Assembly: GCA_030684645.1 (NCBI GenBank)
Contig: JAUXUF010000326.1
Location: forward strand, 1 to 64,000
DNA from: Bacteroidota bacterium
Lineage (GTDB): Bacteria > Bacteroidota > Bacteroidia > Bacteroidales > Prolixibacteraceae
DNA: 64,000 bases
Reading direction: 5' to 3'
Positions 1 through 64,000 of this stretch are shown here, in pieces; positions within the stretch are counted from its first letter, which is position 1; each line of letters opens with the position of its first letter. A program made the position numbers and the translations under genes. Below the pieces are notes generated by a model that saw only the letters and a program-made list of their open reading frames with translations, was not told the DNA's origin and made no database searches.

Positions 1-91
1 TTTGTTGTATTTTGACTAAAAATACCCACTGAATATCAGTATATTACAAAGTCAAAATTGAGCAGGATTGACTTTTCGGAGTGGACTCATC

Positions 92-126
92 ATTAAATAA
101 AAAAAACCCGCTTTTCAGCGAGGTTT
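92..126 (-). terminator. Intrinsic terminator of the thrS-infC-rpmI-rplT operon
   Basis: Read on the minus strand, a 9-bp stem with one bulged base (arms 117-126 and 104-112) closes on a GAAA tetraloop and is followed by a run of eight T. It lies about 30 bases after the rplT stop codon, as expected for a Rho-independent terminator. Positions 1-90 beyond it hold nothing I can assign. Confidence 0.85.
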
Positions 127-156
127 CGTATGTTTAGTCACCTAATTGACGATTTA

Positions 157-501
157 CTATTTTACCTTATCAACAATTGCTTTAAAAGCTACAGGGTGAT
201 TCATTGCTAAATCAGCCAAAACTTTACGGTTGATTTCGACGCTTGCTTTTTTGAGCAGGCCGATGAACTGTGAATAAGATAAACCTTCCGGACGAACGGC
301 AGCATTAATACGCTGAATCCATAAAGCACGGAAATTTCTCTTTTTTGCTTTTCTATCTCTGTAGGCATATTGCAAACCCTTTTCCCAGGTATTTTTTGCA
401 ACTGTCCAAACATTTTTACGGGCGCCGAAGTTACCTCTGGTAAGCTTCAGGATTTTTTTTCTGTGAGCCCGTGATGCGACTGCATTTACTGATCTTGGCA
501 T
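157..501 (-). CDS. rplT: 50S ribosomal protein L20
   Basis: The 114-residue protein is a full-length L20, an assembly protein that binds 23S rRNA early. It opens with [19 protein letters not shown], the basic N-terminal extension typical of the family, and carries the usual RNA-binding body. It is the last gene of thrS-infC-rpmI-rplT, 99 bases after rpmI, and is followed by a strong terminator. In other phyla L20 represses this operon by binding its mRNA. I do not see an obvious L20-binding fold in the rpmI-rplT gap, so such control here is open. Confidence 0.98.
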
Positions 502-600
502 AAAACTGATTTTAGAATGGTTAGCGTTCCGTAAACCGGAATCTTCAAGCTAATTCATTCGATTGATAACTAAAATTAATTACTCTAAAAAGAAACAGTA

Positions 601-795
601 CTACATGGTCAACATAGCCTTAACGTTGTGCAGGTCAGCTTTATGAACCGTTCCCCAATAAGTCAGGTTACGTTTCTGCTTGGTGCTTTTTTTTGTCAAG
701 ATGTGACTTTTAAATGCGTGTTTTCTCTTAATTTTTCCGGTGCCGGTTAATCTAAACCTTTTTTTTGCTCCGGAGATCGTCTTCATTTTTGGCAT
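601..795 (-). CDS. rpmI: 50S ribosomal protein L35
   Basis: This 64-residue, strongly basic protein ([20 protein letters not shown] at its start) matches L35 in length and sequence. It is a small structural component of the large ribosomal subunit. The gene lies 28 bases after infC and before rplT, the order found across bacteria. A second ATG three codons in is possible, but the MPKMKT start is the usual form of the family. Confidence 0.98.
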
Positions 796-823
796 CTTCC
801 TGAAATTAATGTATGTAAGAAAT

Positions 824-1378
824 TTATTTCTTCTTCTTAGGTGAAATAAACATGGTCATTCGTTTTCCTTCCAATTGCGGCAATTGTTCCACTTTGCCAA
901 CTTCTTCCAATTCCTGTGCAAACTTCAAAAGTAAAATCTCCCCTTGCTCCTTAAACAAAATTGAACGGCCTTTAAAGAATACGTAAGCTTTTACTTTCGC
1001 GCCTTCCTGAAGAAACTTTTCAGCGTGACGCATTTTAAACTGAAAATCATGGTCATCGGTATTCGGTCCGAACCGGATTTCCTTCACTACGACTTGTACC
1101 GTTTTTGCTTTTATTTCCTTCTGTTTCTTTTTCTGCTGATACAGAAACTTCTGGTAATCTGTTATCTTACAAACAGGCGGATCGGCATTTGGTGATATTT
1201 CTACAAGGTCAAGTTCAAGGGCATCAGCCATCTTCATGGCTTCAAAAAGGGAAAAAACACCAGGGTTTTCGATGTTATCGCCTACAACCCTAACTTGTTG
1301 TGCACGAATTTTCTCATTGATTTTATGCAGAGCAACAACTTCTACTCGTCCACCTTTGTATGGTCTTTTTACAGCTAT
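824..1378 (-). CDS. infC: Translation initiation factor IF-3, rare AUA start
   Basis: The 184-residue product has both IF-3 domains: an N-terminal part containing INEKIRA and VRVVGDN, and a C-terminal part with [15 protein letters not shown]-3 binds the 30S subunit and rejects wrong start codons. The frame has no ATG until position 1237, which would remove the N-domain, and it is closed by TAG at 1391-1393. Within it, ATA (1376-1378) lies 8 bases after a strong AGGAGG (1387-1392); the other candidate, CTG at 1382-1384, is only 2 bases away. Use of AUU, AUC or AUA by infC is established and lets IF-3 limit its own synthesis. The exact start is an inference; the gene identity is certain. Confidence 0.93.
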
Positions 1379-1386
1379 GGCCAGAT

Positions 1387-1392
1387 CCTCCT
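1387..1392 (-). promoter_or_regulatory. Strong ribosome binding site of infC
   Basis: AGGAGG on the minus strand, 8 bases before the proposed AUA start codon of infC. Strong Shine-Dalgarno sequences are uncommon in Bacteroidota, so this site both supports the start assignment and suggests that the poor codon needs compensation. Confidence 0.75.
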
Positions 1393-1410
1393 ATTATTAG
1401 TTTATATTTC

Positions 1411-3360
1411 TTAGTTATAAAATGATGATAACTGGTCTTTTACTTCTTCCTGAATAAAATCAACAAACTCCTGAAGATTCTTCACTCCCTGATCACCTTC
1501 ACCTTGCTTCCTCACAGAAACTCTTTGATTTTCAGCTTCTTGTTCACCAACTATCAATAAATAAGGGATACGTTTCAATTCGTTATCCCTGATCTTACGA
1601 CCAATTTTCTCATTTCGGTCGTCAATTACGGTGCGAATATCGGAATTATTTAGAAACTCTGAAACACTTTTCGCATATTCATTGAACTTTTCGCTTATTG
1701 GTAATACAACAACTTGTTCGGGAGTTAACCAAAGCGGGAATTTCCCGGCAGTGTGTTCAATCAAAACAGCAACAAACCGTTCCATCGATCCGAATGGCGC
1801 ACGGTGGATCATAACCGGACGGTGACGTTTATCATCAGCACCAATGTATTCCAATTCAAACCGTTCAGGCAAATTATAGTCAACCTGAATGGTTCCCAGC
1901 TGCCAACTACGCCCCAAGGCATCTTTTACCATGAAATCAAGTTTTGGGCCATAGAAAGCTGCTTCGCCTAAAACGGTTACAGTTTTAAGACCTTTTTCGG
2001 CTGATGCTTCAATAATTGCCTGTTCTGCTTTATCCCAGTTTTCGGTTGAACCAATATATTTTTCTGGTTTATTCGGATCGCGTAATGATATTTGAGCCGA
2101 ATAGTTTTCGAAGTTCAGCGCTTTGAAAATGATAAAAATGATATCAATCACTTTTTTAAACTCGTCTTTAATCTGATCAGGTCGACAAAACAAATGGGCG
2201 TCATCCTGGGTAAATCCACGCACACGGGTCAAACCATGTAACTCTCCACTTTGCTCGTAACGGTAAACAGTTCCGAATTCGGCCATACGAACTGGAAGGT
2301 CTTTGTATGACCGTGGCTTAAATTTATACAGTTCACAGTGATGAGGACAGTTCATCGGCTTCAGCATGTATTCTTCCCCTTCAGCCGGAGTTTTTATGGT
2401 TTGGAATGAATCAGCTCCGTATTTTTGGAAGTGTCCTGACGTTTTATACAGGTTAACATCGCCGATATGAGGTGTAATGACCTGTTCATATCCGAATTTT
2501 TTCTGAACCTTTTTCAGGAAATCTTCAAGCTGCTGGCGTAACATGGCTCCTTTAGGCAACCACATCGGTAATCCCTGCCCCACATTTTGCGAAAAGGTAA
2601 ACAATTCCAATTCCTTGCCCAACTTCCGGTGATCGCGTTTTTTAGCTTCTTCAACCAGTACCAGGTATTCTTCCAGCATTTTCTGTTTAGGGAAAGTAAT
2701 CCCATAAACGCGGGTAAGCATCTTATTTTTTTCATTGCCCCGCCAATACGCACCGGCAAGCGAAGTCAGTTTTACAGCCTTAATAAATCCCGTGTTTGGC
2801 AAATGCGGTCCACGGCACAAATCAGTAAACCCACCCTGATTATAGACTGTAATGGTTCCGTCGGTCAATTCGCTGATCAATTCTTCTTTCAGTTTATCAC
2901 CTTTAGTGGTAAACATCTTCAGGGCATCTTCCTTCGAAATATCATGCCTGACAATATCATGTTTTTCCCGGGCCAGTTCGATGACTTTCTTTTCAATTTT
3001 CTCCAGGTCTTTATCGGTCAGCTGTTCGCCCTGAGGCAGATCAATATCGTAATAGAAACCATTATCAACGGTTGGTCCGATTCCGAATTGTGTCCCCGGA
3101 TAAAAAGATTCGATTGCTTCAGCCATCAAATGAGCCGACGAATGCCAAAAGGTTTCCTTCCCTTCACGGTCATCCCACAAAAACAATTTAATTCGGGCAT
3201 CCTGGTTAATTGGCCGGGTCAAATCCCACACTTCTCCATCCACTGAAATAGACAATACATCTTTGGCAAGCCGGGTACTAATGGACTCAGCAATATCGAG
3301 TCCGGTAATTCCACTTTCGAATTCCCGGACACTATTATCGGGTAAAGTAATTTTAATCAT
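1411..3360 (-). CDS. thrS: Threonyl-tRNA synthetase
   Basis: This 649-residue cytoplasmic enzyme charges tRNA-Thr. It shows an N-terminal TGS domain ([10 protein letters not shown]), the editing domain ([17 protein letters not shown] with its conserved HxxxH), the class II catalytic core with [12 protein letters not shown] carrying a zinc ligand, motif 2 around [20 protein letters not shown], motif 3 ([11 protein letters not shown]) and the anticodon-binding C-domain. A longer frame can be drawn from 3393, but its first codon is a TTG that forms the end of the predicted promoter box at 3391-3398. The ATG at 3360 is therefore the better start and fits the normal family length. It heads the operon; infC follows after 32 bases. 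Confidence 0.97.
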
Positions 3361-3390
3361 CGGTCTTTTTGAGATATAAAAAACAGGGTG

Positions 3391-3423
3391 CAAAGATAAA
3401 TATTAATAGCTGATATGAATCAA
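3391..3423 (-). promoter_or_regulatory. Promoter of the thrS operon
   Basis: On the minus strand a perfect Bacteroidota -7 box TATCTTTG occupies 3391-3398. A TTG (3421-3423) lies 22 bases upstream as a possible -33 element. Transcription would start near 3384, about 25 bases before the thrS ATG. Confidence 0.65.
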
Positions 3424-3474
3424 TGTTTTTTTGTTTTTCAAGCTTAAAATGCGGAGTCTTCATTTTCAGTTCAG

Positions 3475-3527
3475 AAAAAGAAAACCGGCACTCATATGTT
3501 CTGTATTTAAACATACCAGTGCCGGTT
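3475..3527 (-). terminator. Terminator after the DUF6588-like gene
   Basis: Perfect outer arms of AACCGGCACT and AGTGCCGGTT (3483-3492 and 3518-3527) continue into an inner GTATGTT/AACATAT pairing. On the minus strand they are followed by a T-rich tract. It starts 22 bases after the stop of the gene at 3549. Confidence 0.8.
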
Positions 3528-3548
3528 AACACAAATTTGTACTATAAA

Positions 3549-4607
3549 TTATCTGGCTCCCAGGCTTACACCCACATTATATGAGGTGTATTGAGCCTTA
3601 TTGATCGACCCAAACAGGCTTAAAACAGCAACTTTAAGTCTGAAGCCCGCATCCATGCATATGTTTTTCGATTCGAACTGAAGCGATATCGGATCAATCA
3701 GAGCGTCTTCGTCAGTAATTTCCAAACCGCCTCCTGAAGCTTTGGTAACTACCGGATATTTTCCAATCATATCGATCGTAGATACGCTGGAGCTTTGACC
3801 TATTCCACCAAAGAAGGTAAGTATTCCCAATTTTTTGGAAATGATAAGTCCATATTTGGTCGTTTTTGTATTCACTTTCAGAAATTGAGACTTATCGGAG
3901 CTGAATGTTACTTTCACATTGGGCTCGGTATAATCCAGCGGTGAGAAACTCAATGCACTTTGGGCATTCACTTCTGAATAGCTCCCAAAAACAGAGGCAT
4001 CAAAAGGAAGTTCTTTCAGAACCGGTATCCATTCCATAAAATTATGCTTTGCTCCAGCGCCCCAAAATCCAAGTTTCATTTCATCTCCATTATTATCGTA
4101 GGTCATTTCAGGAACGTACCGGCCAATAAGATCGGTATGAGGAAGAAGACCAAATCCAATCTGAGCCATTGGGACCGGAACAACATCCAGACCAACTCCA
4201 TTGGGTGTATTGAATGAAACCATTGGGTTTCCCTGGCTATCATTGACCTGCAACTTCGGACCAGAAATATCCTTTCCGGCTATTGTAGGAGCGAAATTAC
4301 CTCCACTCACAACCACCATATTGTCCAGATGAAGTAAGCTAACATCAAATGTTTTGGCTTCTTCAGGTATTTGTATGGCACTTACACTTACCGTTAAATC
4401 AAATCCGAATAACATATGTGTTTCAGCTGAATTGTACCAGCCATTGTTCAGGCCATCTCCCAAAGCCATGGCATATGGATTAAGATATGCTTCTGTCAGT
4501 TTTTTAGCATCCGCTTTACCACCTTTCAGGAATTCGACCACATTGGTTTGCGAAAAAGCAAGTTGGGCAACAAAACCCACATAAATAAACAAGATCAGTT
4601 TTTTCAT
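3549..4607 (-). CDS. DUF6588-like predicted outer-membrane protein
   Basis: The 352-residue protein starts with a clear signal peptide (MKKLILFIYVGFVAQLAFSQ). The rest alternates short hydrophobic and polar stretches with many glycines, as in outer-membrane beta barrels. It resembles the DUF6588 group known from Bacteroidota, whose function is unknown. The gene stands alone between its own promoter and a strong terminator and is divergent from the dipeptidyl peptidase gene. The family name is from memory of the pattern (N-terminal alpha-helical leader, GLNNGWYNSAETH), not a search. Confidence 0.7.
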   Translation of the reverse strand: MKKLILFIYVGFVAQLAFSQTNVVEFLKGGKADAKKLTEAYLNPYAMALGDGLNNGWYNSAETHMLFGFDLTVSVSAIQIPEEAKTFDVSLLHLDNMVVVSGGNFAPTIAGKDISGPKLQVNDSQGNPMVSFNTPNGVGLDVVPVPMAQIGFGLLPHTDLIGRYVPEMTYDNNGDEMKLGFWGAGAKHNFMEWIPVLKELPFDASVFGSYSEVNAQSALSFSPLDYTEPNVKVTFSSDKSQFLKVNTKTTKYGLIISKKLGILTFFGGIGQSSSVSTIDMIGKYPVVTKASGGGLEITDEDALIDPISLQFESKNICMDAGFRLKVAVLSLFGSINKAQYTSYNVGVSLGAR

Positions 4608-4655
4608 AGTTGTTATTCTTAGAGTTTGGAAATCATAACTACCTTATCCGATTAA

Positions 4656-4663
4656 CAAAGATA
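4656..4663 (-). promoter_or_regulatory. -7 promoter box of the DUF6588-like gene
   Basis: TATCTTTG on the minus strand, 49 bases before the ATG at 4607, matches the Bacteroidota TAnnTTTG box exactly. I do not see a convincing -33 element at the usual spacing. Confidence 0.55.
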
Positions 4664-4865
4664 TATTTTTAAGCATTTAATAAAACATTTACAAGGTAAA
4701 ACAGCAAAATAAAGACAAATAAGTCTTCTAATATATTTTGGAGGTTAATAAAATATTGAAATCAAAATCATCTCATCAAATATTTATATGGGATGTTCTT
4801 CTTTTTTATATGAAAAAAAATGCGAAGTTTTGGAAGCTGAAAAAACGAATTAACACTCATAAATT

Positions 4866-7058
4866 ATGAATATCAGATCAGTCCTCATATTTTTACTTGT
4901 AAGTATTTCATTGGCTGCATTTTCACAAAAGAAGATCGAACTCAGGGATGTTGTAAGCAGCCGGATTTTTTCACCGAAAAGTGTTTCAGGACTTCGTTCC
5001 ATGAACGATGGCACCCATTACACCACAAAAGAGGCAGATACTAAAATCGTAAAATACAGTTATAAAACCGGTGAACAGGTAGAAGTTTTGTTTGATTTGT
5101 CTAAAATTGAAAATGCTGGCTTTACCGCTTTTAGTGATTACTCCTTCAGCAATGATGAAACCAAAATTCTTTTCACTACAAAAAAGAATTCGATTTACCG
5201 CCATTCCTTTTTGGCCGAATATTATATCTGGAACCAGACAACGAAAGGAATGACCCCACTTTCAACAAACGGAGCGCAGCAACTGGCTACTTTATCGCCT
5301 GATGGTGAAAGGGTTGCTTTTGTTCGGGACAACAATCTGTTTGTTAAAAGCCTGAAATTTGGAACAGAAAGTCAGGCAACCCGCGATGGAAAAACGAATG
5401 AAATTATTAATGGTACCCCAGATTGGGTTTACGAAGAAGAGTTTAGTTTCAACAAGGCTTTCGAATGGTCTCCTGACAGCAAGTTCCTGGCTTATGTCAA
5501 GTTTAATGAAACTGAAGTTCCAATGTTTAAAATCCCTATGTACCAGGGCCAAAATCCGGAATTAAAAGAATATCAGCTGTATCCGGGAGCATACAGTTAC
5601 AAGTACCCAAAAGCAGGCGAAAAGAATTCGGTGGTGAGTGTTCACATTTATGATTTAAAGGCAAAAAGCAGTGTGACTGCCGAAACCGGTAACGATTTGG
5701 AACAATACATTCCACGGATCAAATGGACCCAGGATGCGTCTAATCTGGCCATAATGAAATTAAACCGGCTTCAAAACAAACTGGATATTGTTCTGGCAAA
5801 CCCATTTACCGGCGATACACGGACCTTTTTTACTGAAAAAAATAAGCGGTATATTTCAGAAGACTTTTATGATAGCTTTATTTTCCTTCCTGACAATAAA
5901 TATATCGTTCTAAACAGTGAGCGAAATGGCTATTCTCATTTGTACTTATATGATCGACAGGGATTTGAAGTAAAACAACTAACCAGTGGCAATTTTGATG
6001 TGACCGGATTCTATGGTTTCGATCCCGTGAAAAAAATATTCTATTACCAGGCTGCCAAAGAATCTCCTTTGCGTCGCGAAGTATATTTTGTGAGTCTCGA
6101 TGGCAAAAAATCTGGAAAATTATCGACGCAAACAGGAACCAATCAGGCTGATTTCAGTTCCGGATTTCAATATTTCATCAATACTTTTACAAATTCTGAA
6201 ACGCCCAATCTCACTACCCTTCATGATCAGACCGGAAAACTTATCCGCACGCTGGAAGAAAACAATGATCTAAAAAAACTGCTGAAAGAATATTCACTCA
6301 GGAAAAAGGAATTCTTCAGTTTTAAAACTCCGGAAGGTGTTGAATTGAACGGTTGGATGCTAAAACCTTCAAATTTTGACCAATCGAAAAGATATCCGGT
6401 AGTCATGACCCAGTACAGCGGACCAAATTCGCAACAGGTACTCGATACATGGAGTGTAGGCTGGAATAATTATTTGGCCCAGGAAGGATTTATAGTTGCC
6501 TGTGTTGATCCACGCGGAACCGGTGCACGTGGCGAAGAGTTCCGAAAAATGACTTATATGCAATTGGGCAAATACGAATCAGATGATCAGGTTGAAGCAG
6601 CCCGGTACCTTGGAACGCTTTCGTCTGTGGATAAAGACAACATTGCCATCTGGGGCTGGAGTTATGGTGGCTTTATGGCAGCGCTTTGCATGGAAAAGGG
6701 CTCAGATGTTTTTAAAGCCGGAATTTCGGTTGCCCCGGTTACCAACTGGCGTTTTTACGACACCGTCTATACCGAGCGCTACATGCGCACACCCAAGGAA
6801 AATCCGGATGGTTACGACGACAATTCGCCTCTTTCTCATGCTGACAAAATCAAGGGAAATTTCCTGTTAATTCAAGGGTCGGCCGACGACAATGTACATT
6901 TGCAGAATACTATGGAGTTTACTGAGAAAATGGTTCAGTCCGGTGTACAGTTCGACATGGCAATCTACACCAACCGAAATCACGGCATTAAAGGCGGAAA
7001 TACAAGCCTGCATTTATATACTAAAATGACTAACTTCCTGAAGGACAAATTACAATAA
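4866..7058 (+). CDS. Dipeptidyl peptidase IV-type S9 serine peptidase
   Basis: The 730-residue protein has a signal peptide (ending near AAFSQ), an eight-bladed propeller region (DPPIV_N, about residues 90-440) and a C-terminal alpha/beta hydrolase. The catalytic triad is visible: Ser599 in GWSYGG, an Asp in GSADDNVH (residues 674-675) and His706 in NRNHGI. The motif EEEFSF matches the double-Glu site that holds the substrate amino terminus in DPP IV. It should remove Xaa-Pro or Xaa-Ala dipeptides from peptides in the periplasm. Length is normal. It is a single gene, 70 bases before the sigma-factor gene and without an obvious terminator between them. Confidence 0.92.
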   Translation: MNIRSVLIFLLVSISLAAFSQKKIELRDVVSSRIFSPKSVSGLRSMNDGTHYTTKEADTKIVKYSYKTGEQVEVLFDLSKIENAGFTAFSDYSFSNDETKILFTTKKNSIYRHSFLAEYYIWNQTTKGMTPLSTNGAQQLATLSPDGERVAFVRDNNLFVKSLKFGTESQATRDGKTNEIINGTPDWVYEEEFSFNKAFEWSPDSKFLAYVKFNETEVPMFKIPMYQGQNPELKEYQLYPGAYSYKYPKAGEKNSVVSVHIYDLKAKSSVTAETGNDLEQYIPRIKWTQDASNLAIMKLNRLQNKLDIVLANPFTGDTRTFFTEKNKRYISEDFYDSFIFLPDNKYIVLNSERNGYSHLYLYDRQGFEVKQLTSGNFDVTGFYGFDPVKKIFYYQAAKESPLRREVYFVSLDGKKSGKLSTQTGTNQADFSSGFQYFINTFTNSETPNLTTLHDQTGKLIRTLEENNDLKKLLKEYSLRKKEFFSFKTPEGVELNGWMLKPSNFDQSKRYPVVMTQYSGPNSQQVLDTWSVGWNNYLAQEGFIVACVDPRGTGARGEEFRKMTYMQLGKYESDDQVEAARYLGTLSSVDKDNIAIWGWSYGGFMAALCMEKGSDVFKAGISVAPVTNWRFYDTVYTERYMRTPKENPDGYDDNSPLSHADKIKGNFLLIQGSADDNVHLQNTMEFTEKMVQSGVQFDMAIYTNRNHGIKGGNTSLHLYTKMTNFLKDKLQ

Positions 7059-7128
7059 ATAAAAGTACGCTAAAAAGAAAAAAAACATTAGATAACATAT
7101 TTCTGCTGTTTTTTCTTATTTTTAGCAA

Positions 7129-7719
7129 ATGATCAAACCGAATAATCAACTGAATATACCATCTCTTCGGAAAGGAGAAAAGAAAGCCTACGAAAATATT
7201 TACAACGAATTTTTCGGTGTTCTGTATCATCTTTGCCTTCAATACCTGCGTGATGAAAAGATTGCGGAAGAAATTGTGCAGGACACCTTTCTGAAATTAT
7301 GGGAAATCAGGGAAACACTTAATGACCAGATCAATATACGTAATTTCCTGTACACCATTACCAAAAATAATTGTCTCAACTTTTTGCGTAACCAGAAAAT
7401 TTCTATGAGACACCTTGAAAACATGAAGTATATGGAAATGCAGTTCAACTACGAGGCTCTTGAAAAACTTGGTAATTACCTTCATTTTGAAGAATTGAAA
7501 AACAAAATTGACGAGGCCATTTCGAATCTTCCGGTTGAAGTAATTGAAACTTTTAAGCTGAACCGGTTTGAAGAATTGTCGTACAAAGAAATAGCCGAGA
7601 GGCAAATTGTCAGCATCAAAACGGTCGAAGCCCGGATCTCGAAAGCCTTACGAATTTTGCGTGTTGAGTTGAAAGATTACCTGCCTTTGATCTATTTGAT
7701 TTCGAGGATATTTTCGTAA
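7129..7719 (+). CDS. ECF-type RNA polymerase sigma-70 factor
   Basis: A 196-residue sigma factor of the Bacteroidota ECF family. Region 2 is seen around AEEIVQDTFLKLWEIRETL (about residues 40-60) and region 4 as a helix-turn-helix in the C-terminal third (LSYKEIAERQIVSIKTVEARI). It directs RNA polymerase to its target genes when released by its anti-sigma partner. The FecR gene starts 70 bases downstream, followed by SusC and SusD. This is the standard trans-envelope signalling arrangement in which binding of the glycan by SusC switches on its own locus. Confidence 0.95.
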   Translation: MIKPNNQLNIPSLRKGEKKAYENIYNEFFGVLYHLCLQYLRDEKIAEEIVQDTFLKLWEIRETLNDQINIRNFLYTITKNNCLNFLRNQKISMRHLENMKYMEMQFNYEALEKLGNYLHFEELKNKIDEAISNLPVEVIETFKLNRFEELSYKEIAERQIVSIKTVEARISKALRILRVELKDYLPLIYLISRIFS

Positions 7720-7789
7720 AGACAAAATAAATCCTCATTTTCCCATTTTTTCGATAGGGTATTTGGAGGTTTATGTGTTTAGTCTTTAA

Positions 7790-8788
7790 ATGAAAAAATA
7801 CATGTCCGAAGAAAACTTCCATAAGATACTTAACAACACAGTAACCGAAGCTGAGAAGAATGATTTTTTCAGTTCGCTTGAAAAAGATTTCGAAAAACGG
7901 GAGGAATTTTACCGTTACAAAAACCTTTACGTCCTGAGCAACCTGAACCCTGATTATTATCGCAGTCAACAAAACAAAAGCTTTAACAGATTCTGGAGCA
8001 GGGTACAAGCTAAAAAATCTCAAGAAACTATTCATCTCTGGATGCGTTATGCAGCCATTTTTATTGTAGCATCGGCATTGGGATTCATGGCAGATTATTT
8101 CCTAAACCTTAAAGCACCAACGGTATTCAGTCAGCATATTAAATACAGCTCTGAAAAAGGCAGTGTTTCAACGATTCATTTGGAAGATGGCTCGTCCATC
8201 TGGCTAAGTTCCGGCACCAATCTGGTCATTGATAAAAACCAGAAAGGTGAAACCATCGCCAGGTTAAATGGAGAAGCCTATTTTGACCTGATTCCTGATC
8301 CAAACCGGAAATTCATTGTTGATCTCGGCTATTTTAAAGTCAGAGATATTGGCACCAGGTTTAACTTACGGGCTTACGAATCGGAACAATTAATTACGGC
8401 AGCTTTAGACAAGGGTCAAATTGATTTTTTTAATAACTGTGAAAAATCCTTTTTGACCGTAAAACCCGGTGAATTTGTCGAATACGACAAGTCAAACAAG
8501 AAAATATCAATGAATCAGCAGGATCCTTCAATTGTCTCAGCATGGAAAGACGGAAAGTTTGTATTTATTGATAAAACTCTTTCGGAAATATGCAGCGAAT
8601 TAGAAAACTGGTATAATATTGACATACAAATTGACGACCTGGCATTGGCCAATACCAGGTACACCAGTGTGGTAAATCGTAGTACAACTGTAAAGATGGT
8701 GCTGCAAATACTCGCTATAACCGATCATATTCGATACCAAATAATTGATAAAAAAGAAGGAAAAGATATTATTAAAATAAGAAAATAA
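7790..8788 (+). CDS. FecR-type anti-sigma factor
   Basis: This 332-residue inner-membrane protein has a short cytoplasmic N-domain that would bind the ECF sigma factor, one membrane helix around residues 84-103 (AAIFIVASALGFMADYF), a periplasmic FecR domain (about 115-215, with LEDGSSIWLSSGT) and a C-terminal DUF4974 region. It should hold the sigma factor inactive and relay the signal from the STN domain of the SusC protein. Gene order sigma-FecR-SusC supports this. Confidence 0.94.
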   Translation: MKKYMSEENFHKILNNTVTEAEKNDFFSSLEKDFEKREEFYRYKNLYVLSNLNPDYYRSQQNKSFNRFWSRVQAKKSQETIHLWMRYAAIFIVASALGFMADYFLNLKAPTVFSQHIKYSSEKGSVSTIHLEDGSSIWLSSGTNLVIDKNQKGETIARLNGEAYFDLIPDPNRKFIVDLGYFKVRDIGTRFNLRAYESEQLITAALDKGQIDFFNNCEKSFLTVKPGEFVEYDKSNKKISMNQQDPSIVSAWKDGKFVFIDKTLSEICSELENWYNIDIQIDDLALANTRYTSVVNRSTTVKMVLQILAITDHIRYQIIDKKEGKDIIKIRK

Positions 8789-8790
8789 AA

Positions 8791-8812
8791 ATGCACCCGT
8801 GGAGGGGTGCAT
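8791..8812 (+). promoter_or_regulatory. Hairpin between fecR and susC
   Basis: An 8-bp perfect stem ATGCACCC/GGGTGCAT with a six-base loop lies 3 bases after the FecR stop. It has no T-run on the plus strand, so it is a poor terminator; it could stabilise or process the message ahead of the highly expressed susC gene. On the minus strand it is followed by T-rich sequence, but no gene there needs ending. Confidence 0.45.
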
Positions 8813-8882
8813 CGGAATCTCAATAAATAAATGAAACTGAGTGGAGTCAGTTTCCAGTATTAACTAAATTCAATACAAACGT

Positions 8883-11800
8883 ATGAAAAAATGTTATGAT
8901 TTGCTATGCTTTGCATTGCGAAGGTGGGAAAAAATTATCCGCGCTATGAAACTAACTATTACACTGATGTTGCTTGCAGTACTTGCAGCAACGGCTGGCT
9001 CAACTTATAGCCAGACCACTCGTATCAACCTGAAAATGCAGGATGCCTCCCTGGTGGATGTTTTTCGGGAGATTGAACGCACCAGTGAATTTGGGTTCTT
9101 CTTCAAAAATGAAGAAATGGATTTGAACCGTAGGGTATCGATTGACCTGAAAAATGCCACAATCGGTGAAATCCTGGAAAAGATTTTGGTTGACAATTAC
9201 GATTATCGCATTTTGGATAAGAACATTGTGGTAACCAGAAGTTTTCTAAATAACCCGGAACAGCAGCAAAAATCCGTTTCAGGTAAAGTTACTGAATCTT
9301 CCGGAACCCCACTCCCCGGGGTAACTGTACTGGTAAAAGGAACCACAAACGGAACAATCACTGATTCCGGCGGAAATTACTCATTGTACAACATTTCTGG
9401 GAATGCGGTTTTGCAATTTTCTTTTGTGGGAATGAAGACACAAGAAATAGTTTTTTCCGGCAAGACTACAATCAATGTAGTTATGGAAGACGAAACTATT
9501 GGTATTGACGAAGTTGTAGCTATTGGATATGGTACAGTGAAGAAAAGCGACCTGACCGGCGCTGTAAATAAAGTCGGTTCAGCGAGACTTATGGATAAAC
9601 CGGTACTTAATTTGGGACAGGCACTCCAAGGTAAAGTTGCCGGAGTTCAGGTCATCCAAATGGGTGGTGGTGTACCGGGTGGTAATCCAATGATCCGTAT
9701 CCGTGGTTCCAACTCAATCAGTACCAACAACGATCCTTTGTTTGTAGTTGATGGTATTGTTGGAGTAGGGAACGTGTTGATGAATTTGAACCCGGATGAC
9801 ATCGTAAGTACCGATATTTTAAAAGATGCATCTGCAACCGCTATCTATGGAGCTAGAGGTGCAAACGGCGTTATTTTAATTACGACCAAACGTGGTCTGT
9901 CTGGTAAAACTCAGATCGATTACAAAGGTAGTGTATCCGTTGGTGTTATGCAGAGACATTTGTATTCAATGAATGCCGAGCAATTGATGTACACATACGA
10001 ACAGGCCATGGCTAACGCTGAAAAATACGGAACACCCAACCGCAACAAGGATTTTCGTGGACCTACCGCAGCAGGTCAATCGTATTCTGAAATGCCATGG
10101 TTGTTCGAAAAAGCAACTTCAGGTTATCCGGTAAAATTGTTGGGTAAAGATGGAAACCTTTATCAACCACGATATGACAACAATTGGGAAAGTATTATTT
10201 TTAAACCGGCAGTTTCGAAGAATCATTATATCGATATCAGAGGTGGAAATGACAATGCAAAATATTCTGTATCTATTGGATACACGGATCAGCAAGGTTT
10301 GATGAAGGATTCTTACTTCAAACGATACAGCACCAATTTGACAGGAGATGTAAAAGTTCTAAAATGGCTGAGTTTAAGTACTCAACTTGGTTTCATCATG
10401 AGTAAACTGACAGACGATGGCGGAATTACCCGTTCAACTGCAGAAGTGTGGCCTATTGTTCCCATACAATATCCCAACGATCCGGATGTGTTTGGCATCT
10501 ATGCATCCAGGTGGGGAACGAATGCTGACTTTAATGTAGGTGAACAGTGGTACAACATCATTTTCAGGAGAAACCAAACCTTTGGACTTACTTCCAGAAA
10601 TCAGGTTACTGGTAGTTTGGCTTTAAAAGCCCAGATAACCAAAGACCTAAGCTTCAAGAGTGATTTCTCAATAGACTTTAACAATTACAAGAATAACTAT
10701 TACAATGGAAAGTACTATGGAGGAGATGGTTCTGCATCGATGCAACACAACAACGGATTTTACTGGCAAAATCAGAATTATTTCAACTATGATAAAACTT
10801 TTGGTTCAGACCATACGCTTAATGCGATGATAGGTATTTCCTGGTCTAAATATGCCTATGAAAACCTGAATGCCGGAAACAGTGTCTTTTTTACCAATTT
10901 TTATGCCTATCATAATCTGGGAGCCGGAGCTGCTGCAAGACCAACAGTTGGTAGCAGCGATGGCAGCAGCGCCCTTGCTTCCTATTTCGCAAGAGCTAAC
11001 TACAGCTATAAAGGAAAGTATATGGCCACTGTTACCGGTCGTATGGACGGTTCTTCAAAATTTGGAGAAAATTCAAAATTTGGATTCTTTCCTTCTGCAG
11101 CATTGGCGTGGAGAGCCTCCTCCGAAGATTTTCTTAAGAACATATCAACTATTTCGAACCTGAAAGTACGTACCAGTGTTGGTCGTACCGGTAATCAGGA
11201 GATTGGTAGCTATGTCACCCAACGGTATGTAGGTGTCAACAGTGCAATTGCAATGGGCGGAAAATCGCTGACCGGTATTTATCCCAGTTCTGTTGGTAAC
11301 CCGGACCTCAAATGGGAAACCACCACGCAATACGATGCAGGGATTGATTTAGGTATATTGAAAGATCGTATCATGGTGTCAGTTGACTATTATCACAAGT
11401 TGACTACTGACATGTTACTATCTGTACCTCTCCCATTGTCAACCACTGTAGGTTCGGTAACGATGAATTACGGTTCGGTACAGAATCAGGGATTTGAAGT
11501 GGAATTGAATACCCGCAACGTTGCATCACCTAATATCAAATGGAATACCACCATATCAGTCAGCAATAATCAGAACAAAATTACAGCACTCGGCCCAACA
11601 GGAGCGCCGATCTTTGTACAACTCGGAGCCGGAAATGCAACTACAATCTATAAGATTGGATATCCTATCGGATCATTTTTCGGACTTAACCGTTTGGGTA
11701 CATGGGGTACGCAGGAAGCTTCAGAAGCAGCCCGTTATGGGATGAGGCCAGGTGACTTGAAGTTCTATGATAAGGACAATGATGGAAAGATTAGCTTGCA

Positions 11801-12338
11801 GTCGGATGGTGACATCATCGGTAATGCATTCCCAAAGTTCATTATTGGATTTAACAATACCTTTAACTATAAAAACTTTGATGCCAGCATCGATATCCAG
11901 ATTGTTCAGGGTGTTAATAAAGCCTTCATTCATGAATCAGCTGAAGACCGTCAGTTGGTTTCAGGAGGTTTAAATTCAACACTGCAGGCATGGCGTCCGG
12001 ATAATCAAAATACACAAATTGCACAGATGCGCCCGGGGAATGGGGGAGCTTATTATCAATCCTATGCTGATACGCACATGCTTTCAGATGCATCCTTCAT
12101 CAGGGGTGGTAATTTAACGGTAGGCTATACATTACCTGATCTTTTAACCAAAAAGATTAACCTTGAAAGGGTAAGGGTTTATTGTAGTGCAGTGAACTTC
12201 TTCCTGATTACCAAAGTAGAAGGGTATGATCCTGAAGGTAGTTCATTGGATAAGAGTTTTGCTACGGCACCTAACTCTGATAAATATCAGTATCCAAATC
12301 CATCAACTTACTCCTTTGGAGTTAACGTTAGTTTCTAA
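8883..12338 (+). CDS. SusC/RagA TonB-dependent glycan transporter with STN domain
   Basis: The 1151-residue outer-membrane protein contains a signal segment (hydrophobic stretch before STYSQ, about residues 22-44), an STN signalling domain (about 48-115), a carboxypeptidase-D-like domain (about 130-205, PLPGVTVLVKGT), the TonB plug (about 215-330, with SusC signature DASATAIYGARGANGVILIT) and a 22-strand barrel. It imports oligosaccharides bound by SusD, powered by TonB. The STN domain, together with the ECF sigma and FecR genes upstream, indicates substrate-induced control. The first ATG gives a 21-residue basic extension before MKLTITL at 8946, a layout often seen in this subtype, so I keep the longer start. 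Confidence 0.96.
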   Translation: MKKCYDLLCFALRRWEKIIRAMKLTITLMLLAVLAATAGSTYSQTTRINLKMQDASLVDVFREIERTSEFGFFFKNEEMDLNRRVSIDLKNATIGEILEKILVDNYDYRILDKNIVVTRSFLNNPEQQQKSVSGKVTESSGTPLPGVTVLVKGTTNGTITDSGGNYSLYNISGNAVLQFSFVGMKTQEIVFSGKTTINVVMEDETIGIDEVVAIGYGTVKKSDLTGAVNKVGSARLMDKPVLNLGQALQGKVAGVQVIQMGGGVPGGNPMIRIRGSNSISTNNDPLFVVDGIVGVGNVLMNLNPDDIVSTDILKDASATAIYGARGANGVILITTKRGLSGKTQIDYKGSVSVGVMQRHLYSMNAEQLMYTYEQAMANAEKYGTPNRNKDFRGPTAAGQSYSEMPWLFEKATSGYPVKLLGKDGNLYQPRYDNNWESIIFKPAVSKNHYIDIRGGNDNAKYSVSIGYTDQQGLMKDSYFKRYSTNLTGDVKVLKWLSLSTQLGFIMSKLTDDGGITRSTAEVWPIVPIQYPNDPDVFGIYASRWGTNADFNVGEQWYNIIFRRNQTFGLTSRNQVTGSLALKAQITKDLSFKSDFSIDFNNYKNNYYNGKYYGGDGSASMQHNNGFYWQNQNYFNYDKTFGSDHTLNAMIGISWSKYAYENLNAGNSVFFTNFYAYHNLGAGAAARPTVGSSDGSSALASYFARANYSYKGKYMATVTGRMDGSSKFGENSKFGFFPSAALAWRASSEDFLKNISTISNLKVRTSVGRTGNQEIGSYVTQRYVGVNSAIAMGGKSLTGIYPSSVGNPDLKWETTTQYDAGIDLGILKDRIMVSVDYYHKLTTDMLLSVPLPLSTTVGSVTMNYGSVQNQGFEVELNTRNVASPNIKWNTTISVSNNQNKITALGPTGAPIFVQLGAGNATTIYKIGYPIGSFFGLNRLGTWGTQEASEAARYGMRPGDLKFYDKDNDGKISLQSDGDIIGNAFPKFIIGFNNTFNYKNFDASIDIQIVQGVNKAFIHESAEDRQLVSGGLNSTLQAWRPDNQNTQIAQMRPGNGGAYYQSYADTHMLSDASFIRGGNLTVGYTLPDLLTKKINLERVRVYCSAVNFFLITKVEGYDPEGSSLDKSFATAPNSDKYQYPNPSTYSFGVNVSF

Positions 12339-12352
12339 ATTCTTAAACATTT

Positions 12353-14008
12353 ATGATTATGGAAAATAAAAATATAAATAGTATGGTAAGGAGATACATC
12401 ATATTATTAGCCGCATTCATGCTTGGATTCAGTGGTTGCAAGGATTTCTTAATAGAAAAACCTACTGGATCACTTACTGATAAATCAACATACACCAGCG
12501 AGGAAGACCTTACTGCATTGACAATGGGGCCATACCGTATGTTACCCAACTGGACTGCCGGCGCCGGTGACTGGGGAAATAACCTTCCTCAAACGCTTGA
12601 GTTTCCAACAGGTGAAGCATGGACCATTGAAGCACACGCGTTATACTGGAGGTTTCAGACCAATCAGGTTTCGGGAGATTTACTTGACGATTTCAATAAC
12701 CAGTGGAATTACTGGTTTACAGGTGTAAGAGACTGCAATTTCTCCATTCAAATGATTGAAGGGATGAAAGGCATTGCCAGTGACAAAATATCAAAAGCCC
12801 TTGGAGAAATTAAAACACTGCGGGCATGGTACTATTTTAACCTGGTTCGCTATTGGGGCGATGTACCTATGATTACAAAGATTCTTGAGAATGTGGCCGA
12901 TGCTCAATTACCTCGTGAATCCCTCAAAAAGATTTATGATGAAGTGATTATTCCTGATCTTGAATTTGCGATAGCGAGTAAATTGACTGATACAAAATCC
13001 ACAGACGGCCGAATTACCAAATTTTCTGCCAGGGCAATTTTAGCAGATGTTTACCTTACTGTTTCAGGTTATCCATATCAGGAAGTAAATGCTACTCCTG
13101 CCAAAGAATTTTGTGTTAGCGGATCTTGGACTTTAAAAGGTTATCCGGTAAATAATGCAAGTGCCAAAGGCTTTTTACAAAAGGCAAAAGTGCAACTTGA
13201 TATGCTGTATGGCCAATATACTTTGGGTACCTATGATGATTTGCACAATCCTGCAAAGAACAACCTCGGTGAAGCAATTTTCCAGGCCCAGTATTTATCA
13301 GGGGTTACCAATAATGGACAAATTCAATGCGCGTTACCTTTGATCAGTCATATCTCGATGTTTGGAGATGAAAATGGTACTTTTATTCCAAGCATGGGCT
13401 ATTACAATTCATATAATCCTGCTGACAAAAGGGTTCAGGAGCGTCAATTCTTCTTTACTTCAGATAACCTGTCAACAAAATATGATCCTACGCAAAGCCC
13501 GGCCCCAAAATTTGACAGGCCCTATTTGTTTAAATTTTATGATGCAGATGCCATCAAGGTCACTGCAAAATCTGGTTTAAACTGGACATTCTACCGCTAT
13601 GCAGATATTTTGTTACAACTCACCGAAGTTAACTGGGCTTTAAAGCAACTGGGCGATGCTGTTTCTGATAATGATATCATTAAAGGTATTAACGAGGTAA
13701 GGGCAAGGGCATTACTACCAACCTATCGTGCTACGGACATAACATTGCTGGCAATTATGAGCGAGCGTGCATATGAATTGATATTTGAGAGCAAAATGTT
13801 GTGGGATCAACGTCGCACCAGAATGTGTCTGGTTGATGGTTCAGGTGCTTTTGTGGGCATTCGCGATTTTATTGGCCATAAAGCTACTGAATTCAGCTTT
13901 TCTTTTGGCCCAATGAATTTAATCTCTCCGATGCCGGCAACTGAAATACTGAACAACAAGAAGTGCTTGCAAAATTTTGGGTATCTACCTAAACAAGCAG
14001 GACAATAA
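12353..14008 (+). CDS. SusD/RagB surface glycan-binding lipoprotein
   Basis: The 551-residue protein is a lipoprotein (lipobox FSGC, Cys29) with the SusD architecture: an N-terminal SusD-like domain starting KDFLIEKPTGSLTD, helical TPR scaffold, and the C-terminal RagB/SusD region with the RARALLPTY and WDQRRTRM stretches. It forms the lid of the SusC transporter and binds the glycan at the cell surface. It starts 15 bases after susC. A second ATG two codons on (12359) is an equal choice of start. Confidence 0.95.
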   Translation: MIMENKNINSMVRRYIILLAAFMLGFSGCKDFLIEKPTGSLTDKSTYTSEEDLTALTMGPYRMLPNWTAGAGDWGNNLPQTLEFPTGEAWTIEAHALYWRFQTNQVSGDLLDDFNNQWNYWFTGVRDCNFSIQMIEGMKGIASDKISKALGEIKTLRAWYYFNLVRYWGDVPMITKILENVADAQLPRESLKKIYDEVIIPDLEFAIASKLTDTKSTDGRITKFSARAILADVYLTVSGYPYQEVNATPAKEFCVSGSWTLKGYPVNNASAKGFLQKAKVQLDMLYGQYTLGTYDDLHNPAKNNLGEAIFQAQYLSGVTNNGQIQCALPLISHISMFGDENGTFIPSMGYYNSYNPADKRVQERQFFFTSDNLSTKYDPTQSPAPKFDRPYLFKFYDADAIKVTAKSGLNWTFYRYADILLQLTEVNWALKQLGDAVSDNDIIKGINEVRARALLPTYRATDITLLAIMSERAYELIFESKMLWDQRRTRMCLVDGSGAFVGIRDFIGHKATEFSFSFGPMNLISPMPATEILNNKKCLQNFGYLPKQAGQ

Positions 14009-14043
14009 ACGGATATATTAATTTAATAATTAATTCAACAAAT

Positions 14044-15228
14044 ATGAAAACAAGAAAAGTCATATTATTAACGTTAATATGTTCGATAACGTTAATCATG
14101 AGCTGTACCAAACAACCTTATTATGAAATACCCACTGATGCTAGCGGTAAAGCGGTGATTACAGCCGTTTCAACGACAACTACAACAGGTGTTACCGCTC
14201 TGGACGATAAATTCACGGTTAATTCAACTTTGCCGAATGCAAAATCAGGAGATGTAATGACCGCAGAATTGTTGAAATTACAGATTCCTTCCTGGGGTGG
14301 TACAGCTATGCAAAATCTCCCATTGGCAGGTACCAAGAAAACAGTAACCGTTAGTTCTGACCTGAAATCTTCTGTAACTTATACCAGAGCCGAAGCGCAG
14401 ATGGTGAACATTGGTGATTACGTGACCTTTACTTTGTCAGGAGCTACAGAAAGCGGTTATATCTCAACAATTACTCTTGCAACTGCCATGGCAGTTGCAT
14501 CGCCAAAGTCAGTTGGCGGCAAGGCCGTATCGATCATCCGCACGCCTGAAGTTGCGAACATACAAGTTAGCGTTACACCAAAGCTAGCTGCCTATGCAGG
14601 ATCTTTGACCGTAAAAAGAAAGAACAGTGTGAAGGCAAGTTGGGAAACTGTTTCAGGAACCTCTTCAACTAATCCCTTCCAGGTTCCAATTGCCGGAAGT
14701 GATTTTGCTGCCGGGAAAGATACCATGTACTATCAATTTACAGCTACTGTTGGCTCTTTATCAGAGGTAGCAACAACGAAAATTATAGTTAGTGATCCTT
14801 TCTTCTTCCTGAAAAAATCAGCAACAATAGCTTTAGGAGGATCTTCTGCAGGTAGAAATCTGTTTATCAATGCAGCCGTTGCCGCGACCAATGCTAATGC
14901 AATCATCGCAGTAGATGCTGGTTCATTAGTTATCCACGGTGGTTCAGCATGGGCTGTTGGTGATAAAAGCATTTCATTTGTACAAGGCACGAAAGCATTG
15001 TATGATGGGAACAGCGTAAATGCAGCGATGACTTCATTTGCTGCCGGAACTGCTACAGCTACGGCAGATCCGAACAACCCGTATTATATCTTTAAAATTG
15101 TCAATGGGGCTAACCCATCAGACGTTTATTACGGTATGATACAAATTATCACTGTGGTTCCCGGCGTTTCAGTTGCCTTTGAATACAGAATTGGAAACCA
15201 ATATGCACATCTTTCGGTAATTCAATAG
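14044..15228 (+). CDS. Surface lipoprotein of the Sus locus, unknown family
   Basis: A 394-residue lipoprotein with lipobox IMSC (Cys21). The mature part is rich in Thr, Ser, Ala and Val and looks like stacked beta-sandwich domains; no catalytic motif is evident. Its place 36 bases after susD and just before the terminator is that of surface glycan-binding proteins (SusE/SusF or SGBP) in other loci. That role is an inference from position and lipidation only; I do not recognise the family. Confidence 0.7.
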   Translation: MKTRKVILLTLICSITLIMSCTKQPYYEIPTDASGKAVITAVSTTTTTGVTALDDKFTVNSTLPNAKSGDVMTAELLKLQIPSWGGTAMQNLPLAGTKKTVTVSSDLKSSVTYTRAEAQMVNIGDYVTFTLSGATESGYISTITLATAMAVASPKSVGGKAVSIIRTPEVANIQVSVTPKLAAYAGSLTVKRKNSVKASWETVSGTSSTNPFQVPIAGSDFAAGKDTMYYQFTATVGSLSEVATTKIIVSDPFFFLKKSATIALGGSSAGRNLFINAAVAATNANAIIAVDAGSLVIHGGSAWAVGDKSISFVQGTKALYDGNSVNAAMTSFAAGTATATADPNNPYYIFKIVNGANPSDVYYGMIQIITVVPGVSVAFEYRIGNQYAHLSVIQ

Positions 15229-15237
15229 TATCATCCT

Positions 15238-15275
15238 CCAAGGCACTGCTAATCGCTTTGCAGTGCCTTGGTTAT
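15238..15275 (+). terminator. Terminator of the sigma-FecR-SusCD locus
   Basis: A perfect 12-bp stem, CCAAGGCACTGC with GCAGTGCCTTGG (15238-15249 and 15260-15271), is followed by TTATTT. It begins 10 bases after the lipoprotein stop codon. Confidence 0.85.
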
Positions 15276-15399
15276 TTAAGTTCTTCATCTGTATCCCTTC
15301 TCCCTGATTTTATCCAAATTACGCGATATAATTTTCGATAGTATTGCGATTTATGGAATCATCTTTAAAGTATTTTTTTTCACGCTTTAGTTTAACACG

Positions 15400-15432
15400 G
15401 CTGTCCTATCAATAAGGGGACAGCTTTTTTTT
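15400..15432 (+). terminator. Second terminator before the GH38 operon
   Basis: Stem GCTGTCC/GGACAGC (15400-15406 and 15418-15424) followed by eight T. It stands 130 bases after the first terminator. The rest of the 319-base gap (15229-15547) includes a weak promoter-like TATCTTG near 15479-15485, which could start the mannosidase operon. Confidence 0.8.
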
Positions 15433-15547
15433 GCGCCCGGCATGAGCGATAACTTTAGTGTAGTGATTGATGTTTTTATATCTTGTTTTTTATTCGTAAG
15501 TTGCAGCTAACCATACTACATTAAATGAATACTAAACCGATAAATCC

Positions 15548-18439
15548 ATGAAAAGTATCTGTTCATTTCTGATTACCTGTATTCTGTCAGGCATGTTATC
15601 CGCACAAGCCCAAACAGTTAAAACATCAAGCGTAATACTAAAGAATGCCCCCGTACTATTCAAAAAAGAGGGAAAAATGTTTCAGCAAATAATAGCTGAT
15701 GTAAAATCTGACAAACCTGCTGAAATTTCATTTTATATTGCCGGAAAAGAAATCCAAAAAACTGGAATTAAAAAAGGAGACAATTTGGTTTTATTAACGG
15801 TTCCAGATGTTTCAACTCCAAAAAAAATTAATGTTTCTGTGAAGGGCGATCCAGATCTGGCTGGAAGCTTTTCTTTCATTATAACTCCGGTAAAAAAGTG
15901 GGAAGTTTATCTGGTTCAGCATTCGCATACCGATATTGGATATACGCGTCCACAGTCGGAAATACTCGCCGAACACATGCGTTACATCGACTATGCACTG
16001 GATTATTGCGATCAAACTGATGCGATGCCTAACGAGGCAAAATTCCGCTGGACCTGCGAATCGGCCTGGGTTACCCGGGAATACCTCCGGTCTCGTCCAA
16101 CATCGCAGATCGAACGGCTAAAAAAACGGATTGCCGAAGGCCGCATCGAGGTAACCGGAATGTATTGCAACATGGCCGAGATTTCAGATGAGAACATCAT
16201 GTACGACTTTCTTCAGCCCTTAAAGGAATTCAGCAAATTAGGAATCCCGGTAAAGACGGCCATGCAGGATGACGTGAACGGGATAGCCTGGTGTATGCCC
16301 GATTATTTTAAAAATACGGGTGTCAAATACCTCGATATGGGAATTAATAAAACCCGGTCGCTTCTTCCATTTGATATACCTACCTGCTTTTGGTGGGAAG
16401 CTCCGTCAGGTGAACGGCTGCTGGCATTTCGTGCTGATCATTATATGACCGGCAATTTCTTCGGATTCGAATCAAAAGAAGTAAAACATGAAAAAATACT
16501 CGGTCATCTGGCGAATCTCGACGAGAAGAATTATCCGTTCGACCGGATTGCCATTCAATTTTCAGGATATTTTACCGATAACGCACCACCATCGACGGCA
16601 GCTTGTGAACTGGTCAGACAATGGAATGCGACTTATGAATCTCCCAAACTGAAATTATCGGTTGCCAGTGAGTTTTTTGAATATGTGGAGAAAAACTATG
16701 CCTCAACCCTACCCGTTTACCGAAATGCCTGGCTCGACTGGTGGACCGATGGCTATGGATCAACTTCGCGGGAAACTGCTGAAGTTCGGAAGACCCAAAA
16801 CATGAAACAGGTGGATGAAGGAATGTTTGCCATGGTTTCGATGCTTGGAGGCGAGCTGAATCCGGCGCTGGAAGGGAATATGGATCACATCAGCGAGAAT
16901 GCCATCTTTTTCGATGAACATACCTGCGGCGCTGATGAAAGCATCGATCGTCCATTTTCCGAAAATTCTACCCGGCAATGGTTGCAAAAGGGCGCTTATG
17001 CCTGGGAAGCCTTGAAAAAAGTGACACTTTTGAACGAAGAAGCACTGGCGCGGCTTCAGGTTTTTATGAAAAAGGCTGATTTTCCCATCATTTATGTTGT
17101 CAATTCACTGGGTTGGAAGAGATCGGGCACAGTGGAGCTCTTCATCGACTTCGAAGTACTTCCACTGCATCAGCAATTCAAAATCACTGATATTTCAACC
17201 GGGAAAGCAGTGACTGCCCAGGTTGTTCGCGAACGTCGCGAAGGAGCCTACTGGATTCTGGATGTTCCGGATGTGCCTGCTTTGGGTTATAAAGCGTTAA
17301 AGATTGAGGTAACGAATGAGCCGGAGACAAAAACCAATGAGCATAACAACACGGAGATTCTGGAAAATGCCTACTACAAAATTGTCATCGACAAATCTAC
17401 TGGTGCTATCAGAAGTTTGTTCGACAAAGAATTAAATCAGGAGTTAGTTGATCCGCAAAATCCATGGAAATTAGGGCGGCTCATTCACGAAACGCTTCCT
17501 GACCGGAACAAAATGACTCCAACGCATTCGTCAGTTTCGAATGTAAAAGTTGAATCCGGATCAGATGGCCAGGTTTGGGAAAGCATTCGCATTAAAGCTG
17601 ATATGGAAGGTTTTGAAAAGGGAAAGGAAAATGATCCCAAAGGGCTTGAATTGGAAATCAGACTGTTTAAGAATGTGAAGAAAATTGATTTTCAGTATAA
17701 AGCTGCAAAAGAAATCGTTACTTCTCCCGAAGCGCTTTACGTTGCATTCCCTTTTGCTCTGCCCAAATCGAGAATTGTTTTCGAAACTATTGGCGGAATT
17801 CTTTCGCAAGGTCAGCAATTGCCCGGATCGTCATCCGATTGGAATGCTGCCCAAAACTTTGTTTCGGTAAGGGGCACGAACAGTCAGATTGTTGTGGTAA
17901 GCAACGAAATACCTTTGTGGCAATTCAGCGATTTAAACATCGGAAAATTCGAGCCAAATCCCAAACCAGGAAAAACATGGCTCTATTCGTGGGTGATGAA
18001 TAATTACTGGTTTACCAACTTCCGCGCCTTTCAGGAGGGAGGATTCCATTGGAGCTATCAGATTACCTCAACAAAAGATACCACCAACACTTTTGCGACC
18101 AAATTTGCCTGGGGAGAACGAAATGCCTTCGCGACACGCACGTTCCCTGCCGGTAAAAATGAATTTCAGTCACCTGTTCTGGAAACGGTAAAGATTTCAG
18201 GTTCGCCAAATGCAATTCTCATCAACAGCAGGCCTGCATTTAAAAATTCAGGATCTATTCTGTTACATTTCAGGGAATTGGAAGGAAAACTAGCCGAATT
18301 AGCTTTGGAATCGAAGATTGCCGGACGTTCCATTAAAAGAATGGTTGAAGTGAATGTGATTGGAAAAGAAATTGGTAATCCCATACATTCCATCAAGTTA
18401 AAACCTTTTGAAGTGAAGTTTGTGGAAGTTGATTTTTAA
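15548..18439 (+). CDS. Divergent GH38 alpha-mannosidase-like enzyme
   Basis: The 963-residue secreted protein (signal peptide ending near AQAQ) has an N-terminal beta domain of about 115 residues, then a GH38-type core beginning HSHTDIGYT (125-133), which holds the first zinc ligands, and AMQDDVNGIAW (238-248), where Asp241 or Asp242 is the likely nucleophile. The C-terminal half has the long beta-sandwich domains of the family. GH38 enzymes are zinc-dependent retaining alpha-mannosidases. The HTDIGYT and DDVNG motifs differ from the common HxDxxW and DxFGH forms, so substrate and even linkage are uncertain. It heads an operon; the next gene starts 5 bases after its stop. Confidence 0.8.
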   Translation: MKSICSFLITCILSGMLSAQAQTVKTSSVILKNAPVLFKKEGKMFQQIIADVKSDKPAEISFYIAGKEIQKTGIKKGDNLVLLTVPDVSTPKKINVSVKGDPDLAGSFSFIITPVKKWEVYLVQHSHTDIGYTRPQSEILAEHMRYIDYALDYCDQTDAMPNEAKFRWTCESAWVTREYLRSRPTSQIERLKKRIAEGRIEVTGMYCNMAEISDENIMYDFLQPLKEFSKLGIPVKTAMQDDVNGIAWCMPDYFKNTGVKYLDMGINKTRSLLPFDIPTCFWWEAPSGERLLAFRADHYMTGNFFGFESKEVKHEKILGHLANLDEKNYPFDRIAIQFSGYFTDNAPPSTAACELVRQWNATYESPKLKLSVASEFFEYVEKNYASTLPVYRNAWLDWWTDGYGSTSRETAEVRKTQNMKQVDEGMFAMVSMLGGELNPALEGNMDHISENAIFFDEHTCGADESIDRPFSENSTRQWLQKGAYAWEALKKVTLLNEEALARLQVFMKKADFPIIYVVNSLGWKRSGTVELFIDFEVLPLHQQFKITDISTGKAVTAQVVRERREGAYWILDVPDVPALGYKALKIEVTNEPETKTNEHNNTEILENAYYKIVIDKSTGAIRSLFDKELNQELVDPQNPWKLGRLIHETLPDRNKMTPTHSSVSNVKVESGSDGQVWESIRIKADMEGFEKGKENDPKGLELEIRLFKNVKKIDFQYKAAKEIVTSPEALYVAFPFALPKSRIVFETIGGILSQGQQLPGSSSDWNAAQNFVSVRGTNSQIVVVSNEIPLWQFSDLNIGKFEPNPKPGKTWLYSWVMNNYWFTNFRAFQEGGFHWSYQITSTKDTTNTFATKFAWGERNAFATRTFPAGKNEFQSPVLETVKISGSPNAILINSRPAFKNSGSILLHFRELEGKLAELALESKIAGRSIKRMVEVNVIGKEIGNPIHSIKLKPFEVKFVEVDF

Positions 18440-18444
18440 GGTTA

Positions 18445-19734
18445 ATGGATTCAAATTCCATTCAAGTAATTTCAAATACTAACAAACGGATTATGACACC
18501 AAGGGAACGAATACTTGCAGCTATAAATCATCAGGAACCAGATCGGATTCCAATCGATCTGGGTGCCACGCCAAGTTCAGGGATTTCGGTTGTTGCCTAT
18601 CAGAACCTGATCAAATATCTCGGTAAGAATCACCTGAAAACTCATGTCTATGACGTAATTCAGGAAGTCGCCCAGCCCGAAATGGAATTGCTGGACCATT
18701 TTGGCGTGGATGTGCTGGATATTGGCAGGCATTTCAATACCGGTGAAAATTACTGGAAAGAGATGGAAATAATTTCAGGACACAAAGCGCTCTATCCCTA
18801 TTGGCTCAACACAAAGCGCCTTTCCGATGATTCCAATATTATTTACGGATCAGGCGGTGAAATCATTGGCCGGATGCCGGTTGGCGCAACCTTTTTCGAT
18901 CAGACTATTTTCCCTTATCTGGATGGATATCCCGGTGATTACAAGAATCTTGCTGCTGATATGAAGCGGGTTATCTGGGGCGGTGTTGGTTTTACTCCCT
19001 GGGATTGGTCCGACGAAAAGGACTTCTGGAAATTGTTGCGCGAAAAAACCATTGATTTAAAACAAAAAACCGACAAGGCATTGCTTCTGGGTATTGGCTG
19101 CAATTTATTCGAATGGGGCACTTTCATCCGGCGAATGGATAATTTTCTGATGGATCTGCTGGCTGAACCGGAAGAAGTACACCGGTTTCTGGATGCATTG
19201 ATGGAAAGCCACATGAACGGGCTGCAAAAAACAATCGAAGCAGTTGGCGATATGGTGGATATCATCAAATTTGGCGATGATTTGGGAATGAACAATGGTC
19301 CGTTTATGTCCGTAGAAATGTACCGGGAATTCTTTAAACCCCGGCATAAAATGCTCTGCGATTACGTGAAAGCAAATTCTTCGGCACACACCATGCTGCA
19401 TTGCTGCGGCGGTATTTATGAACTCATTCCGGAATTGATCGAAGCTGGTTTTGAAATTCTGAACCCGGTCCAGATCAATGCCGTCAACATGGAACCTGAA
19501 CGGCTCAAAAAGGAATTTGGTCGTGATATTACTTTCTGGGGTGGTGGCTGTGACACCAAAAGTATCCTGAACCGGGCGACTCCACAACAGGTGAAAGATC
19601 ATGTGAAGCAAAACCTCGAAGTATTTTCTGTGGGAGGTGGATTTGTGTTTAATACCGTTCACAACATCATGCCCGATGTACCACCTGAAAATATTGTGGC
19701 TATGTTTGAAGCGGTCAGTGAATTTAATGCCTAA
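18445..19734 (+). CDS. URO-D superfamily protein (MtaA/CmuA-like)
   Basis: The 429-residue protein has the uroporphyrinogen-decarboxylase fold signature: TPRERILAAINHQEPDRIP near the N-terminus, a FGDDLGMNNGP segment, and HCCGGIYELIPELIEAGFEI followed by NPVQ in the C-terminal part. In this superfamily non-haem members act as corrinoid- or thiol-linked methyltransferases; true HemE is shorter (about 350) and sits with haem genes. The HCCGG region carries Cys residues that may bind zinc. Its position between two GH38 genes, 5 bases after the first and 22 bases before the second, argues for a role in sugar use, perhaps demethylation of a methylated sugar. That is an inference. A start at 18493 (MTPRER) is also possible. 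Confidence 0.8.
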   Translation: MDSNSIQVISNTNKRIMTPRERILAAINHQEPDRIPIDLGATPSSGISVVAYQNLIKYLGKNHLKTHVYDVIQEVAQPEMELLDHFGVDVLDIGRHFNTGENYWKEMEIISGHKALYPYWLNTKRLSDDSNIIYGSGGEIIGRMPVGATFFDQTIFPYLDGYPGDYKNLAADMKRVIWGGVGFTPWDWSDEKDFWKLLREKTIDLKQKTDKALLLGIGCNLFEWGTFIRRMDNFLMDLLAEPEEVHRFLDALMESHMNGLQKTIEAVGDMVDIIKFGDDLGMNNGPFMSVEMYREFFKPRHKMLCDYVKANSSAHTMLHCCGGIYELIPELIEAGFEILNPVQINAVNMEPERLKKEFGRDITFWGGGCDTKSILNRATPQQVKDHVKQNLEVFSVGGGFVFNTVHNIMPDVPPENIVAMFEAVSEFNA

Positions 19735-19756
19735 ATCAACTAATAACCAACCAATT

Positions 19757-22432
19757 ATGAAAAGGATTTTTTCAAACACACGGGCAATCATCTCCATACT
19801 ACTACTTTGTATGCCAGTGCTATCCATTGCCAGTCAGAAAAACAAGCCCAAAACAGTGATTCCGGCAGATACAATTCACGTAATCGGCCATGCCCACATG
19901 GACATGAACTGGCTTTGGACCTATTCGGAAACCATGAAAATGGCCAACGACAACCTTAGGCAAACCGTAGCTTTTATGGACGAGTTTCCTGATTTTACCA
20001 TGCTCCAAAGTCAAGCTTCTGTTTATACGTTTGTGGAAAAGGTTGATCCTCCGTTGTTTGATATGGTTAAGAAATATGTAAAGACCGGGCGACTCGAACT
20101 GGCCGGAGGAATGTGGACTGAAGGCGATATGAACCTTTCGTCAGGCGAAGCAATCAGCCGCACTTTTCTGTTGGGTCAACGCTATTTTCAAAGTCGGTTC
20201 GGAAAAATGGCAAACATTGGCTGGTTGCCCGACAACTTCGGACATATCTCGCAGATGCCCCAGATTTTGAAACAGGCAGGCTGCGATTATTTCTATTTTC
20301 ACCGGTGCAAACCCTACAAGGGGTCGTTCTGGTGGATAGGAAGCGATTCTTCAAAAGTATTGTGTTATGCCAATGATGGTTATAACGGAGACATCACTCC
20401 AAAATTGAAGGATGAATTACAAAAAATAACTCCGGACAAACATCGGTTATTGCAGATCACCGGTGTTGGCGACCATGGTGGTGGCCCAACCCGTGCGAAC
20501 ATCGACATGGTGCATCAGCTGGACAAAACGCCGGGCTATCCTACCGTAAAATTCACAACTGCCGGTGATTTCTTTCACAAAATATCCAACGAAATGAGTG
20601 GCCGGCCAACTCATTTTGGTGAAATGCAATTTATTTTTGAAGGTTGTTATTCCAATGTTTCCGACATCAAAGAAGGGAACCGGAATTGCGAAAATTCCCT
20701 TTACAGCAGCGAATTCTTCAATACACTTCGCTGGTTAAACGGAGACAAATACCCTGCGGATGAACTTCGTGATCTGTGGACAACGGTGACTTTCAACCAG
20801 TTTCACGACATTCTGCCCGGCTCAGCAATTAACGAAGCCAATAAGGAAGCCGTTGCGCGTTATACCGAAGTTCTCCGCAAATCGACCGAATTGCGCGACA
20901 ATGCCTTCAGGAAAATGGCCGACGAAGTGAATTTCAAAACCGGAATGGGACAACCCATCGTAGCCTACAACCTGCAGCCAACAAGCCGTAAAGTCATTGT
21001 TGAAGCGAATGTTTATTCACACACCGAACCTGTTTCAATCAAAGCAAATAGCTGGGGAAATTATTACGGATCAAAAAACATCAATCCTGTTGATAAAGGG
21101 CAGGGAAAAGTGCCGACGGTGCTGGTTCGCGATGGGTCCGGGAAAACCTATCCTGCCCAGATCGTTTGGGCAAAAGTGACGCCTCCTGGATTTACTTCCA
21201 AAGTTCAGTTTATTGTTGATCAATTTCCCGCAGGAGGTTACAAAACTTTCTATGTTGATGTGACCAAACCGGGTGAATACAATGACCTGATTCCATTCAG
21301 CAACAACACATTTGAAACTGATTTTTTCAGGATTAAAATCGACATGAAAACCGGCGGTATCGTCAGTCTGATTGACAAACGCAGCAATTCGGAATACGTA
21401 AAAGAAGGAGCTCAGCTGAATACACTTCGAATTTTCATGGAAGATAAAAAGGGTGGAATGAAATCGTGGGTATTGAATAAAAACGTCAAAATTGAAGATG
21501 TTACTGACATCAAAAGCGTAAAAGTGGTGGAAGACGGACCAGTCAGAGCCTGCATTGAAACCGTCAAAATATGGGGGAAATCGAGATTTATTGAACGCAC
21601 TTATCTTTATCGTTCGTATCCGCGAATTGCCTACGACATGGAAGTTCATTGGCTCGAAACAGGCAACGATTCAACCGATTCGCCCATGTTACGGGCAGTT
21701 TTTCCGCTTGCCATGAAAGATCCAAGGCTCTATTGCCATGTTCCGTTCGATATAGTTGAAAGGCCTGTTGATGGAAAAATCGGAGGTCAAGCAGTTCCTG
21801 AATCACTGAACCATCGGAATGATTACGGAATTACTGCCGAAGGAAACGATGGTCAGGAAGTTCCAGCCCAAAAATGGGTTGATGTAACTGACGGCAAAAC
21901 GGGTATCGCACTGCTGAATAAAACAAAATACGGTCATTCGGTTCACAACGGCGAGTTGAGGCTCACCTTGATGAGATCTGCTGGTAATCCCGACATTTAT
22001 CCAAATCTTGGCAAATTTAACATCAGCTATGCACTCTATCCTCATGCCGGTGATTCAAATGATCAGATATGGGAAGAAGGAGATGACTTTAATGTGCCGG
22101 TTTACGCCGCAGAACCACCATCAATGGCGCTCGTAAAAAATCATGCAACACGCCCTGAAGAAGAATCATTTTTCTCAGTTTTCCCGTCAAACGTTGCAAT
22201 GACCGGAATGAAACAATCGGAAGATGCAGACGAACTCATCATCAGGCTGGTTGAAATCGAAGGAAAGGGAACAACCGCAACAATCAACCTTCCGGTTACA
22301 GCAAAATCGGTCAGGCGGCTCAACTTAATCGAATATCCTGTTGAAAATGCCGCTACACCAGAGATGCAGGGAAAATCAATCCGGGTTAAACTTAAACCTC
22401 ATGAAATAGTAACGCTTGGAATTAAAAAATAA
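19757..22432 (+). CDS. GH38 alpha-mannosidase
   Basis: The 891-residue protein has a signal peptide (about residues 1-27) and a canonical GH38 core: HAHMDMNWLW (45-54) with the zinc ligands His47 and Asp49, GWLPDNFGHI with nucleophile Asp159, and DHGGGPTR further on for another zinc His. The middle alpha-mannosidase domain and C-terminal beta domains follow. It should release alpha-linked mannose from glycans in the periplasm. A longer frame opens at 19637 inside the previous gene, but only the ATG at 19757 gives a signal peptide. It is 22 bases after the URO-D gene. Confidence 0.93.
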   Translation: MKRIFSNTRAIISILLLCMPVLSIASQKNKPKTVIPADTIHVIGHAHMDMNWLWTYSETMKMANDNLRQTVAFMDEFPDFTMLQSQASVYTFVEKVDPPLFDMVKKYVKTGRLELAGGMWTEGDMNLSSGEAISRTFLLGQRYFQSRFGKMANIGWLPDNFGHISQMPQILKQAGCDYFYFHRCKPYKGSFWWIGSDSSKVLCYANDGYNGDITPKLKDELQKITPDKHRLLQITGVGDHGGGPTRANIDMVHQLDKTPGYPTVKFTTAGDFFHKISNEMSGRPTHFGEMQFIFEGCYSNVSDIKEGNRNCENSLYSSEFFNTLRWLNGDKYPADELRDLWTTVTFNQFHDILPGSAINEANKEAVARYTEVLRKSTELRDNAFRKMADEVNFKTGMGQPIVAYNLQPTSRKVIVEANVYSHTEPVSIKANSWGNYYGSKNINPVDKGQGKVPTVLVRDGSGKTYPAQIVWAKVTPPGFTSKVQFIVDQFPAGGYKTFYVDVTKPGEYNDLIPFSNNTFETDFFRIKIDMKTGGIVSLIDKRSNSEYVKEGAQLNTLRIFMEDKKGGMKSWVLNKNVKIEDVTDIKSVKVVEDGPVRACIETVKIWGKSRFIERTYLYRSYPRIAYDMEVHWLETGNDSTDSPMLRAVFPLAMKDPRLYCHVPFDIVERPVDGKIGGQAVPESLNHRNDYGITAEGNDGQEVPAQKWVDVTDGKTGIALLNKTKYGHSVHNGELRLTLMRSAGNPDIYPNLGKFNISYALYPHAGDSNDQIWEEGDDFNVPVYAAEPPSMALVKNHATRPEEESFFSVFPSNVAMTGMKQSEDADELIIRLVEIEGKGTTATINLPVTAKSVRRLNLIEYPVENAATPEMQGKSIRVKLKPHEIVTLGIKK

Positions 22433-22434
22433 AA

Positions 22435-22467
22435 GCCCCCTTCCCGTTCCCCCAAATGGGGGAAAGC
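22435..22467. repeat. GC-rich palindromic element, intergenic copy
   Basis: Two bases after the GH38 stop lies a GC-rich inverted repeat built from GTTCCCCC and GGGGGAA around a short AAAT centre, preceded by a GCCCCC run. Its layout matches the copies found inside the genes at 33252 and 34688: a GCC-rich left end, then a C-run/G-run palindrome. It may also act as a terminator-like hairpin for the mannosidase transcript, although no T-run follows. Confidence 0.6.
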
Positions 22468-22495
22468 TTTGGGTAAAGATGTGAATATGTATTTA

Positions 22496-22565
22496 GCCCT
22501 GAGGGGCAGAATATAAATAGCCCGGGGCTTCGACGTGAGCTCAGTCGAACGGCATCGCCCCGGGT
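22496..22565. repeat. REP-like double hairpin with a nested palindrome
   Basis: A small stem GCCCT/GGGGC (22496-22507) is followed by a larger one, CCCGGGGC (22521-22528) with GCCCCGGG (22557-22564). The loop of the larger stem itself contains a second palindrome, TTCGAC/GTCGAA (22529-22534 and 22544-22549) around TGAGCTCA. The outer pattern is a recurrent intergenic motif of Bacteroidota genomes; the inner one looks like an insertion into its loop. There is no gene in 22433-22673. Confidence 0.6.
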
Positions 22566-22673
22566 ATAAGAAGCGAACAAATTAACTCGTCCGCGAAATT
22601 AGGCAGAACAAGGGTTTAAAGATTTCTCGGACGAAACAAAATTGAATTTCTAAAAAACAAATTAATATTGATT

Positions 22674-23741
22674 ATGATGACGAAAACGAATCTTAATAAA
22701 CGGCAGATGCTGAAATATGTTGGAAACTTCAGTCAGCTTTTTGGTATTAAAGAATACACCCTCTCCGGAGGAAAAGCGAAAGGTGTAAAATCGTTCGATA
22801 TAAAAACCGGTTCCGGGCTCGAATTTACAGTCCTCGCTGACCGGTGCCTGGATATTGCCGGACTATCGTTCAAAGGAATCAACTGCAGCTACATCACTAA
22901 AAACGGCATTGTTGCTCCTGAATATTACGATGAAAACGGAATCGGTTTTTTGCGCAGTTACTTCGCAGGTTTCCTTACTACCTGCGGTTTGCGAAATGTG
23001 GGTTCTCCTTGTGAGGTGGATGGTGAATCATTTCCACTCCATGGAAGAATCTCGAATACTCCGGGCGAGGAAGTGTCTGCAACCACCGAATGGATTGATG
23101 ATGTTCCGGTTTTAACCCTCAGCGGTAAAATGAAGGAAGCCCGGCTTTTTGGCGAAAATATGGTTCTTGAACGGAAGATTATCTGCAAATACGGAGAAAA
23201 CAAAATTATCCTGCAAAATAAGGTGGAGAATCAGGGATTCAAACGGGAAGCGCTCATGCTGTTGTTTCACTTCAATATGGGCTATCCTTTGCTCGATGAA
23301 AATGCCATCCTGGTGACTCCTACCGGGCAACTGACACCCCGTGATCAGGAAGCAATTATAGGTGAAAAAGAATACAACCACTGCCAGTCGCCAACTCCGG
23401 ATTATGCCGAACAGGTTTTTTACCACAACCTGAAGTCGGATCAGAATGGAGATACCTGCGTAGCTTTGATTAATAAAAAGCTTGAACTGGGTGCAGCTAT
23501 CCACTTTAATAAGAATCAGCTTTTCAATTTTACGCAATGGAAACAAATGGGCGAAGGCGATTATGTGATGGGAATGGAACCCTGCAATTGCTATGTAGGT
23601 GGCCGGAAAGATGCAACTGAAAACGGAACGCTTGAATACCTTGAACCTGGAGAAATCCGGAATTTTGATCTGACCATTGAACTGGTGAGCGGGGCAACGG
23701 AAATTGACAACTTTATAAAGAAAATAAACAACCTTCGATAA
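22674..23741 (+). CDS. DUF4432 aldose-1-epimerase-like protein
   Basis: About 355 residues, resembling the DUF4432 branch of the galactose-mutarotase superfamily. Recognisable stretches are TVLADRCLDIAGLSFKG (the DRxxDI motif), FPLHGRISNTP with the conserved His-Gly-Arg, and GMEPCNCYVGGR near the C-terminus. Members of this superfamily interconvert sugar anomers or bind sugars; no signal peptide is visible, so it should act in the cytoplasm. The gene is followed 12 bases later by the isomerase gene. The frame begins earlier at a TTG (22668), but ATG at 22674 or 22677 is the likelier start. Confidence 0.85.
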   Translation: MMTKTNLNKRQMLKYVGNFSQLFGIKEYTLSGGKAKGVKSFDIKTGSGLEFTVLADRCLDIAGLSFKGINCSYITKNGIVAPEYYDENGIGFLRSYFAGFLTTCGLRNVGSPCEVDGESFPLHGRISNTPGEEVSATTEWIDDVPVLTLSGKMKEARLFGENMVLERKIICKYGENKIILQNKVENQGFKREALMLLFHFNMGYPLLDENAILVTPTGQLTPRDQEAIIGEKEYNHCQSPTPDYAEQVFYHNLKSDQNGDTCVALINKKLELGAAIHFNKNQLFNFTQWKQMGEGDYVMGMEPCNCYVGGRKDATENGTLEYLEPGEIRNFDLTIELVSGATEIDNFIKKINNLR

Positions 23742-23753
23742 AAAATTTTACGT

Positions 23754-24428
23754 ATGAAACGTAGCGAAATCAATCAGATTTTGAAAAATGCCAAAGCATT
23801 TATGGCTGAAAAACAATTCATATTACCTCCATGGTCTAACTGGAGTTTGGCTGACTGGAAAGAAAATAAAGTAGGGGCAGAGGAAATTATCGAAAACATG
23901 CTGGGCTGGGACATTACCGATTTTGGTTCGGGTGATTTCTATAACCGGGGATTGTTTTTATTCACCATCCGGAACGGAAAATTCAATGTGGATAAGAAAC
24001 CATACGCCGAGAAGATCATGATTGTGGAAGAAAATCAGGAAACGCCCATGCATTTTCACTGGTCTAAAATGGAAGACATTATTAACCGGGGTGGCGGAAA
24101 TCTGGTCATTGAATTGTACAATTCAACTCCGGAGAGGATGTTCGATACTACTCCGGTTCACTTTAAAACCGATGGTGTAAAACGTTCAGTTGCTGTCGGC
24201 GGCAAAGTGGTGCTGTCTCCCGGTGAAAGCATCTGCCTCGAACAGGGTATGTATCACCGGTTTTACGGAGAGCCCGGAAAAGGTAAAGTGTTGGTTGGCG
24301 AAGTAAGTATGGTAAACGATGATAATTCAGACAATTGTTTCTACGAAGAGATCGGGCGATTTCCGGTGATTGAAGAAGATGAGCCACCCCTCCATTTACT
24401 GGTGTCTGATTACAAAAAATTCATTTAA
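23754..24428 (+). CDS. D-lyxose/D-mannose ketol-isomerase (cupin type)
   Basis: The 224-residue protein matches the D-lyxose isomerase family, a metal-dependent cupin. The ligands are visible as TPMHFHWSKMEDI (His100, His102, Glu107) and GMYHRFYGE for the fourth ligand. Characterised members convert D-lyxose to D-xylulose and D-mannose to D-fructose. In this operon, after two mannosidases and before a sugar kinase, mannose to fructose is the more sensible reaction. The next gene begins 3 bases after its stop. Confidence 0.88.
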   Translation: MKRSEINQILKNAKAFMAEKQFILPPWSNWSLADWKENKVGAEEIIENMLGWDITDFGSGDFYNRGLFLFTIRNGKFNVDKKPYAEKIMIVEENQETPMHFHWSKMEDIINRGGGNLVIELYNSTPERMFDTTPVHFKTDGVKRSVAVGGKVVLSPGESICLEQGMYHRFYGEPGKGKVLVGEVSMVNDDNSDNCFYEEIGRFPVIEEDEPPLHLLVSDYKKFI

Positions 24429-24431
24429 AAG

Positions 24432-25634
24432 ATGGCAGCCAAAAAACCATTTAAAATATCAGGTACAGGATGTGCATTGGTTGATTACCTCTACAAACCG
24501 GTAGATTTTCAGGATAAGGATTTTCTCAGATATCAATCCAAAGCGCCGGGCGACGGAGGGTTGGCTCCCGGAAAATTAGTTTTCAAAGAAGAATTTGAAA
24601 AATTCTCCGGAGAAAACTATATGGAGGTTCGGAACCGCATAACCAAAGGAAAGCAACCAGTTGCACTGAATATCGGAGGTCCATCGATCGTATCGCTGAT
24701 TCATGCTGCACAGATATTGCAGGGGTTACCTGCCGAAGTAAATTTTCACGGCTGCATAGGATCCGACACCGGCAGTAATTTCCTTAAAACCAAGCTGGCA
24801 CAAACTCCGCTAAAAATCGGAAAGTACAAAACCAGCAGTCAATACACTCCTTTTACAGATGTATTTTCCGATCCTGACTTTGACGCTGGTCACGGAGAAC
24901 GCGCATTCATAAACAATATTGGCGCGGCCTGGGACTTTTTCCCGGAAGATCTGGATGACTCATTTTTCGAAAGTGACCTGGTTGCTTTTGGTGGAACCGC
25001 TTTGGTTCCGAATATTCATTCTTCTTTGGGTGAATTGCTTTACCAGGCAAAAGAAAATGAAGCCATTACGGTGGTCAATACGGTTTATGACTTTCTGAAT
25101 GAAAAGAAGAATCCGTCAAAATCATGGCCTTTAGGTAGCTCAATGGAAACATACAGCTATATTGATCTGCTGATCACCGATATGGAGGAATCACTCCGAT
25201 TAAGTGGCACTTCTTCAGTTGATGCAGCAATAAATTTCTTCCAGTCAACCGGAGTCGGTGCAGTAATCATTACACATGGTTCGAATGTTCTGCATTTCTT
25301 CGCGAATAACTCATTGTTTGGAAAAATATCATCGTCAACGCTTCCTGTTTCGGAAAAGGTTGTCAGCGAACTTAGGCAGAATCCGGAACAGGCGGGCGAT
25401 ACCACCGGCTGTGGCGATAATTTTGCCGGCGGGATGATTGCTTCCATTGCGATGCAGCTCAAGGAAAAACCGAAAGATCAGGTCAGTTTAAAAAACGCAA
25501 TTGCCCTTGGAGTTGTATCCGGCGGTTTTACCTGTTTTTATCATGGTGGCACTTTTTACGAGGAATTTCCAGGACAGAAAATGATCCGGATTGAACATTA
25601 TTTGAAAGAATATTTGACTCAGATTGGAATTTAA
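24432..25634 (+). CDS. PfkB-family sugar kinase
   Basis: The 400-residue protein shows PfkB features: NIGGPSIVSLIHAA near the N-terminus and the catalytic signature GDTTGCGDNFAGG (residues 322-334, base Asp329). The usual Ala of the GAGD anion hole is Cys. It is longer than typical fructokinases (about 300-330), with extra sequence before and inside the substrate domain. Given the isomerase upstream and the mannitol-1-phosphate dehydrogenase-like gene downstream, fructose is the likely substrate, giving fructose 6-phosphate. Adenosine- or ribokinase-type activity cannot be excluded. Tight spacing (3 and 8 bases) indicates cotranscription. Confidence 0.87.
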   Translation: MAAKKPFKISGTGCALVDYLYKPVDFQDKDFLRYQSKAPGDGGLAPGKLVFKEEFEKFSGENYMEVRNRITKGKQPVALNIGGPSIVSLIHAAQILQGLPAEVNFHGCIGSDTGSNFLKTKLAQTPLKIGKYKTSSQYTPFTDVFSDPDFDAGHGERAFINNIGAAWDFFPEDLDDSFFESDLVAFGGTALVPNIHSSLGELLYQAKENEAITVVNTVYDFLNEKKNPSKSWPLGSSMETYSYIDLLITDMEESLRLSGTSSVDAAINFFQSTGVGAVIITHGSNVLHFFANNSLFGKISSSTLPVSEKVVSELRQNPEQAGDTTGCGDNFAGGMIASIAMQLKEKPKDQVSLKNAIALGVVSGGFTCFYHGGTFYEEFPGQKMIRIEHYLKEYLTQIGI

Positions 25635-25642
25635 AATTCAGT

Positions 25643-26845
25643 ATGATAAGGATTCAGAAAAAGCTGGTTCTTTTTGGTGCGGGAAAAATCGGTCGCTCGT
25701 TTATTGGCCAGGTATTCAGTCGTTCGGGTTATGAGGTGGTCTTTGTGGATATTAACCAACAGGTCATCGATAAACTGAATGAGTGCCGGCAATACAAGGT
25801 TATCGTCAAAAGCCGGGAAAAGAATGAAACTATCCTGATCACAAATGTCAGGGGAATTCATCTATCACAAGTTGAAAAGGTGACCGAAGAATTAGCCTGT
25901 GCTTCAATTGCTGCATTATCGGTCGGTCAGCAAGGTTTACCGGCAGCGCTTCCGCTGATTGCAAAAGCATTGGTTCTCAGGAAACAAAAGTACGACGAAT
26001 GGCCCCTGGATATCATCATCGCAGAAAACATGCGCAATGCCGACCAATATATCCGGACAGAATTGATCAAACTCTTACCTGAAGATTATCCGCATGATAA
26101 ATTAGTTGGTTTGGTAGAAACCAGTATTGGGAAAATGGTTCCGATTATGACACAAAAGGATATGGAAGAGGATGCTTTGCAGGTATTTGCCGAACAATAC
26201 AACTCGCTGATTGTGGCAAAAAACAGTTTCAAAAATCCGATTTCCGATGTCAGTTATCTGTCGCCCAAAGAGAATATCAAAGCATGGGTCGACCGGAAAC
26301 TTTTTATCCATAACTTAGGTCACGCTACTGCTGCCTATTTGGGTTTCCGGAAGAATCCAAATTGGGTTTTTATGTATGAAGTTTTGAACGATCCTGAAAT
26401 TCATGAGGCTACCCGTCAAACGATGCTGCAATCGGCAGATATTCTGACAAGTCTATATCCGGAAGAATTTACCAGATCACAGCTTGAAGTTCACATCAAT
26501 GATTTATTGGAAAGATTTCAAAACAAGGCACTTGGTGATACTCTTTTTAGAATTGGGTGTGACCTGCAGCGTAAACTAAGCGCTGAGGATCGTTTAGCCA
26601 TTGCTATTCATGTTGCCCGGGATATGAAACTTCCATATCATTTGATTTTAAAAGCATTGGTTAGTGGATGTCATTTCATGGCAACCGATGAACACGGGAA
26701 TAGGTTAACTTCCGATCACGAGTTCGATCTGATTTATGCAAAAGGAATAAAAAAAGTTCTTACTTCTATCTCTGGCTTCGATGAAGTCATTGATCATGAA
26801 GTTATTGCGGAAGCCATCGCCCTCGACAATTCTTTAAAACTTTAA
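25643..26845 (+). CDS. Mannitol-1-phosphate 5-dehydrogenase-like protein
   Basis: The 400-residue protein belongs to the long-chain mannitol dehydrogenase family. It has a Rossmann NAD site (LFGAGKIGRSFIG, residues 9-21), the acidic VDINQQVID after beta 2, and the C-domain segment KLFIHNLGHATAAYLGF carrying the conserved NxGH substrate site. Length is close to MtlD (about 380). It could interconvert fructose 6-phosphate and mannitol 1-phosphate, giving the operon a redox outlet or a route for mannitol. Tagaturonate or mannonate reductases are related but usually longer (about 480). Last gene of the operon, 8 bases after the kinase. Confidence 0.83.
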   Translation: MIRIQKKLVLFGAGKIGRSFIGQVFSRSGYEVVFVDINQQVIDKLNECRQYKVIVKSREKNETILITNVRGIHLSQVEKVTEELACASIAALSVGQQGLPAALPLIAKALVLRKQKYDEWPLDIIIAENMRNADQYIRTELIKLLPEDYPHDKLVGLVETSIGKMVPIMTQKDMEEDALQVFAEQYNSLIVAKNSFKNPISDVSYLSPKENIKAWVDRKLFIHNLGHATAAYLGFRKNPNWVFMYEVLNDPEIHEATRQTMLQSADILTSLYPEEFTRSQLEVHINDLLERFQNKALGDTLFRIGCDLQRKLSAEDRLAIAIHVARDMKLPYHLILKALVSGCHFMATDEHGNRLTSDHEFDLIYAKGIKKVLTSISGFDEVIDHEVIAEAIALDNSLKL

Positions 26846-26849
26846 TCAC

Positions 26850-26996
26850 ATGCACTTTGAACCCAATTATCAAAATATTCTCAATTTGGGTATTGATGCC
26901 AAACATTCTAACAAAGACCAGATAGCGCCTTTTTCAGTATGGATTGAAAAATACACCAATAGAATTGGGCTTTTTGGCGGTTTTGATTTCATTTAA
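26850..26996 (+). pseudogene. Remnant of a second URO-D-superfamily gene
   Basis: A 48-codon frame begins MHFEPNYQNIL, the N-terminus of a Bacteroidota URO-D-like group. It then jumps directly to GIDAKHSNKDQIAPFSVW and KYTNRIGLFGGFD, segments that lie near the C-terminus of the same group, and ends at a stop. About 200 or more residues of the core are missing in frame, and the C-terminus is cut. It starts 4 bases after the dehydrogenase stop, so it was probably once the last gene of the mannose operon. It is a different subgroup from the intact URO-D gene at 18445. The family reading is from memory of its conserved segments. Confidence 0.7.
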
Positions 26997-27012
26997 ACAA
27001 CCAATATTTCTG

Positions 27013-27058
27013 TTATAATTGAAACATTAAGTATATTTGCTGATAGTTTCAATTATAA
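27013..27058. promoter_or_regulatory. Promoter of the ATPase gene inside a perfect inverted repeat
   Basis: A perfect -7 box TATATTTG lies at 27032-27039, within a 20-base spacer flanked by a perfect 13-bp inverted repeat: TTATAATTGAAAC (27013-27025) and GTTTCAATTATAA (27046-27058). Transcription should start about 27046, so the repeat is mostly promoter DNA and not leader RNA. This suggests an operator for a dimeric repressor. Confidence 0.6.
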
Positions 27059-27068
27059 TGGAAGAAAT

Positions 27069-28301
27069 ATGAATACAACCTATATTAAGCGTCCACTTTA
27101 TATCGATCGGATTAAACCGTTTATCGGAAAGCAGATTATAAAGGTATTGACAGGCCAAAGACGGGTCGGTAAAAGCTATATTTTACTTCAATTGATTGAC
27201 GAGATTAAGTTGTTAAATCCTGATGCTAATATTATCTATATCAACATTGAACTCCATGAGTTTGATTCAATTCGGACGCATGAAGTTTTATATCAATATG
27301 TTGATGCAAAGTTGGAATCTGGCAAACAAAATTTTTTATTGATCGATGAACTTCAGGAGATTAAGTCATTTGAGCTCTGTTTGCGCAGTCTTTTAGCCGA
27401 ATCAAAATGTGATATTATCTGCACAGGGAGCAATGCTCAGATGCTTTCGGGTGAATTGGCGACAACGCTTTCCGGACGACACATTCAATTTCCTGTTTAT
27501 TCATTGAGTTATACAGAATTTCTCGAATTCCACGCCCTTCAGAATTCCGGCGAAAGTCTGGTTCAATATCTGAAGTTGGGAGGAATGCCCTATTTGGTAC
27601 ACACCGGATTAGAGCCGGAAGTGGTGTTTGAATATCTCAAAAATGTGAATTCCACCATTTTATTAAAAGATGTAGTTGCGAGAGAAAATATCAGAAATGT
27701 ATCTTTTCTGGAGAACCTAACCGCCTTTTTAGCAGATAATGTCGGCAGTAATTTCTCCGCACTCAATATCAGTAAATATCTTAAATCGCAACAACAAAGC
27801 GTGCCGGCTCAAACGGTATTAAACTATTTGCGGGCGTTGACCAATGCCTTTTATGTTCACAAAGTGCAACGGGCTAATGTGAACGGGTTAAAAATTTTTG
27901 AAGTAGGTGAGAAATATTACTTTGAAGATTTGGGTCTGCGCAATGCAATCAGATCGTTTGATTTTAGAAATGATGTAAACAAACTCATGGAAAATGTGGT
28001 TTATTTACACCTCAAAAGGAATAATTACAATGTATTTGTGGGCAAAATCGGAGATAAAGAAATTGATTTTATGGCTGAGCGAAACGGCGAAAGAATTTAC
28101 TTGCAAGTGGCCTATATGTTGTTCGATCAAAAAACGATTGATCGCGAATTCGGGAATCTCATGTCTATCGGAGACAATTATCCCAAATATGTTATTACGA
28201 TGGATGAGATTTCTGCCGGATCTGATTTTAAAGGGATACGACAGGTACATCTGCGTGATTTTTTATCTTTACAGGAAATGAAACAAAATGAATATCAATA
28301 A
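27069..28301 (+). CDS. AAA ATPase with DUF4143 domain
   Basis: The 410-residue protein is the common two-part family: an N-terminal AAA_14 ATPase with Walker A GQRRVGKSYIL (about residues 28-38) and Walker B FLLIDELQEI (about 92-101), and a C-terminal DUF4143 domain that resembles restriction-enzyme folds (NVVYLHLKRNNYNVFVGK, IDFMAE). The function is not known; many paralogues occur per Bacteroidota genome, often near accessory genes. It stands alone between the mannose operon remnant and a glycosidase gene, with its own promoter. Confidence 0.9.
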   Translation: MNTTYIKRPLYIDRIKPFIGKQIIKVLTGQRRVGKSYILLQLIDEIKLLNPDANIIYINIELHEFDSIRTHEVLYQYVDAKLESGKQNFLLIDELQEIKSFELCLRSLLAESKCDIICTGSNAQMLSGELATTLSGRHIQFPVYSLSYTEFLEFHALQNSGESLVQYLKLGGMPYLVHTGLEPEVVFEYLKNVNSTILLKDVVARENIRNVSFLENLTAFLADNVGSNFSALNISKYLKSQQQSVPAQTVLNYLRALTNAFYVHKVQRANVNGLKIFEVGEKYYFEDLGLRNAIRSFDFRNDVNKLMENVVYLHLKRNNYNVFVGKIGDKEIDFMAERNGERIYLQVAYMLFDQKTIDREFGNLMSIGDNYPKYVITMDEISAGSDFKGIRQVHLRDFLSLQEMKQNEYQ

Positions 28302-28340
28302 ATTAGGTTATGACTTAATTCACATTTCAATACAGCCGCC

Positions 28341-30356
28341 ATGATTAAACTGACACTTACGTTTCTGATCCTGTTTGCACTAGTCAACAACAGAATACAG
28401 GCTCAAACATCGATAACTCATGAAAAATTGCGCCGGGCCGATTGTTTTTTCGGCGTTCATTTCGATCTGCATGCCAGCGAAGACATTACCGACGCCGGAA
28501 GAACCCTCACTCCGGAAATGATTGATACTTTTCTGACCAAAGTGCGCCCCGATTTTATCCAGATCGACTGCAAAGGCCACCCCGGAATCTCAAGTTATCC
28601 GACTAAAGTGGGTTATCACGTGAAAGGCTTTCAGAAAGACCCGCTGAAACTCTGGAGAGAAGTTACTGAAAAGAATAAAGTTGCATTGTTCATGCACTAT
28701 TCCGGGGTGATGGATGCAAAGGCAGTAAAAGAACATCCCGACTGGGCACTGCTAAAAGCTAATGGAGAATTAAGCAAAGAGAAGATTTCATTTTTCAGTC
28801 CGTATCTCGATCAGTTATTGATTCCGCAACTTAAAGAACTAAGCGGAGATTATCATGTTGACGGAGCCTGGATTGACGGCGATTGCTGGGCAGTGGAACC
28901 CGATTACAGCGCAGAAGCCATCAAAGCGTGGACTCAGAAAACAGGAATTTCTGAAATCCCACGAAATCGAACCGATCATTATTATCCTGAATATTTGGAA
29001 TACACCCGAAGCCTTTTCCAGAATTACATGAAGAAATACATCGATGCCATTCATGCTTATGATCCCAAATTCCAAATCACAAGCAATTGGTCGTATTCAT
29101 CACTGATGCCCGAGAAGGTCGAAAATAATGTGGATTTTTTATCGGGAGACGTGACCCCACAGAATGGTGTGTTCCGCTCGGCTTTCGAAGCCAGATGCAT
29201 GGCTCCTCAGGGAAAGCCATGGGATTTGATGGCCTGGGGATTTTCCTGGAATGGTGATAAGATGCCGATGAGCAACAAATCAGTAATTCAGTTGGAACAG
29301 GAAGCAGCAGAAATCATTGCCATGGGCGGCGGTGTTCAGTTCTATTTTCAGCAAAACCGCGACCTGTCGCTGAAACCATGGCTGGCAACCACCTTGTCCG
29401 AACTGGGAACTTTCTGCCGCGAACGACAGGCCTACTGCCATAAAGCTAAGGCTATACCACAGGTTGCGCTGCTCTTCCCTACCCTTTCTTACCAACACAA
29501 TTCAAAATCAGTATTTTCAGGCTCTCCGGAAAAACTTCAGGCAACACTTTATGCTTTGCTCGACAATCAGTACCCGGTTGAAGTCTTGATGGAACATAAC
29601 TTAAGCGGGAAAACGGGTCAATATCCGCTGATTGTGATTCCTGAATGTGATTCCATCGCTCCCCCAATGCTCAACGAACTTCGAACCTACGTACAAAACG
29701 GCGGCAATTTACTGGTCATTGGCGCTGAAACTGTCGGTATTTTTGCCAAAGAACTGGGAATTCAATCTTCCAATACGATCGAAGAAAAAACTACTTTTAT
29801 TTCAGCTGCCAACCGTTTGGGATCCATACTTTCTCCAATTCGTTCGGTTGAATTGACATCCGACAGCAAAGTCATCTCCAACTTTTATGATGTTTGCGAT
29901 TACCGGTACAAAAGCAAAACGATTGCTTCATCGGTCAGACAAGTCGGAAAGGGGAAAATTGCAGCCATCTATTTCAATGCAGGAACTGCCTATTCAAAAT
30001 ACAAAACACCAGTTATCCGTGATTTTATTGCTGAAACAATGGCTCAGCTTTCTCCTGAAAAAATGGTCGAGGTAACGGGTTCGCACCTGGTGCATGTTGC
30101 CTTAAACAAGTTGAACGGTAAAACTTACATCAACCTGATTAATGTTGCAGGCGAAAGTACGAACCAGTCAGCCATTGGGTACGATCAGGTTCCGGCACTA
30201 ACCGACCTGACTGTCAGCATCAAGACACCTGCAAAACCTTCCCGGATTGTTATGCAACCAGAAAACAAGAATCTGGATTTTACCTATATCAACGGGAAAT
30301 CCACGATTTTGATTTCCAAGCTGAAAATTCATTCAATTCTGGAAATCACCGAATAA
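28341..30356 (+). CDS. Predicted TIM-barrel glycoside hydrolase (fucosidase/GHL6-like)
   Basis: A 671-residue secreted protein (signal peptide ending near IQAQ). The N-terminal half reads as a beta/alpha barrel related to GH29/GHL6-type hydrolases: FFGVHFDLHAS, FIQIDCKGHPG, DGAWIDGDCW (likely acidic active-site strand) and QITSNWSYSS. The middle part (about 375-500, VALLFPTLSYQH, GGNLLVIGAE) looks like the amidotransferase-fold domain found in GH42 and related enzymes, and a C-terminal beta domain follows. Catalytic residues cannot be fixed by eye. It lies 39 bases after the ATPase and is convergent with the isomerase gene at 30414. Substrate unknown. Confidence 0.65.
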   Translation: MIKLTLTFLILFALVNNRIQAQTSITHEKLRRADCFFGVHFDLHASEDITDAGRTLTPEMIDTFLTKVRPDFIQIDCKGHPGISSYPTKVGYHVKGFQKDPLKLWREVTEKNKVALFMHYSGVMDAKAVKEHPDWALLKANGELSKEKISFFSPYLDQLLIPQLKELSGDYHVDGAWIDGDCWAVEPDYSAEAIKAWTQKTGISEIPRNRTDHYYPEYLEYTRSLFQNYMKKYIDAIHAYDPKFQITSNWSYSSLMPEKVENNVDFLSGDVTPQNGVFRSAFEARCMAPQGKPWDLMAWGFSWNGDKMPMSNKSVIQLEQEAAEIIAMGGGVQFYFQQNRDLSLKPWLATTLSELGTFCRERQAYCHKAKAIPQVALLFPTLSYQHNSKSVFSGSPEKLQATLYALLDNQYPVEVLMEHNLSGKTGQYPLIVIPECDSIAPPMLNELRTYVQNGGNLLVIGAETVGIFAKELGIQSSNTIEEKTTFISAANRLGSILSPIRSVELTSDSKVISNFYDVCDYRYKSKTIASSVRQVGKGKIAAIYFNAGTAYSKYKTPVIRDFIAETMAQLSPEKMVEVTGSHLVHVALNKLNGKTYINLINVAGESTNQSAIGYDQVPALTDLTVSIKTPAKPSRIVMQPENKNLDFTYINGKSTILISKLKIHSILEITE

Positions 30357-30413
30357 TGTGGAATCTTGTGGTGCAATCCAAAGCCGAACTCGCGGTGAAA
30401 AGGGAGACATTTT

Positions 30414-31193
30414 CTACGGAACAAAATTCAACCAAATTTCCCCGACCAAATGTGGTTGAGGAACAAACAGAAATTTTTTCGGGTTTTCCTCAAATTGCTG
30501 ATAAATCGATTTTCCCTCTTCAATGCCAAGTTGGGTATATCTTTCCGGGCTTTTAATTATCAACTCACAGTCCTGATAATTCGGATTTTTCTGCCATACA
30601 ATTTCTCCGGAAGGGGAAATCACAGGAAACCAGGCCAGTCCTTTGTGGGCGCGCACTCCATCATATTCAAAACCATATTCGCGGTCGCACCAGGCGCCAA
30701 ACGTGAGAGGTTGCTTTGGATCGGCACTGATGGTGGCATGTGCCCAATATGGTGGAACAATCACCACCTCACCCGGAATGGCAACCACGGCAAAGCATCG
30801 CCCCGGTTGATCTTCAGCAGTTTCCTGCATATAAATAATGGCTTTGCCCGACCATATTTCATACACTTCGGGAGTTGACCAGCCTGAAAGTGGTGAAACT
30901 TTGTGAATATGTCCCTGACTGCGAACCGGTTCATCGCCCAACCAACCGGCAGCATAGGTTACCGCGCCATACAATAAGTGAAGTTGCTTTAGTTGGTGGA
31001 GATGCTCCGATTTGCCTACATCCATGGCAATGGAATAGACCGGATCTGGCCCCTCGCACAACGGATCGCGCAAACTTTTGCGAATCGAATCGAGCAAACG
31101 ATTTTCAACTTCGGGACCAAAAACCTCCGGTCCATATTCGAAACCCATTGGTTGAGTTGTTGGTTTGATATCAAATCCGGGATTAAATTTCAT
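30414..31193 (-). CDS. Cupin-type glucose-6-phosphate isomerase, long form
   Basis: The 259-residue protein fits the archaeal-type (cupin) phosphoglucose isomerase family. Metal-binding motifs are RSQGHIHKV followed by the Glu in TPEVYEIWSG, and VVIVPPYWAHATIS for the last His. It would interconvert glucose 6-phosphate and fructose 6-phosphate, or a related sugar phosphate. It is the last gene of the minus-strand sugar operon and differs clearly from the second cupin isomerase at 36198. The next gene upstream ends only 4 bases away. Confidence 0.8.
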   Translation of the reverse strand: MKFNPGFDIKPTTQPMGFEYGPEVFGPEVENRLLDSIRKSLRDPLCEGPDPVYSIAMDVGKSEHLHQLKQLHLLYGAVTYAAGWLGDEPVRSQGHIHKVSPLSGWSTPEVYEIWSGKAIIYMQETAEDQPGRCFAVVAIPGEVVIVPPYWAHATISADPKQPLTFGAWCDREYGFEYDGVRAHKGLAWFPVISPSGEIVWQKNPNYQDCELIIKSPERYTQLGIEEGKSIYQQFEENPKKFLFVPQPHLVGEIWLNFVP

Positions 31194-31197
31194 TGTT

Positions 31198-31770
31198 TTA
31201 TTTTTGCTTTTTTCTTACATCAATTCTCGCTTGCGACATTCTTTCTCGTAAACCGCCATCTTTTAGAAATTCCTTCTCCAAAGTTTTAATCTGCCTTGCG
31301 AGTAAATAGGAAGTAATATTTATTAGTCCAATCATAACATTTGCAGAAACTTCAGAATCAGGGCTTTCAATACCTTTTTGATAGGTTTGATATTTTGCAT
31401 TTTGCTTTGTAAGCAGTTTTGTAAGATGAGGATAGTATTCATGACTTTTATCCCAAATCGGCAATTTACGAATGCGTAAAAAATCTTTATAGTCTGCTAG
31501 AAGTTCTTCGAGTGAGGCACGGGCAACGTTAGTGAGTTTAATTTCCATTTCTTTTGAAGTACCGGATGCCATGCTGCCTTCAATAATATTTTGCTTTCCT
31601 GAACGTGCAGCTTGTACCATTTGATCAATTGTTCGGTCATAAGGCTGAAAATATTTTTTGCAGAAATAATACGTACCATCAAAAATGATTTCGGCTTTTT
31701 GGTAAGTTATTAACTTCTCGTAACCGCCATGTTTTGGAATAAAACCATCAGTGTTGTATTGTTTGTCCAT
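31198..31770 (-). CDS. Four-helix-bundle protein (23S rRNA IVS-like)
   Basis: The 190-residue protein matches the four-helix-bundle family first seen in intervening sequences of 23S rRNA genes, here with the longer suffix-domain form (RTIDQMVQAARSGKQNIIEG, then ASLEELLADYKDFLRIR). No biochemical function is established. It is inserted between the mannose-6-phosphate isomerase gene and the cupin isomerase gene, 4 bases before the latter, and is preceded by an unusual short-repeat array. It does not fit the sugar operon and was probably acquired as a unit. Confidence 0.85.
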   Translation of the reverse strand: MDKQYNTDGFIPKHGGYEKLITYQKAEIIFDGTYYFCKKYFQPYDRTIDQMVQAARSGKQNIIEGSMASGTSKEMEIKLTNVARASLEELLADYKDFLRIRKLPIWDKSHEYYPHLTKLLTKQNAKYQTYQKGIESPDSEVSANVMIGLINITSYLLARQIKTLEKEFLKDGGLRERMSQARIDVRKKQK

Positions 31771-31800
31771 ATTGTGAAAGTTTATATTTTACTCAACTCC

Positions 31801-31860
31801 ATTGGACAGATTAGACAAATTAGGACAGATAAACGGTCAAACTTGTCCAACTAGTCAAAA
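31801..31860. repeat. Short GGACA/TTGTCC repeat array
   Basis: The array consists of about 10-base units: TTGGACAGA, TTAGACAAA and TTAGGACAG on one side, then the inverted ACTTGTCCA and ACTAGTCA on the other. It fills much of the 154-base gap between the mannose-6-phosphate isomerase and four-helix-bundle genes and lies just upstream of the latter. Similar arrays near four-helix-bundle genes are, as far as I recall, common in Bacteroidota. Confidence 0.55.
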
Positions 31861-31924
31861 GATACAACATTCTTGTTTATTTTCAACAAACTTAATCGAA
31901 AACAACTATACCATAAACTCGATT

Positions 31925-33733
31925 CTAAAACCTCACATATCCTTTTAACGTTCCGCATTTCTGGCCTTCGCCGGCTCCGTATGGACGAATGTTGTAGGCA
32001 CCTACTTTTGCCGGAACGATAAACACTTCGGCATAATGAACCACGAAAGGCTCAAAGGCATCTGAAGGACTTTCAACAATAACTTCATCACCTTCTACCA
32101 GGCAAATCACATGAACCCCTCCGTTGTTATGGTGTTCCACCTTTTGGGTAAACCAATGGCGACGGGTTTCTATAAACTCGCGCTCGTGCAGACCGGTGCT
32201 TTCTTCCACCCAACCATCTCCTTCAGCAACTACATGAATCCGGTTGACCAGATTTTGGCGGGTCCATTCGGTAGTGCGATCCCATTGAATATTCTTTTTC
32301 CCATGCTCAATGTTTATTGGCCGCGGTTTTCCGTCCATTCCCAAACGTCCCCAGTCCCAAAGTTTAAAAGTGAAAATATAGGGTGTGGCACTGATTTCGA
32401 GCACCATGCTGTTTTTTCCTGAACAGTGAATTGTTCCCGCCGGAATGAGCACATGATCATGCTTTTTCATCGGCCAGGTTTGCACGTGCTTTTCGGCTTC
32501 AAATGGTTTTCCTCCCGTTTGTGCTTCTTCCAGATCGGCGATCATTTCATCGGGATTGACGCCTTCTTTCAAGCCTAAGTAAACGATGGCATCGTCTTTA
32601 ACATCCATCATGTAATAGCTTTCGTCCTGAGTGTAGTGCAAGCCAAATTTTTCCTGAATGTATTCGGTTAGCGGATGAACCTGAAGGCTCAGATGGCCTC
32701 CTTCCATCGTGTCAAGGTAGTCGAACCGAATCGGAAACTCATCGCCAAAGCGCGCGTGAACCGGATCGCCAAGCAATTCGTGCGGGTGACGGAACACCAG
32801 ATTAATTGATGGAATTTCAATGACATCTTCGCCAAATTTCAGTAAAAGACTGTTTTCTTCTGGAACACAGTTGAAACACCAAGCATAATTGGGAGCCGAT
32901 TCGTCCAGATTACAAACTTCTTTCATCCACTGACCGCCCCACGGGCCCGGATCAAAAAACGGAACGACACTAAACGGACGGTTGGCAGCCAGTTCCAAAC
33001 CTTCCAAAATAGCTTTTCCTTCAACCAGTTTAGGCTGACCGATTTTATTGGTATCGAGCAGAAAATCCCATTGGTCGAACAAAGTCTTTTTCAGGCGGTC
33101 GCACACACGCCAATCCACAAAAAAGCCTTGTTTGTAAAGGAGCATCCAGTCGGCAGTATCACGGTTTTTTACACCCAGGTTATCGACCAAATGCTGGCGC
33201 ATCCGCAATTGGATTTCCCAACGTGCCATGTCGGCATAAACCAAAAGGGAAGCCTCCCCTAAATCCCCTCCCAAGGAGGGGACTTGAGGCATCAGAAAAC
33301 TTGCACCGCTACCGTATATGATGATGGTTCCTTCCTGTGTTTCAGAAATTTCTGCCTGAACGGCCTTCAGTTTTTCAGGATCAAAAAAGGCATCCATCGT
33401 CAGACGGGTCAGAAAACCAAAAATCCGGTCGTTGGTCACATCCGGGGAAACCATTTTTTTGATTTCTTCTTCAGGCAACATGAAATCCGAGGCCTGAATA
33501 AAGCGCGTATGATTTAATCCTTTCTTCAAATTGGAAATCAATTCTTCGTGAATTACCCCCTGATACGTTTCAATCACCACCAGCTTTTTCTTGCTTCCGA
33601 TGGCTGAAATTTCTTTGTTCAGCCTGGCACAAATAGCTTCCCAACCGTTCACTACTTTATACAATGAGTTATTCACCTCAACAACCGGAAGGTTATTGAA
33701 TTTCGAAGGTTTATTTAAATATTTTTTCCTCAT
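31925..33733 (-). CDS. Class I mannose-6-phosphate isomerase, extended
   Basis: The 602-residue protein combines an N-terminal kinase-like region (VIETYQGVIHEELI, IIIYGSGASFL; about residues 50-190) with a C-terminal type I phosphomannose isomerase. Metal sites are visible in HLSLQVHPLTEY and VLIPAGTIHCSGKNS. It would convert mannose 6-phosphate to fructose 6-phosphate. A 13-codon palindromic element (33252-33290) is inserted in frame near residue 155, adding PSLGGDLGEAS between GASFL and LVYADMARWEIQL. It follows the ROK gene by 14 bases on the minus strand. The N-terminal region resembles a nucleotide-kinase or uridine-kinase fold, typical of a Bacteroidota subgroup. Confidence 0.85.
   Translation of the reverse strand: MRKKYLNKPSKFNNLPVVEVNNSLYKVVNGWEAICARLNKEISAIGSKKKLVVIETYQGVIHEELISNLKKGLNHTRFIQASDFMLPEEEIKKMVSPDVTNDRIFGFLTRLTMDAFFDPEKLKAVQAEISETQEGTIIIYGSGASFLMPQVPSLGGDLGEASLLVYADMARWEIQLRMRQHLVDNLGVKNRDTADWMLLYKQGFFVDWRVCDRLKKTLFDQWDFLLDTNKIGQPKLVEGKAILEGLELAANRPFSVVPFFDPGPWGGQWMKEVCNLDESAPNYAWCFNCVPEENSLLLKFGEDVIEIPSINLVFRHPHELLGDPVHARFGDEFPIRFDYLDTMEGGHLSLQVHPLTEYIQEKFGLHYTQDESYYMMDVKDDAIVYLGLKEGVNPDEMIADLEEAQTGGKPFEAEKHVQTWPMKKHDHVLIPAGTIHCSGKNSMVLEISATPYIFTFKLWDWGRLGMDGKPRPINIEHGKKNIQWDRTTEWTRQNLVNRIHVVAEGDGWVEESTGLHEREFIETRRHWFTQKVEHHNNGGVHVICLVEGDEVIVESPSDAFEPFVVHYAEVFIVPAKVGAYNIRPYGAGEGQKCGTLKGYVRF
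33252..33290. repeat. Palindromic element inserted in frame in the PMI gene
   Basis: The 39-bp element has terminal inverted GCCTC/GAGGC and an inner CCCCTCC/GGAGGGG palindrome. It is exactly 13 codons and is read through as part of the mannose-6-phosphate isomerase. Its sequence closely matches the element at 34688 in the neighbouring ROK gene. Confidence 0.75.
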
Positions 33734-33747
33734 TTATCTATCTTTTA

Positions 33748-34749
33748 TCACTTATTTATCGAAGATCGCACCAGATAATCAGCGCCATACAGGGCTGCCG
33801 AATCGGGAAATTTAGCTTCAACCAGCTTTACTTTTCCCCAAGGCATCCATGCCAAATTATTTACTTTTTCCTGAAGCGCAGGCAGAATCACCGAAGAACT
33901 TTTCATGATTCCTCCACTCAAAATGATCAGTTCGGGATCGAAAGCATGAATCATGGTGATGATTCCTGCAGCCCAAACAGAAAGACAATGGTCCAACACT
34001 TCTTTGGCGACACGATCATTATTTCCGGCATGATGGAAAAGTGCCCTGAAATCCAGAACTTCTTCGTTTTTCATCAAACTTTCTGAAAACTCCGGGTGCT
34101 CTTTCAGCAAAGTTGGCAAACGCCAGGTAGATGCTTCGGCTTCCACACAGCCAATATTTCCACAGGTACAGGCAGATCCTTTGTGGTTCACCACGAAATG
34201 TCCGCCCAGGTTTCCGGCCTGAAAATGTTTTCCGATCAGTAATTCCCCGCCGATCAAAACCGCCGAACCGATGCCGGTGCCCAAAGTAACCATCACTAAG
34301 TCGGAGCAACCTTTTCCGGCACCATGCTGCCATTCTCCCAACAAAGCCATTCGGGCATCATTCATCGCAAAAAGCGGCCAGTTCCATTTTTCCATGGCCC
34401 AGCCAACCAGATCGGTATCCGGTCCGTCGTCGTATTTCTGATTTGTAGAAAGAATCCGGTTTTTCGATGAATCAACTAGTCCGGCAAACGAAAAGCCAAT
34501 GCCCAATACCTCAGTTACAGAAAGTTGATTGGATTTTAGCATTTGATTTATGGCCATTTCCAATTCCGGAAGCTGGGCTTTCAGACCGGAAGCCGATTGT
34601 GCAATGATTTCAGTCCGGTCAACGAGCTGACCTTCTTTCAACAGACCAATTTTGATAATCGTTCCGCCCAAATCGATGGCAATGACGGCCTCCCCCCAAC
34701 CCCCTCCTAAGGAGGGGGAGAAAGAACTGGTATGCGATTGTTTTTTCAT
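33748..34749 (-). CDS. ROK-family sugar kinase
   Basis: The 333-residue cytoplasmic kinase has the ROK phosphate-binding segment AIDLGGTIIKIGLL, the second ATP loop VTLGTGIGSAVLIGG, and the ROK zinc motif CTCGNIGCVE with the preceding catalytic-site His region. It would phosphorylate glucose or mannose. In operon with mannose-6-phosphate isomerase 14 bases downstream and a sugar importer upstream, mannose or glucose is likely. The first 23 residues (through SPSLGGGWGEA) come from a palindromic element and are not part of the normal fold; the conserved domain begins at VIAIDLGG. Confidence 0.9.
   Translation of the reverse strand: MKKQSHTSSFSPSLGGGWGEAVIAIDLGGTIIKIGLLKEGQLVDRTEIIAQSASGLKAQLPELEMAINQMLKSNQLSVTEVLGIGFSFAGLVDSSKNRILSTNQKYDDGPDTDLVGWAMEKWNWPLFAMNDARMALLGEWQHGAGKGCSDLVMVTLGTGIGSAVLIGGELLIGKHFQAGNLGGHFVVNHKGSACTCGNIGCVEAEASTWRLPTLLKEHPEFSESLMKNEEVLDFRALFHHAGNNDRVAKEVLDHCLSVWAAGIITMIHAFDPELIILSGGIMKSSSVILPALQEKVNNLAWMPWGKVKLVEAKFPDSAALYGADYLVRSSINK
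34688..34720. repeat. Palindromic element in the 5' end of the ROK gene
   Basis: The 33-bp element starts GCCTCCCCCCAA and contains the inner palindrome CCCCCTCC/GGAGGGGG. Read on the minus strand it encodes SPSLGGGWGEA at the N-terminus of the ROK kinase. It is the same family and orientation as the element at 33252. Confidence 0.75.
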
Positions 34750-34751
34750 TT

Positions 34752-34782
34752 TAATATTTTGGATATTGGATATTCAATATTT
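34752..34782. repeat. GATATTGGATATT short repeat
   Basis: Between the MFS and ROK genes the sequence repeats GGATATT twice and ends in an inverted AATATT pair (AATATT ... AATATT around TGGATATTC). It is one of several simple repeat types filling intergenic gaps of this operon. Confidence 0.4.
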
Positions 34783-34789
34783 CTTATTT

Positions 34790-36115
34790 CTACTTTTTAG
34801 CAAATTCTTTCTCCAGTTCTTCCAGCGTTTTCCCTTTGGTTTCAGGAACATATTTCAACACGTACAGCAAATTTGCCAGACATATCAGCGAAAAAATCAG
34901 GAAAGTAATTCCTCCGCTCAACCTTTCGAGCATAATGGGGAATGCAATGGTTACAATGGCGCAGGCAATCCAAAGCGACACAATGGCAATCGACATTCCC
35001 TTGCTGCGCAGCCGGTTCGGGAACAGTTCGGCAGCCACCACCCAAACTGCAGGACCCAAAGAGGCGGCAAAAAAAGCAATGTACCCGAGGATAAATACAA
35101 GCACTAATACTCCTGAGGTTTGATTTGTGAAGAACAAAACGGAGAGTCCGGCAAGCATCAATGTCATTCCCATGGATCCAATAATGATCAACAGTTTGCG
35201 ACCAAAACGATCGATCAGAACCATGGCAACCAAGGTAAAAACCAGATTAGTTCCACCGATCAGAATGGTTTGCAACAGCGCTGAATCGTTCGACTGGCCC
35301 ACATTGGCAAATATTTTGGGCGCGTAATACATGATGGTATTGATTCCGGTAATCTGCTGAAATACGGCCAGAATGATCCCGATAAACAGAAGTGGTTTGA
35401 TTTTCGGAGTCAGCAAATCGCTGAACTTTGATTCTTCATGAACCGTCAATGTTTCCCCGATTTCTTTTAATTCGGCAAGTGCAGATTCTTTTCCTGAAGT
35501 TTTCAGCAATACCTTGAGCGCTTCATCATTCCGGTTTCGGGCAGCCAGCCAGCGCGGACTTTCAGGAACCAGAAACAAACTGAAGAACAACAATATCGCG
35601 GGGGCTGCCATTACCAGCAACATCCAGCGCCAATTGTTTTCGCCTGTTCCAACCAGTAAATAATTGCTGAAAAAAGCTACCAGAATACCAATTACAATGG
35701 CCAGTTGGTTCAAAGAAACCAATGTTCCTCGGTATTTGGCCGGTGCAAGTTCCGCAATGTACATGGGCGAAAGAATGGATGCCACCCCAACTGCCAGTCC
35801 ACCCAGGATGCGCGCAACAAGGAAGAATATCAGCGAATGAGCCGTAGCGCTTCCTACCGCTGAAATAAAAAACAACAGAGCAGCCAGCATCAGCACTTTT
35901 TTACGCCCGTAGTGGTCACCTGCTTTTCCGGCCAGCATAACACCGGCTATACAGCCGAAGAGCAAACTGCTGACGGTCCAGCCCAATCCAGCTTCGGATA
36001 AACCAAAATACGGCTGAATAAAATTGATGGTACCGGAAATAACCGCAGTGTCGAAACCGAACAAAAGCCCACCCAGCGCAGCGACAACAGATATGAGAAT
36101 GACGTATGATTTCAT
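34790..36115 (-). CDS. Sugar-porter MFS transporter
   Basis: The 441-residue inner-membrane protein has 12 predicted membrane helices and sugar-porter signatures: GFDTAVISG in helix 1, DHYGRKKV after helix 2, VPESPRWLAARNR before the central loop, QQITGINTIMYYAP in helix 7, DRFGRKLL and PETKGKTLEELE at the end. It resembles XylE/GLUT-type proton-coupled importers of hexoses or pentoses. Its place between the glycosidase/isomerase pair and the ROK kinase suggests it brings in the monosaccharide made in the periplasm. Confidence 0.93.
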   Translation of the reverse strand: MKSYVILISVVAALGGLLFGFDTAVISGTINFIQPYFGLSEAGLGWTVSSLLFGCIAGVMLAGKAGDHYGRKKVLMLAALLFFISAVGSATAHSLIFFLVARILGGLAVGVASILSPMYIAELAPAKYRGTLVSLNQLAIVIGILVAFFSNYLLVGTGENNWRWMLLVMAAPAILLFFSLFLVPESPRWLAARNRNDEALKVLLKTSGKESALAELKEIGETLTVHEESKFSDLLTPKIKPLLFIGIILAVFQQITGINTIMYYAPKIFANVGQSNDSALLQTILIGGTNLVFTLVAMVLIDRFGRKLLIIIGSMGMTLMLAGLSVLFFTNQTSGVLVLVFILGYIAFFAASLGPAVWVVAAELFPNRLRSKGMSIAIVSLWIACAIVTIAFPIMLERLSGGITFLIFSLICLANLLYVLKYVPETKGKTLEELEKEFAKK

Positions 36116-36132
36116 TTTTTAATCGGTTTTTT

Positions 36133-36201
36133 AAACACAAAGCCACCAAGTCACAAAGTATAACGATGGATTTGTTCGTGTCTTTGCGCCTTCGTGTTTA
36201 A
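36133..36201. repeat. CACAAAG-type imperfect palindrome
   Basis: Left arm AAACACAAAGCCACCAAG (from 36133) and the reverse complement of the right arm AAACACGAAGGCGCAAAG (ending 36201) agree at most positions over about 26 bases. The right arm overlaps the stop codon of the upstream cupin isomerase gene (36198-36200). Such CACAAAG repeats recur between genes in many Bacteroidota. Confidence 0.55.
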
Positions 36202-36761
36202 ATTAATTTCGGATTCCCGTCAACTTCCATCAATCTGGCAGAGAAACCATTCAAAGCAATTTCTTCGTAATCGTGTCCGGCATCTGATGGCCAACAGGCG
36301 CCAACAATCAGGTTTTCATCGCCGGTATTGGCCAAACGATGGGCAATTTCACTACCGATGCAGTGCAGGCTTCCGGGGTAAACTTCTTCGGCCCAGGTTT
36401 TCCGGTTTCGGTCCATCAGAATCAACATCCCTTTTCCCTGAACGCCCCAGTAAAATTCGGCCCGGTCTGATCGTGCATGAAAATGGCCTTTGGTCATAAA
36501 AAATTCGTTGCCAACTTTTCCGGGCATAATGGTTGATGTTCCAAAGAACAATCCGCCAGGAGTACCCTCAGCCACAGGCAACCAGGACTGAACTGTATAA
36601 ACCAGAGTTTCCGGCAGAATCAATTTTACCGCTTCCTGATCAAGAAAAATACCGGCAATATCTTTGATCGACCGCTGCTGATCAATGACAGGTTCGCCTT
36701 TCATTCTAAAGTCATTCAAACTTACTTCTACAGGCGATTTCAGTATTTCCAGATGCTTCAT
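36198..36761 (-). CDS. Cupin-type glucose-6-phosphate isomerase, short form
   Basis: The 187-residue protein matches the classic archaeal-type phosphoglucose isomerase. It has KGHFHARSDRAEFYWGVQGKG, where the two His and the Glu bind metal, and HCIGSEIAHRLANTG, which carries the remaining His. It interconverts glucose 6-phosphate and fructose 6-phosphate. Its start overlaps the end of the GH2 gene by 4 bases, showing tight coupling. Its stop lies inside a palindromic repeat. A decayed second copy of this gene is seen at 39074. Confidence 0.88.
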   Translation of the reverse strand: MKHLEILKSPVEVSLNDFRMKGEPVIDQQRSIKDIAGIFLDQEAVKLILPETLVYTVQSWLPVAEGTPGGLFFGTSTIMPGKVGNEFFMTKGHFHARSDRAEFYWGVQGKGMLILMDRNRKTWAEEVYPGSLHCIGSEIAHRLANTGDENLIVGACWPSDAGHDYEEIALNGFSARLMEVDGNPKLI

Positions 36762-38989
36762 TTTGTAATTGGGTTTAAATTGAAATACAAATAGTTTTCA
36801 GCCTGGCCAATTTTCAGAAACCGGCGGCTGATCACGGCAGTCCCGTTTTCAGGGGTAAATTCAGCAACCATAACATAACCTCCGATTTGAGCCGGCAAAG
36901 TTAAAGATACAGGAATATCAGTGCGCACAAAGGATTTCAGTTTTACCTGAAACATTTGTTCTGCAACATATTTCCCAGTCTGATCAATTAACCTAAGTTT
37001 AACGGTTCCTGAAACGGGAGATGCCAGGTTGTTGATTCCGGCCAGATTAAAGAGCAAGTTTGAGCCAGGCTGGTGAGGTTCAATAAATTTGGTGTACCGT
37101 TCGTCTGTTAAATTGATAAAAGTGGCAACCGGCGCAAATGCATGGCGGAACCAGTCGAGTGTTGGCGAAGGGCTCAGGTCTTTGATGTTGCCGGTAAACC
37201 AGTCGCCGGTATAGCCGTAATTATTGGCCAGATAACAGAATGCCAGAACACCTGCGGTATTTGGATTGCTACGAAGCCATTCTGTTTCCAACTGCATCCA
37301 GTATGCCTGAAAATCGCGGTTTTGTTGAGGTTTTGAGTTTGCGCCCAAATAATACCTGTAAAAATCGACGGTCAGTTTGCTGGGAGTACCATTCCGCCAC
37401 AGCCAAACCCAACCGTATTCGTTGATGAGCTGTGCTGCACCTGATTCGTCAAGTTTTTGTATTATTTCAGGTTTAAAATCCAGATTTCCCAACGGATAAG
37501 GATTTTTATCAAAAGCGGGAATTGATGTCCAGGGCATTGGTCCCTGATACGGATGTGGCTCATCCATTTCATCCAGAACCATCTGATCGCCTGTCATGTA
37601 ACCGGCATCCCAAATTCGGGTCGGATCCAATTTTTTAAGTTCAGGAATGAGCGTTCCGCCAATGTAACTGTCCCAGTTTTCGTTGATGGCATCCCAAATG
37701 GCAATGCTCGGATGGGTTCCATCTGTCCAGACCCAGTCGGTATATTCTTTGTGAATTTGCTCATCCCAGCCATGATTTTGCCAATACAGCCATTCATTCT
37801 GAAACATCAGTCCGTATTCATCAGCCAGGTCGTACCAAAAATCGGGGGCAATGCCCACGCAAATGCGCATCATGTTCCAGTTGAGCTTTTTAGGATAATC
37901 TACCAGCAGCTTTTTAACCCATTCCTTGTTCCAAACCAGATTACCACAATCCGGATCTTCGAAGAATCGCTGAAGGGTAACATTCGTTCCACGAAGGATG
38001 ATTTTTTCGCCATTCAGATAAAAGAATTTGCCTTTGCGGGTAAAGTCACGCATTCCGAATTGCTTGCTTATCTCGTCTGAAACGCCTTTGTCAGTTGTTA
38101 AAGTAGCCTTTGCCACATAGAGGAAAGGTTTATCGGGCGACCAATTGGAAAACTCCTGAATCGGAATTTCCAGATTTGCCTCCGAAATGTTATCGCGTTT
38201 GGCAAGGAACCGGCCGCTCTTGCTGGCAACCACTTTCCCAGTCAGTTTTTCAGCAATCGAAATAATCAGCGTCACCGAATCACTCATGGCATCTCCATAA
38301 AAAATCTGTGCAGGTTTGAAATTCCGGAGTTGAGCTTTTACCGTAACTTTTTTACCGGCCACCGATGGTAAAATAAGCAAACGATTGACGCGAACGCTGC
38401 CGGTAAACGAAAGGATAACATCGTCCCAAATTCCGGGAAGATAATGTTCCTTTTCTTTATCCGTGCCACCTGCAGCTTCGGAAGGAAGCCAAACACGGTC
38501 GCCAACTTTGATCAGGATTTCGTTTTCAGTACCATATTTAATGGCCCTGGAAACCGGAAATTCAACCGGGGTATAACAGGCCACCGAGGTTCCCATATCC
38601 ATGCCATTCACATAAACCTGAGTCACGTACTGGCTTTTTTTAATGGCAATCATCCCCTCCTTCCCTTCCAGCTCTTTGGGGATAAAAACTGATTTCCGGT
38701 ACCAGCTATATCGCGGCGTATAATCGATATTGTAAAGATTGTGCTGGTCTTTGGCTACCACTTTATCTGCACGTTTAAAGAACTTGTCGTAATCTTCGAT
38801 TTTGGGTTCTGCCAGATGAACAAGACCGGGAACCGGAATAGTCCGTGTGAATTTTGCCGGTGGAAAGGCTTTTGTCGTTTGATCAAATTGCCAGGTACCA
38901 TCCAGGTTGATGGTTGTCCGTTCGCCTTCATTGGCAGCATTTGCCAGAAACGAGAAACACAGGAACAGGAAAATGAATAGGTGTTTCAT
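36758..38989 (-). CDS. GH2-family glycoside hydrolase
   Basis: The 743-residue secreted enzyme (signal peptide ending near LANA) has the GH2 order: sugar-binding sandwich (about 25-195, INLDGTWQF, SWYRKSVFIPKELEGK), immunoglobulin-like domain (about 200-315) and TIM barrel from FFYLNGEKIILRGTN. The likely acid/base is Glu437 in AINENWD and the nucleophile the Glu in LINEYGW. GH2 includes beta-galactosidases, mannosidases and glucuronidases; specificity cannot be fixed here. It heads the minus-strand operon. Confidence 0.88.
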   Translation of the reverse strand: MKHLFIFLFLCFSFLANAANEGERTTINLDGTWQFDQTTKAFPPAKFTRTIPVPGLVHLAEPKIEDYDKFFKRADKVVAKDQHNLYNIDYTPRYSWYRKSVFIPKELEGKEGMIAIKKSQYVTQVYVNGMDMGTSVACYTPVEFPVSRAIKYGTENEILIKVGDRVWLPSEAAGGTDKEKEHYLPGIWDDVILSFTGSVRVNRLLILPSVAGKKVTVKAQLRNFKPAQIFYGDAMSDSVTLIISIAEKLTGKVVASKSGRFLAKRDNISEANLEIPIQEFSNWSPDKPFLYVAKATLTTDKGVSDEISKQFGMRDFTRKGKFFYLNGEKIILRGTNVTLQRFFEDPDCGNLVWNKEWVKKLLVDYPKKLNWNMMRICVGIAPDFWYDLADEYGLMFQNEWLYWQNHGWDEQIHKEYTDWVWTDGTHPSIAIWDAINENWDSYIGGTLIPELKKLDPTRIWDAGYMTGDQMVLDEMDEPHPYQGPMPWTSIPAFDKNPYPLGNLDFKPEIIQKLDESGAAQLINEYGWVWLWRNGTPSKLTVDFYRYYLGANSKPQQNRDFQAYWMQLETEWLRSNPNTAGVLAFCYLANNYGYTGDWFTGNIKDLSPSPTLDWFRHAFAPVATFINLTDERYTKFIEPHQPGSNLLFNLAGINNLASPVSGTVKLRLIDQTGKYVAEQMFQVKLKSFVRTDIPVSLTLPAQIGGYVMVAEFTPENGTAVISRRFLKIGQAENYLYFNLNPITK

Positions 38990-39013
38990 GGTTGTTATTG
39001 ATTATTAGTAAAT

Positions 39014-39051
39014 GGTCATTAGTCAATTATAAAAAGTCATCGGTCATTAGT
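39014..39051. repeat. GGTCATTAGT direct repeat
   Basis: GGTCATTAGT occurs at 39014-39023 and 39042-39051, in the AT-rich leader upstream of the GH2 gene, with a related GTCATCGG between them. Simple repeat of a type common in Bacteroidota intergenic DNA; no function assigned. Confidence 0.45.
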
Positions 39052-39245
39052 GAAAATTAATAAAAGAATAATACAGGCTTCCGGGGTAAACTTCTTCGGC
39101 CCAGGTATCCGGTCCATCAATTGGCTTGTCTTTCAGGTTAAAGTCTTTCAAGCCTAATTCAACAGGTGATTTTAATCTTTCCTGTAGCTGTTGTTGCCAG
39201 ATTGTTGATTCCGGCCAGATTGAATAACAAAGTCGATCCTGTCAT
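39028..39245 (-). pseudogene. Fused remnant of a second GH2-cupin isomerase pair
   Basis: Read on the minus strand from 39245, the first 28 codons give STLLFNLAGINNLA, matching SNLLFNLAGINNLA near the C-terminus of the intact GH2 protein. In a second frame follow LKSPVELGLKDFNLKDKP, matching the start of the cupin isomerase (LKSPVEVSLNDFRMKGEP), and then directly TWAEEVYPGSL from its C-terminal half. A 33-base stretch at 39074-39106 is identical to 36366-36398. Gene order equals the intact pair (GH2 then cupin). Most of both genes is deleted. It lies between the GH2 leader and the esterase gene. Confidence 0.8.
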
Positions 39246-39256
39246 AATTTATTTAT

Positions 39257-41209
39257 TTATTTATTTCCTGAAGTTATCCCTTCCCAATTATCGGTTCGGA
39301 AAGGAGATGCAGGCAAATCTGCTTCATTAAACAAATTGCAAACAGGATTTGATACCCATGCATACCTTACTGCAACAGGTTTTTTAATTTTTAAATTCCA
39401 AACTACAACTTCATCTCCTTCTATTTCTGCTTCCGCCCATACAAACTTTTTATCTTCTCCGGCAAGGGCAAATCCTTGGAGGTGATTGCTCTCTTTTATT
39501 TTCAAGCCTCCATCGGTATTGACAAACTGAAGACGAACTTTATTTCCCTGTATATTCATCGATTTATACATCGGTCCGGAATATGGTATTTTCTTCCCAT
39601 AAACTTTTGCCAATGCATTCATGGCTAACCTTCTGCCAACTTCCTGCTTGTTTTTTGGATGGATATTCTTTGCATCCCCGATATCAATTGCTACGGCCAT
39701 GCCGGTATTGGGCAACGCTAATGCCATTGTTTGTGCTTCGCGGAGCTGTGGCCATGCATCTTCTGCCAGCTGAGGGTTCAACTCCATAAAATTGGGAAGC
39801 TGTACAAACAAAAAAGGGAAGTCTCCCTCGCCCCAAACGGTGCGCCAATCCTCAATCATTGCTTTGAATAGTGTTCTGTATTGATATGCCCCTCCAATAT
39901 TGGCTTCACCCTGATACCATATCGCCCCCTTTATTCCAAAAGGCAACAAAGGTTTGATCATACCATTATATACTTCGGAATCATTGTTCGGTTTTTTTGG
40001 TGATTTTTTCAAATCAATCTTAATCGGATCAATTATATATTTCCAATTTCCAACTAATGAAGTGATCCCAACTTTGGATGCTAATTTCATTTTATCTGCC
40101 GGCCCATATAAACCTCCAAAATTCCCAAAATCAAGCACTTGTACGGTAATTCTGTTCTTTCCAATCTCAACAAAGGAGCTGGGTATTTGGTAAACCCGGG
40201 ACTCCGAAACATCTGTTCCTCTTCCTATTTTTTTACCATTAAACCAAGTAATATCATAATCATTGATTTTCCCCAATGAAAGGATCAAGTCTTCACCTTT
40301 CCAGGATTCAGGAATATCCACATCCTTGCTAAACCAGACTATTCCATCAATATCTAGTCCAGCATTTTCCCAAACTGTCGGAAGCTTCATCGTTTGCCAG
40401 TCATCTGTTTTGTATTCAGGATTTTGGAACCCATGATCGAAAGTCCCCTTATCTTTTAATATCTGTTCAATCTTATCAGGCCACACAGCCAATTTCTTTT
40501 CATTGGCAAGAGCTATATCTGAGAATTCCGGTATTTTTTTTAATGTTTGTCCACTGATCCAGGCTTCTATTGGTGTTCCTCCCCATGCTGATTCAATTAA
40601 TCCGACAGGGACATTCAACTCACGATACAGACGACGTCCAAAAAAATAGGCTACAGATGAAAATTCAGGAATGGTTTTCGGGGAACATTCTTTCCATCCA
40701 TCACTTTCAAAATTCTCATGAGGAGTAGCTGACATAACTCTGTCAACCATCAGTAATCTGATATTTGGGTAATTAGCATTGGCTATTTCCTCTTGGTAAT
40801 TGTCAATGTTTCCCCATCCGGCAAGGGGCATCTCCATATTCGATTGTCCGGAGCATATCCATACTTCACCAACCAACACATTCCTGATCGTGATCGTTTC
40901 TTCACCACTAATTATCAATTCATAAGGGCCCCCCGCTGTAACGGGAGATAAATCCACTCTCCAGTTTCCAGCGTCATTAACGATCACTTTCTGTTGCTGT
41001 TCATTTAGAGTGACAGCGATTTCACCACCAGGTTCTGCCGTTCCCCAAACCGGTATTTTTTGTTTCTGCTGCAGCACCATATTATCCGTAAAAAGCGGAT
41101 TTAATAAAATACTTCGAGCCGGGTGATGCGAATTCTGACAACCCAAAATTGTAAGTAAATACAATAAAGAAACCAACATAAATGATTTCATTGTTTTTTT
41201 ATTATTCAT
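39257..41209 (-). CDS. Sialate-O-acetylesterase-like SGNH lipoprotein
   Basis: The 650-residue protein is a lipoprotein (LTILGC, Cys24) of the SASA family of carbohydrate esterases. Block I is CSGQSNMEMPLAGW with the Ser nucleophile; GLIESAWGGTPIEAW and KGAIWYQGEANIG follow, and DAKNIHPKNKQEVGRRLA supplies the Asp/His. A jelly-roll domain is inserted in the middle (WFSKDVDIPESWKGEDL). It removes acetyl groups from glycans such as sialic acid or pectin. A strong AGGAGG 6 bases before the ATG at 41209 fixes the start. It follows the GH127-like gene after 116 bases. Confidence 0.88.
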   Translation of the reverse strand: MNNKKTMKSFMLVSLLYLLTILGCQNSHHPARSILLNPLFTDNMVLQQKQKIPVWGTAEPGGEIAVTLNEQQQKVIVNDAGNWRVDLSPVTAGGPYELIISGEETITIRNVLVGEVWICSGQSNMEMPLAGWGNIDNYQEEIANANYPNIRLLMVDRVMSATPHENFESDGWKECSPKTIPEFSSVAYFFGRRLYRELNVPVGLIESAWGGTPIEAWISGQTLKKIPEFSDIALANEKKLAVWPDKIEQILKDKGTFDHGFQNPEYKTDDWQTMKLPTVWENAGLDIDGIVWFSKDVDIPESWKGEDLILSLGKINDYDITWFNGKKIGRGTDVSESRVYQIPSSFVEIGKNRITVQVLDFGNFGGLYGPADKMKLASKVGITSLVGNWKYIIDPIKIDLKKSPKKPNNDSEVYNGMIKPLLPFGIKGAIWYQGEANIGGAYQYRTLFKAMIEDWRTVWGEGDFPFLFVQLPNFMELNPQLAEDAWPQLREAQTMALALPNTGMAVAIDIGDAKNIHPKNKQEVGRRLAMNALAKVYGKKIPYSGPMYKSMNIQGNKVRLQFVNTDGGLKIKESNHLQGFALAGEDKKFVWAEAEIEGDEVVVWNLKIKKPVAVRYAWVSNPVCNLFNEADLPASPFRTDNWEGITSGNK

Positions 41210-41325
41210 AACATTCCTCCTGATTTTTAATCCACAGCTGCAAATAAAACTGATCCAGGAATGGGCTTAAAGCTCTGCCGGATGAGCATTCAAATGCAAC
41301 ACAATCCCATCAATAGATTTAATTA

Positions 41326-43377
41326 TTACTTTCGGTACGAAGCGGCTGTTACGGGAAACATGGTAACCCTGAATTTCGTCGTTCCATAAGGCACCAGCTG
41401 AATTTTAACAGGAGTCCCTTTTTCTATGGGTTTTTCGGGCAGTACTTTATTTTCAGTAGGTTTCCAGTCAAACTCCTGTGCATCAACAGTAAGCTTAATT
41501 GGAGCATCGAGCGACCAGTTCCAATGCTCAGGCATCACTTTCCGCTCAACGGTAATTTTTTGCGCCGCGTTTTCAGGCCTGACATCCAATGCATAATTGA
41601 ATTTTGCTCCCGGAGCCTCCTGATTAGGGTCAATATCAGGAATAGGCAGCGAAAATAGCAAAGGACCATAGTAAACTAACGCGTAAGGGTTATTGATGGT
41701 TGTGTCCTTAGCCATTTTATGGTAGTGGTCGAAATAGGAAATCTGCGGATAGGGAGTCTCATTTCCCTGGACTACCTTTACGGTCATTGGTAGTGCCAAT
41801 ACAATTTTATCTTTCATTTTCCATTTGCGTAATATTTTCACAAAGCCGCTACCCTGTTTTTCTATTTTCAGGGTTTCTCCATTCACTTTAATTGCCGGAT
41901 TTGCACACCATTCAGGGACGCGCAAGTAAATTGGAAATTCGGCTGTTCGTGAGGGGTTAACTGTCATTTGTATCGTTTCCCCAAATGGATAATTGGTCTT
42001 GCAGATAATTTCGGTGGTCACACCATCAGCAACAACGGCTTTTACCTTGCAGGGACCGTAAAGTGTAGCGGCCAATCCATGATCCTGAGTAGCCATCCAC
42101 ATATTCATGATATAGTTGGGAAGTATGCGGCAATTATTGGCTACACAGCACAGCACCCCGTGTCCAATTTTTGTAAATTTAAAACAATCCTTTCCCGGAT
42201 TATAAGGTTCATCGTTTGGTATTTGGTTGCTATACCTGTTCATGCTTTGGTAATAGCACATGGTGGAAAAGTCGCGCGAAACGGGTGCCGGTGCAGCATT
42301 AAAGAATACTTTTTCTATTTTGTCCGAGTACTTTTCTTCTCCTGTTATTTGCAGAAGACGATTAAAAGTATTGATGGATGCGGATACATCGCAGGTTTCA
42401 ATATTGCGCGTAGCGCCAATGCCGGCATGGAACTCTTCGCCTGAGGTAACTCCAACCGGGAGCAAATTGGAACTTTCTGCCCAATTCAGAGCATTCAATG
42501 TGGCATTGAGGTCCTGTTTATTCCCGGAAAACAGATAGAACAGGGCAGGAACGCGAATATTCTCATAAAAAATAACACTATGACCATGCTGCAGTTTTCC
42601 AGCATTCCAGTTGGTTATGAGCGTTTGATATTTCTTTTTATTGCCAAAACTGTTGATATGGTTTCGAATGGCCGTATCTCCCGTCAGGAGGTAAGTGTCC
42701 ATCATCGGATCGATATTCACTGAACCCGTAACTGCCCAAAAGCGCTCCATTAATTTGGGCAGGGAATAATTCCGGTAAACTTTTGTCAGGGCTTGAAGCA
42801 CCTTTTCTTTTCCGGATGCCTGATAGTATGCAACCAATGCACGTCCCATGTGAGAATGGGCCCAGCTGTTAAATTCGACCCATCCCTGAGTGCTGTCGAT
42901 CAGGGCCTCTTTGGGAAGCCAGTAAATAAAAGTTTCGCCACCTCGCAAAACGCCATTCACAACGGTATCAAGTCTGGTCGATGCTTTTTTGATTAATACG
43001 GAATCGTGGAGGATATAACCCAGTCTGATGGCTCCATCTAACCAGTAGCTGCATTGTTCAAGTGGCCAGCCGCCACCATCGGCTGTTGCTCCCCTGGCTT
43101 CGAAGCCATATCCTTTCCAGGCTTTTCCGAAGGTGGGGGAATATTCGCCCAAATGACCGGTAATTCCTTTGGCTGCATCTTCAGCCCAGTCACGAATCCA
43201 ACCTTCAGGAGTCACGGCACCGGGAGTTAGTGGAACAAAGACAGGTGCTACATTAAGTAAAGCGGTATTTTGTACAAGTGTACCTGTAATGCCTGGCTTG
43301 GTTTTTTCTGAGCATGAATAGTTCAGTATTGTAACTACACCAATAAAAATTAAAAGATTTACAGTTTTTTTTCTCAT
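41326..43377 (-). CDS. GH127/DUF1680-family glycoside hydrolase
   Basis: The 683-residue protein has a lipoprotein-like leader (NYSC, Cys22) and an alpha/alpha barrel of the DUF1680 family. The zinc-Cys active site of GH127 beta-L-arabinofuranosidases is recognisable: Glu and Cys in IETCDVSAS (about 326) and the Cys pair in GHGVLCCVANN (about 409), one of which acts as nucleophile in characterised enzymes. Its best-known role is release of beta-L-arabinofuranose; GH146 and related branches share the same motif. It lies 31 bases after the GntR gene on the same strand. Confidence 0.86.
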   Translation of the reverse strand: MRKKTVNLLIFIGVVTILNYSCSEKTKPGITGTLVQNTALLNVAPVFVPLTPGAVTPEGWIRDWAEDAAKGITGHLGEYSPTFGKAWKGYGFEARGATADGGGWPLEQCSYWLDGAIRLGYILHDSVLIKKASTRLDTVVNGVLRGGETFIYWLPKEALIDSTQGWVEFNSWAHSHMGRALVAYYQASGKEKVLQALTKVYRNYSLPKLMERFWAVTGSVNIDPMMDTYLLTGDTAIRNHINSFGNKKKYQTLITNWNAGKLQHGHSVIFYENIRVPALFYLFSGNKQDLNATLNALNWAESSNLLPVGVTSGEEFHAGIGATRNIETCDVSASINTFNRLLQITGEEKYSDKIEKVFFNAAPAPVSRDFSTMCYYQSMNRYSNQIPNDEPYNPGKDCFKFTKIGHGVLCCVANNCRILPNYIMNMWMATQDHGLAATLYGPCKVKAVVADGVTTEIICKTNYPFGETIQMTVNPSRTAEFPIYLRVPEWCANPAIKVNGETLKIEKQGSGFVKILRKWKMKDKIVLALPMTVKVVQGNETPYPQISYFDHYHKMAKDTTINNPYALVYYGPLLFSLPIPDIDPNQEAPGAKFNYALDVRPENAAQKITVERKVMPEHWNWSLDAPIKLTVDAQEFDWKPTENKVLPEKPIEKGTPVKIQLVPYGTTKFRVTMFPVTAASYRK

Positions 43378-43408
43378 AATTTTAGCTTTAGGGAATAGAT
43401 TATAGCAT

Positions 43409-44440
43409 TTAAAAAGATTTACGAAGTGTCAATAAGAAGGGATTGTCAATTTTTTCTCGTTTGCCCCCAAGTATCATTTCAGCCATACTTTTCCCCATTT
43501 GGGCAAAATCGGTTGAAATGGTTGTAATTCCTGAGGCAACAATGCCTTTAAGAGATGTTTCGTTGTAGGAAACGATTCCCATTGTTGAACCCAAAACGAT
43601 TTGTTTTTCAATGGAATAGCGAACCAGAAATTCCAGATCACGATCGTCAACCACCATAAATGCATCACCTGTTCTGATTTCGAACGATTTAATTTCGTTA
43701 ACCACCTCGGCAGAAATGGGATGCTGTTTACAGAAATCGCGGAACCCGGTTACAATGTCTCGGAAATGCGACTTCTGATGCCTGATCACCAAAACCATCC
43801 GTTGATATTTGCTCACTAACGTGGCGTTCTGTTTCAGCACACGATAAATGTCGCGCTCAAAGTCCTGGCAGACATACGGAAAAAAATTCTGGTACTGTTT
43901 TCGTCCCTGATCAAGAATAAACACTTTGCTGGCTGGAAGTTTTCTAATGGTTGAAAAGGCATCAGGGTGGTCGATAGGCATAATCACATATTCAGAATAA
44001 TCGCCAATGGCTCCTTCAATGATGGTTTGAAACATCTTCAGGTTGTTGTGATGAAAAAAGATTTGCTCGCTGCCATCCTTTTTCAACGCCTCTTTAAATG
44101 CATCGTACAACTCTTCTTTGTAAGCTGTCAACCGATCGAAGACCAGCAAAACCTTGTGTTTGAAACCGGTATTCTCATTCTGAATAAAATACCCTTTCCC
44201 CACTTGTGAGGTAATGATTCCCTTTGCTTTTAGTTCGTTGTAAGCCATCAAAACAGTGTCCTGCGAAAGAGAATATTGTTTGCAAAGTTGATTCAGCGAC
44301 GGAATTTTATCGCCTTTCTTTAGCTCACCAGCTTTTATTTTTTGCTGAATGGCTTCAATAATCTGCCGGTACTTCGGAACGGGAAGATTGTCTTCAAACT
44401 GGATATCAACACAATCAATTCGTTTATACCCGTTTTTCAT
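43409..44440 (-). CDS. GntR-type regulator with sugar-binding domain
   Basis: The 343-residue protein has an N-terminal GntR winged helix (about 15-85, KIPSLNQLCKQYSLSQDTVL) and a C-terminal periplasmic-binding-protein-like sensor domain of the LacI type. Regulators of this build in Bacteroidota control arabinose, fucose or rhamnose genes and respond to the free sugar. It lies between the GH42-like and GH127-like genes on the same strand and probably regulates this hydrolase set. Confidence 0.9.
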   Translation of the reverse strand: MKNGYKRIDCVDIQFEDNLPVPKYRQIIEAIQQKIKAGELKKGDKIPSLNQLCKQYSLSQDTVLMAYNELKAKGIITSQVGKGYFIQNENTGFKHKVLLVFDRLTAYKEELYDAFKEALKKDGSEQIFFHHNNLKMFQTIIEGAIGDYSEYVIMPIDHPDAFSTIRKLPASKVFILDQGRKQYQNFFPYVCQDFERDIYRVLKQNATLVSKYQRMVLVIRHQKSHFRDIVTGFRDFCKQHPISAEVVNEIKSFEIRTGDAFMVVDDRDLEFLVRYSIEKQIVLGSTMGIVSYNETSLKGIVASGITTISTDFAQMGKSMAEMILGGKREKIDNPFLLTLRKSF

Positions 44441-44496
44441 GTATCTTTAACATTAAAATAACCAAGTGCAACATGGCTGATGTTCTTGAAGTTGGA

Positions 44497-46620
44497 TTAT
44501 TCCCATTTAAGCACTACCGTTTCACTGGGCGTTATGGTTAATAAGTGTTGTGCGGCATCCCATCCTTCTCCGTATAATAATTTTGCCCTATCTGTTTTGG
44601 AGGAAATAATATCAATCTTTTCCGTATCGCTATTTCCATTGACGATCACAGTAATATAACCTTCTGCGGTTTTTAGTGTATGCATAAAACAATCTTTATG
44701 CAAAGCATCAAAACGGAAAGGAATATTTTTAGTTGCAAGCTCCGTTTCTTTCATGAGCAGCTGAGCAAGGCTATTATCATTGTCTGCCCATGCACCAATA
44801 TCTATCATGGCTGGGATCCATAATACAGTTCCATCCCCATAATTATTCCTAACTGCAATAGGTTTACCATCATACTTACCTACTACCTTCCCCGTACCCG
44901 GAAGTATTTGCGTGTACCAAAGCTGCATTGGAAATGAATCTTTATATTCATCTAATCTGATTCTAAAATGCTCTGATTCTGAAAAAATCTCTTGCATAGA
45001 ACCACCAAAGGTTCTTGCCAAAGGAAATTCACGGTTTACTACCCATGTTTTTTCATTTTCATCAAATAATCCTGTTAAGCCTGTAGCAATAATCTTGTTG
45101 CCATTACGTACAAATGTTTCAATTCCTTTAATATCTTGCATCGTTAAACACCTTACATCAGCCAATATAACGACCTGATTTTTCTCTTTTGTTTCCCAAT
45201 TATATTCTGTATTTATTTTTATTTGGACAGGAATTCCTTGTTGCATCAAGGCATTATAACATGCCATCGCTGCTTTTTGGTGTGCCAGAGCTTTTACTGC
45301 ATCAATCTTGGAATAATTATCCTCCTTACGTTCCTGTATCAATAAAGTTTGGGGGCTTATGATAACAGTTATTGGAGATGTGAGTGGTTTCGCATTGGCA
45401 AAATCATTTTGATTATATTGAATGATATTGGCAATTTCTGCTGCTTTTTTCATTCGCTCTGATGGATTTTGCTGGAAATCAAGTAATGCCCATTCTGCTG
45501 ATTCATTACCCTGCATCCGGGAATTCAAACACCAAAAAATAACCCTTTCTGCTCCTGATCCGAAAGATGTCCACACCCACTGCGCAATATCTTTTGGAGA
45601 GGGGCTCATAATGTACAAATTAGTTCCTGCCTGTAACTCTGAAATCCAATAAGGCACTTTAGGTATTTCGTTGGCAACACCATACAATAAATCATTTTGC
45701 CATGAAGCAGCTAATCCATATTTACTTCTGGGGACTAATTCAAAATTCCTTTGGGGTACTAATCCAAAATTCCAACTGGGATGCATCGAAGTACCGAGGC
45801 TGTTGATTGTTTTTTTCATACCCGGCAAATCATAATGAGCTAAAGCAGCAAAAACCCCCGGAGGATTTGTATGGAACAAATGTTTCTTATCATATTTCTT
45901 CACTTCATCGCTCAACCAATTGATCTGATCAATTACATGGCTTCTCCAGAAATCACACCAATCGTAAAAGGCTGTATGCCATACCCAGCCGCCCTGCTGC
46001 GATAGATCATCATAAGCTATTTCCTGAAAAGAGGGGAAATAACTTTGCCATGATTTATTTAAAGAATCGACAGTTATATATTTGATTTTCAACCATTTTT
46101 TAAACTCGTCAACAGCAAATTTCTCTACATGGGGAATTCCACTGGGTTCATTGTATAACCACCAGGAGTCTAAAGCAGAACTGTTTTTATAGCGTTCTAC
46201 AACCTTTTTAATGTAGCTTTTCGATCTTTCCCTATATTCCTTCTTCGCATACATACGCATGATATGTGTTATGTAAAAAAAGTCCTTTCCCCAGAAAAAA
46301 GGCGGAGAATTAGGTACAAGGGTTGCAGTTATTTTAACACCATACTTTTCGGCAGCTCTAAATAACGCATCATACAATGTAAAATCCCATTCCCCTGGTT
46401 TTGGTTCAAGATAATTCCACATCATGAATACTCTTGCAATGGGCATTTTATTATCAGACAATTCTTTCACCCAATGATCAACTTGCTGTGGAGTTTGACC
46501 AGGCTCCAAATATATTTCTGCACCTAATTGTTGCAGACGTTGCGTTTGCGCCTGAACATGTAGGTTCATAAAAAAAATGAAAACTACCAACAACAATCTT
46601 AATCGAAATATACGGTACAT
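44497..46620 (-). CDS. GH42-like beta-galactosidase
   Basis: About 707 residues with a signal peptide from MYRIFRL. The TIM barrel of clan A has RVFMMWNYLEPKPGEWDF at strand 2, acid/base Glu158 in WWLYNEPSG and nucleophile Glu in PYWISELQAGTN. The amidotransferase-like trimerisation domain (from about 390) and a C-terminal beta domain follow, as in GH42. It would release beta-linked galactose, but GH42 also contains other specificities. A start at 46638 adds six residues (MLELKI) before the signal; the ATG at 46620 gives a cleaner leader. It is 56 bases before the GntR gene. Confidence 0.85.
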   Translation of the reverse strand: MYRIFRLRLLLVVFIFFMNLHVQAQTQRLQQLGAEIYLEPGQTPQQVDHWVKELSDNKMPIARVFMMWNYLEPKPGEWDFTLYDALFRAAEKYGVKITATLVPNSPPFFWGKDFFYITHIMRMYAKKEYRERSKSYIKKVVERYKNSSALDSWWLYNEPSGIPHVEKFAVDEFKKWLKIKYITVDSLNKSWQSYFPSFQEIAYDDLSQQGGWVWHTAFYDWCDFWRSHVIDQINWLSDEVKKYDKKHLFHTNPPGVFAALAHYDLPGMKKTINSLGTSMHPSWNFGLVPQRNFELVPRSKYGLAASWQNDLLYGVANEIPKVPYWISELQAGTNLYIMSPSPKDIAQWVWTSFGSGAERVIFWCLNSRMQGNESAEWALLDFQQNPSERMKKAAEIANIIQYNQNDFANAKPLTSPITVIISPQTLLIQERKEDNYSKIDAVKALAHQKAAMACYNALMQQGIPVQIKINTEYNWETKEKNQVVILADVRCLTMQDIKGIETFVRNGNKIIATGLTGLFDENEKTWVVNREFPLARTFGGSMQEIFSESEHFRIRLDEYKDSFPMQLWYTQILPGTGKVVGKYDGKPIAVRNNYGDGTVLWIPAMIDIGAWADNDNSLAQLLMKETELATKNIPFRFDALHKDCFMHTLKTAEGYITVIVNGNSDTEKIDIISSKTDRAKLLYGEGWDAAQHLLTITPSETVVLKWE

Positions 46621-46669
46621 AATTTTAAGTTCTAACATGACCCTGAGAATAACTTTTATTTTAATATAG

Positions 46670-46713
46670 CATTAGATTTTCATTAGACTTTATATAGATT
46701 AAGCGACATTAGA
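46670..46713. promoter_or_regulatory. Three CATTAGA heptamers upstream of the GH42-like gene
   Basis: CATTAGA occurs at 46670-46676, 46681-46687 and 46707-46713, that is at spacings of 11 and 26 bases. The first spacing is one helical turn, which would put two sites on the same DNA face. The region lies 50-95 bases before the gene and could be an operator for the GntR regulator. The remaining gap to 46787 is AT-rich and otherwise empty. Confidence 0.4.
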
Positions 46714-46787
46714 TGAAATTTAGCATTGATAATCAGATGTATTATACTTTATTCGATATAATGTCTATTAAATCGTTTGTTTTTTTA

Positions 46788-46976
46788 TCAAAAATACAAA
46801 AAAACGCATTTGGGGGCAACCTGGATATTCAATGCAATCCATAGTAAGGTCATGGCGGCAAGCATCGCGGGCAATCCCCAGAATCCATAAGCGATAACCG
46901 GCATCCCATAATAGAGCATCAATAGTACACAAACGGTAATCACGATCAGACTAAATACTTTTTTTATCTTTAAGAA
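46788..46976 (-). pseudogene. Hydrophobic membrane-protein remnant after GH106
   Basis: Directly after the GH106 stop codon, in the same frame, the minus strand reads KIKKVFSLIVITVCVLLMLY, then GMPVIAYGFWGLPAMLAAM and LLWIALNI: two clear membrane segments with a basic start, ending at TGA (46788-46790). It has no proper start codon of its own except internal ATGs. It looks like the C-terminus of a lost transporter gene; I do not recognise which. Confidence 0.45.
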
Positions 46977-49900
46977 TTATTTAGAGGTTTTTTTAAAAAT
47001 AGCACTTTTTATGACAACAGTCCCAATTAATCCAGATTCCAATAATGGATCGTTTTTTTGAAAATGTTGCCAGGTGCAGAAGGTGATCCTCTCCCCTTTG
47101 GGCTTTGGCTCCCCATTGAGGTACCACTTAGGCATCTTTTTAATGCTTGCCCCGTGGTCTCCAACGGGATCTTCAAACTCATATTCAGGTGGCAACTGTT
47201 CGTCGCCGATCAGCCGGTTTGGCCAGAGGTTGACAACCTTTACCGTGAGATCATTTTCCCCTTTTATGACAGCACTGGTGATCTCTAAGCGATAGGGCCG
47301 GGTCCAAAGAGTACCAAGATTTTTCCCGTTGAGCTGAACCTCAGCAATAACCGCGACTCGTCCAAGGTCAAGAAACAACCGTTTCCCTTCGCCGGATGTT
47401 TCGGCGCTGATATTGAATTTCTTGTTATAAGCAGCCGTTCCCGAAAAGTATTTGACACCTGGGTTTTCATGTTTGTGAAGCGAAACCAGTTCAGGTAGCA
47501 CGACATGTTCCGGAGCACCCCAATTCGGGGGGAAACTCACATCCCATGTACCTGAAAGTACCACCTGTTCGCTGATCCCGGAAACCTCTAGGGTTCTTGT
47601 TTTTCCCTTATTATCGATCAAACTGTAGTGACCGTTTTGCCAGAAGAGCAATCCGGGCGCTTCGCTTCCTGCTAATTCAGCGAACAATGGAACTTCGTTA
47701 ATTTCCGGTAAATCCGGATTCCTCTGCGCCAATTGACGGATGCGTTCTTCGTCCAGCGCTTCTGTGAACAAACGCGGTTTTCCCAAATCACCATTGTAGT
47801 AGGATGCCCCATCCCGAAGGAATGCTTTCCCCAATCCGGGATGGACGATTCCGTTTACGATGGCAGCATCTTTGATCAACTGACCTTCAACCGGCTTTCC
47901 GTTCAAAAACAGGGATGGAATGCCGTTTTGGTAAACCACTGCAACATGTGTCCAACCTTCAAGCGCTGATGGGACAACCATCTTCAAAAAGGGATACTTT
48001 TTTTGACGGTGCCAGATGGCTGCACCGTTTCGGCCAACTGTTAATCCACAGGTTTCATGCCCTTCGCCGTATAACTCGTTTCCTGAAGGGGGAAAAATGG
48101 CATAATAATCGGTCCATCGCCTGTAGATCTGCTTAGGGTTGACCCTGATCATGATATCAATTTCAGGTTTTGCCCAAACGCAGAGAGTAAAGTTGTTGGT
48201 CACGGTCTCATGGCGCGTTTGCAGCGATTCAGGAAAGGGTGAGGTCCCTAAAATTGTTTTATCATTCAGCTTCAGCCGATGCAGATGTTTGTAGGTGGCA
48301 GGCGAACGGAACAGGACAAACAGCGATCCATAGGGTTTGAGTTGCACAGGCACCCTGACCCGTCCGTTGGAGGTTTCGTAAATATCAACCGGTATCATTT
48401 CGCCCGAATCAGCGTCCCAAAATTCCGGTTGTCTGCCGTTTACCCGGAAAGTACAGACCAGATCTTCGTAATCGCGCCTTTCATTGCAAATAAAGTATGC
48501 CTCGGTATCACCGATGGTACGATGGATATAACGGATCGGGGCATCTCCTGAACGTGAAGTAACCTCAAAATCACGGGCGATTTTTAGTTTATCCAGGATG
48601 ATTTCCATTGTTTCACCCCAGAATACACGTCCTTTGCCAAAACTGTGTTCTTTAACAGACTTTCCGTCTACATCCCCCCAAAGCTCATCCGCCAGGTGTA
48701 ACATCGCTTTGTCGTTCCCTGAACGATTGCCCAATCCCGGGGTCCGTTTTGGTTTGGCCCCGACCAATATCATCCCCGCCTTGACCAGTTCGTGAAGTTT
48801 CTGAACCAGTTCGAGAGTCATGGTTTCATACTCCTGGACAATCATGATCCGATAACCCATTCCGTCGGGCAGGACAATTCGACCGTTTTCAATCTGCATC
48901 CGGGTTAAGATCACCTCCCTGCCGATGACGTCATAGTCGTAACCTTCGGGTGGTACCGGATGCAAATCTTCGCGAAGAACCCGGGTATGTTTGGGCGCTC
49001 CTTCGCCAGTAAAGTAGACCAGGTCGGCCACAAACAATCCTTGTTGGAGCATGTACTGGCAACGGGCCAGGTAATCGAGCCATTTGCGGCTCTGCCCCCA
49101 CCAGGTGTTGGTGCGCTCGAAATGCATTCCCCAATAAGCCATTGTCATTCCGGGAGCCACCGACGGATCGGGGTTGGGCTGCATCGCATGGCGGTGGAAG
49201 ATGATTCGGGTCAATCCTTCGGTAAAATATTTGTCGCCCAAAGCTTTCAAAGCAAAAGGATACTCCTGCCATTTTCCGCTCGGGGCCTCTGCAGTGAAGG
49301 CTTCTGCTCCGACAATCTTTTTCCCATAGACATGAGCTACAGATGCACAAAGTTTTGTTGTACGACGGTGTGCATAATTGTGTTGAAACCACGTGGATAA
49401 GCCCGACCAGAACTCTCCGATAGAGTAGTCGACCTGAGAACTGATTTGCAGTTCTTCGAATGGTCCGTTTTCGTAAGGTTCGTTTAACGAAGAAAAACCA
49501 TGCTTTTTGCAAAGTTTATCAAAATGACCGTAATAATTATCGGCGACAAGATCTGCCTGGGTTCTTCGCAAGTCCCAGAGGAATCGGTCAGAGATTTCTG
49601 CACTCCCAACGACCCTTCCGGTCATCGCGGGCAAATAATTTGTAAGGTCATAACCAGCATGCTGCAGGAATTCCTCCTGAAAGCCGGGGGTCCAGTTCTG
49701 AATGCCTACTTCCCAACTGTCGATTTCAAGGAAAACTTTGCCTTTTTCAGCAAGGGGAGCCATGGTTGACAGCAATTCTGACATCATTGCAGTAAAATGC
49801 ATATCCATCGCTTCTTTGCTGTATTTATCGATCTCAAGCCCCTCCCCGCCTTCAGGGGCAGCATTGTTTACAGTTCCCTTTGTGGTATAGCCCAACCTAA

Positions 49901-51095
49901 GGATCACCCAATCGCCTGCAGGGGAATCCCATCTGAGGTTGCCATCCCTGTCCATCAGTTGCGAAAGGTTTACAATTGAATCCGGGTTAATAATTGATTC
50001 TGCATGAATATTGGTAGTTGGACCCGCATTATCGCCACCTGAAATAGTATTGGCTTTTGTTTTCCACTCACTGATCCTTTCAGCGCTGGAGAAGCGGATC
50101 ATGGAATAGTGGTGAGGTTGTGAAGAGGAGAGGCGGAAATAACGCCCTTTTGCTACCGGGAAATCGACCCTGATCATGGATTCTACCGGGTAGCTGCCTG
50201 AGCCAAATCCTCTGACGCTGCTTATGATACCCAGGTTTGCTGCCTCCCTGAACTGAATGCCGTCATCAGAGACCTCCAGTTTCAACGCTCCGCCGGAAGC
50301 ATCGGGCATTCCGGCTTTTGTGACAGCTGGTTTTTCGCCGGTATCAATGGCCGTATGGGTAAATGAAACAGAACGTGCCTGATACGGTTCTTTAAATTCG
50401 AACTGCAGGTAGCCCGATCCGCCATCCCCGGCAGGAAAAACATCGACCTCCTGAGTTTCCGTTATGATCTGTTCGATATTTACTAACCCATTGTTTGAAG
50501 TAATCCCGGCAAGCAGATTTTGCAACGGAGCTTCGCCCGGAAGGGCAGGATAAGCCAGTACAAAAGTATCCTGGTAATAATTTAGCTTATTGAATGGCTT
50601 GGGCAATGCAATAGTTAGCTTTTTACCCCCGGTTACCGATGTCTCGCTCCAGGTGAGATCCAACATCGAATTTTCAGGTTTAACCCAGGGGCCACCACTT
50701 GAAGACCAACCCGGACAATTGTGCATCCCAAAAAACAGATTCAACCGGTTACATTCGCTGATGGCATGGTTTTTTAAATCCCAATATTCTCTGGATCCAA
50801 AATCCACAGGTCCTTTGATCATTCCCGAGCCGACATCGAAATTCAGGACACCGCCGACTCCTGCTGCTTTTATGGCTTCCAAATCACGGGTAATCCCTGC
50901 CTTCGTAATATTTCCATTCATCCAGAACCAGAAGGTGTGCGTCCGCGCTGTATCAGGAGGGGCAAGAAATCCCTCTTTAAGTCCGGCAATATTTTCAGCG
51001 CCGGTGGGTGTATATGACTGGAAGATACCAGCCGGCGACACCCATGTGATAACACTTGCGGCACTTGTGAACTTTAAAAAATCGCGTCGTTTCAT
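46977..51095 (-). CDS. GH106-family alpha-L-rhamnosidase
   Basis: The 1372-residue enzyme begins with a twin-arginine-like leader (MKRRDFLKFTSAAS). It shows the GH106 pattern: FWFWMNGNITKAGITRDLEA, PGWSSSGGPWVKPENSM, PEGGEGLEIDKYSKEAM with the conserved acidic cluster, and a long TIM-barrel region. Between about residues 970 and 1125 there is a LamG/concanavalin-like domain (GWTHVAVVYQNGIPSLFLNG), and the C-terminus (about 1180-1360) is a GH2-like sugar-binding sandwich. GH106 removes alpha-L-rhamnose, for example from rhamnogalacturonans. The frame extends to 51164, but the ATG at 51095 gives the Tat signal and is preferred. Confidence 0.88.
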   Translation of the reverse strand: MKRRDFLKFTSAASVITWVSPAGIFQSYTPTGAENIAGLKEGFLAPPDTARTHTFWFWMNGNITKAGITRDLEAIKAAGVGGVLNFDVGSGMIKGPVDFGSREYWDLKNHAISECNRLNLFFGMHNCPGWSSSGGPWVKPENSMLDLTWSETSVTGGKKLTIALPKPFNKLNYYQDTFVLAYPALPGEAPLQNLLAGITSNNGLVNIEQIITETQEVDVFPAGDGGSGYLQFEFKEPYQARSVSFTHTAIDTGEKPAVTKAGMPDASGGALKLEVSDDGIQFREAANLGIISSVRGFGSGSYPVESMIRVDFPVAKGRYFRLSSSQPHHYSMIRFSSAERISEWKTKANTISGGDNAGPTTNIHAESIINPDSIVNLSQLMDRDGNLRWDSPAGDWVILRLGYTTKGTVNNAAPEGGEGLEIDKYSKEAMDMHFTAMMSELLSTMAPLAEKGKVFLEIDSWEVGIQNWTPGFQEEFLQHAGYDLTNYLPAMTGRVVGSAEISDRFLWDLRRTQADLVADNYYGHFDKLCKKHGFSSLNEPYENGPFEELQISSQVDYSIGEFWSGLSTWFQHNYAHRRTTKLCASVAHVYGKKIVGAEAFTAEAPSGKWQEYPFALKALGDKYFTEGLTRIIFHRHAMQPNPDPSVAPGMTMAYWGMHFERTNTWWGQSRKWLDYLARCQYMLQQGLFVADLVYFTGEGAPKHTRVLREDLHPVPPEGYDYDVIGREVILTRMQIENGRIVLPDGMGYRIMIVQEYETMTLELVQKLHELVKAGMILVGAKPKRTPGLGNRSGNDKAMLHLADELWGDVDGKSVKEHSFGKGRVFWGETMEIILDKLKIARDFEVTSRSGDAPIRYIHRTIGDTEAYFICNERRDYEDLVCTFRVNGRQPEFWDADSGEMIPVDIYETSNGRVRVPVQLKPYGSLFVLFRSPATYKHLHRLKLNDKTILGTSPFPESLQTRHETVTNNFTLCVWAKPEIDIMIRVNPKQIYRRWTDYYAIFPPSGNELYGEGHETCGLTVGRNGAAIWHRQKKYPFLKMVVPSALEGWTHVAVVYQNGIPSLFLNGKPVEGQLIKDAAIVNGIVHPGLGKAFLRDGASYYNGDLGKPRLFTEALDEERIRQLAQRNPDLPEINEVPLFAELAGSEAPGLLFWQNGHYSLIDNKGKTRTLEVSGISEQVVLSGTWDVSFPPNWGAPEHVVLPELVSLHKHENPGVKYFSGTAAYNKKFNISAETSGEGKRLFLDLGRVAVIAEVQLNGKNLGTLWTRPYRLEITSAVIKGENDLTVKVVNLWPNRLIGDEQLPPEYEFEDPVGDHGASIKKMPKWYLNGEPKPKGERITFCTWQHFQKNDPLLESGLIGTVVIKSAIFKKTSK

Positions 51096-51651
51096 TACAA
51101 TAGTTTTTCTAATTTGCCAACCTCTAGGTAGTACTATGCAATAGTAATAAATTTTTAAATACAATATATCAGTGCATTAAATATTTATTACTTTTTTTTA
51201 GAGAATGTTTTTTGTTTTATCAATCCTATTAGTGATTAGAAGAAAGCTGAAGGAGAAATGGAGTTTTGGTAAGAATAAAACAAGGTACCGGCTAAATGAA
51301 AGAAAAATAACAACATTTTTTTTTCATTATTGCATCCTTTTTAATCTTTTGGCTTGATACCTGGTTCCCTGATCTTATCAATCTACCAATTCAGGAATTG
51401 GTTTTTTGATTTTGAAACTCCAATCAAAATCACCATCGGTTACAATTTGTGTAAAACCAGTTATTGCCAGAAGAGTATACCTGGAAATGAAAAAGGACTT
51501 CAACAAACTCAATATTTTCCCCGTCATAAAATTAAAAATTTTTCTGGAGCATTTATAACATCTTTGTTCCTGAAGCTTTCCGCTATTTTTTTTATACTTT
51601 TCCGTTCCTGTTCTGCGTACAAAATTCACATGTCCCTAAACTATTCCATGC
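51096..51651. other. Intergenic region between GH106 and the receiver/PEP-synthase gene
   Basis: A 556-base AT-rich divergent gap. It should hold the GH106 promoter (a TATATTG-like box on the minus strand near 51163-51169) and the promoter of the gene at 51652. A hairpin ACCAATT/AATTGGT followed by six T lies at 51385-51407, but no plus-strand gene ends just before it. Short frames in 51354-51665 show no recognisable protein. I see no RNA gene. Confidence 0.5.
51385..51407 (+). terminator. Terminator-like hairpin in an intergenic gap
   Basis: A 7-bp stem ACCAATT/AATTGGT with a four-base loop followed by TTTTTT. It lies 245 bases before the next plus-strand gene and after no known gene, so it could be an attenuator, the end of a small transcript, or chance. 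Confidence 0.4.
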
Positions 51652-54636
51652 ATGGAAAATATTGATTCAGTAGTACTTTCATCCATATATAAACTTAAGA
51701 AAAGCGATCGCGACATCTTTCAGGAATTAATGCCCACCAAAGTAAAAGAGGTTCTTTTACTGGCGACGCTGTACGACAGCTATTCCATTGTTCGCGAAGG
51801 TCAGTTCAACGATAAAATTTTCGGCGAATTTCTTCAGCTAAACCTTTACACTTATCCACGGTTCACCAGTGTTAATACGGAAGAGGAAGCTCTACGGATG
51901 ATCAATTCCCGCGATTTTGAAATGGTCATTATCATGGTTGGAGTTGATAAAAATATTCCGGTACAAGCGGCCAATGCCCTGTATAAAATTAAACCACAGA
52001 TTCCGATTTTACTGTTGGTCAATAATAACGGCGATTTGCGTTACTTCCAGACCTCTTCAGCAAAAATTGATTCGATCGACCGTGTATTTGTTTGGAACGG
52101 GAATTCCAATGTTTTCCTGGCCATGATCAAATACGTCGAAGACAAAAAAAACGTGGAAGAAGATACCCGAAACGGGAATGTCCGAATCATTCTTCTCGTC
52201 GAAGATTCCATTCAGTACTATTCGAGGTACCTGCCTATCTTGTACACCAACATCATGACCCAAACCCAAAATCTGGTGGAGGATAAATCGGCTGATGAGC
52301 TGCACAAAATTCTGAAAATGAGAGCCAGACCCAAAGTGATTCTGGTTAGCAGTTACGAGGAAGCAGTAGCTATCATCAATAAATACAAAGACTTTTTACT
52401 TTCTGTTATTTCAGATGTAAAATTTCCGAGAAACGGAATTGAAGATCAGGATGCCGGAGTAGATCTGCTTCGATATGTAAAATCGATAATGCGTTTTCCG
52501 GTACCCGTTTTACTGCAGAGCCACGATGTAAACAACGCCCAAAAGGCCCGTGATGTAGGCGCCGATTTTATCAATAAAAACTCCGAAAGTTTATCGCTCG
52601 ACATTCATAACTTCATTTATAAACGTCTTGGCTTTGGAAATTTCGTTTTTAAAGATACCGATGGAAACCCGATCATGGTAGCCCGAAACCTGGCCGAATT
52701 TCAGGAAATGTTCCGAATAGTTCCGGAAACGGCACTTGCCTATCACGGTAAGCGAAATTCATTTTCAACATGGCTGATGGCCCGTGGTGAAATCAACATC
52801 GCTGAGCTATTACTTCCATTCCGTCTGGAAGATTTTAAAAATACGAATGATTTACGGAAATTTTGCCTGGATGTATTTGAAGAAGTACGAAACCAAAAAT
52901 TAAGGGGTAGTATTATCGATTTTGAACCTTCGCTCGTTTCGGGCAACCGCTATGTAATGAGGTTCAGTAAAGGTTCGCTTGGAGGAAAAGGACGTGGTAT
53001 GGCTTTCATGTGCAACTTCATCGAGAACATCGATTTTGCCCGGATTATTCCTGAATTGAATATTCGGATTCCGGCAACGGCAGTTATTGGTGTCAGTGAA
53101 TTTGATAAATTTCTTGAATCCAATGATATTTTCGAAGAAATCTATTCAACAAATGATTCCGAACGGATAAAGGGAATTTTCCTTGAATCGCAGTTTGGGG
53201 AAGAGCTTCAGGAACGTTTGTACAAATACCTCGAAAAAATGGACAAACCGTTAGCTATCCGTTCCTCCGGAATGTTTGAAGATTCGCTGACACAGCCCTT
53301 TTCAGGAGTTTATGCCACCTACCTGATCCCCAACAACCATCCCGACATTGCGGTGCGCTATCAACAGCTCGAAACAGCCATTAAACTGGTGTATGCCAGC
53401 ATATTTACCGAATCGGCCATGGCCTATTTCGATGCGGTCGATTATAAAATTGAAGAGGAAAAAATGGCTGTCATTGTTCAGGAGGTGGTTGGACACCAGT
53501 ACAACGATCATTATTATCCGTCAATCAGCGGAGTTGCACAATCTTATAATTTTTACCCGGTTTCGTACATGGAACCTGAAGATGGCTTTGCTGTCGCAGC
53601 GATTGGATTGGGAATGTACGTCGTTGGAGGAGAAAAAGCCTTCCGTTTCTGTCCTAAATATGCACAAATCAATACGTTAAGCGACCACGATCTGGTTCGT
53701 GATTCGCAAAAGGAATTTTATGCCATCGACATGGATCACTCGCAGTTTGATCTCGAAAAAGGAGGAGAAAATGCAGCTATCAAAAAATTAAAAATATCGG
53801 TTGCTGAAAAAGACGGCGTCCTGCAAAACTGCGCTTCGGTTTATGATTATGAAAATGACTGCCTGATTCCGGGAATCGACAGTCCGGGCATGAGGGTGAT
53901 CGATTTTGCCAATATTTTGAAATACAAACAAATTCCGCTGGCCGACACCCTGACCTTGCTGCTTAAACTTTTCCGCGAAGCCATGGGTTCGCCTGTCGAA
54001 ATTGAATATGCGCTTGATCTGGAAAAAGGAGAAAACAAACTCCCGACCTTCTACCTGTTGCAAATTAAACCGCTCATCCGCCGCGACGAACAACTGACCG
54101 TTAATATTGGCAATATCGATCCGGAAAAGACCCTGATGTTTGCCAAGCGTGGAATGGGTAACGGAATTGTTAAAGGTATTAAAGATGTCATATTCGTTGA
54201 TCCGGATCGCTTTGACAAAATGAAAACCCGCGAAATTGCTGCGGAAATCAATCAGTTTAACCGAAAAATGGATTTTCTGAACAAGGAATACATCCTGATA
54301 GGTCCCGGACGATGGGGGACCCGCGATCCGTTTACCGGAATTCCTGTAGCCTGGGCCAACATTTCAAAAGCCCGTATTATTGTTGAAATGGGCCTGAAAG
54401 ACTTTCCTTTGGATGGGTCGTTGGGTTCGCACTTCTTTCACAATGTAACCTCCATGAATGTCGGATATTTTACCATTCCTCAAAATTCACCTGATGCTAC
54501 CCTCAACCTGAATATCTTAAAACAAATGCCTGTGATTGATGAAGGAGATTACATCAAACATGTCTGTTTTGCCAACGAACTCAGTATCGTTATGGACGGA
54601 AAGAACAGGCAGGCACTCATTTCATTTGAAGAATAA
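51652..54636 (+). CDS. Tandem receiver plus PEP-synthase-like ATP-binding protein
   Basis: A 994-residue cytoplasmic protein with three parts. Residues about 35-150 resemble a receiver fold without the phosphate-accepting Asp (VIIMVGVDKN). Residues about 178-325 form a receiver with Glu184-Asp185 (LLVEDS), Asp255 (VISDVKFPRNG) and Lys309 (FINKNS), so it may be phosphorylated. From about 430 there is a PEP-synthase/PPDK N-terminal ATP-grasp region (GSLGGKGRGMAFM, AIRSSGMFEDSLTQPFSGVY). The swivelling His domain and PEP-binding C-terminal barrel of true PEP synthase are missing. It could be a regulated ATP-dependent kinase or phosphotransferase of unknown target. It lies 464 bases before speA on the same strand. 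Confidence 0.85.
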   Translation: MENIDSVVLSSIYKLKKSDRDIFQELMPTKVKEVLLLATLYDSYSIVREGQFNDKIFGEFLQLNLYTYPRFTSVNTEEEALRMINSRDFEMVIIMVGVDKNIPVQAANALYKIKPQIPILLLVNNNGDLRYFQTSSAKIDSIDRVFVWNGNSNVFLAMIKYVEDKKNVEEDTRNGNVRIILLVEDSIQYYSRYLPILYTNIMTQTQNLVEDKSADELHKILKMRARPKVILVSSYEEAVAIINKYKDFLLSVISDVKFPRNGIEDQDAGVDLLRYVKSIMRFPVPVLLQSHDVNNAQKARDVGADFINKNSESLSLDIHNFIYKRLGFGNFVFKDTDGNPIMVARNLAEFQEMFRIVPETALAYHGKRNSFSTWLMARGEINIAELLLPFRLEDFKNTNDLRKFCLDVFEEVRNQKLRGSIIDFEPSLVSGNRYVMRFSKGSLGGKGRGMAFMCNFIENIDFARIIPELNIRIPATAVIGVSEFDKFLESNDIFEEIYSTNDSERIKGIFLESQFGEELQERLYKYLEKMDKPLAIRSSGMFEDSLTQPFSGVYATYLIPNNHPDIAVRYQQLETAIKLVYASIFTESAMAYFDAVDYKIEEEKMAVIVQEVVGHQYNDHYYPSISGVAQSYNFYPVSYMEPEDGFAVAAIGLGMYVVGGEKAFRFCPKYAQINTLSDHDLVRDSQKEFYAIDMDHSQFDLEKGGENAAIKKLKISVAEKDGVLQNCASVYDYENDCLIPGIDSPGMRVIDFANILKYKQIPLADTLTLLLKLFREAMGSPVEIEYALDLEKGENKLPTFYLLQIKPLIRRDEQLTVNIGNIDPEKTLMFAKRGMGNGIVKGIKDVIFVDPDRFDKMKTREIAAEINQFNRKMDFLNKEYILIGPGRWGTRDPFTGIPVAWANISKARIIVEMGLKDFPLDGSLGSHFFHNVTSMNVGYFTIPQNSPDATLNLNILKQMPVIDEGDYIKHVCFANELSIVMDGKNRQALISFEE

Positions 54637-55100
54637 ATTGAAATACCGGGTTTGATTTCTCCATTCCTGAGTCCTTCTAAGAGCAGTCATATAAAGTCAT
54701 ATGGCAGTTCGAAACAAGGGAAATGAGCTGCAAAGTGCCTAAGCGCCAAAGTAAAACACTACTTTGAAAATAATATTTGCATCGAATTCAGCTTACTCAT
54801 ATTTCAAACATAACAAAGGAACAAAACCCTGCATTTTAACCTTCATCCAGCAGTTCAAAAAAAATAAAATCATTTTCAATATTTTATTACATTTACACCG
54901 GTTGAAAAATCCCGGCTAAATTAGGGTTGGCGCGGCTTACAGCAGTATTTACTGATTCACTTTTATTTCCGGTATCTCAGGCTCTGTAACTGTAAGTTCT
55001 CATCAAAAATTAAAACCTGTTTTTCGGCGGTATTAAAGTGATTAAAATGTCTTTTCAAGGCAACAAAATAGAGTATCAATAAACAATTAACTTTTCCTTA
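54637..55100. other. Intergenic region upstream of speA
   Basis: A 464-base gap. It contains CATATAAAGTCATATG near 54688-54703 and a stretch AAAGTGCCTAAGCGCCAAAG (about 54734-54753) of the kind seen in intergenic repeats of this phylum. A long AT-rich leader precedes speA. I see no convincing terminator, promoter box, RNA fold or gene remnant. Confidence 0.4.
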
Positions 55101-56993
55101 ATGAGAAAATGGCGCATCGAAGACTCAGCTGAACTCTACAACATTAATGGGTGGGGCATCAATTTTTTTTCCATCAACGAAAAAGGGAATGTAACTGTAA
55201 CTCCTAAAAAAGACGGGATACAGATTGACTTGCACGAATTAGTTGAAGAACTTCAGCTTCGGGATGTTTCGGCACCTATGCTGCTTCGTTTCCCCGACAT
55301 TCTGGATAACCGGATTGAAAAAATGGCCAGTTGCTTCAAAGTTGCTGCCGAAGAGTACGATTACAAAGCCCAAAACTTTATTGTTTATCCGATTAAGGTT
55401 AACCAGATGCGTCCGGTGGTCGAAGAAATTGTTGGTCACGGAAAAAAATTCAACATTGGGCTTGAAGCCGGTTCAAAACCTGAATTACATGCGGTTATTG
55501 CAATCAACACCGATAACAATTCGCTGATTATCTGTAACGGTTATAAAGATGAGAGTTATATTGAACTGGCACTTCTGGCCCAGAAAATGGGAAGAAGGAT
55601 TTTCCTGGTCGTTGAAAAACTCAATGAGCTAAAGCTAATTATCAAGATTGCACACCGCCTGAAAATCAAACCAAACATCGGTATCCGCATCAAACTTTCC
55701 AGCTCCGGAAGTGGCAAATGGGAAGACTCCGGCGGCGATGCAAGCAAGTTTGGTTTAACTTCCAGCGAGTTGCTTGAAGCCCTGGACATTTTGGAGAAAA
55801 AAGAAATGCAGGATTGCCTGAAATTGGTTCATTTTCATATCGGCAGTCAGGTTACTAAAATACGGCGCATCAAACTGGCTATGCGCGAAGCATCTCAGTT
55901 TTATGTGCAACTTCACCTGAAAGGTTTTAATGTTCAGTTTGTTGACATCGGCGGAGGTTTGGGAGTTGATTATGACGGTACGCGCTCATCGAGCAGCGAA
56001 AGCAGCGTGAACTACAGCATTCAGGAATATGTGAATGATGCCATTTTCACCATGGTTGATGCCAGCGATAAAAACAACATCCCTCACCCAAACATCATCA
56101 CTGAATCGGGCCGTTCGTTGACTGCTCATCATTCGGTTCTGATTTTTGAAGTTCTCGAAACGGCAAGCGTTCCGACCATGAACGAGGATGAAGAACCACG
56201 GGAAGACGATCATGAACTGGTTCGCGAACTTTTCTCCTTATGGGACCAGGTGAATCAGTCGAAAATGCTGGAAACCTGGCACGATGCCCAGCAAATCAGA
56301 GAAGAAGCGCTCGATCGTTTCAGTCTGGGATTGCTCGATCTGAAAACCCGCGCTCAGATTGAACGCTTGTTCTGGTCCATTACGAAGGAAATTCACCAGA
56401 TGACCGGCGAATTAAAACACATTCCTGAAGAACTTTTGTATTTGCCCAAAATGTTGTCGGATAAGTATTTCTGCAACTTCTCTTTGTTTCAGTCGCTACC
56501 CGATTCCTGGGCCATCGATCAGATTTTTCCCATTATCCCGATTCAGCGGTTAGATGAAAAGCCTGAACGTTCGGCAACCATTCAGGACATTACCTGCGAC
56601 TCGGATGGAAAAATTGACAACTTTATTTCGACCCGCAATTTTTCATACTATTTACCGGTTCACGGTATCAAAGCAAAAGAGCCGTATTATATGGGCGTTT
56701 TTTTAGTTGGGGCCTACCAGGAAATACTGGGTGATTTGCATAACCTGTTTGGCGATACGAATGCTGTTCACATCTCGGTTGATGACAAAGGTTACAGCAT
56801 TGATCAGATTATTGATGGAGAAACTGTTGCAGAAGTGCTCGACTACGTTCAGTACAACGCCAAAAAACTGGTTCGTACCGTTGAAACCTGGGTGACATCT
56901 TCTGTAAAATCCGGAATTATTTCGGCTGAAGAAGGGAAAGAATTTTTATCGAATTACCGATCCGGATTGTACGGATATACTTATCTGGAATAA
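55101..56993 (+). CDS. speA: Biosynthetic arginine decarboxylase
   Basis: The 630-residue PLP enzyme converts arginine to agmatine, the first step of one polyamine route. It starts MRKWRIEDSAELYNINGWG, a signature of the family, carries the PLP Lys99 in VYPIKVNQ, the HFHIGSQ motif, the glycine-rich DIGGGLGVDYDG phosphate site and ESGRSLTAHHSVLIF. Length equals that of other SpeA proteins. No agmatine ureohydrolase or deiminase gene is next to it. It ends before a strong bidirectional terminator. Confidence 0.97.
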   Translation: MRKWRIEDSAELYNINGWGINFFSINEKGNVTVTPKKDGIQIDLHELVEELQLRDVSAPMLLRFPDILDNRIEKMASCFKVAAEEYDYKAQNFIVYPIKVNQMRPVVEEIVGHGKKFNIGLEAGSKPELHAVIAINTDNNSLIICNGYKDESYIELALLAQKMGRRIFLVVEKLNELKLIIKIAHRLKIKPNIGIRIKLSSSGSGKWEDSGGDASKFGLTSSELLEALDILEKKEMQDCLKLVHFHIGSQVTKIRRIKLAMREASQFYVQLHLKGFNVQFVDIGGGLGVDYDGTRSSSSESSVNYSIQEYVNDAIFTMVDASDKNNIPHPNIITESGRSLTAHHSVLIFEVLETASVPTMNEDEEPREDDHELVRELFSLWDQVNQSKMLETWHDAQQIREEALDRFSLGLLDLKTRAQIERLFWSITKEIHQMTGELKHIPEELLYLPKMLSDKYFCNFSLFQSLPDSWAIDQIFPIIPIQRLDEKPERSATIQDITCDSDGKIDNFISTRNFSYYLPVHGIKAKEPYYMGVFLVGAYQEILGDLHNLFGDTNAVHISVDDKGYSIDQIIDGETVAEVLDYVQYNAKKLVRTVETWVTSSVKSGIISAEEGKEFLSNYRSGLYGYTYLE

Positions 56994-57016
56994 GATTTTA
57001 AAACGATATTTTACTG

Positions 57017-57050
57017 AAATGCAAATACTTTGAGAGAGGTATTTGCATTT
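57017..57050. terminator. Bidirectional terminator between speA and the UPF0175 gene
   Basis: A perfect 12-bp inverted repeat, AAATGCAAATAC with GTATTTGCATTT (57017-57028 and 57039-57050), separates two convergent genes. Its right end touches the stop codon of the UPF0175 gene. Confidence 0.85.
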
Positions 57051-57274
57051 TATATTTGCTCTTTGATTATTTGGTCAAGGTCTTCGATAGTTTCTCCAAA
57101 TATTGAAACTCCATATTTACCAATATTTTCAAGAAATTCTCGTTTTGATATCCCAACTAATTCGGCTGCTTGCCCCGAAGACATGATACCTTTCTCATAC
57201 AGATGAGCAGCCAATTGCATTTTAACATCTATTTCATCAACAGAATCAGGTATATTTAAAGTTAATGTTTTCAT
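57050..57274 (-). CDS. UPF0175-family small protein
   Basis: The 74-residue protein (MKTLTLNIPDSVDEIDVKMQ) resembles UPF0175, small DNA-binding-like proteins with a helix-turn-helix segment (MSSGQAAELVGISKREFLE). Family members often act as antitoxins paired with a DUF3368 PIN-type toxin, but no toxin gene is adjacent here, so it is an orphan. The frame extends to 57298, where it would begin with TTG inside the predicted -7 box, so the ATG at 57274 is chosen. Confidence 0.8.
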   Translation of the reverse strand: MKTLTLNIPDSVDEIDVKMQLAAHLYEKGIMSSGQAAELVGISKREFLENIGKYGVSIFGETIEDLDQIIKEQI

Positions 57275-57295
57275 AATCAACATATTATCGAAAAA

Positions 57296-57303
57296 CAAAT
57301 ATA
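57296..57303 (-). promoter_or_regulatory. -7 promoter box of the UPF0175 gene
   Basis: TATATTTG on the minus strand, 21 bases before the ATG at 57274. A transcript starting near 57289 would have a leader of only about 15 bases. No clear -33 element. Confidence 0.5.
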
Positions 57304-57341
57304 CTTAAAATCACAATAGGTTCTTGATCTAAATCAATTTC

Positions 57342-57869
57342 TTAATTGGAACCCTTCACCATCCCCACAATCACCCCAAACATCATCATTGCAACCACCG
57401 CTCCGGCAATAAAAGATCCCTGCAAACTTCCAAAGACATAAAAAACTCCTATCAACAACGGGCCAATGGTTTGACCGATGCGTAAAACCATGCTGTTAAC
57501 CGACATAAATGCAGCACGTTCTTTTATTGAAGCAAATCCGACGAGTAAATTCTGGATGGAAGGTATGAGCAAACCATGACCGAGTCCGAATATGATAACG
57601 GAGCCAACCACCTGAATCCAACTTTGGCAAATCAGTAATCTCCGTAGAGTAAAACGAAAACCAGCATATTGACCAGGAAAAGCCCCCAAACGCTTGGCTG
57701 GTTGATGCTTTTCCAAATCCTCCGGAAGTATTCGCCAATTCCCTGGTGATCTTTTGGTTCCGGATTATTCAGGCCAAACATTACAAAAATGCCAAGCGGA
57801 ATAGCCAGCAATGGCAGGTAGAATATGTATTACATTTCTTTCAATATTAACTGCTTGCTGCTTTGACAT
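57342..57869 (-). pseudogene. Decayed MFS transporter gene
   Basis: Three pieces of a major-facilitator protein survive in different frames on the minus strand: a short N-terminus (MSKQQAVNIE, ATG at 57869), then a frame with FYLPLLAIPLGIFVMFGL and SVWGLFLVNMLVFVLLYGDY ending in TGA, then QSWIQVVGSVIIFGLGHGLL to VVAMMMFGVIVGMVKGSN and a stop at 57342. Several membrane helices between these pieces are missing. It cannot make a working transporter. Confidence 0.8.
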
Positions 57870-58216
57870 AATCTCATTGAATTTAATGAATTACTCCTGA
57901 AAGGTAAAAAAGATTTTGGAGGATAAATTCAAAAATAAGATTCTCTGATCAGCAAGTTTTGGTGAAATGAAACGAGTCCTGGCGAGTTCCCTACCTGCCC
58001 TGACAGGCTCGAAATAATAATTATTTCCAAATTTCCGGCACATTCGAATCCAGTTTCAGACTTTTATTTAAACAGCTGAATTTTCCATTTCGCCTGAATT
58101 TTCCATTTTTCAAACAAAACCAGTACGTTAAAATGCTTATTCCGAATACTATTTTATGCTGAACTTTTCTATTGGATAAAAACATAATTTCGCTTGGTTG
58201 TTACTCAATCAAGAAA
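57870..58216. other. Intergenic region before the Hdr-like cluster
   Basis: About 347 bases between a pseudogene and the first Hdr gene. It holds CCTGCCCTGACAGG (around 57996-58009), a small palindrome, and AT-rich sequence that must contain the promoter of the Hdr operon. I see no perfect TAnnTTTG box and no gene. Confidence 0.4.
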
Positions 58217-58924
58217 ATGAAACTTTACCTTGAACTGACTAAAGATGTCCGCTTCACTGAGGGATTGAGATCGTGCATGAATTGCGGAATTTGTACGGCC
58301 ATTTGTCCTGCCGCCGAATTTTACGATTACGATCCCAGAATCATTGCCAGTATAATACAATCAAAAGACGAAAAACGAATTGAAGAACTCCTGAAGAGCG
58401 ATACGATTTGGTATTGCGGCGAATGTATGTCGTGCAAAACCCGCTGCCCCCGCGGCAATACTGTCGGACTGATCATCATGGCTTTACGCAGCTTGTCGCA
58501 GGAACTGGGTTATTTTGCCGAGTCAGAAAAAGGCAGGCAGCAACTGGCTATCAAACGGGTAATTGGCGAAAATATAATTTACAAAGGATACTGTGTGCTT
58601 CCTGAAAATCTGGTGCCTGAAATGCATCCTGAACAAGGCCCTGTGGGCGAATGGATTTATGAAAATAAAGAGAAAGTCTATGAGCGTGTTGGCGCTAATT
58701 ACAAAGGTGATGGCGAAGGTGCCTTACGTAAAATTCCACAGGAATCCTTGGACGAAATCTCCAGAATCTTCGAAATAACCGGTGGCTATGATCGCTTCGA
58801 GAAAATTGAACATTTCTCTAAGATGAAAGCCGAAAGCATGGGATTCTCCGAAAACGAGGATAATTATTCGGACTATGTAAATCATATCTTCACTACCAAT
58901 AATGGCAAACACAACCGACAATAA
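58217..58924 (+). CDS. HdrC-like iron-sulfur protein
   Basis: About 235 residues with two [4Fe-4S] motifs: CMNCGICTAICPA (Cys20, 23, 26, 30) and CGECMSCKTRCP. This is the layout of heterodisulfide-reductase subunit C, an electron carrier between the flavoprotein HdrA and the catalytic HdrB. It is longer than archaeal HdrC, with an extra C-terminal region of about 130 residues. A frame from 58172 adds 15 residues; MKLYLEL at 58217 resembles the usual start. Its stop overlaps the start of hdrB by one base. Confidence 0.87.
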   Translation: MKLYLELTKDVRFTEGLRSCMNCGICTAICPAAEFYDYDPRIIASIIQSKDEKRIEELLKSDTIWYCGECMSCKTRCPRGNTVGLIIMALRSLSQELGYFAESEKGRQQLAIKRVIGENIIYKGYCVLPENLVPEMHPEQGPVGEWIYENKEKVYERVGANYKGDGEGALRKIPQESLDEISRIFEITGGYDRFEKIEHFSKMKAESMGFSENEDNYSDYVNHIFTTNNGKHNRQ

Positions 58925-59988
58925 TGAGAAGAGAAGGCAAAATACAAGTTTGGCAGGATTATCAAAAAGAGATAGCCGATGATCATTATTTCTATGTACG
59001 AAGTTGCATACGTCAGAATTTTTTCCCAGGTGCAGAACAAACCTTTCTGAAGATTTTACGCTCCGAACTGAATAAAGACATATACGAAAATCCACATCAT
59101 ACCAGTTGCTCCGGAATAGGCTATCATTCTGACATTGTTCCGTTCGATACCATCCAGACCGTTGTTGCCCGGCAGTTTGCGCTGATGACCGAGGCCGGAT
59201 ACCAAAATCTTGCTGTTTCGTGCATCACCTCGTTTGGCATCTATAACGAAATCATCGAAACATGGAAAGAATTTCCCGCCGAATTGGAAAAAGTGCGGAA
59301 CTTTCTAAAAACAGCCACCGGTCGCGAGTTTGAAATACCACAGAATGTGTCACATGCCAGTGATATCGTTTATAAATTCAGGCACAGGATAACTGACAAG
59401 GCAAAACATAAACTGGTCAACCAACAAACCGGAAAGCCTTTGAAAATTGTTGAACACATTGGTTGTCACTATTCAAAAATGTTTCCTTCCAAGGGAGTCG
59501 GTGGTGCAGAGTTTCCTCATGTATTGGTCGGAATGATTGAATCCTGGGGCGGCGAAGTGGTCGATTATCCTGAACGTCGTCATTGCTGCGGATTCGGATT
59601 CAGGCAATATCTGGTGATGTCAAACCGCGGCTATTCTGTATCCAATTCAAAGAAAAAATTTGAATCGATGGCACCATACAAGCCCGACGCAATTGTGAGC
59701 AACTGCCCTGGCTGTCCAATGTTTCTCGACCGCTGGCAATATGTAATTGAAGAAATGGAAGGCAAAACCTACGGCGAAAACGGGCAAGGAATCCCGGTGC
59801 TGACCTATGAAGAAATGGCCGGATTGGTACTTGGTTACAATCCTTGGGACATGGGACTGCAAATGCATCAAACAAATGTAGAACCGTTGCTTGATAAAAT
59901 GGGAATTCAGTACGATCCCGACTTAAAATATGCCGGGAAAGATGGAAAAATAATCGGGAATCCGATGATGGTTGGTTGTGGTTGCTGA
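58924..59988 (+). CDS. HdrB-like protein (CCG domains)
   Basis: The 354-residue protein resembles heterodisulfide-reductase subunit B, the disulfide-reducing part. The C-terminal CCG domain is intact (HIGCHYSKMF, RRHCCGFGF, SNCPGCPMF). The N-terminal one is degenerate: HHTSCSGIGYHSD is followed by VSCITSFGIYN in place of CCxxxxR. HdrB normally carries two unusual [4Fe-4S] clusters, so this one may hold only one. The protein ends VGCGC. It overlaps hdrC by one base. Confidence 0.85.
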   Translation: MRREGKIQVWQDYQKEIADDHYFYVRSCIRQNFFPGAEQTFLKILRSELNKDIYENPHHTSCSGIGYHSDIVPFDTIQTVVARQFALMTEAGYQNLAVSCITSFGIYNEIIETWKEFPAELEKVRNFLKTATGREFEIPQNVSHASDIVYKFRHRITDKAKHKLVNQQTGKPLKIVEHIGCHYSKMFPSKGVGGAEFPHVLVGMIESWGGEVVDYPERRHCCGFGFRQYLVMSNRGYSVSNSKKKFESMAPYKPDAIVSNCPGCPMFLDRWQYVIEEMEGKTYGENGQGIPVLTYEEMAGLVLGYNPWDMGLQMHQTNVEPLLDKMGIQYDPDLKYAGKDGKIIGNPMMVGCGC

Positions 59989-60003
59989 GATTTGAAATGG
60001 ACA

Positions 60004-60064
60004 CAAGTATCAAGATGTCTAATGTCCTGACACTTGATACTCAATACTTAATACTTGATACTTG
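60004..60064. repeat. Inverted repeat before the HdrA-like gene
   Basis: CAAGTATCAAG (60004-60014) and CTTGATACTTG (60054-60064) are perfect reverse complements. Between them are further related copies (CTTGATACT, AATACTTAATACT). The right arm ends one base before the start codon at 60066, so a hairpin in the message could affect translation. Confidence 0.5.
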
Positions 60065-60065
60065 A

Positions 60066-61088
60066 ATGAAACACATCGTAATTATAGGCGGCGGAATAGC
60101 CGGAATAGAAACAGCCAGCGCCCTGACAGATGCCGGACATTGGGTAACTGTGATAGAAAAAGAGGCACAGGTTGGCGGAAAGTTGAACAACTGGTCGTAC
60201 CTTTTTCCTGATTTCACTCCCGTTGATAAAATCAAGAGTGTCCTTCAGGAGAAATGCAGCGAAAAAGATTTTTCCATTCTTCATCAAACCGAAGTCAGCA
60301 GCATACATCGCAAAAATGGCAAATTCAACATCGAAATTTCAGGAGAACATCAACTGGAAGCTGATGCCGTAGTTGTTGCCACCGGATACGAATTGTTCGA
60401 TGCCCGCCGCAAAGAAGAATATGGCTACAAGATATACGATCACGTAATTACTTCTGCCGATCTGGAGCAACTGCTCTTGCCTAATGGCGACCTTACTGTT
60501 GCTGCCGGAGAAAACCCGAAACGAATTGCTTTTGTGCATTGTGTAGGTTCGCGCGACGAAAAGTCTGGCAACCACTACTGCTCCAAAGTATGCTGCATCA
60601 CAGGTGTAAAACAAGCCATCGAACTCAGGAAACGCTTGCCCGAAGCAGAAATCTATTGCTTTTACATGGATTTGCGCATGTATGGCAAGCGCTTCGAAGA
60701 ACTATACCGCGAAGCCCAGGAAAAATACGACATTGAGTTTATCCGCGGTCGTTTGTCAGAAGCGTCGGAAAAAATCGACAAAAGCTTATTAATCAAAGCA
60801 GAAGACACGCTATCGGGCCGACCTCTGAAAATGAATATTGATTTGCTCGTTCTTTTGGTCGGCATGGAAGCCGGCAAAGGAACAGCCTCAGCCGCTGCAA
60901 GCTGTGGTATCGGTTGCGAAGATTCCGGTTTTCTAAAAACAGCAGATTCATTCCTGAAATCGAATTTTTCGGAACAGGAAGGAATATTTTTGGCCGGAAG
61001 CTGCACCGCTCCTATGTCGGTAAATGATACGATTTTGCATGCCCGTTCGGCAGCACAGGAAGTAAATAACTGGCTTTTAAGAAGATGA
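60066..61088 (+). CDS. Short HdrA-like FAD oxidoreductase
   Basis: The 340-residue flavoprotein has a Rossmann FAD site (IIGGGIAGIETA, residues 6-17) and the Cys-rich HdrA motif FVHCVGSRDEKSGNHYCSKVCC. It lacks the ferredoxin-like domains at both ends that full-length HdrA (about 650 residues) uses to pass electrons. This short form is like that in Qmo-type and sulfur-metabolism complexes. It may accept or give electrons to the HdrC proteins. It overlaps the next gene by 4 bases. Confidence 0.87.
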   Translation: MKHIVIIGGGIAGIETASALTDAGHWVTVIEKEAQVGGKLNNWSYLFPDFTPVDKIKSVLQEKCSEKDFSILHQTEVSSIHRKNGKFNIEISGEHQLEADAVVVATGYELFDARRKEEYGYKIYDHVITSADLEQLLLPNGDLTVAAGENPKRIAFVHCVGSRDEKSGNHYCSKVCCITGVKQAIELRKRLPEAEIYCFYMDLRMYGKRFEELYREAQEKYDIEFIRGRLSEASEKIDKSLLIKAEDTLSGRPLKMNIDLLVLLVGMEAGKGTASAAASCGIGCEDSGFLKTADSFLKSNFSEQEGIFLAGSCTAPMSVNDTILHARSAAQEVNNWLLRR

Positions 61089-61429
61089 AAGATTTTGGCT
61101 TTACAATGATCAAACAACGCACCATCGACTACGATCAGTTTGACGGTCGCCTGCTGAACGAAGTTCTTGAAATGGAACCCTCGTTCAAAGTATGCCTGTC
61201 GTGTGGTGGATGCACCGCCACCTGTAGCGCCGTCGATCTGGTCAGTTTCAATGTCAGGCGCATGAACCTGTTGCTGCGCCGGGGCGAAACTGTCGAACTC
61301 GAATCAGAAATCAAAAAATGTATGCTTTGTGGCAAATGCATGTTGGTTTGCCCACGCGGTATCAATATCCGGAATGTCATCATGCTCATCAAGAAAAGCA
61401 TACCCAAATATAAAACCGTCACTTTGTAA
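61085..61429 (+). CDS. Second HdrC-like ferredoxin protein
   Basis: A 114-residue protein with two [4Fe-4S] motifs: CLSCGGCTATCSAVD, where the usual final Pro is Ser, and CMLCGKCMLVCPRG. Close to HdrC in size, it should pass electrons between the flavoprotein and the membrane subunit encoded next (6 bases downstream). Confidence 0.88.
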   Translation: MKDFGFTMIKQRTIDYDQFDGRLLNEVLEMEPSFKVCLSCGGCTATCSAVDLVSFNVRRMNLLLRRGETVELESEIKKCMLCGKCMLVCPRGINIRNVIMLIKKSIPKYKTVTL

Positions 61430-61435
61430 GCATCT

Positions 61436-63271
61436 ATGGAAACAAATCCGTTTATATGGCCATTTACCATCGGGCTCCTGTTTATTTCCTGCTTTCTGAT
61501 AATCATTGTCAGCATCTGGATTTCCGGACTTTCGCACATTGATAAAAGCCGGATTGTGCATAGCATATTTACCCGTAAAAGTTTGTTGGCCATCCGCGAA
61601 ACCTTTATGGAATCCTTGCTTCACCGGAAGATTTTTCGTAAAAATTTGGTTTTGGGCTATATGCACATGAGCTTGGCTTTTGGCTGGTTTCTGCTCATTG
61701 TAGTTGGTCACATCCAGGCCTGGAACTATTACCGGAGTCTTTCAGTTCCGGCTTACAAAGCCATCTTTTTTCGCTATTTCGTCACCGAACCAGCCACTAC
61801 ACTTTCAGAAAAAACTTTGGCAGCATGCGTTGATTTACTGCTTGTTTTTATCCTTTCCGGAGTAATGCTCGCCTATTTTAAACGACTGAACAGCCGCGTA
61901 TTCGGGATAAAAAAAACAACTAAACTTAAAGCCGGTGACCGCATTGCACTCACTGCTCTCTGGCTGATTTTTCCTCTGCGATTTTTGGCTGAGAGTGTTT
62001 CAGCAGGTATTCATCACAACGGAAGCATCGTGAGCCAGCCAACCGGACAAATACTGTCCTCTCTCCTACCTGTTCACTCGCTCGAAATGCCGTTGTGGTG
62101 GGCATATTCGCTCGCATTGACCTTGTTTTTTGTGTCACTTCCTGTTTCCCGGTATATGCACATTCCTGTTGAAGTGGTGTTAATTTTTCTCCGGAATTAC
62201 GGTATCCGGATAAAAAAACGCATCGACGGTTATTCGCGCATTCAGGTGTATTCGTGTTCGCGTTGCGGCATTTGTCTCGACAGTTGCCAGATGACACACG
62301 CTGAAATTAAAGACACACAGTCGGTTTATGTGCTCAAACACATACGGAACAAAAACCTGACCGACGAAAAATTGTTCAATTGCCTGCTTTGTGGCCGTTG
62401 CCAGTCGGATTGCCCTGTCGGATTGAGTTTGAACGATTTGCGCATAACACAGCGCATTGAATCGACCAAAGAGTATAATTCTTCATACGAGTACCTGAAG
62501 AACGGTCCGGTGGAAGTCAGTCCACAGACTGAGGTGATCTATTTTGCCGGATGTATGACGCACCTCACCCCGGCTATCATCAAATCGATGAAGGAAATTT
62601 TTGCTGTGGCCAGGGTAAAATACTGGTTCATGGACGAGGATAAAACATCCTGCTGCGGACGACCGCTGATGCAGGTAGGACAATACGAAGCGGCAAAAAA
62701 ACTGATCGGACACAACCAGGAACGCATTCTGGCATCAAAAGCAAATAAACTGGTGGTCTCCTGCCCGATTTGCTTCAAAGTGTTCAACGAAGATTATGCT
62801 TTGCCTGGAATTACGGTACAACATCATTCCGAATATCTGCTTGAACTGATGGTTAATAAACGACTCCCCATGAACAAGATGCCTTTGCGTGTAGTTTACC
62901 ACGATCCTTGTGAATTGGGTCGTGGAAGTGGTATTTACCATCAGCCCCGTTTGCTGCTCGACGAGTATGCTGAGGTGATTCCGGTAAAAAATGAAAAAGA
63001 AACAGCATTCTGTTGCGGGGGAAGCCTGGCCAATATCAAAATACAGATGAACGAGCGCAACCAGATACGCGACGAGGCGCTGGAAGAATACCTCAGTTAT
63101 CGGCCCGATGTGCTGGCAACTGCCTGTCCGCTGTGCAAAAAGACTTTCGCAAAAAGCAATAAACTACCGGTTCACGATATTGCTGAAATCGTATATATGG
63201 CCATACAGGAAAAACAAAACCTCCAAAAAACCGAATACAAAAAGGAGATGAAAATGGAGTTCTGGAAATAA
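61436..63271 (+). CDS. HdrE-HdrD fusion (membrane cytochrome b plus CCG protein)
   Basis: The 611-residue protein begins with about 250 residues of membrane helices like the cytochrome-b-type HdrE/NarI domain (LSHIDKSRI, GYMHMSLAFGWFLL with candidate haem His). It continues with two [4Fe-4S] motifs (CSRCGICLDSCQM, CLLCGRCQSDCPVG) and two CCG domains (TSCCGRPL, SCPICFK; DPCELGRG, AFCCGGS, CPLCKK) like HdrD. This would link the soluble Hdr proteins to the quinone pool. It is the last gene of the cluster. Confidence 0.88.
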   Translation: METNPFIWPFTIGLLFISCFLIIIVSIWISGLSHIDKSRIVHSIFTRKSLLAIRETFMESLLHRKIFRKNLVLGYMHMSLAFGWFLLIVVGHIQAWNYYRSLSVPAYKAIFFRYFVTEPATTLSEKTLAACVDLLLVFILSGVMLAYFKRLNSRVFGIKKTTKLKAGDRIALTALWLIFPLRFLAESVSAGIHHNGSIVSQPTGQILSSLLPVHSLEMPLWWAYSLALTLFFVSLPVSRYMHIPVEVVLIFLRNYGIRIKKRIDGYSRIQVYSCSRCGICLDSCQMTHAEIKDTQSVYVLKHIRNKNLTDEKLFNCLLCGRCQSDCPVGLSLNDLRITQRIESTKEYNSSYEYLKNGPVEVSPQTEVIYFAGCMTHLTPAIIKSMKEIFAVARVKYWFMDEDKTSCCGRPLMQVGQYEAAKKLIGHNQERILASKANKLVVSCPICFKVFNEDYALPGITVQHHSEYLLELMVNKRLPMNKMPLRVVYHDPCELGRGSGIYHQPRLLLDEYAEVIPVKNEKETAFCCGGSLANIKIQMNERNQIRDEALEEYLSYRPDVLATACPLCKKTFAKSNKLPVHDIAEIVYMAIQEKQNLQKTEYKKEMKMEFWK

Positions 63272-63416
63272 ATTTCAGGATTGAAAGTTTGCAAGGAAAG
63301 AATATCAGAACTATTGAATTCAAATCTAAACGAAAATAATTCATAGCTTTTCCTCACCAATCATCCGATTATATCTTTTTGATTATGAAAAAGTCCGGCG
63401 CTTTCAAGTCCACATT

Positions 63417-63440
63417 TGCCCTGTATCAGGCAGGTTTTTT
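63417..63440 (+). terminator. Probable terminator after the Hdr-like cluster
   Basis: TGCCCTG and CAGGCA pair with one bulged C around TAT, followed by GG and six T. It lies about 145 bases after the end of the cluster and before the tRNA promoter. Confidence 0.5.
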
Positions 63441-63483
63441 ACCTCCGAAGAGTTATTTTTCTAGGTTGTGAAAAACAAATTAC

Positions 63484-63491
63484 TATATTTG
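63484..63491 (+). promoter_or_regulatory. -7 promoter box of tRNA-Trp
   Basis: A perfect TATATTTG, 16 bases before the mature tRNA, with a TTG at 63466-63468 upstream as a possible -33 element at a shorter-than-usual spacing. Confidence 0.6.
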
Positions 63492-63507
63492 CAATCGCAA
63501 AAAGGAT

Positions 63508-63580
63508 ACGGGTGTAGCTCAGTTGGTAGAGCACTGGTCTCCAAAACCAGGTGTCGGGCGTTCGAGTCGCTCCTCCCGTG
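63508..63580 (+). tRNA. tRNA-Trp (CCA anticodon)
   Basis: A 73-base cloverleaf with D arm (GCTCAGTTGGTAGAGC), anticodon stem CTGGT/ACCAG around CTCCAAA, and T arm GGGCG/CGCTC with TTCGAGT loop. The anticodon CCA reads UGG. The 3' CCA is not encoded. The acceptor stem has a T-T mismatch at pair 6-67. A rho-independent terminator follows immediately. Confidence 0.95.
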
Positions 63581-63581
63581 C

Positions 63582-63607
63582 AAAAGCTGCTCTTCCGGGC
63601 AGCTTTT
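63582..63607 (+). terminator. Terminator of tRNA-Trp
   Basis: Perfect stem AAAAGCTGC/GCAGCTTTT with an eight-base loop and T-run, starting one base after the discriminator region of the tRNA. Confidence 0.85.
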
Positions 63608-63655
63608 TTGTTTTAAAGAAAGTCTTTGGTATCTTCAACGCAAATATGAGCAGCT

Positions 63656-64000
63656 ATGACTGTCGATCTTTTTATACCTTGTTTTATCGATCAGATTTAT
63701 CCTGAAACGGCATTTAATACGGTAAAATTACTCCGGAAAGCCGGACTTGAAGTAAACTACAATCCGGAGCAAACCTGCTGCGGACAACCTGCTTTTAACA
63801 GTGGTTACTGGGACGAGACTAAAACGCTGGCTAAAAAATTTATTCGCGATTTTCCTAACGACCGGCACATTGTCAGTCCTTCGGCTTCCTGTACCGGTTT
63901 TATCAAAAATTATTATCCCGATCTGTTTAAAACAGGCCAGTCAGGATTTGAAGAATACCAGCGGCTCAACCGGAATTTGTTCGAATTGACTGACTACCTG
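63656..64000 (+). CDS. LutA/LldE-like iron-sulfur protein, partial
   Basis: The frame opens with ATG at 63656 and runs off the window after 115 codons. It starts MTVDLFIPCFIDQIYPETA and has CCGQPAFNSGYWDETK, the first CCG motif of the LutA/LldE (YkgE) family. In Bacillus LutABC, LutA is one of three subunits that oxidise L-lactate to pyruvate. It follows the tRNA-Trp terminator by 48 bases. It may be the first gene of a lutABC operon outside the window. Whether it works with the Hdr-like cluster is not shown. Confidence 0.88.
   Translation, partial: MTVDLFIPCFIDQIYPETAFNTVKLLRKAGLEVNYNPEQTCCGQPAFNSGYWDETKTLAKKFIRDFPNDRHIVSPSASCTGFIKNYYPDLFKTGQSGFEEYQRLNRNLFELTDYL

Follow-up and report, generated by a model that had tools for sequence, protein, structure and literature searches.

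How does a palindromic DNA repeat come to lie in frame within an enzyme gene, and what kind of element does it belong to? The question arose from a first-pass annotation of the window (the whole stretch of DNA analyzed here, 64,000 nucleotides of a Prolixibacteraceae contig), which described a 39-bp palindromic repeat with terminal inverted GCCTC/GAGGC in a gene for mannose-6-phosphate isomerase. The identity of the host gene (Table 1) was confirmed by a profile of its 602-aa ORF, which found the B. subtilis mannose-6-phosphate isomerase 1qwr (E of 1.2e-10), and by a fold match to the isomerase (E of 1.1e-23), both of which placed the isomerase part in the C-terminal region of the ORF. Searches of the ORF against Pfam and NCBIfam gave no match at an E of ≤0.001.

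Positions 33252-33290, the 39 bases in question, are in frame within the minus-strand ORF and encode VPSLGGDLGEAS; the palindrome is real, with a core of CCCCTCC-TTG-GGAGGGG followed by ATTTAGGGGAGGC. The net unit is nevertheless shorter than first described. In a codon alignment, this isomerase has 13 codons (QVPSLGGDLGEAS) where the empty genes have 3 (e.g., EPD), a net gain of 10 codons, or 30 bp, whose exact junctions vary with the alignment. As to the terminal repeat, the right end held up, being the element tail GGGGAGGC, but the left GCCTC falls in host codons (ATG CCT CAA) that read differently in most of the other occupied species, and it is therefore not an element end. As single-stranded DNA, the 51-nt stretch at 33244-33294 folded at -13.2 kcal/mol (z of -2.64; 2 of 200 shuffles were as good). 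In the AlphaFold model of the host protein (mean pLDDT of 91), the insert was modeled as a low-confidence loop (block pLDDT of 58) ahead of a strand.

Table 1. Features of the isomerase gene, its neighbor, and their inserts in the window
Feature	Positions	Strand	Remarks
Mannose-6-phosphate isomerase-like host gene	31925..33733	-	602 aa, additional N-terminal domain
Net insert, 30 bp, TCCCCTCC TTG GGAGGGG ATTTA GGGGAGG	33253..33282	-	Without counterpart in empty orthologues
Palindromic element core, 8-bp stem and 3-base loop	33264..33282	.	Folding
Element tail GGGGAGGC, the outer end	33252..33259	-	Shared by collected copies, themselves picked for a GGGAGG tail
GCCTC, host codons (earlier called terminal repeat)	33286..33290	-	Alignment with occupied and empty orthologues
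ROK family (glucokinase-like) gene, 333 aa, host of the second copy	33748..34749	-	PF00480, E of 2e-53
Second copy, 45-bp (15-codon) in-frame insert near the ROK gene start, between ...SHT and IAIDLGGT	34684..34728	-	

We then compared the isomerase (manA) site among orthologues. Alignment of 80 named loci bore out the claim that a repeated palindrome had entered the frame without stopping it: 64 loci were empty (a stretch of 22 to 23 residues), 8 were occupied, and 8 were not cleanly parsed, 4 of which appear empty by eye. Once further genomes were included, the site was occupied in 12 species (12 distinct sequences), patchily on the tree, with net inserts in the other species of +24, +27, +30, +36, or +45 bp, the longest being that of L174. 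The loop of the L174 insert, like that of the L068 insert, contains another palindrome (TCCCGAATAATCGGGA), nested in frame and unrelated to the first. The nearest named relatives of the source genome are Prolixibacteraceae/Bacteroidota metagenome-assembled genomes. In isomerase trees computed without the insert, ten occupied species clustered together (split support of 100 in the smaller set; own node below 80 in the larger set). Beyond this close clade, the insert was found only in L179 and L180 (84% and 83% identity) among the loci examined, so that sharing of its residues by distant genera, which the annotation had named as evidence against its reading, was not seen there. Both share a 97% clade with the empty L181 and L183, L181 being the sister of L179. 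The L179 and L181 genes have an identity of 0.88 to 0.93 in their first 330 nt, falling to 0.69 beside the insertion site; this pattern makes local recombination between them likely and suggests a recent exchange between species.

The insert is conserved at the DNA level. In nine sequences, synonymous identity within the insert reached 0.80 (191/239); the mean over 576 overlapping windows of the alignment was 0.56, and 1 of them was as high. Without the degenerate L179, the value rose to 0.84, which none of the 576 reached (L180 was shifted by one codon in the realignment made for this test). The insert occurs as two subtypes, GTCCCCTCC..GGAGGGGATTTAGGGG and TCCCCCTCC..GGAGGGGGTTGGGGGG, which alternate within a 93% clade, L171 and L173 carrying one and L251 and L252 the other. 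Among the occupied manA-site sequences the loop codon varies (L, F, H, or T) and the DNA stem is kept. For the inner seven stem pairs, 74 of the 77 cells across 11 aligned species are paired, L174 being excluded because of the second palindrome in its loop; covariation in these sequences was a weak signal (4 cells changed on both sides; 53 of 500 shuffles were as high), and the seed alignment is uninformative on this point, since its copies had been chosen by their stem. The synonymous conservation together with the freely changing loop codon points to maintenance of the insert by DNA-level copying rather than by use of the peptide, with allelic exchange as an alternative. Conversion from other copies and allelic exchange between species would both fit the conservation and the switching of subtypes.

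A second copy lies in the window near the start of the adjacent ROK kinase gene (Table 1). An insert at this site was present in the source genome, L171, L176, and L252, and the site was empty in L172, L173, L174, L177, L178, L184, L185, and L256; in 8 further loci the gene start was not located by motif. No target duplication was visible at the one junction compared by eye. The first-pass annotation had missed this copy in the adjacent gene, as well as the nuclease-bearing form found elsewhere in the genome.

The two inserts belong to a REP-like family with the core CCCCTCC-N3-GGAGGGG and a tail ending in GGGGAGGC, present in about 90 copies in the source genome (5.2 Mb, 408 contigs). The CCCTCC-N1-7-GGAGGG palindrome occurred at 45 places in this genome, compared with 1 for a reversed control pattern, and a covariance model trained on 34 of its own copies gave at least 89 matches at an E of ≤0.1 (150 of 709 candidates scored). 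The four other genomes of the same genus that were searched held 58, 46, 36, and 2 family matches, and 8 of the 20 family-level genomes searched had any match to the model at an E of ≤0.001. Contamination as the source of the repeat was rejected, three same-genus genomes with 1% contamination holding 36 to 58 matches. The tail was GGGAGGC in 36 of 41 collected copies and another G-rich sequence in 5, the copies having been selected for a tail of GGGAGG; opposite the tail, inspection by eye showed no constant GTAG or CGTC in these copies. A search of Rfam with 31000-36000 gave no match.

Many family copies lie in open frames. The reading-frame and edge counts cover 85 of the 89 matches, no stretch having been assigned to the other 4; of these 85 placed copies, 47 lie within an open frame of at least 90 aa, spurious frames included. 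Where copies are internal and in frame in unrelated genes, the frame stays open with the element in either orientation. Further in-frame copies lie within codons 1 to 25 of a biotin carboxylase gene and two UPF0004/radical-SAM genes (L149, 10342-12441 and 16400-17788; L159, 314-1678). For 50 intergenic copies, distances to called gene edges were compared for the two ends, with simple ORFs as gene calls: where a gene lay on the side in question, its edge was no more than 12 nt from the tail end in 28 of 47 copies and from the hairpin side in 0 of 48. Adjoining the isomerase gene in the window, the stretch at 31198-31770 (minus strand) weakly matches the four-helix protein family of 23S rRNA intervening sequences, under the curated cutoff. 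Such genes (23S_rRNA_IVP) were tried as a partner of the element and dropped, element-like repeats occurring in 2 of 9 loci, some 0.7 and 1.3 kb away from the match.

We scanned 10 open frames that hold family copies for further domains and found in-frame units of DUF559, a Vsr-like PD-(D/E)XK domain (PMC12907096). In the source genome's isoleucyl-tRNA synthetase (IleS; L166, contig 369), a DUF559 domain lies in frame between two inverted family copies (model E of 1.9e-6 and 0.0098, the first of them also in the training set). In a valyl-tRNA synthetase (ValS; L007), a DUF559 domain has ends of a sister palindrome type, and a family solo, i.e., a single end, lies elsewhere in the same protein. 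The source genome has four DUF559 matches, one of them partial. Over the seven genomes having both, at least 4 family matches lay within 200 nt of DUF559, compared with 0.06 expected; with the source genome excluded, since its copies had trained the model, there were at least 2, compared with 0.03 expected. No intein domain was found by Pfam in the scanned fused proteins, and the frame runs through. The PADLOC homing-endonuclease model matched the IleS DUF559 (E of 8.4e-7) and a free copy (1.8e-4), and the ValS DUF559 was not among its matches at 0.01.

The units and solos keep open frames inside essential genes, and a single valS site displays its alternative states in related genomes. At KYxIE|FVTIATTRPET in eight genomes, no insert is present in G058, G056, and G026, and a full DUF559 unit is present in G000, G018, and G035; the other two genomes have remnants, G002 with both ends but without DUF559 and G047 with a solo 3' end that by eye equals, base for base, the 3' end of the G018 unit. 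The ends of the two-ended remnant and of the full units are similar, not identical. The IleS site HYPF|FPADF is full in G000, G002, and G026 and empty in G058, G035, G056, and G047; no second ileS over the cutoff was found in these seven genomes, and G018, the eighth searched, had no ileS match over the cutoff. Six genomes have a solo at another ValS site, which is different in G058 (G056 was unmatched by the pattern), and one site in a type ISP restriction enzyme has a solo in G000 and a full unit with another palindrome type in G035. Three pairs of valS units, compared together with a few host codons on their flanks, gave a dN of 0.09 to 0.11 and a dS of 0.70 to 1.10; the IleS unit pairs were near saturation (dN, 0.22 to 0.36; dS, 1.7, 2.6, or undefined).

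DUF559 was found in 61 of the 118 Bacteroidota genomes searched, and 20 of 106 matches at an E of ≤1e-10 lay within open frames of at least 400 aa. By Pfam and NCBIfam, the hosts included LeuS (L323, L325, and L346, and another site in L343), MetH (L334 and L339), and restriction-modification genes (HsdM, L331; HsdR, L326; Eco57I type, L347; MmeI-like, L324). The units in LeuS (L323, L325, and L346) and in ValS (L259, L267, and L278) both lie just ahead of a TTRP(D/E)T motif, although the enzymes differ.

We next determined whether palindromes accompany these domains generally, using sets taken best first rather than at random (29 of 40 family-level matches and 29 of the strongest phylum-level matches) and omitting L275 (masked bases) and partial DUF559 matches. 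Hairpins with a stem of at least 7 flanked DUF559 on both sides at 11/29 family-level and 13/29 phylum-level loci, compared with 22/711 control places; a stem of at least 8 on at least one side was present at 13/29 and 22/29, respectively, compared with 64/711. An inverted-repeat test (12 or more identical bases) was positive at 9 of 29 DUF559 loci and 2 of 424 controls. Several results count against reading domain and palindromes as one unit. All six IleS/ValS units put to the inverted-repeat test, each with two differing ends, were negative; G047 has 36 family matches without DUF559; and, with five near-identical or same-site loci left out, DUF559 similarity was only weakly correlated with flank similarity (rho of 0.09; 7 of 500 permutations were as high). 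Across 20 genomes, DUF559 counts did not track family-match counts.

On balance, we consider it probable that the isomerase insert belongs, as a nonautonomous solo, to a mobile element that in its autonomous form consists of a DUF559 endonuclease gene between two inverted REP-like palindromes, tails outward. We infer that the DUF559 nuclease would cut DNA at, or close to, target sites or palindromes and that repair would copy the element in, by homing or ectopic conversion, the host protein carrying the extra loop or domain along; remnants and solos would be deletion derivatives of the full unit. Homing or conversion would account for the identical sites, the patchy presence, the excess DNA conservation, and the subtype switching, and the combination of fixed sites, empty alleles, and patchy presence fits homing. 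The open frames of the ends, and their position in loops, may explain why insertion within genes is tolerated. Counting against this reading, the manA site itself yielded no DUF559 unit. Since the valS ends are of a sister palindrome type outside the 89 model matches, the allelic series supports the architecture, not the exact family of the isomerase insert.

The nearest competitor is that a Y1 (RAYT/TnpA_REP) transposase moves the insert as an ordinary REP, with DUF559 as a passenger. Bacteroidetes RAYTs with atypical REPs have been published (PMC6006769), and the source genome has 11 Y1_Tnp matches (L056-L066). By eye, no isomerase-type element was seen in the 250 nt upstream or the 300 nt downstream of any of these 11, and a profile run over 2 to 3 kb around them found element copies beside one only, about 2 kb away; DUF559, in contrast, is flanked by family copies. 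Lacking the flanking element at all 11 matches in this genome, the Y1 transposases were rejected as the mover, and we regard this explanation as unlikely. Most of the 11 matches lie, by eye, near other palindromes of their own, i.e., there are several parallel REP systems in one genome. It is also rather improbable that DUF559 genes are targets or cargo, with palindromes that attract nuclease insertions and themselves move by another route: many different palindromes do accompany DUF559 genes, but full units, a two-ended remnant, and solos at the same host sites are better explained by one unit and its deletion derivatives.

Two further explanations concern the insert rather than its mover. 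Its retention in 12 species would suit a loop domesticated for use by the isomerase; the change of the loop codon with the stem kept, the conservation of synonymous sites, the low confidence of the loop in the structure model, and its absence from L181, the sister of an occupied locus, all make this very improbable. A regulatory hairpin acting at the DNA or RNA level, with its coding position incidental, would explain why the stem is conserved at the manA site and why many family copies lie at gene edges. That it hardly seems credible follows from the internal in-frame copies in unrelated genes, open in both element orientations, and from the Rfam result.

The mobile solo that we favor resembles several known systems without coinciding with any of them. 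The first-pass annotation likened it to the in-frame palindromic elements of Rickettsia, and the likeness stands for placement: Rickettsia RPEs and Wolbachia WPEs are palindromes that entered existing genes in frame, orthologues carrying them at the same position (PMC3767692), and the isomerase insert too lies in frame in a preexisting gene whose orthologues outside the group are without it. RPEs, however, are rickettsial and 100 to 150 bp long (one is tabulated at 84) (PMC3767692), whereas the isomerase and ROK inserts measure 30 to 45 bp, occur in Prolixibacteraceae, and have a nuclease-bearing form; the comparison is an analogy, not family membership. GTAG/CGTC REPs are described as short, high-copy repeats, single or paired, near ORF ends and in part intragenic, including in tRNA synthetases, and RPE-4 and RPE-6 have been counted as CGTC repeats (PMC3733652). 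The family in the source genome likewise is a palindrome of 20 to 40 bp in many copies, but its end is of the GGGGAGGC type, it flanks no RAYT of its own genome, and its linked gene is DUF559.

The homing endonuclease families named in one account include PD-(D/E)XK and EDxHD (PMC3943268). The DUF559 ORFs share with homing endonucleases their fixed sites in conserved genes, with empty alleles, and differ in that the units have no Pfam intein domain, the frame is continuous, and the palindromic ends also occur as solos. EDxHD enzymes resemble Vsr. VsrA of Caulobacter has the same DUF559/Vsr-like domain of the PD-(D/E)XK superfamily but is a predicted mismatch-repair endonuclease with a functional link to cytosine methylation (PMC12907096). 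As in MITEs, short copies share inverted ends with a gene-bearing form (the valS remnant and full units); unlike MITEs, the element has no transposase, left no target duplication at the ROK site (by eye), and occurs as single ends.

Intragenic REPs and in-frame RPEs are already known (PMC3733652, PMC3767692), and what would be new here is the partnership with DUF559 and the translated units in essential genes. No DUF559-palindrome partnership was found in the open-access literature among the matches listed, judged by title and start of the abstract, and an open-access literature search with the sequence letters of the element returned unrelated papers only. Whether the partnership extends to Bacteroidota-wide translated mobile elements, in which palindrome-bounded Vsr-like DUF559 units would home into essential genes (IleS, ValS, LeuS, and MetH), remain as an unspliced extra domain, and seed in-frame solos such as the isomerase insert, appears to us an evenly balanced matter.

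REP-like palindromes are known with RAYT transposases. The link to DUF559 would provide a testable mover for REP-like families without a RAYT and would give this domain of unknown function a new role. It would also offer a route by which essential enzymes gain loops and domains from mobile DNA with no splicing involved, and it cautions annotators that in-frame loops and domains of this kind may represent mobile DNA rather than parts of the enzyme family.
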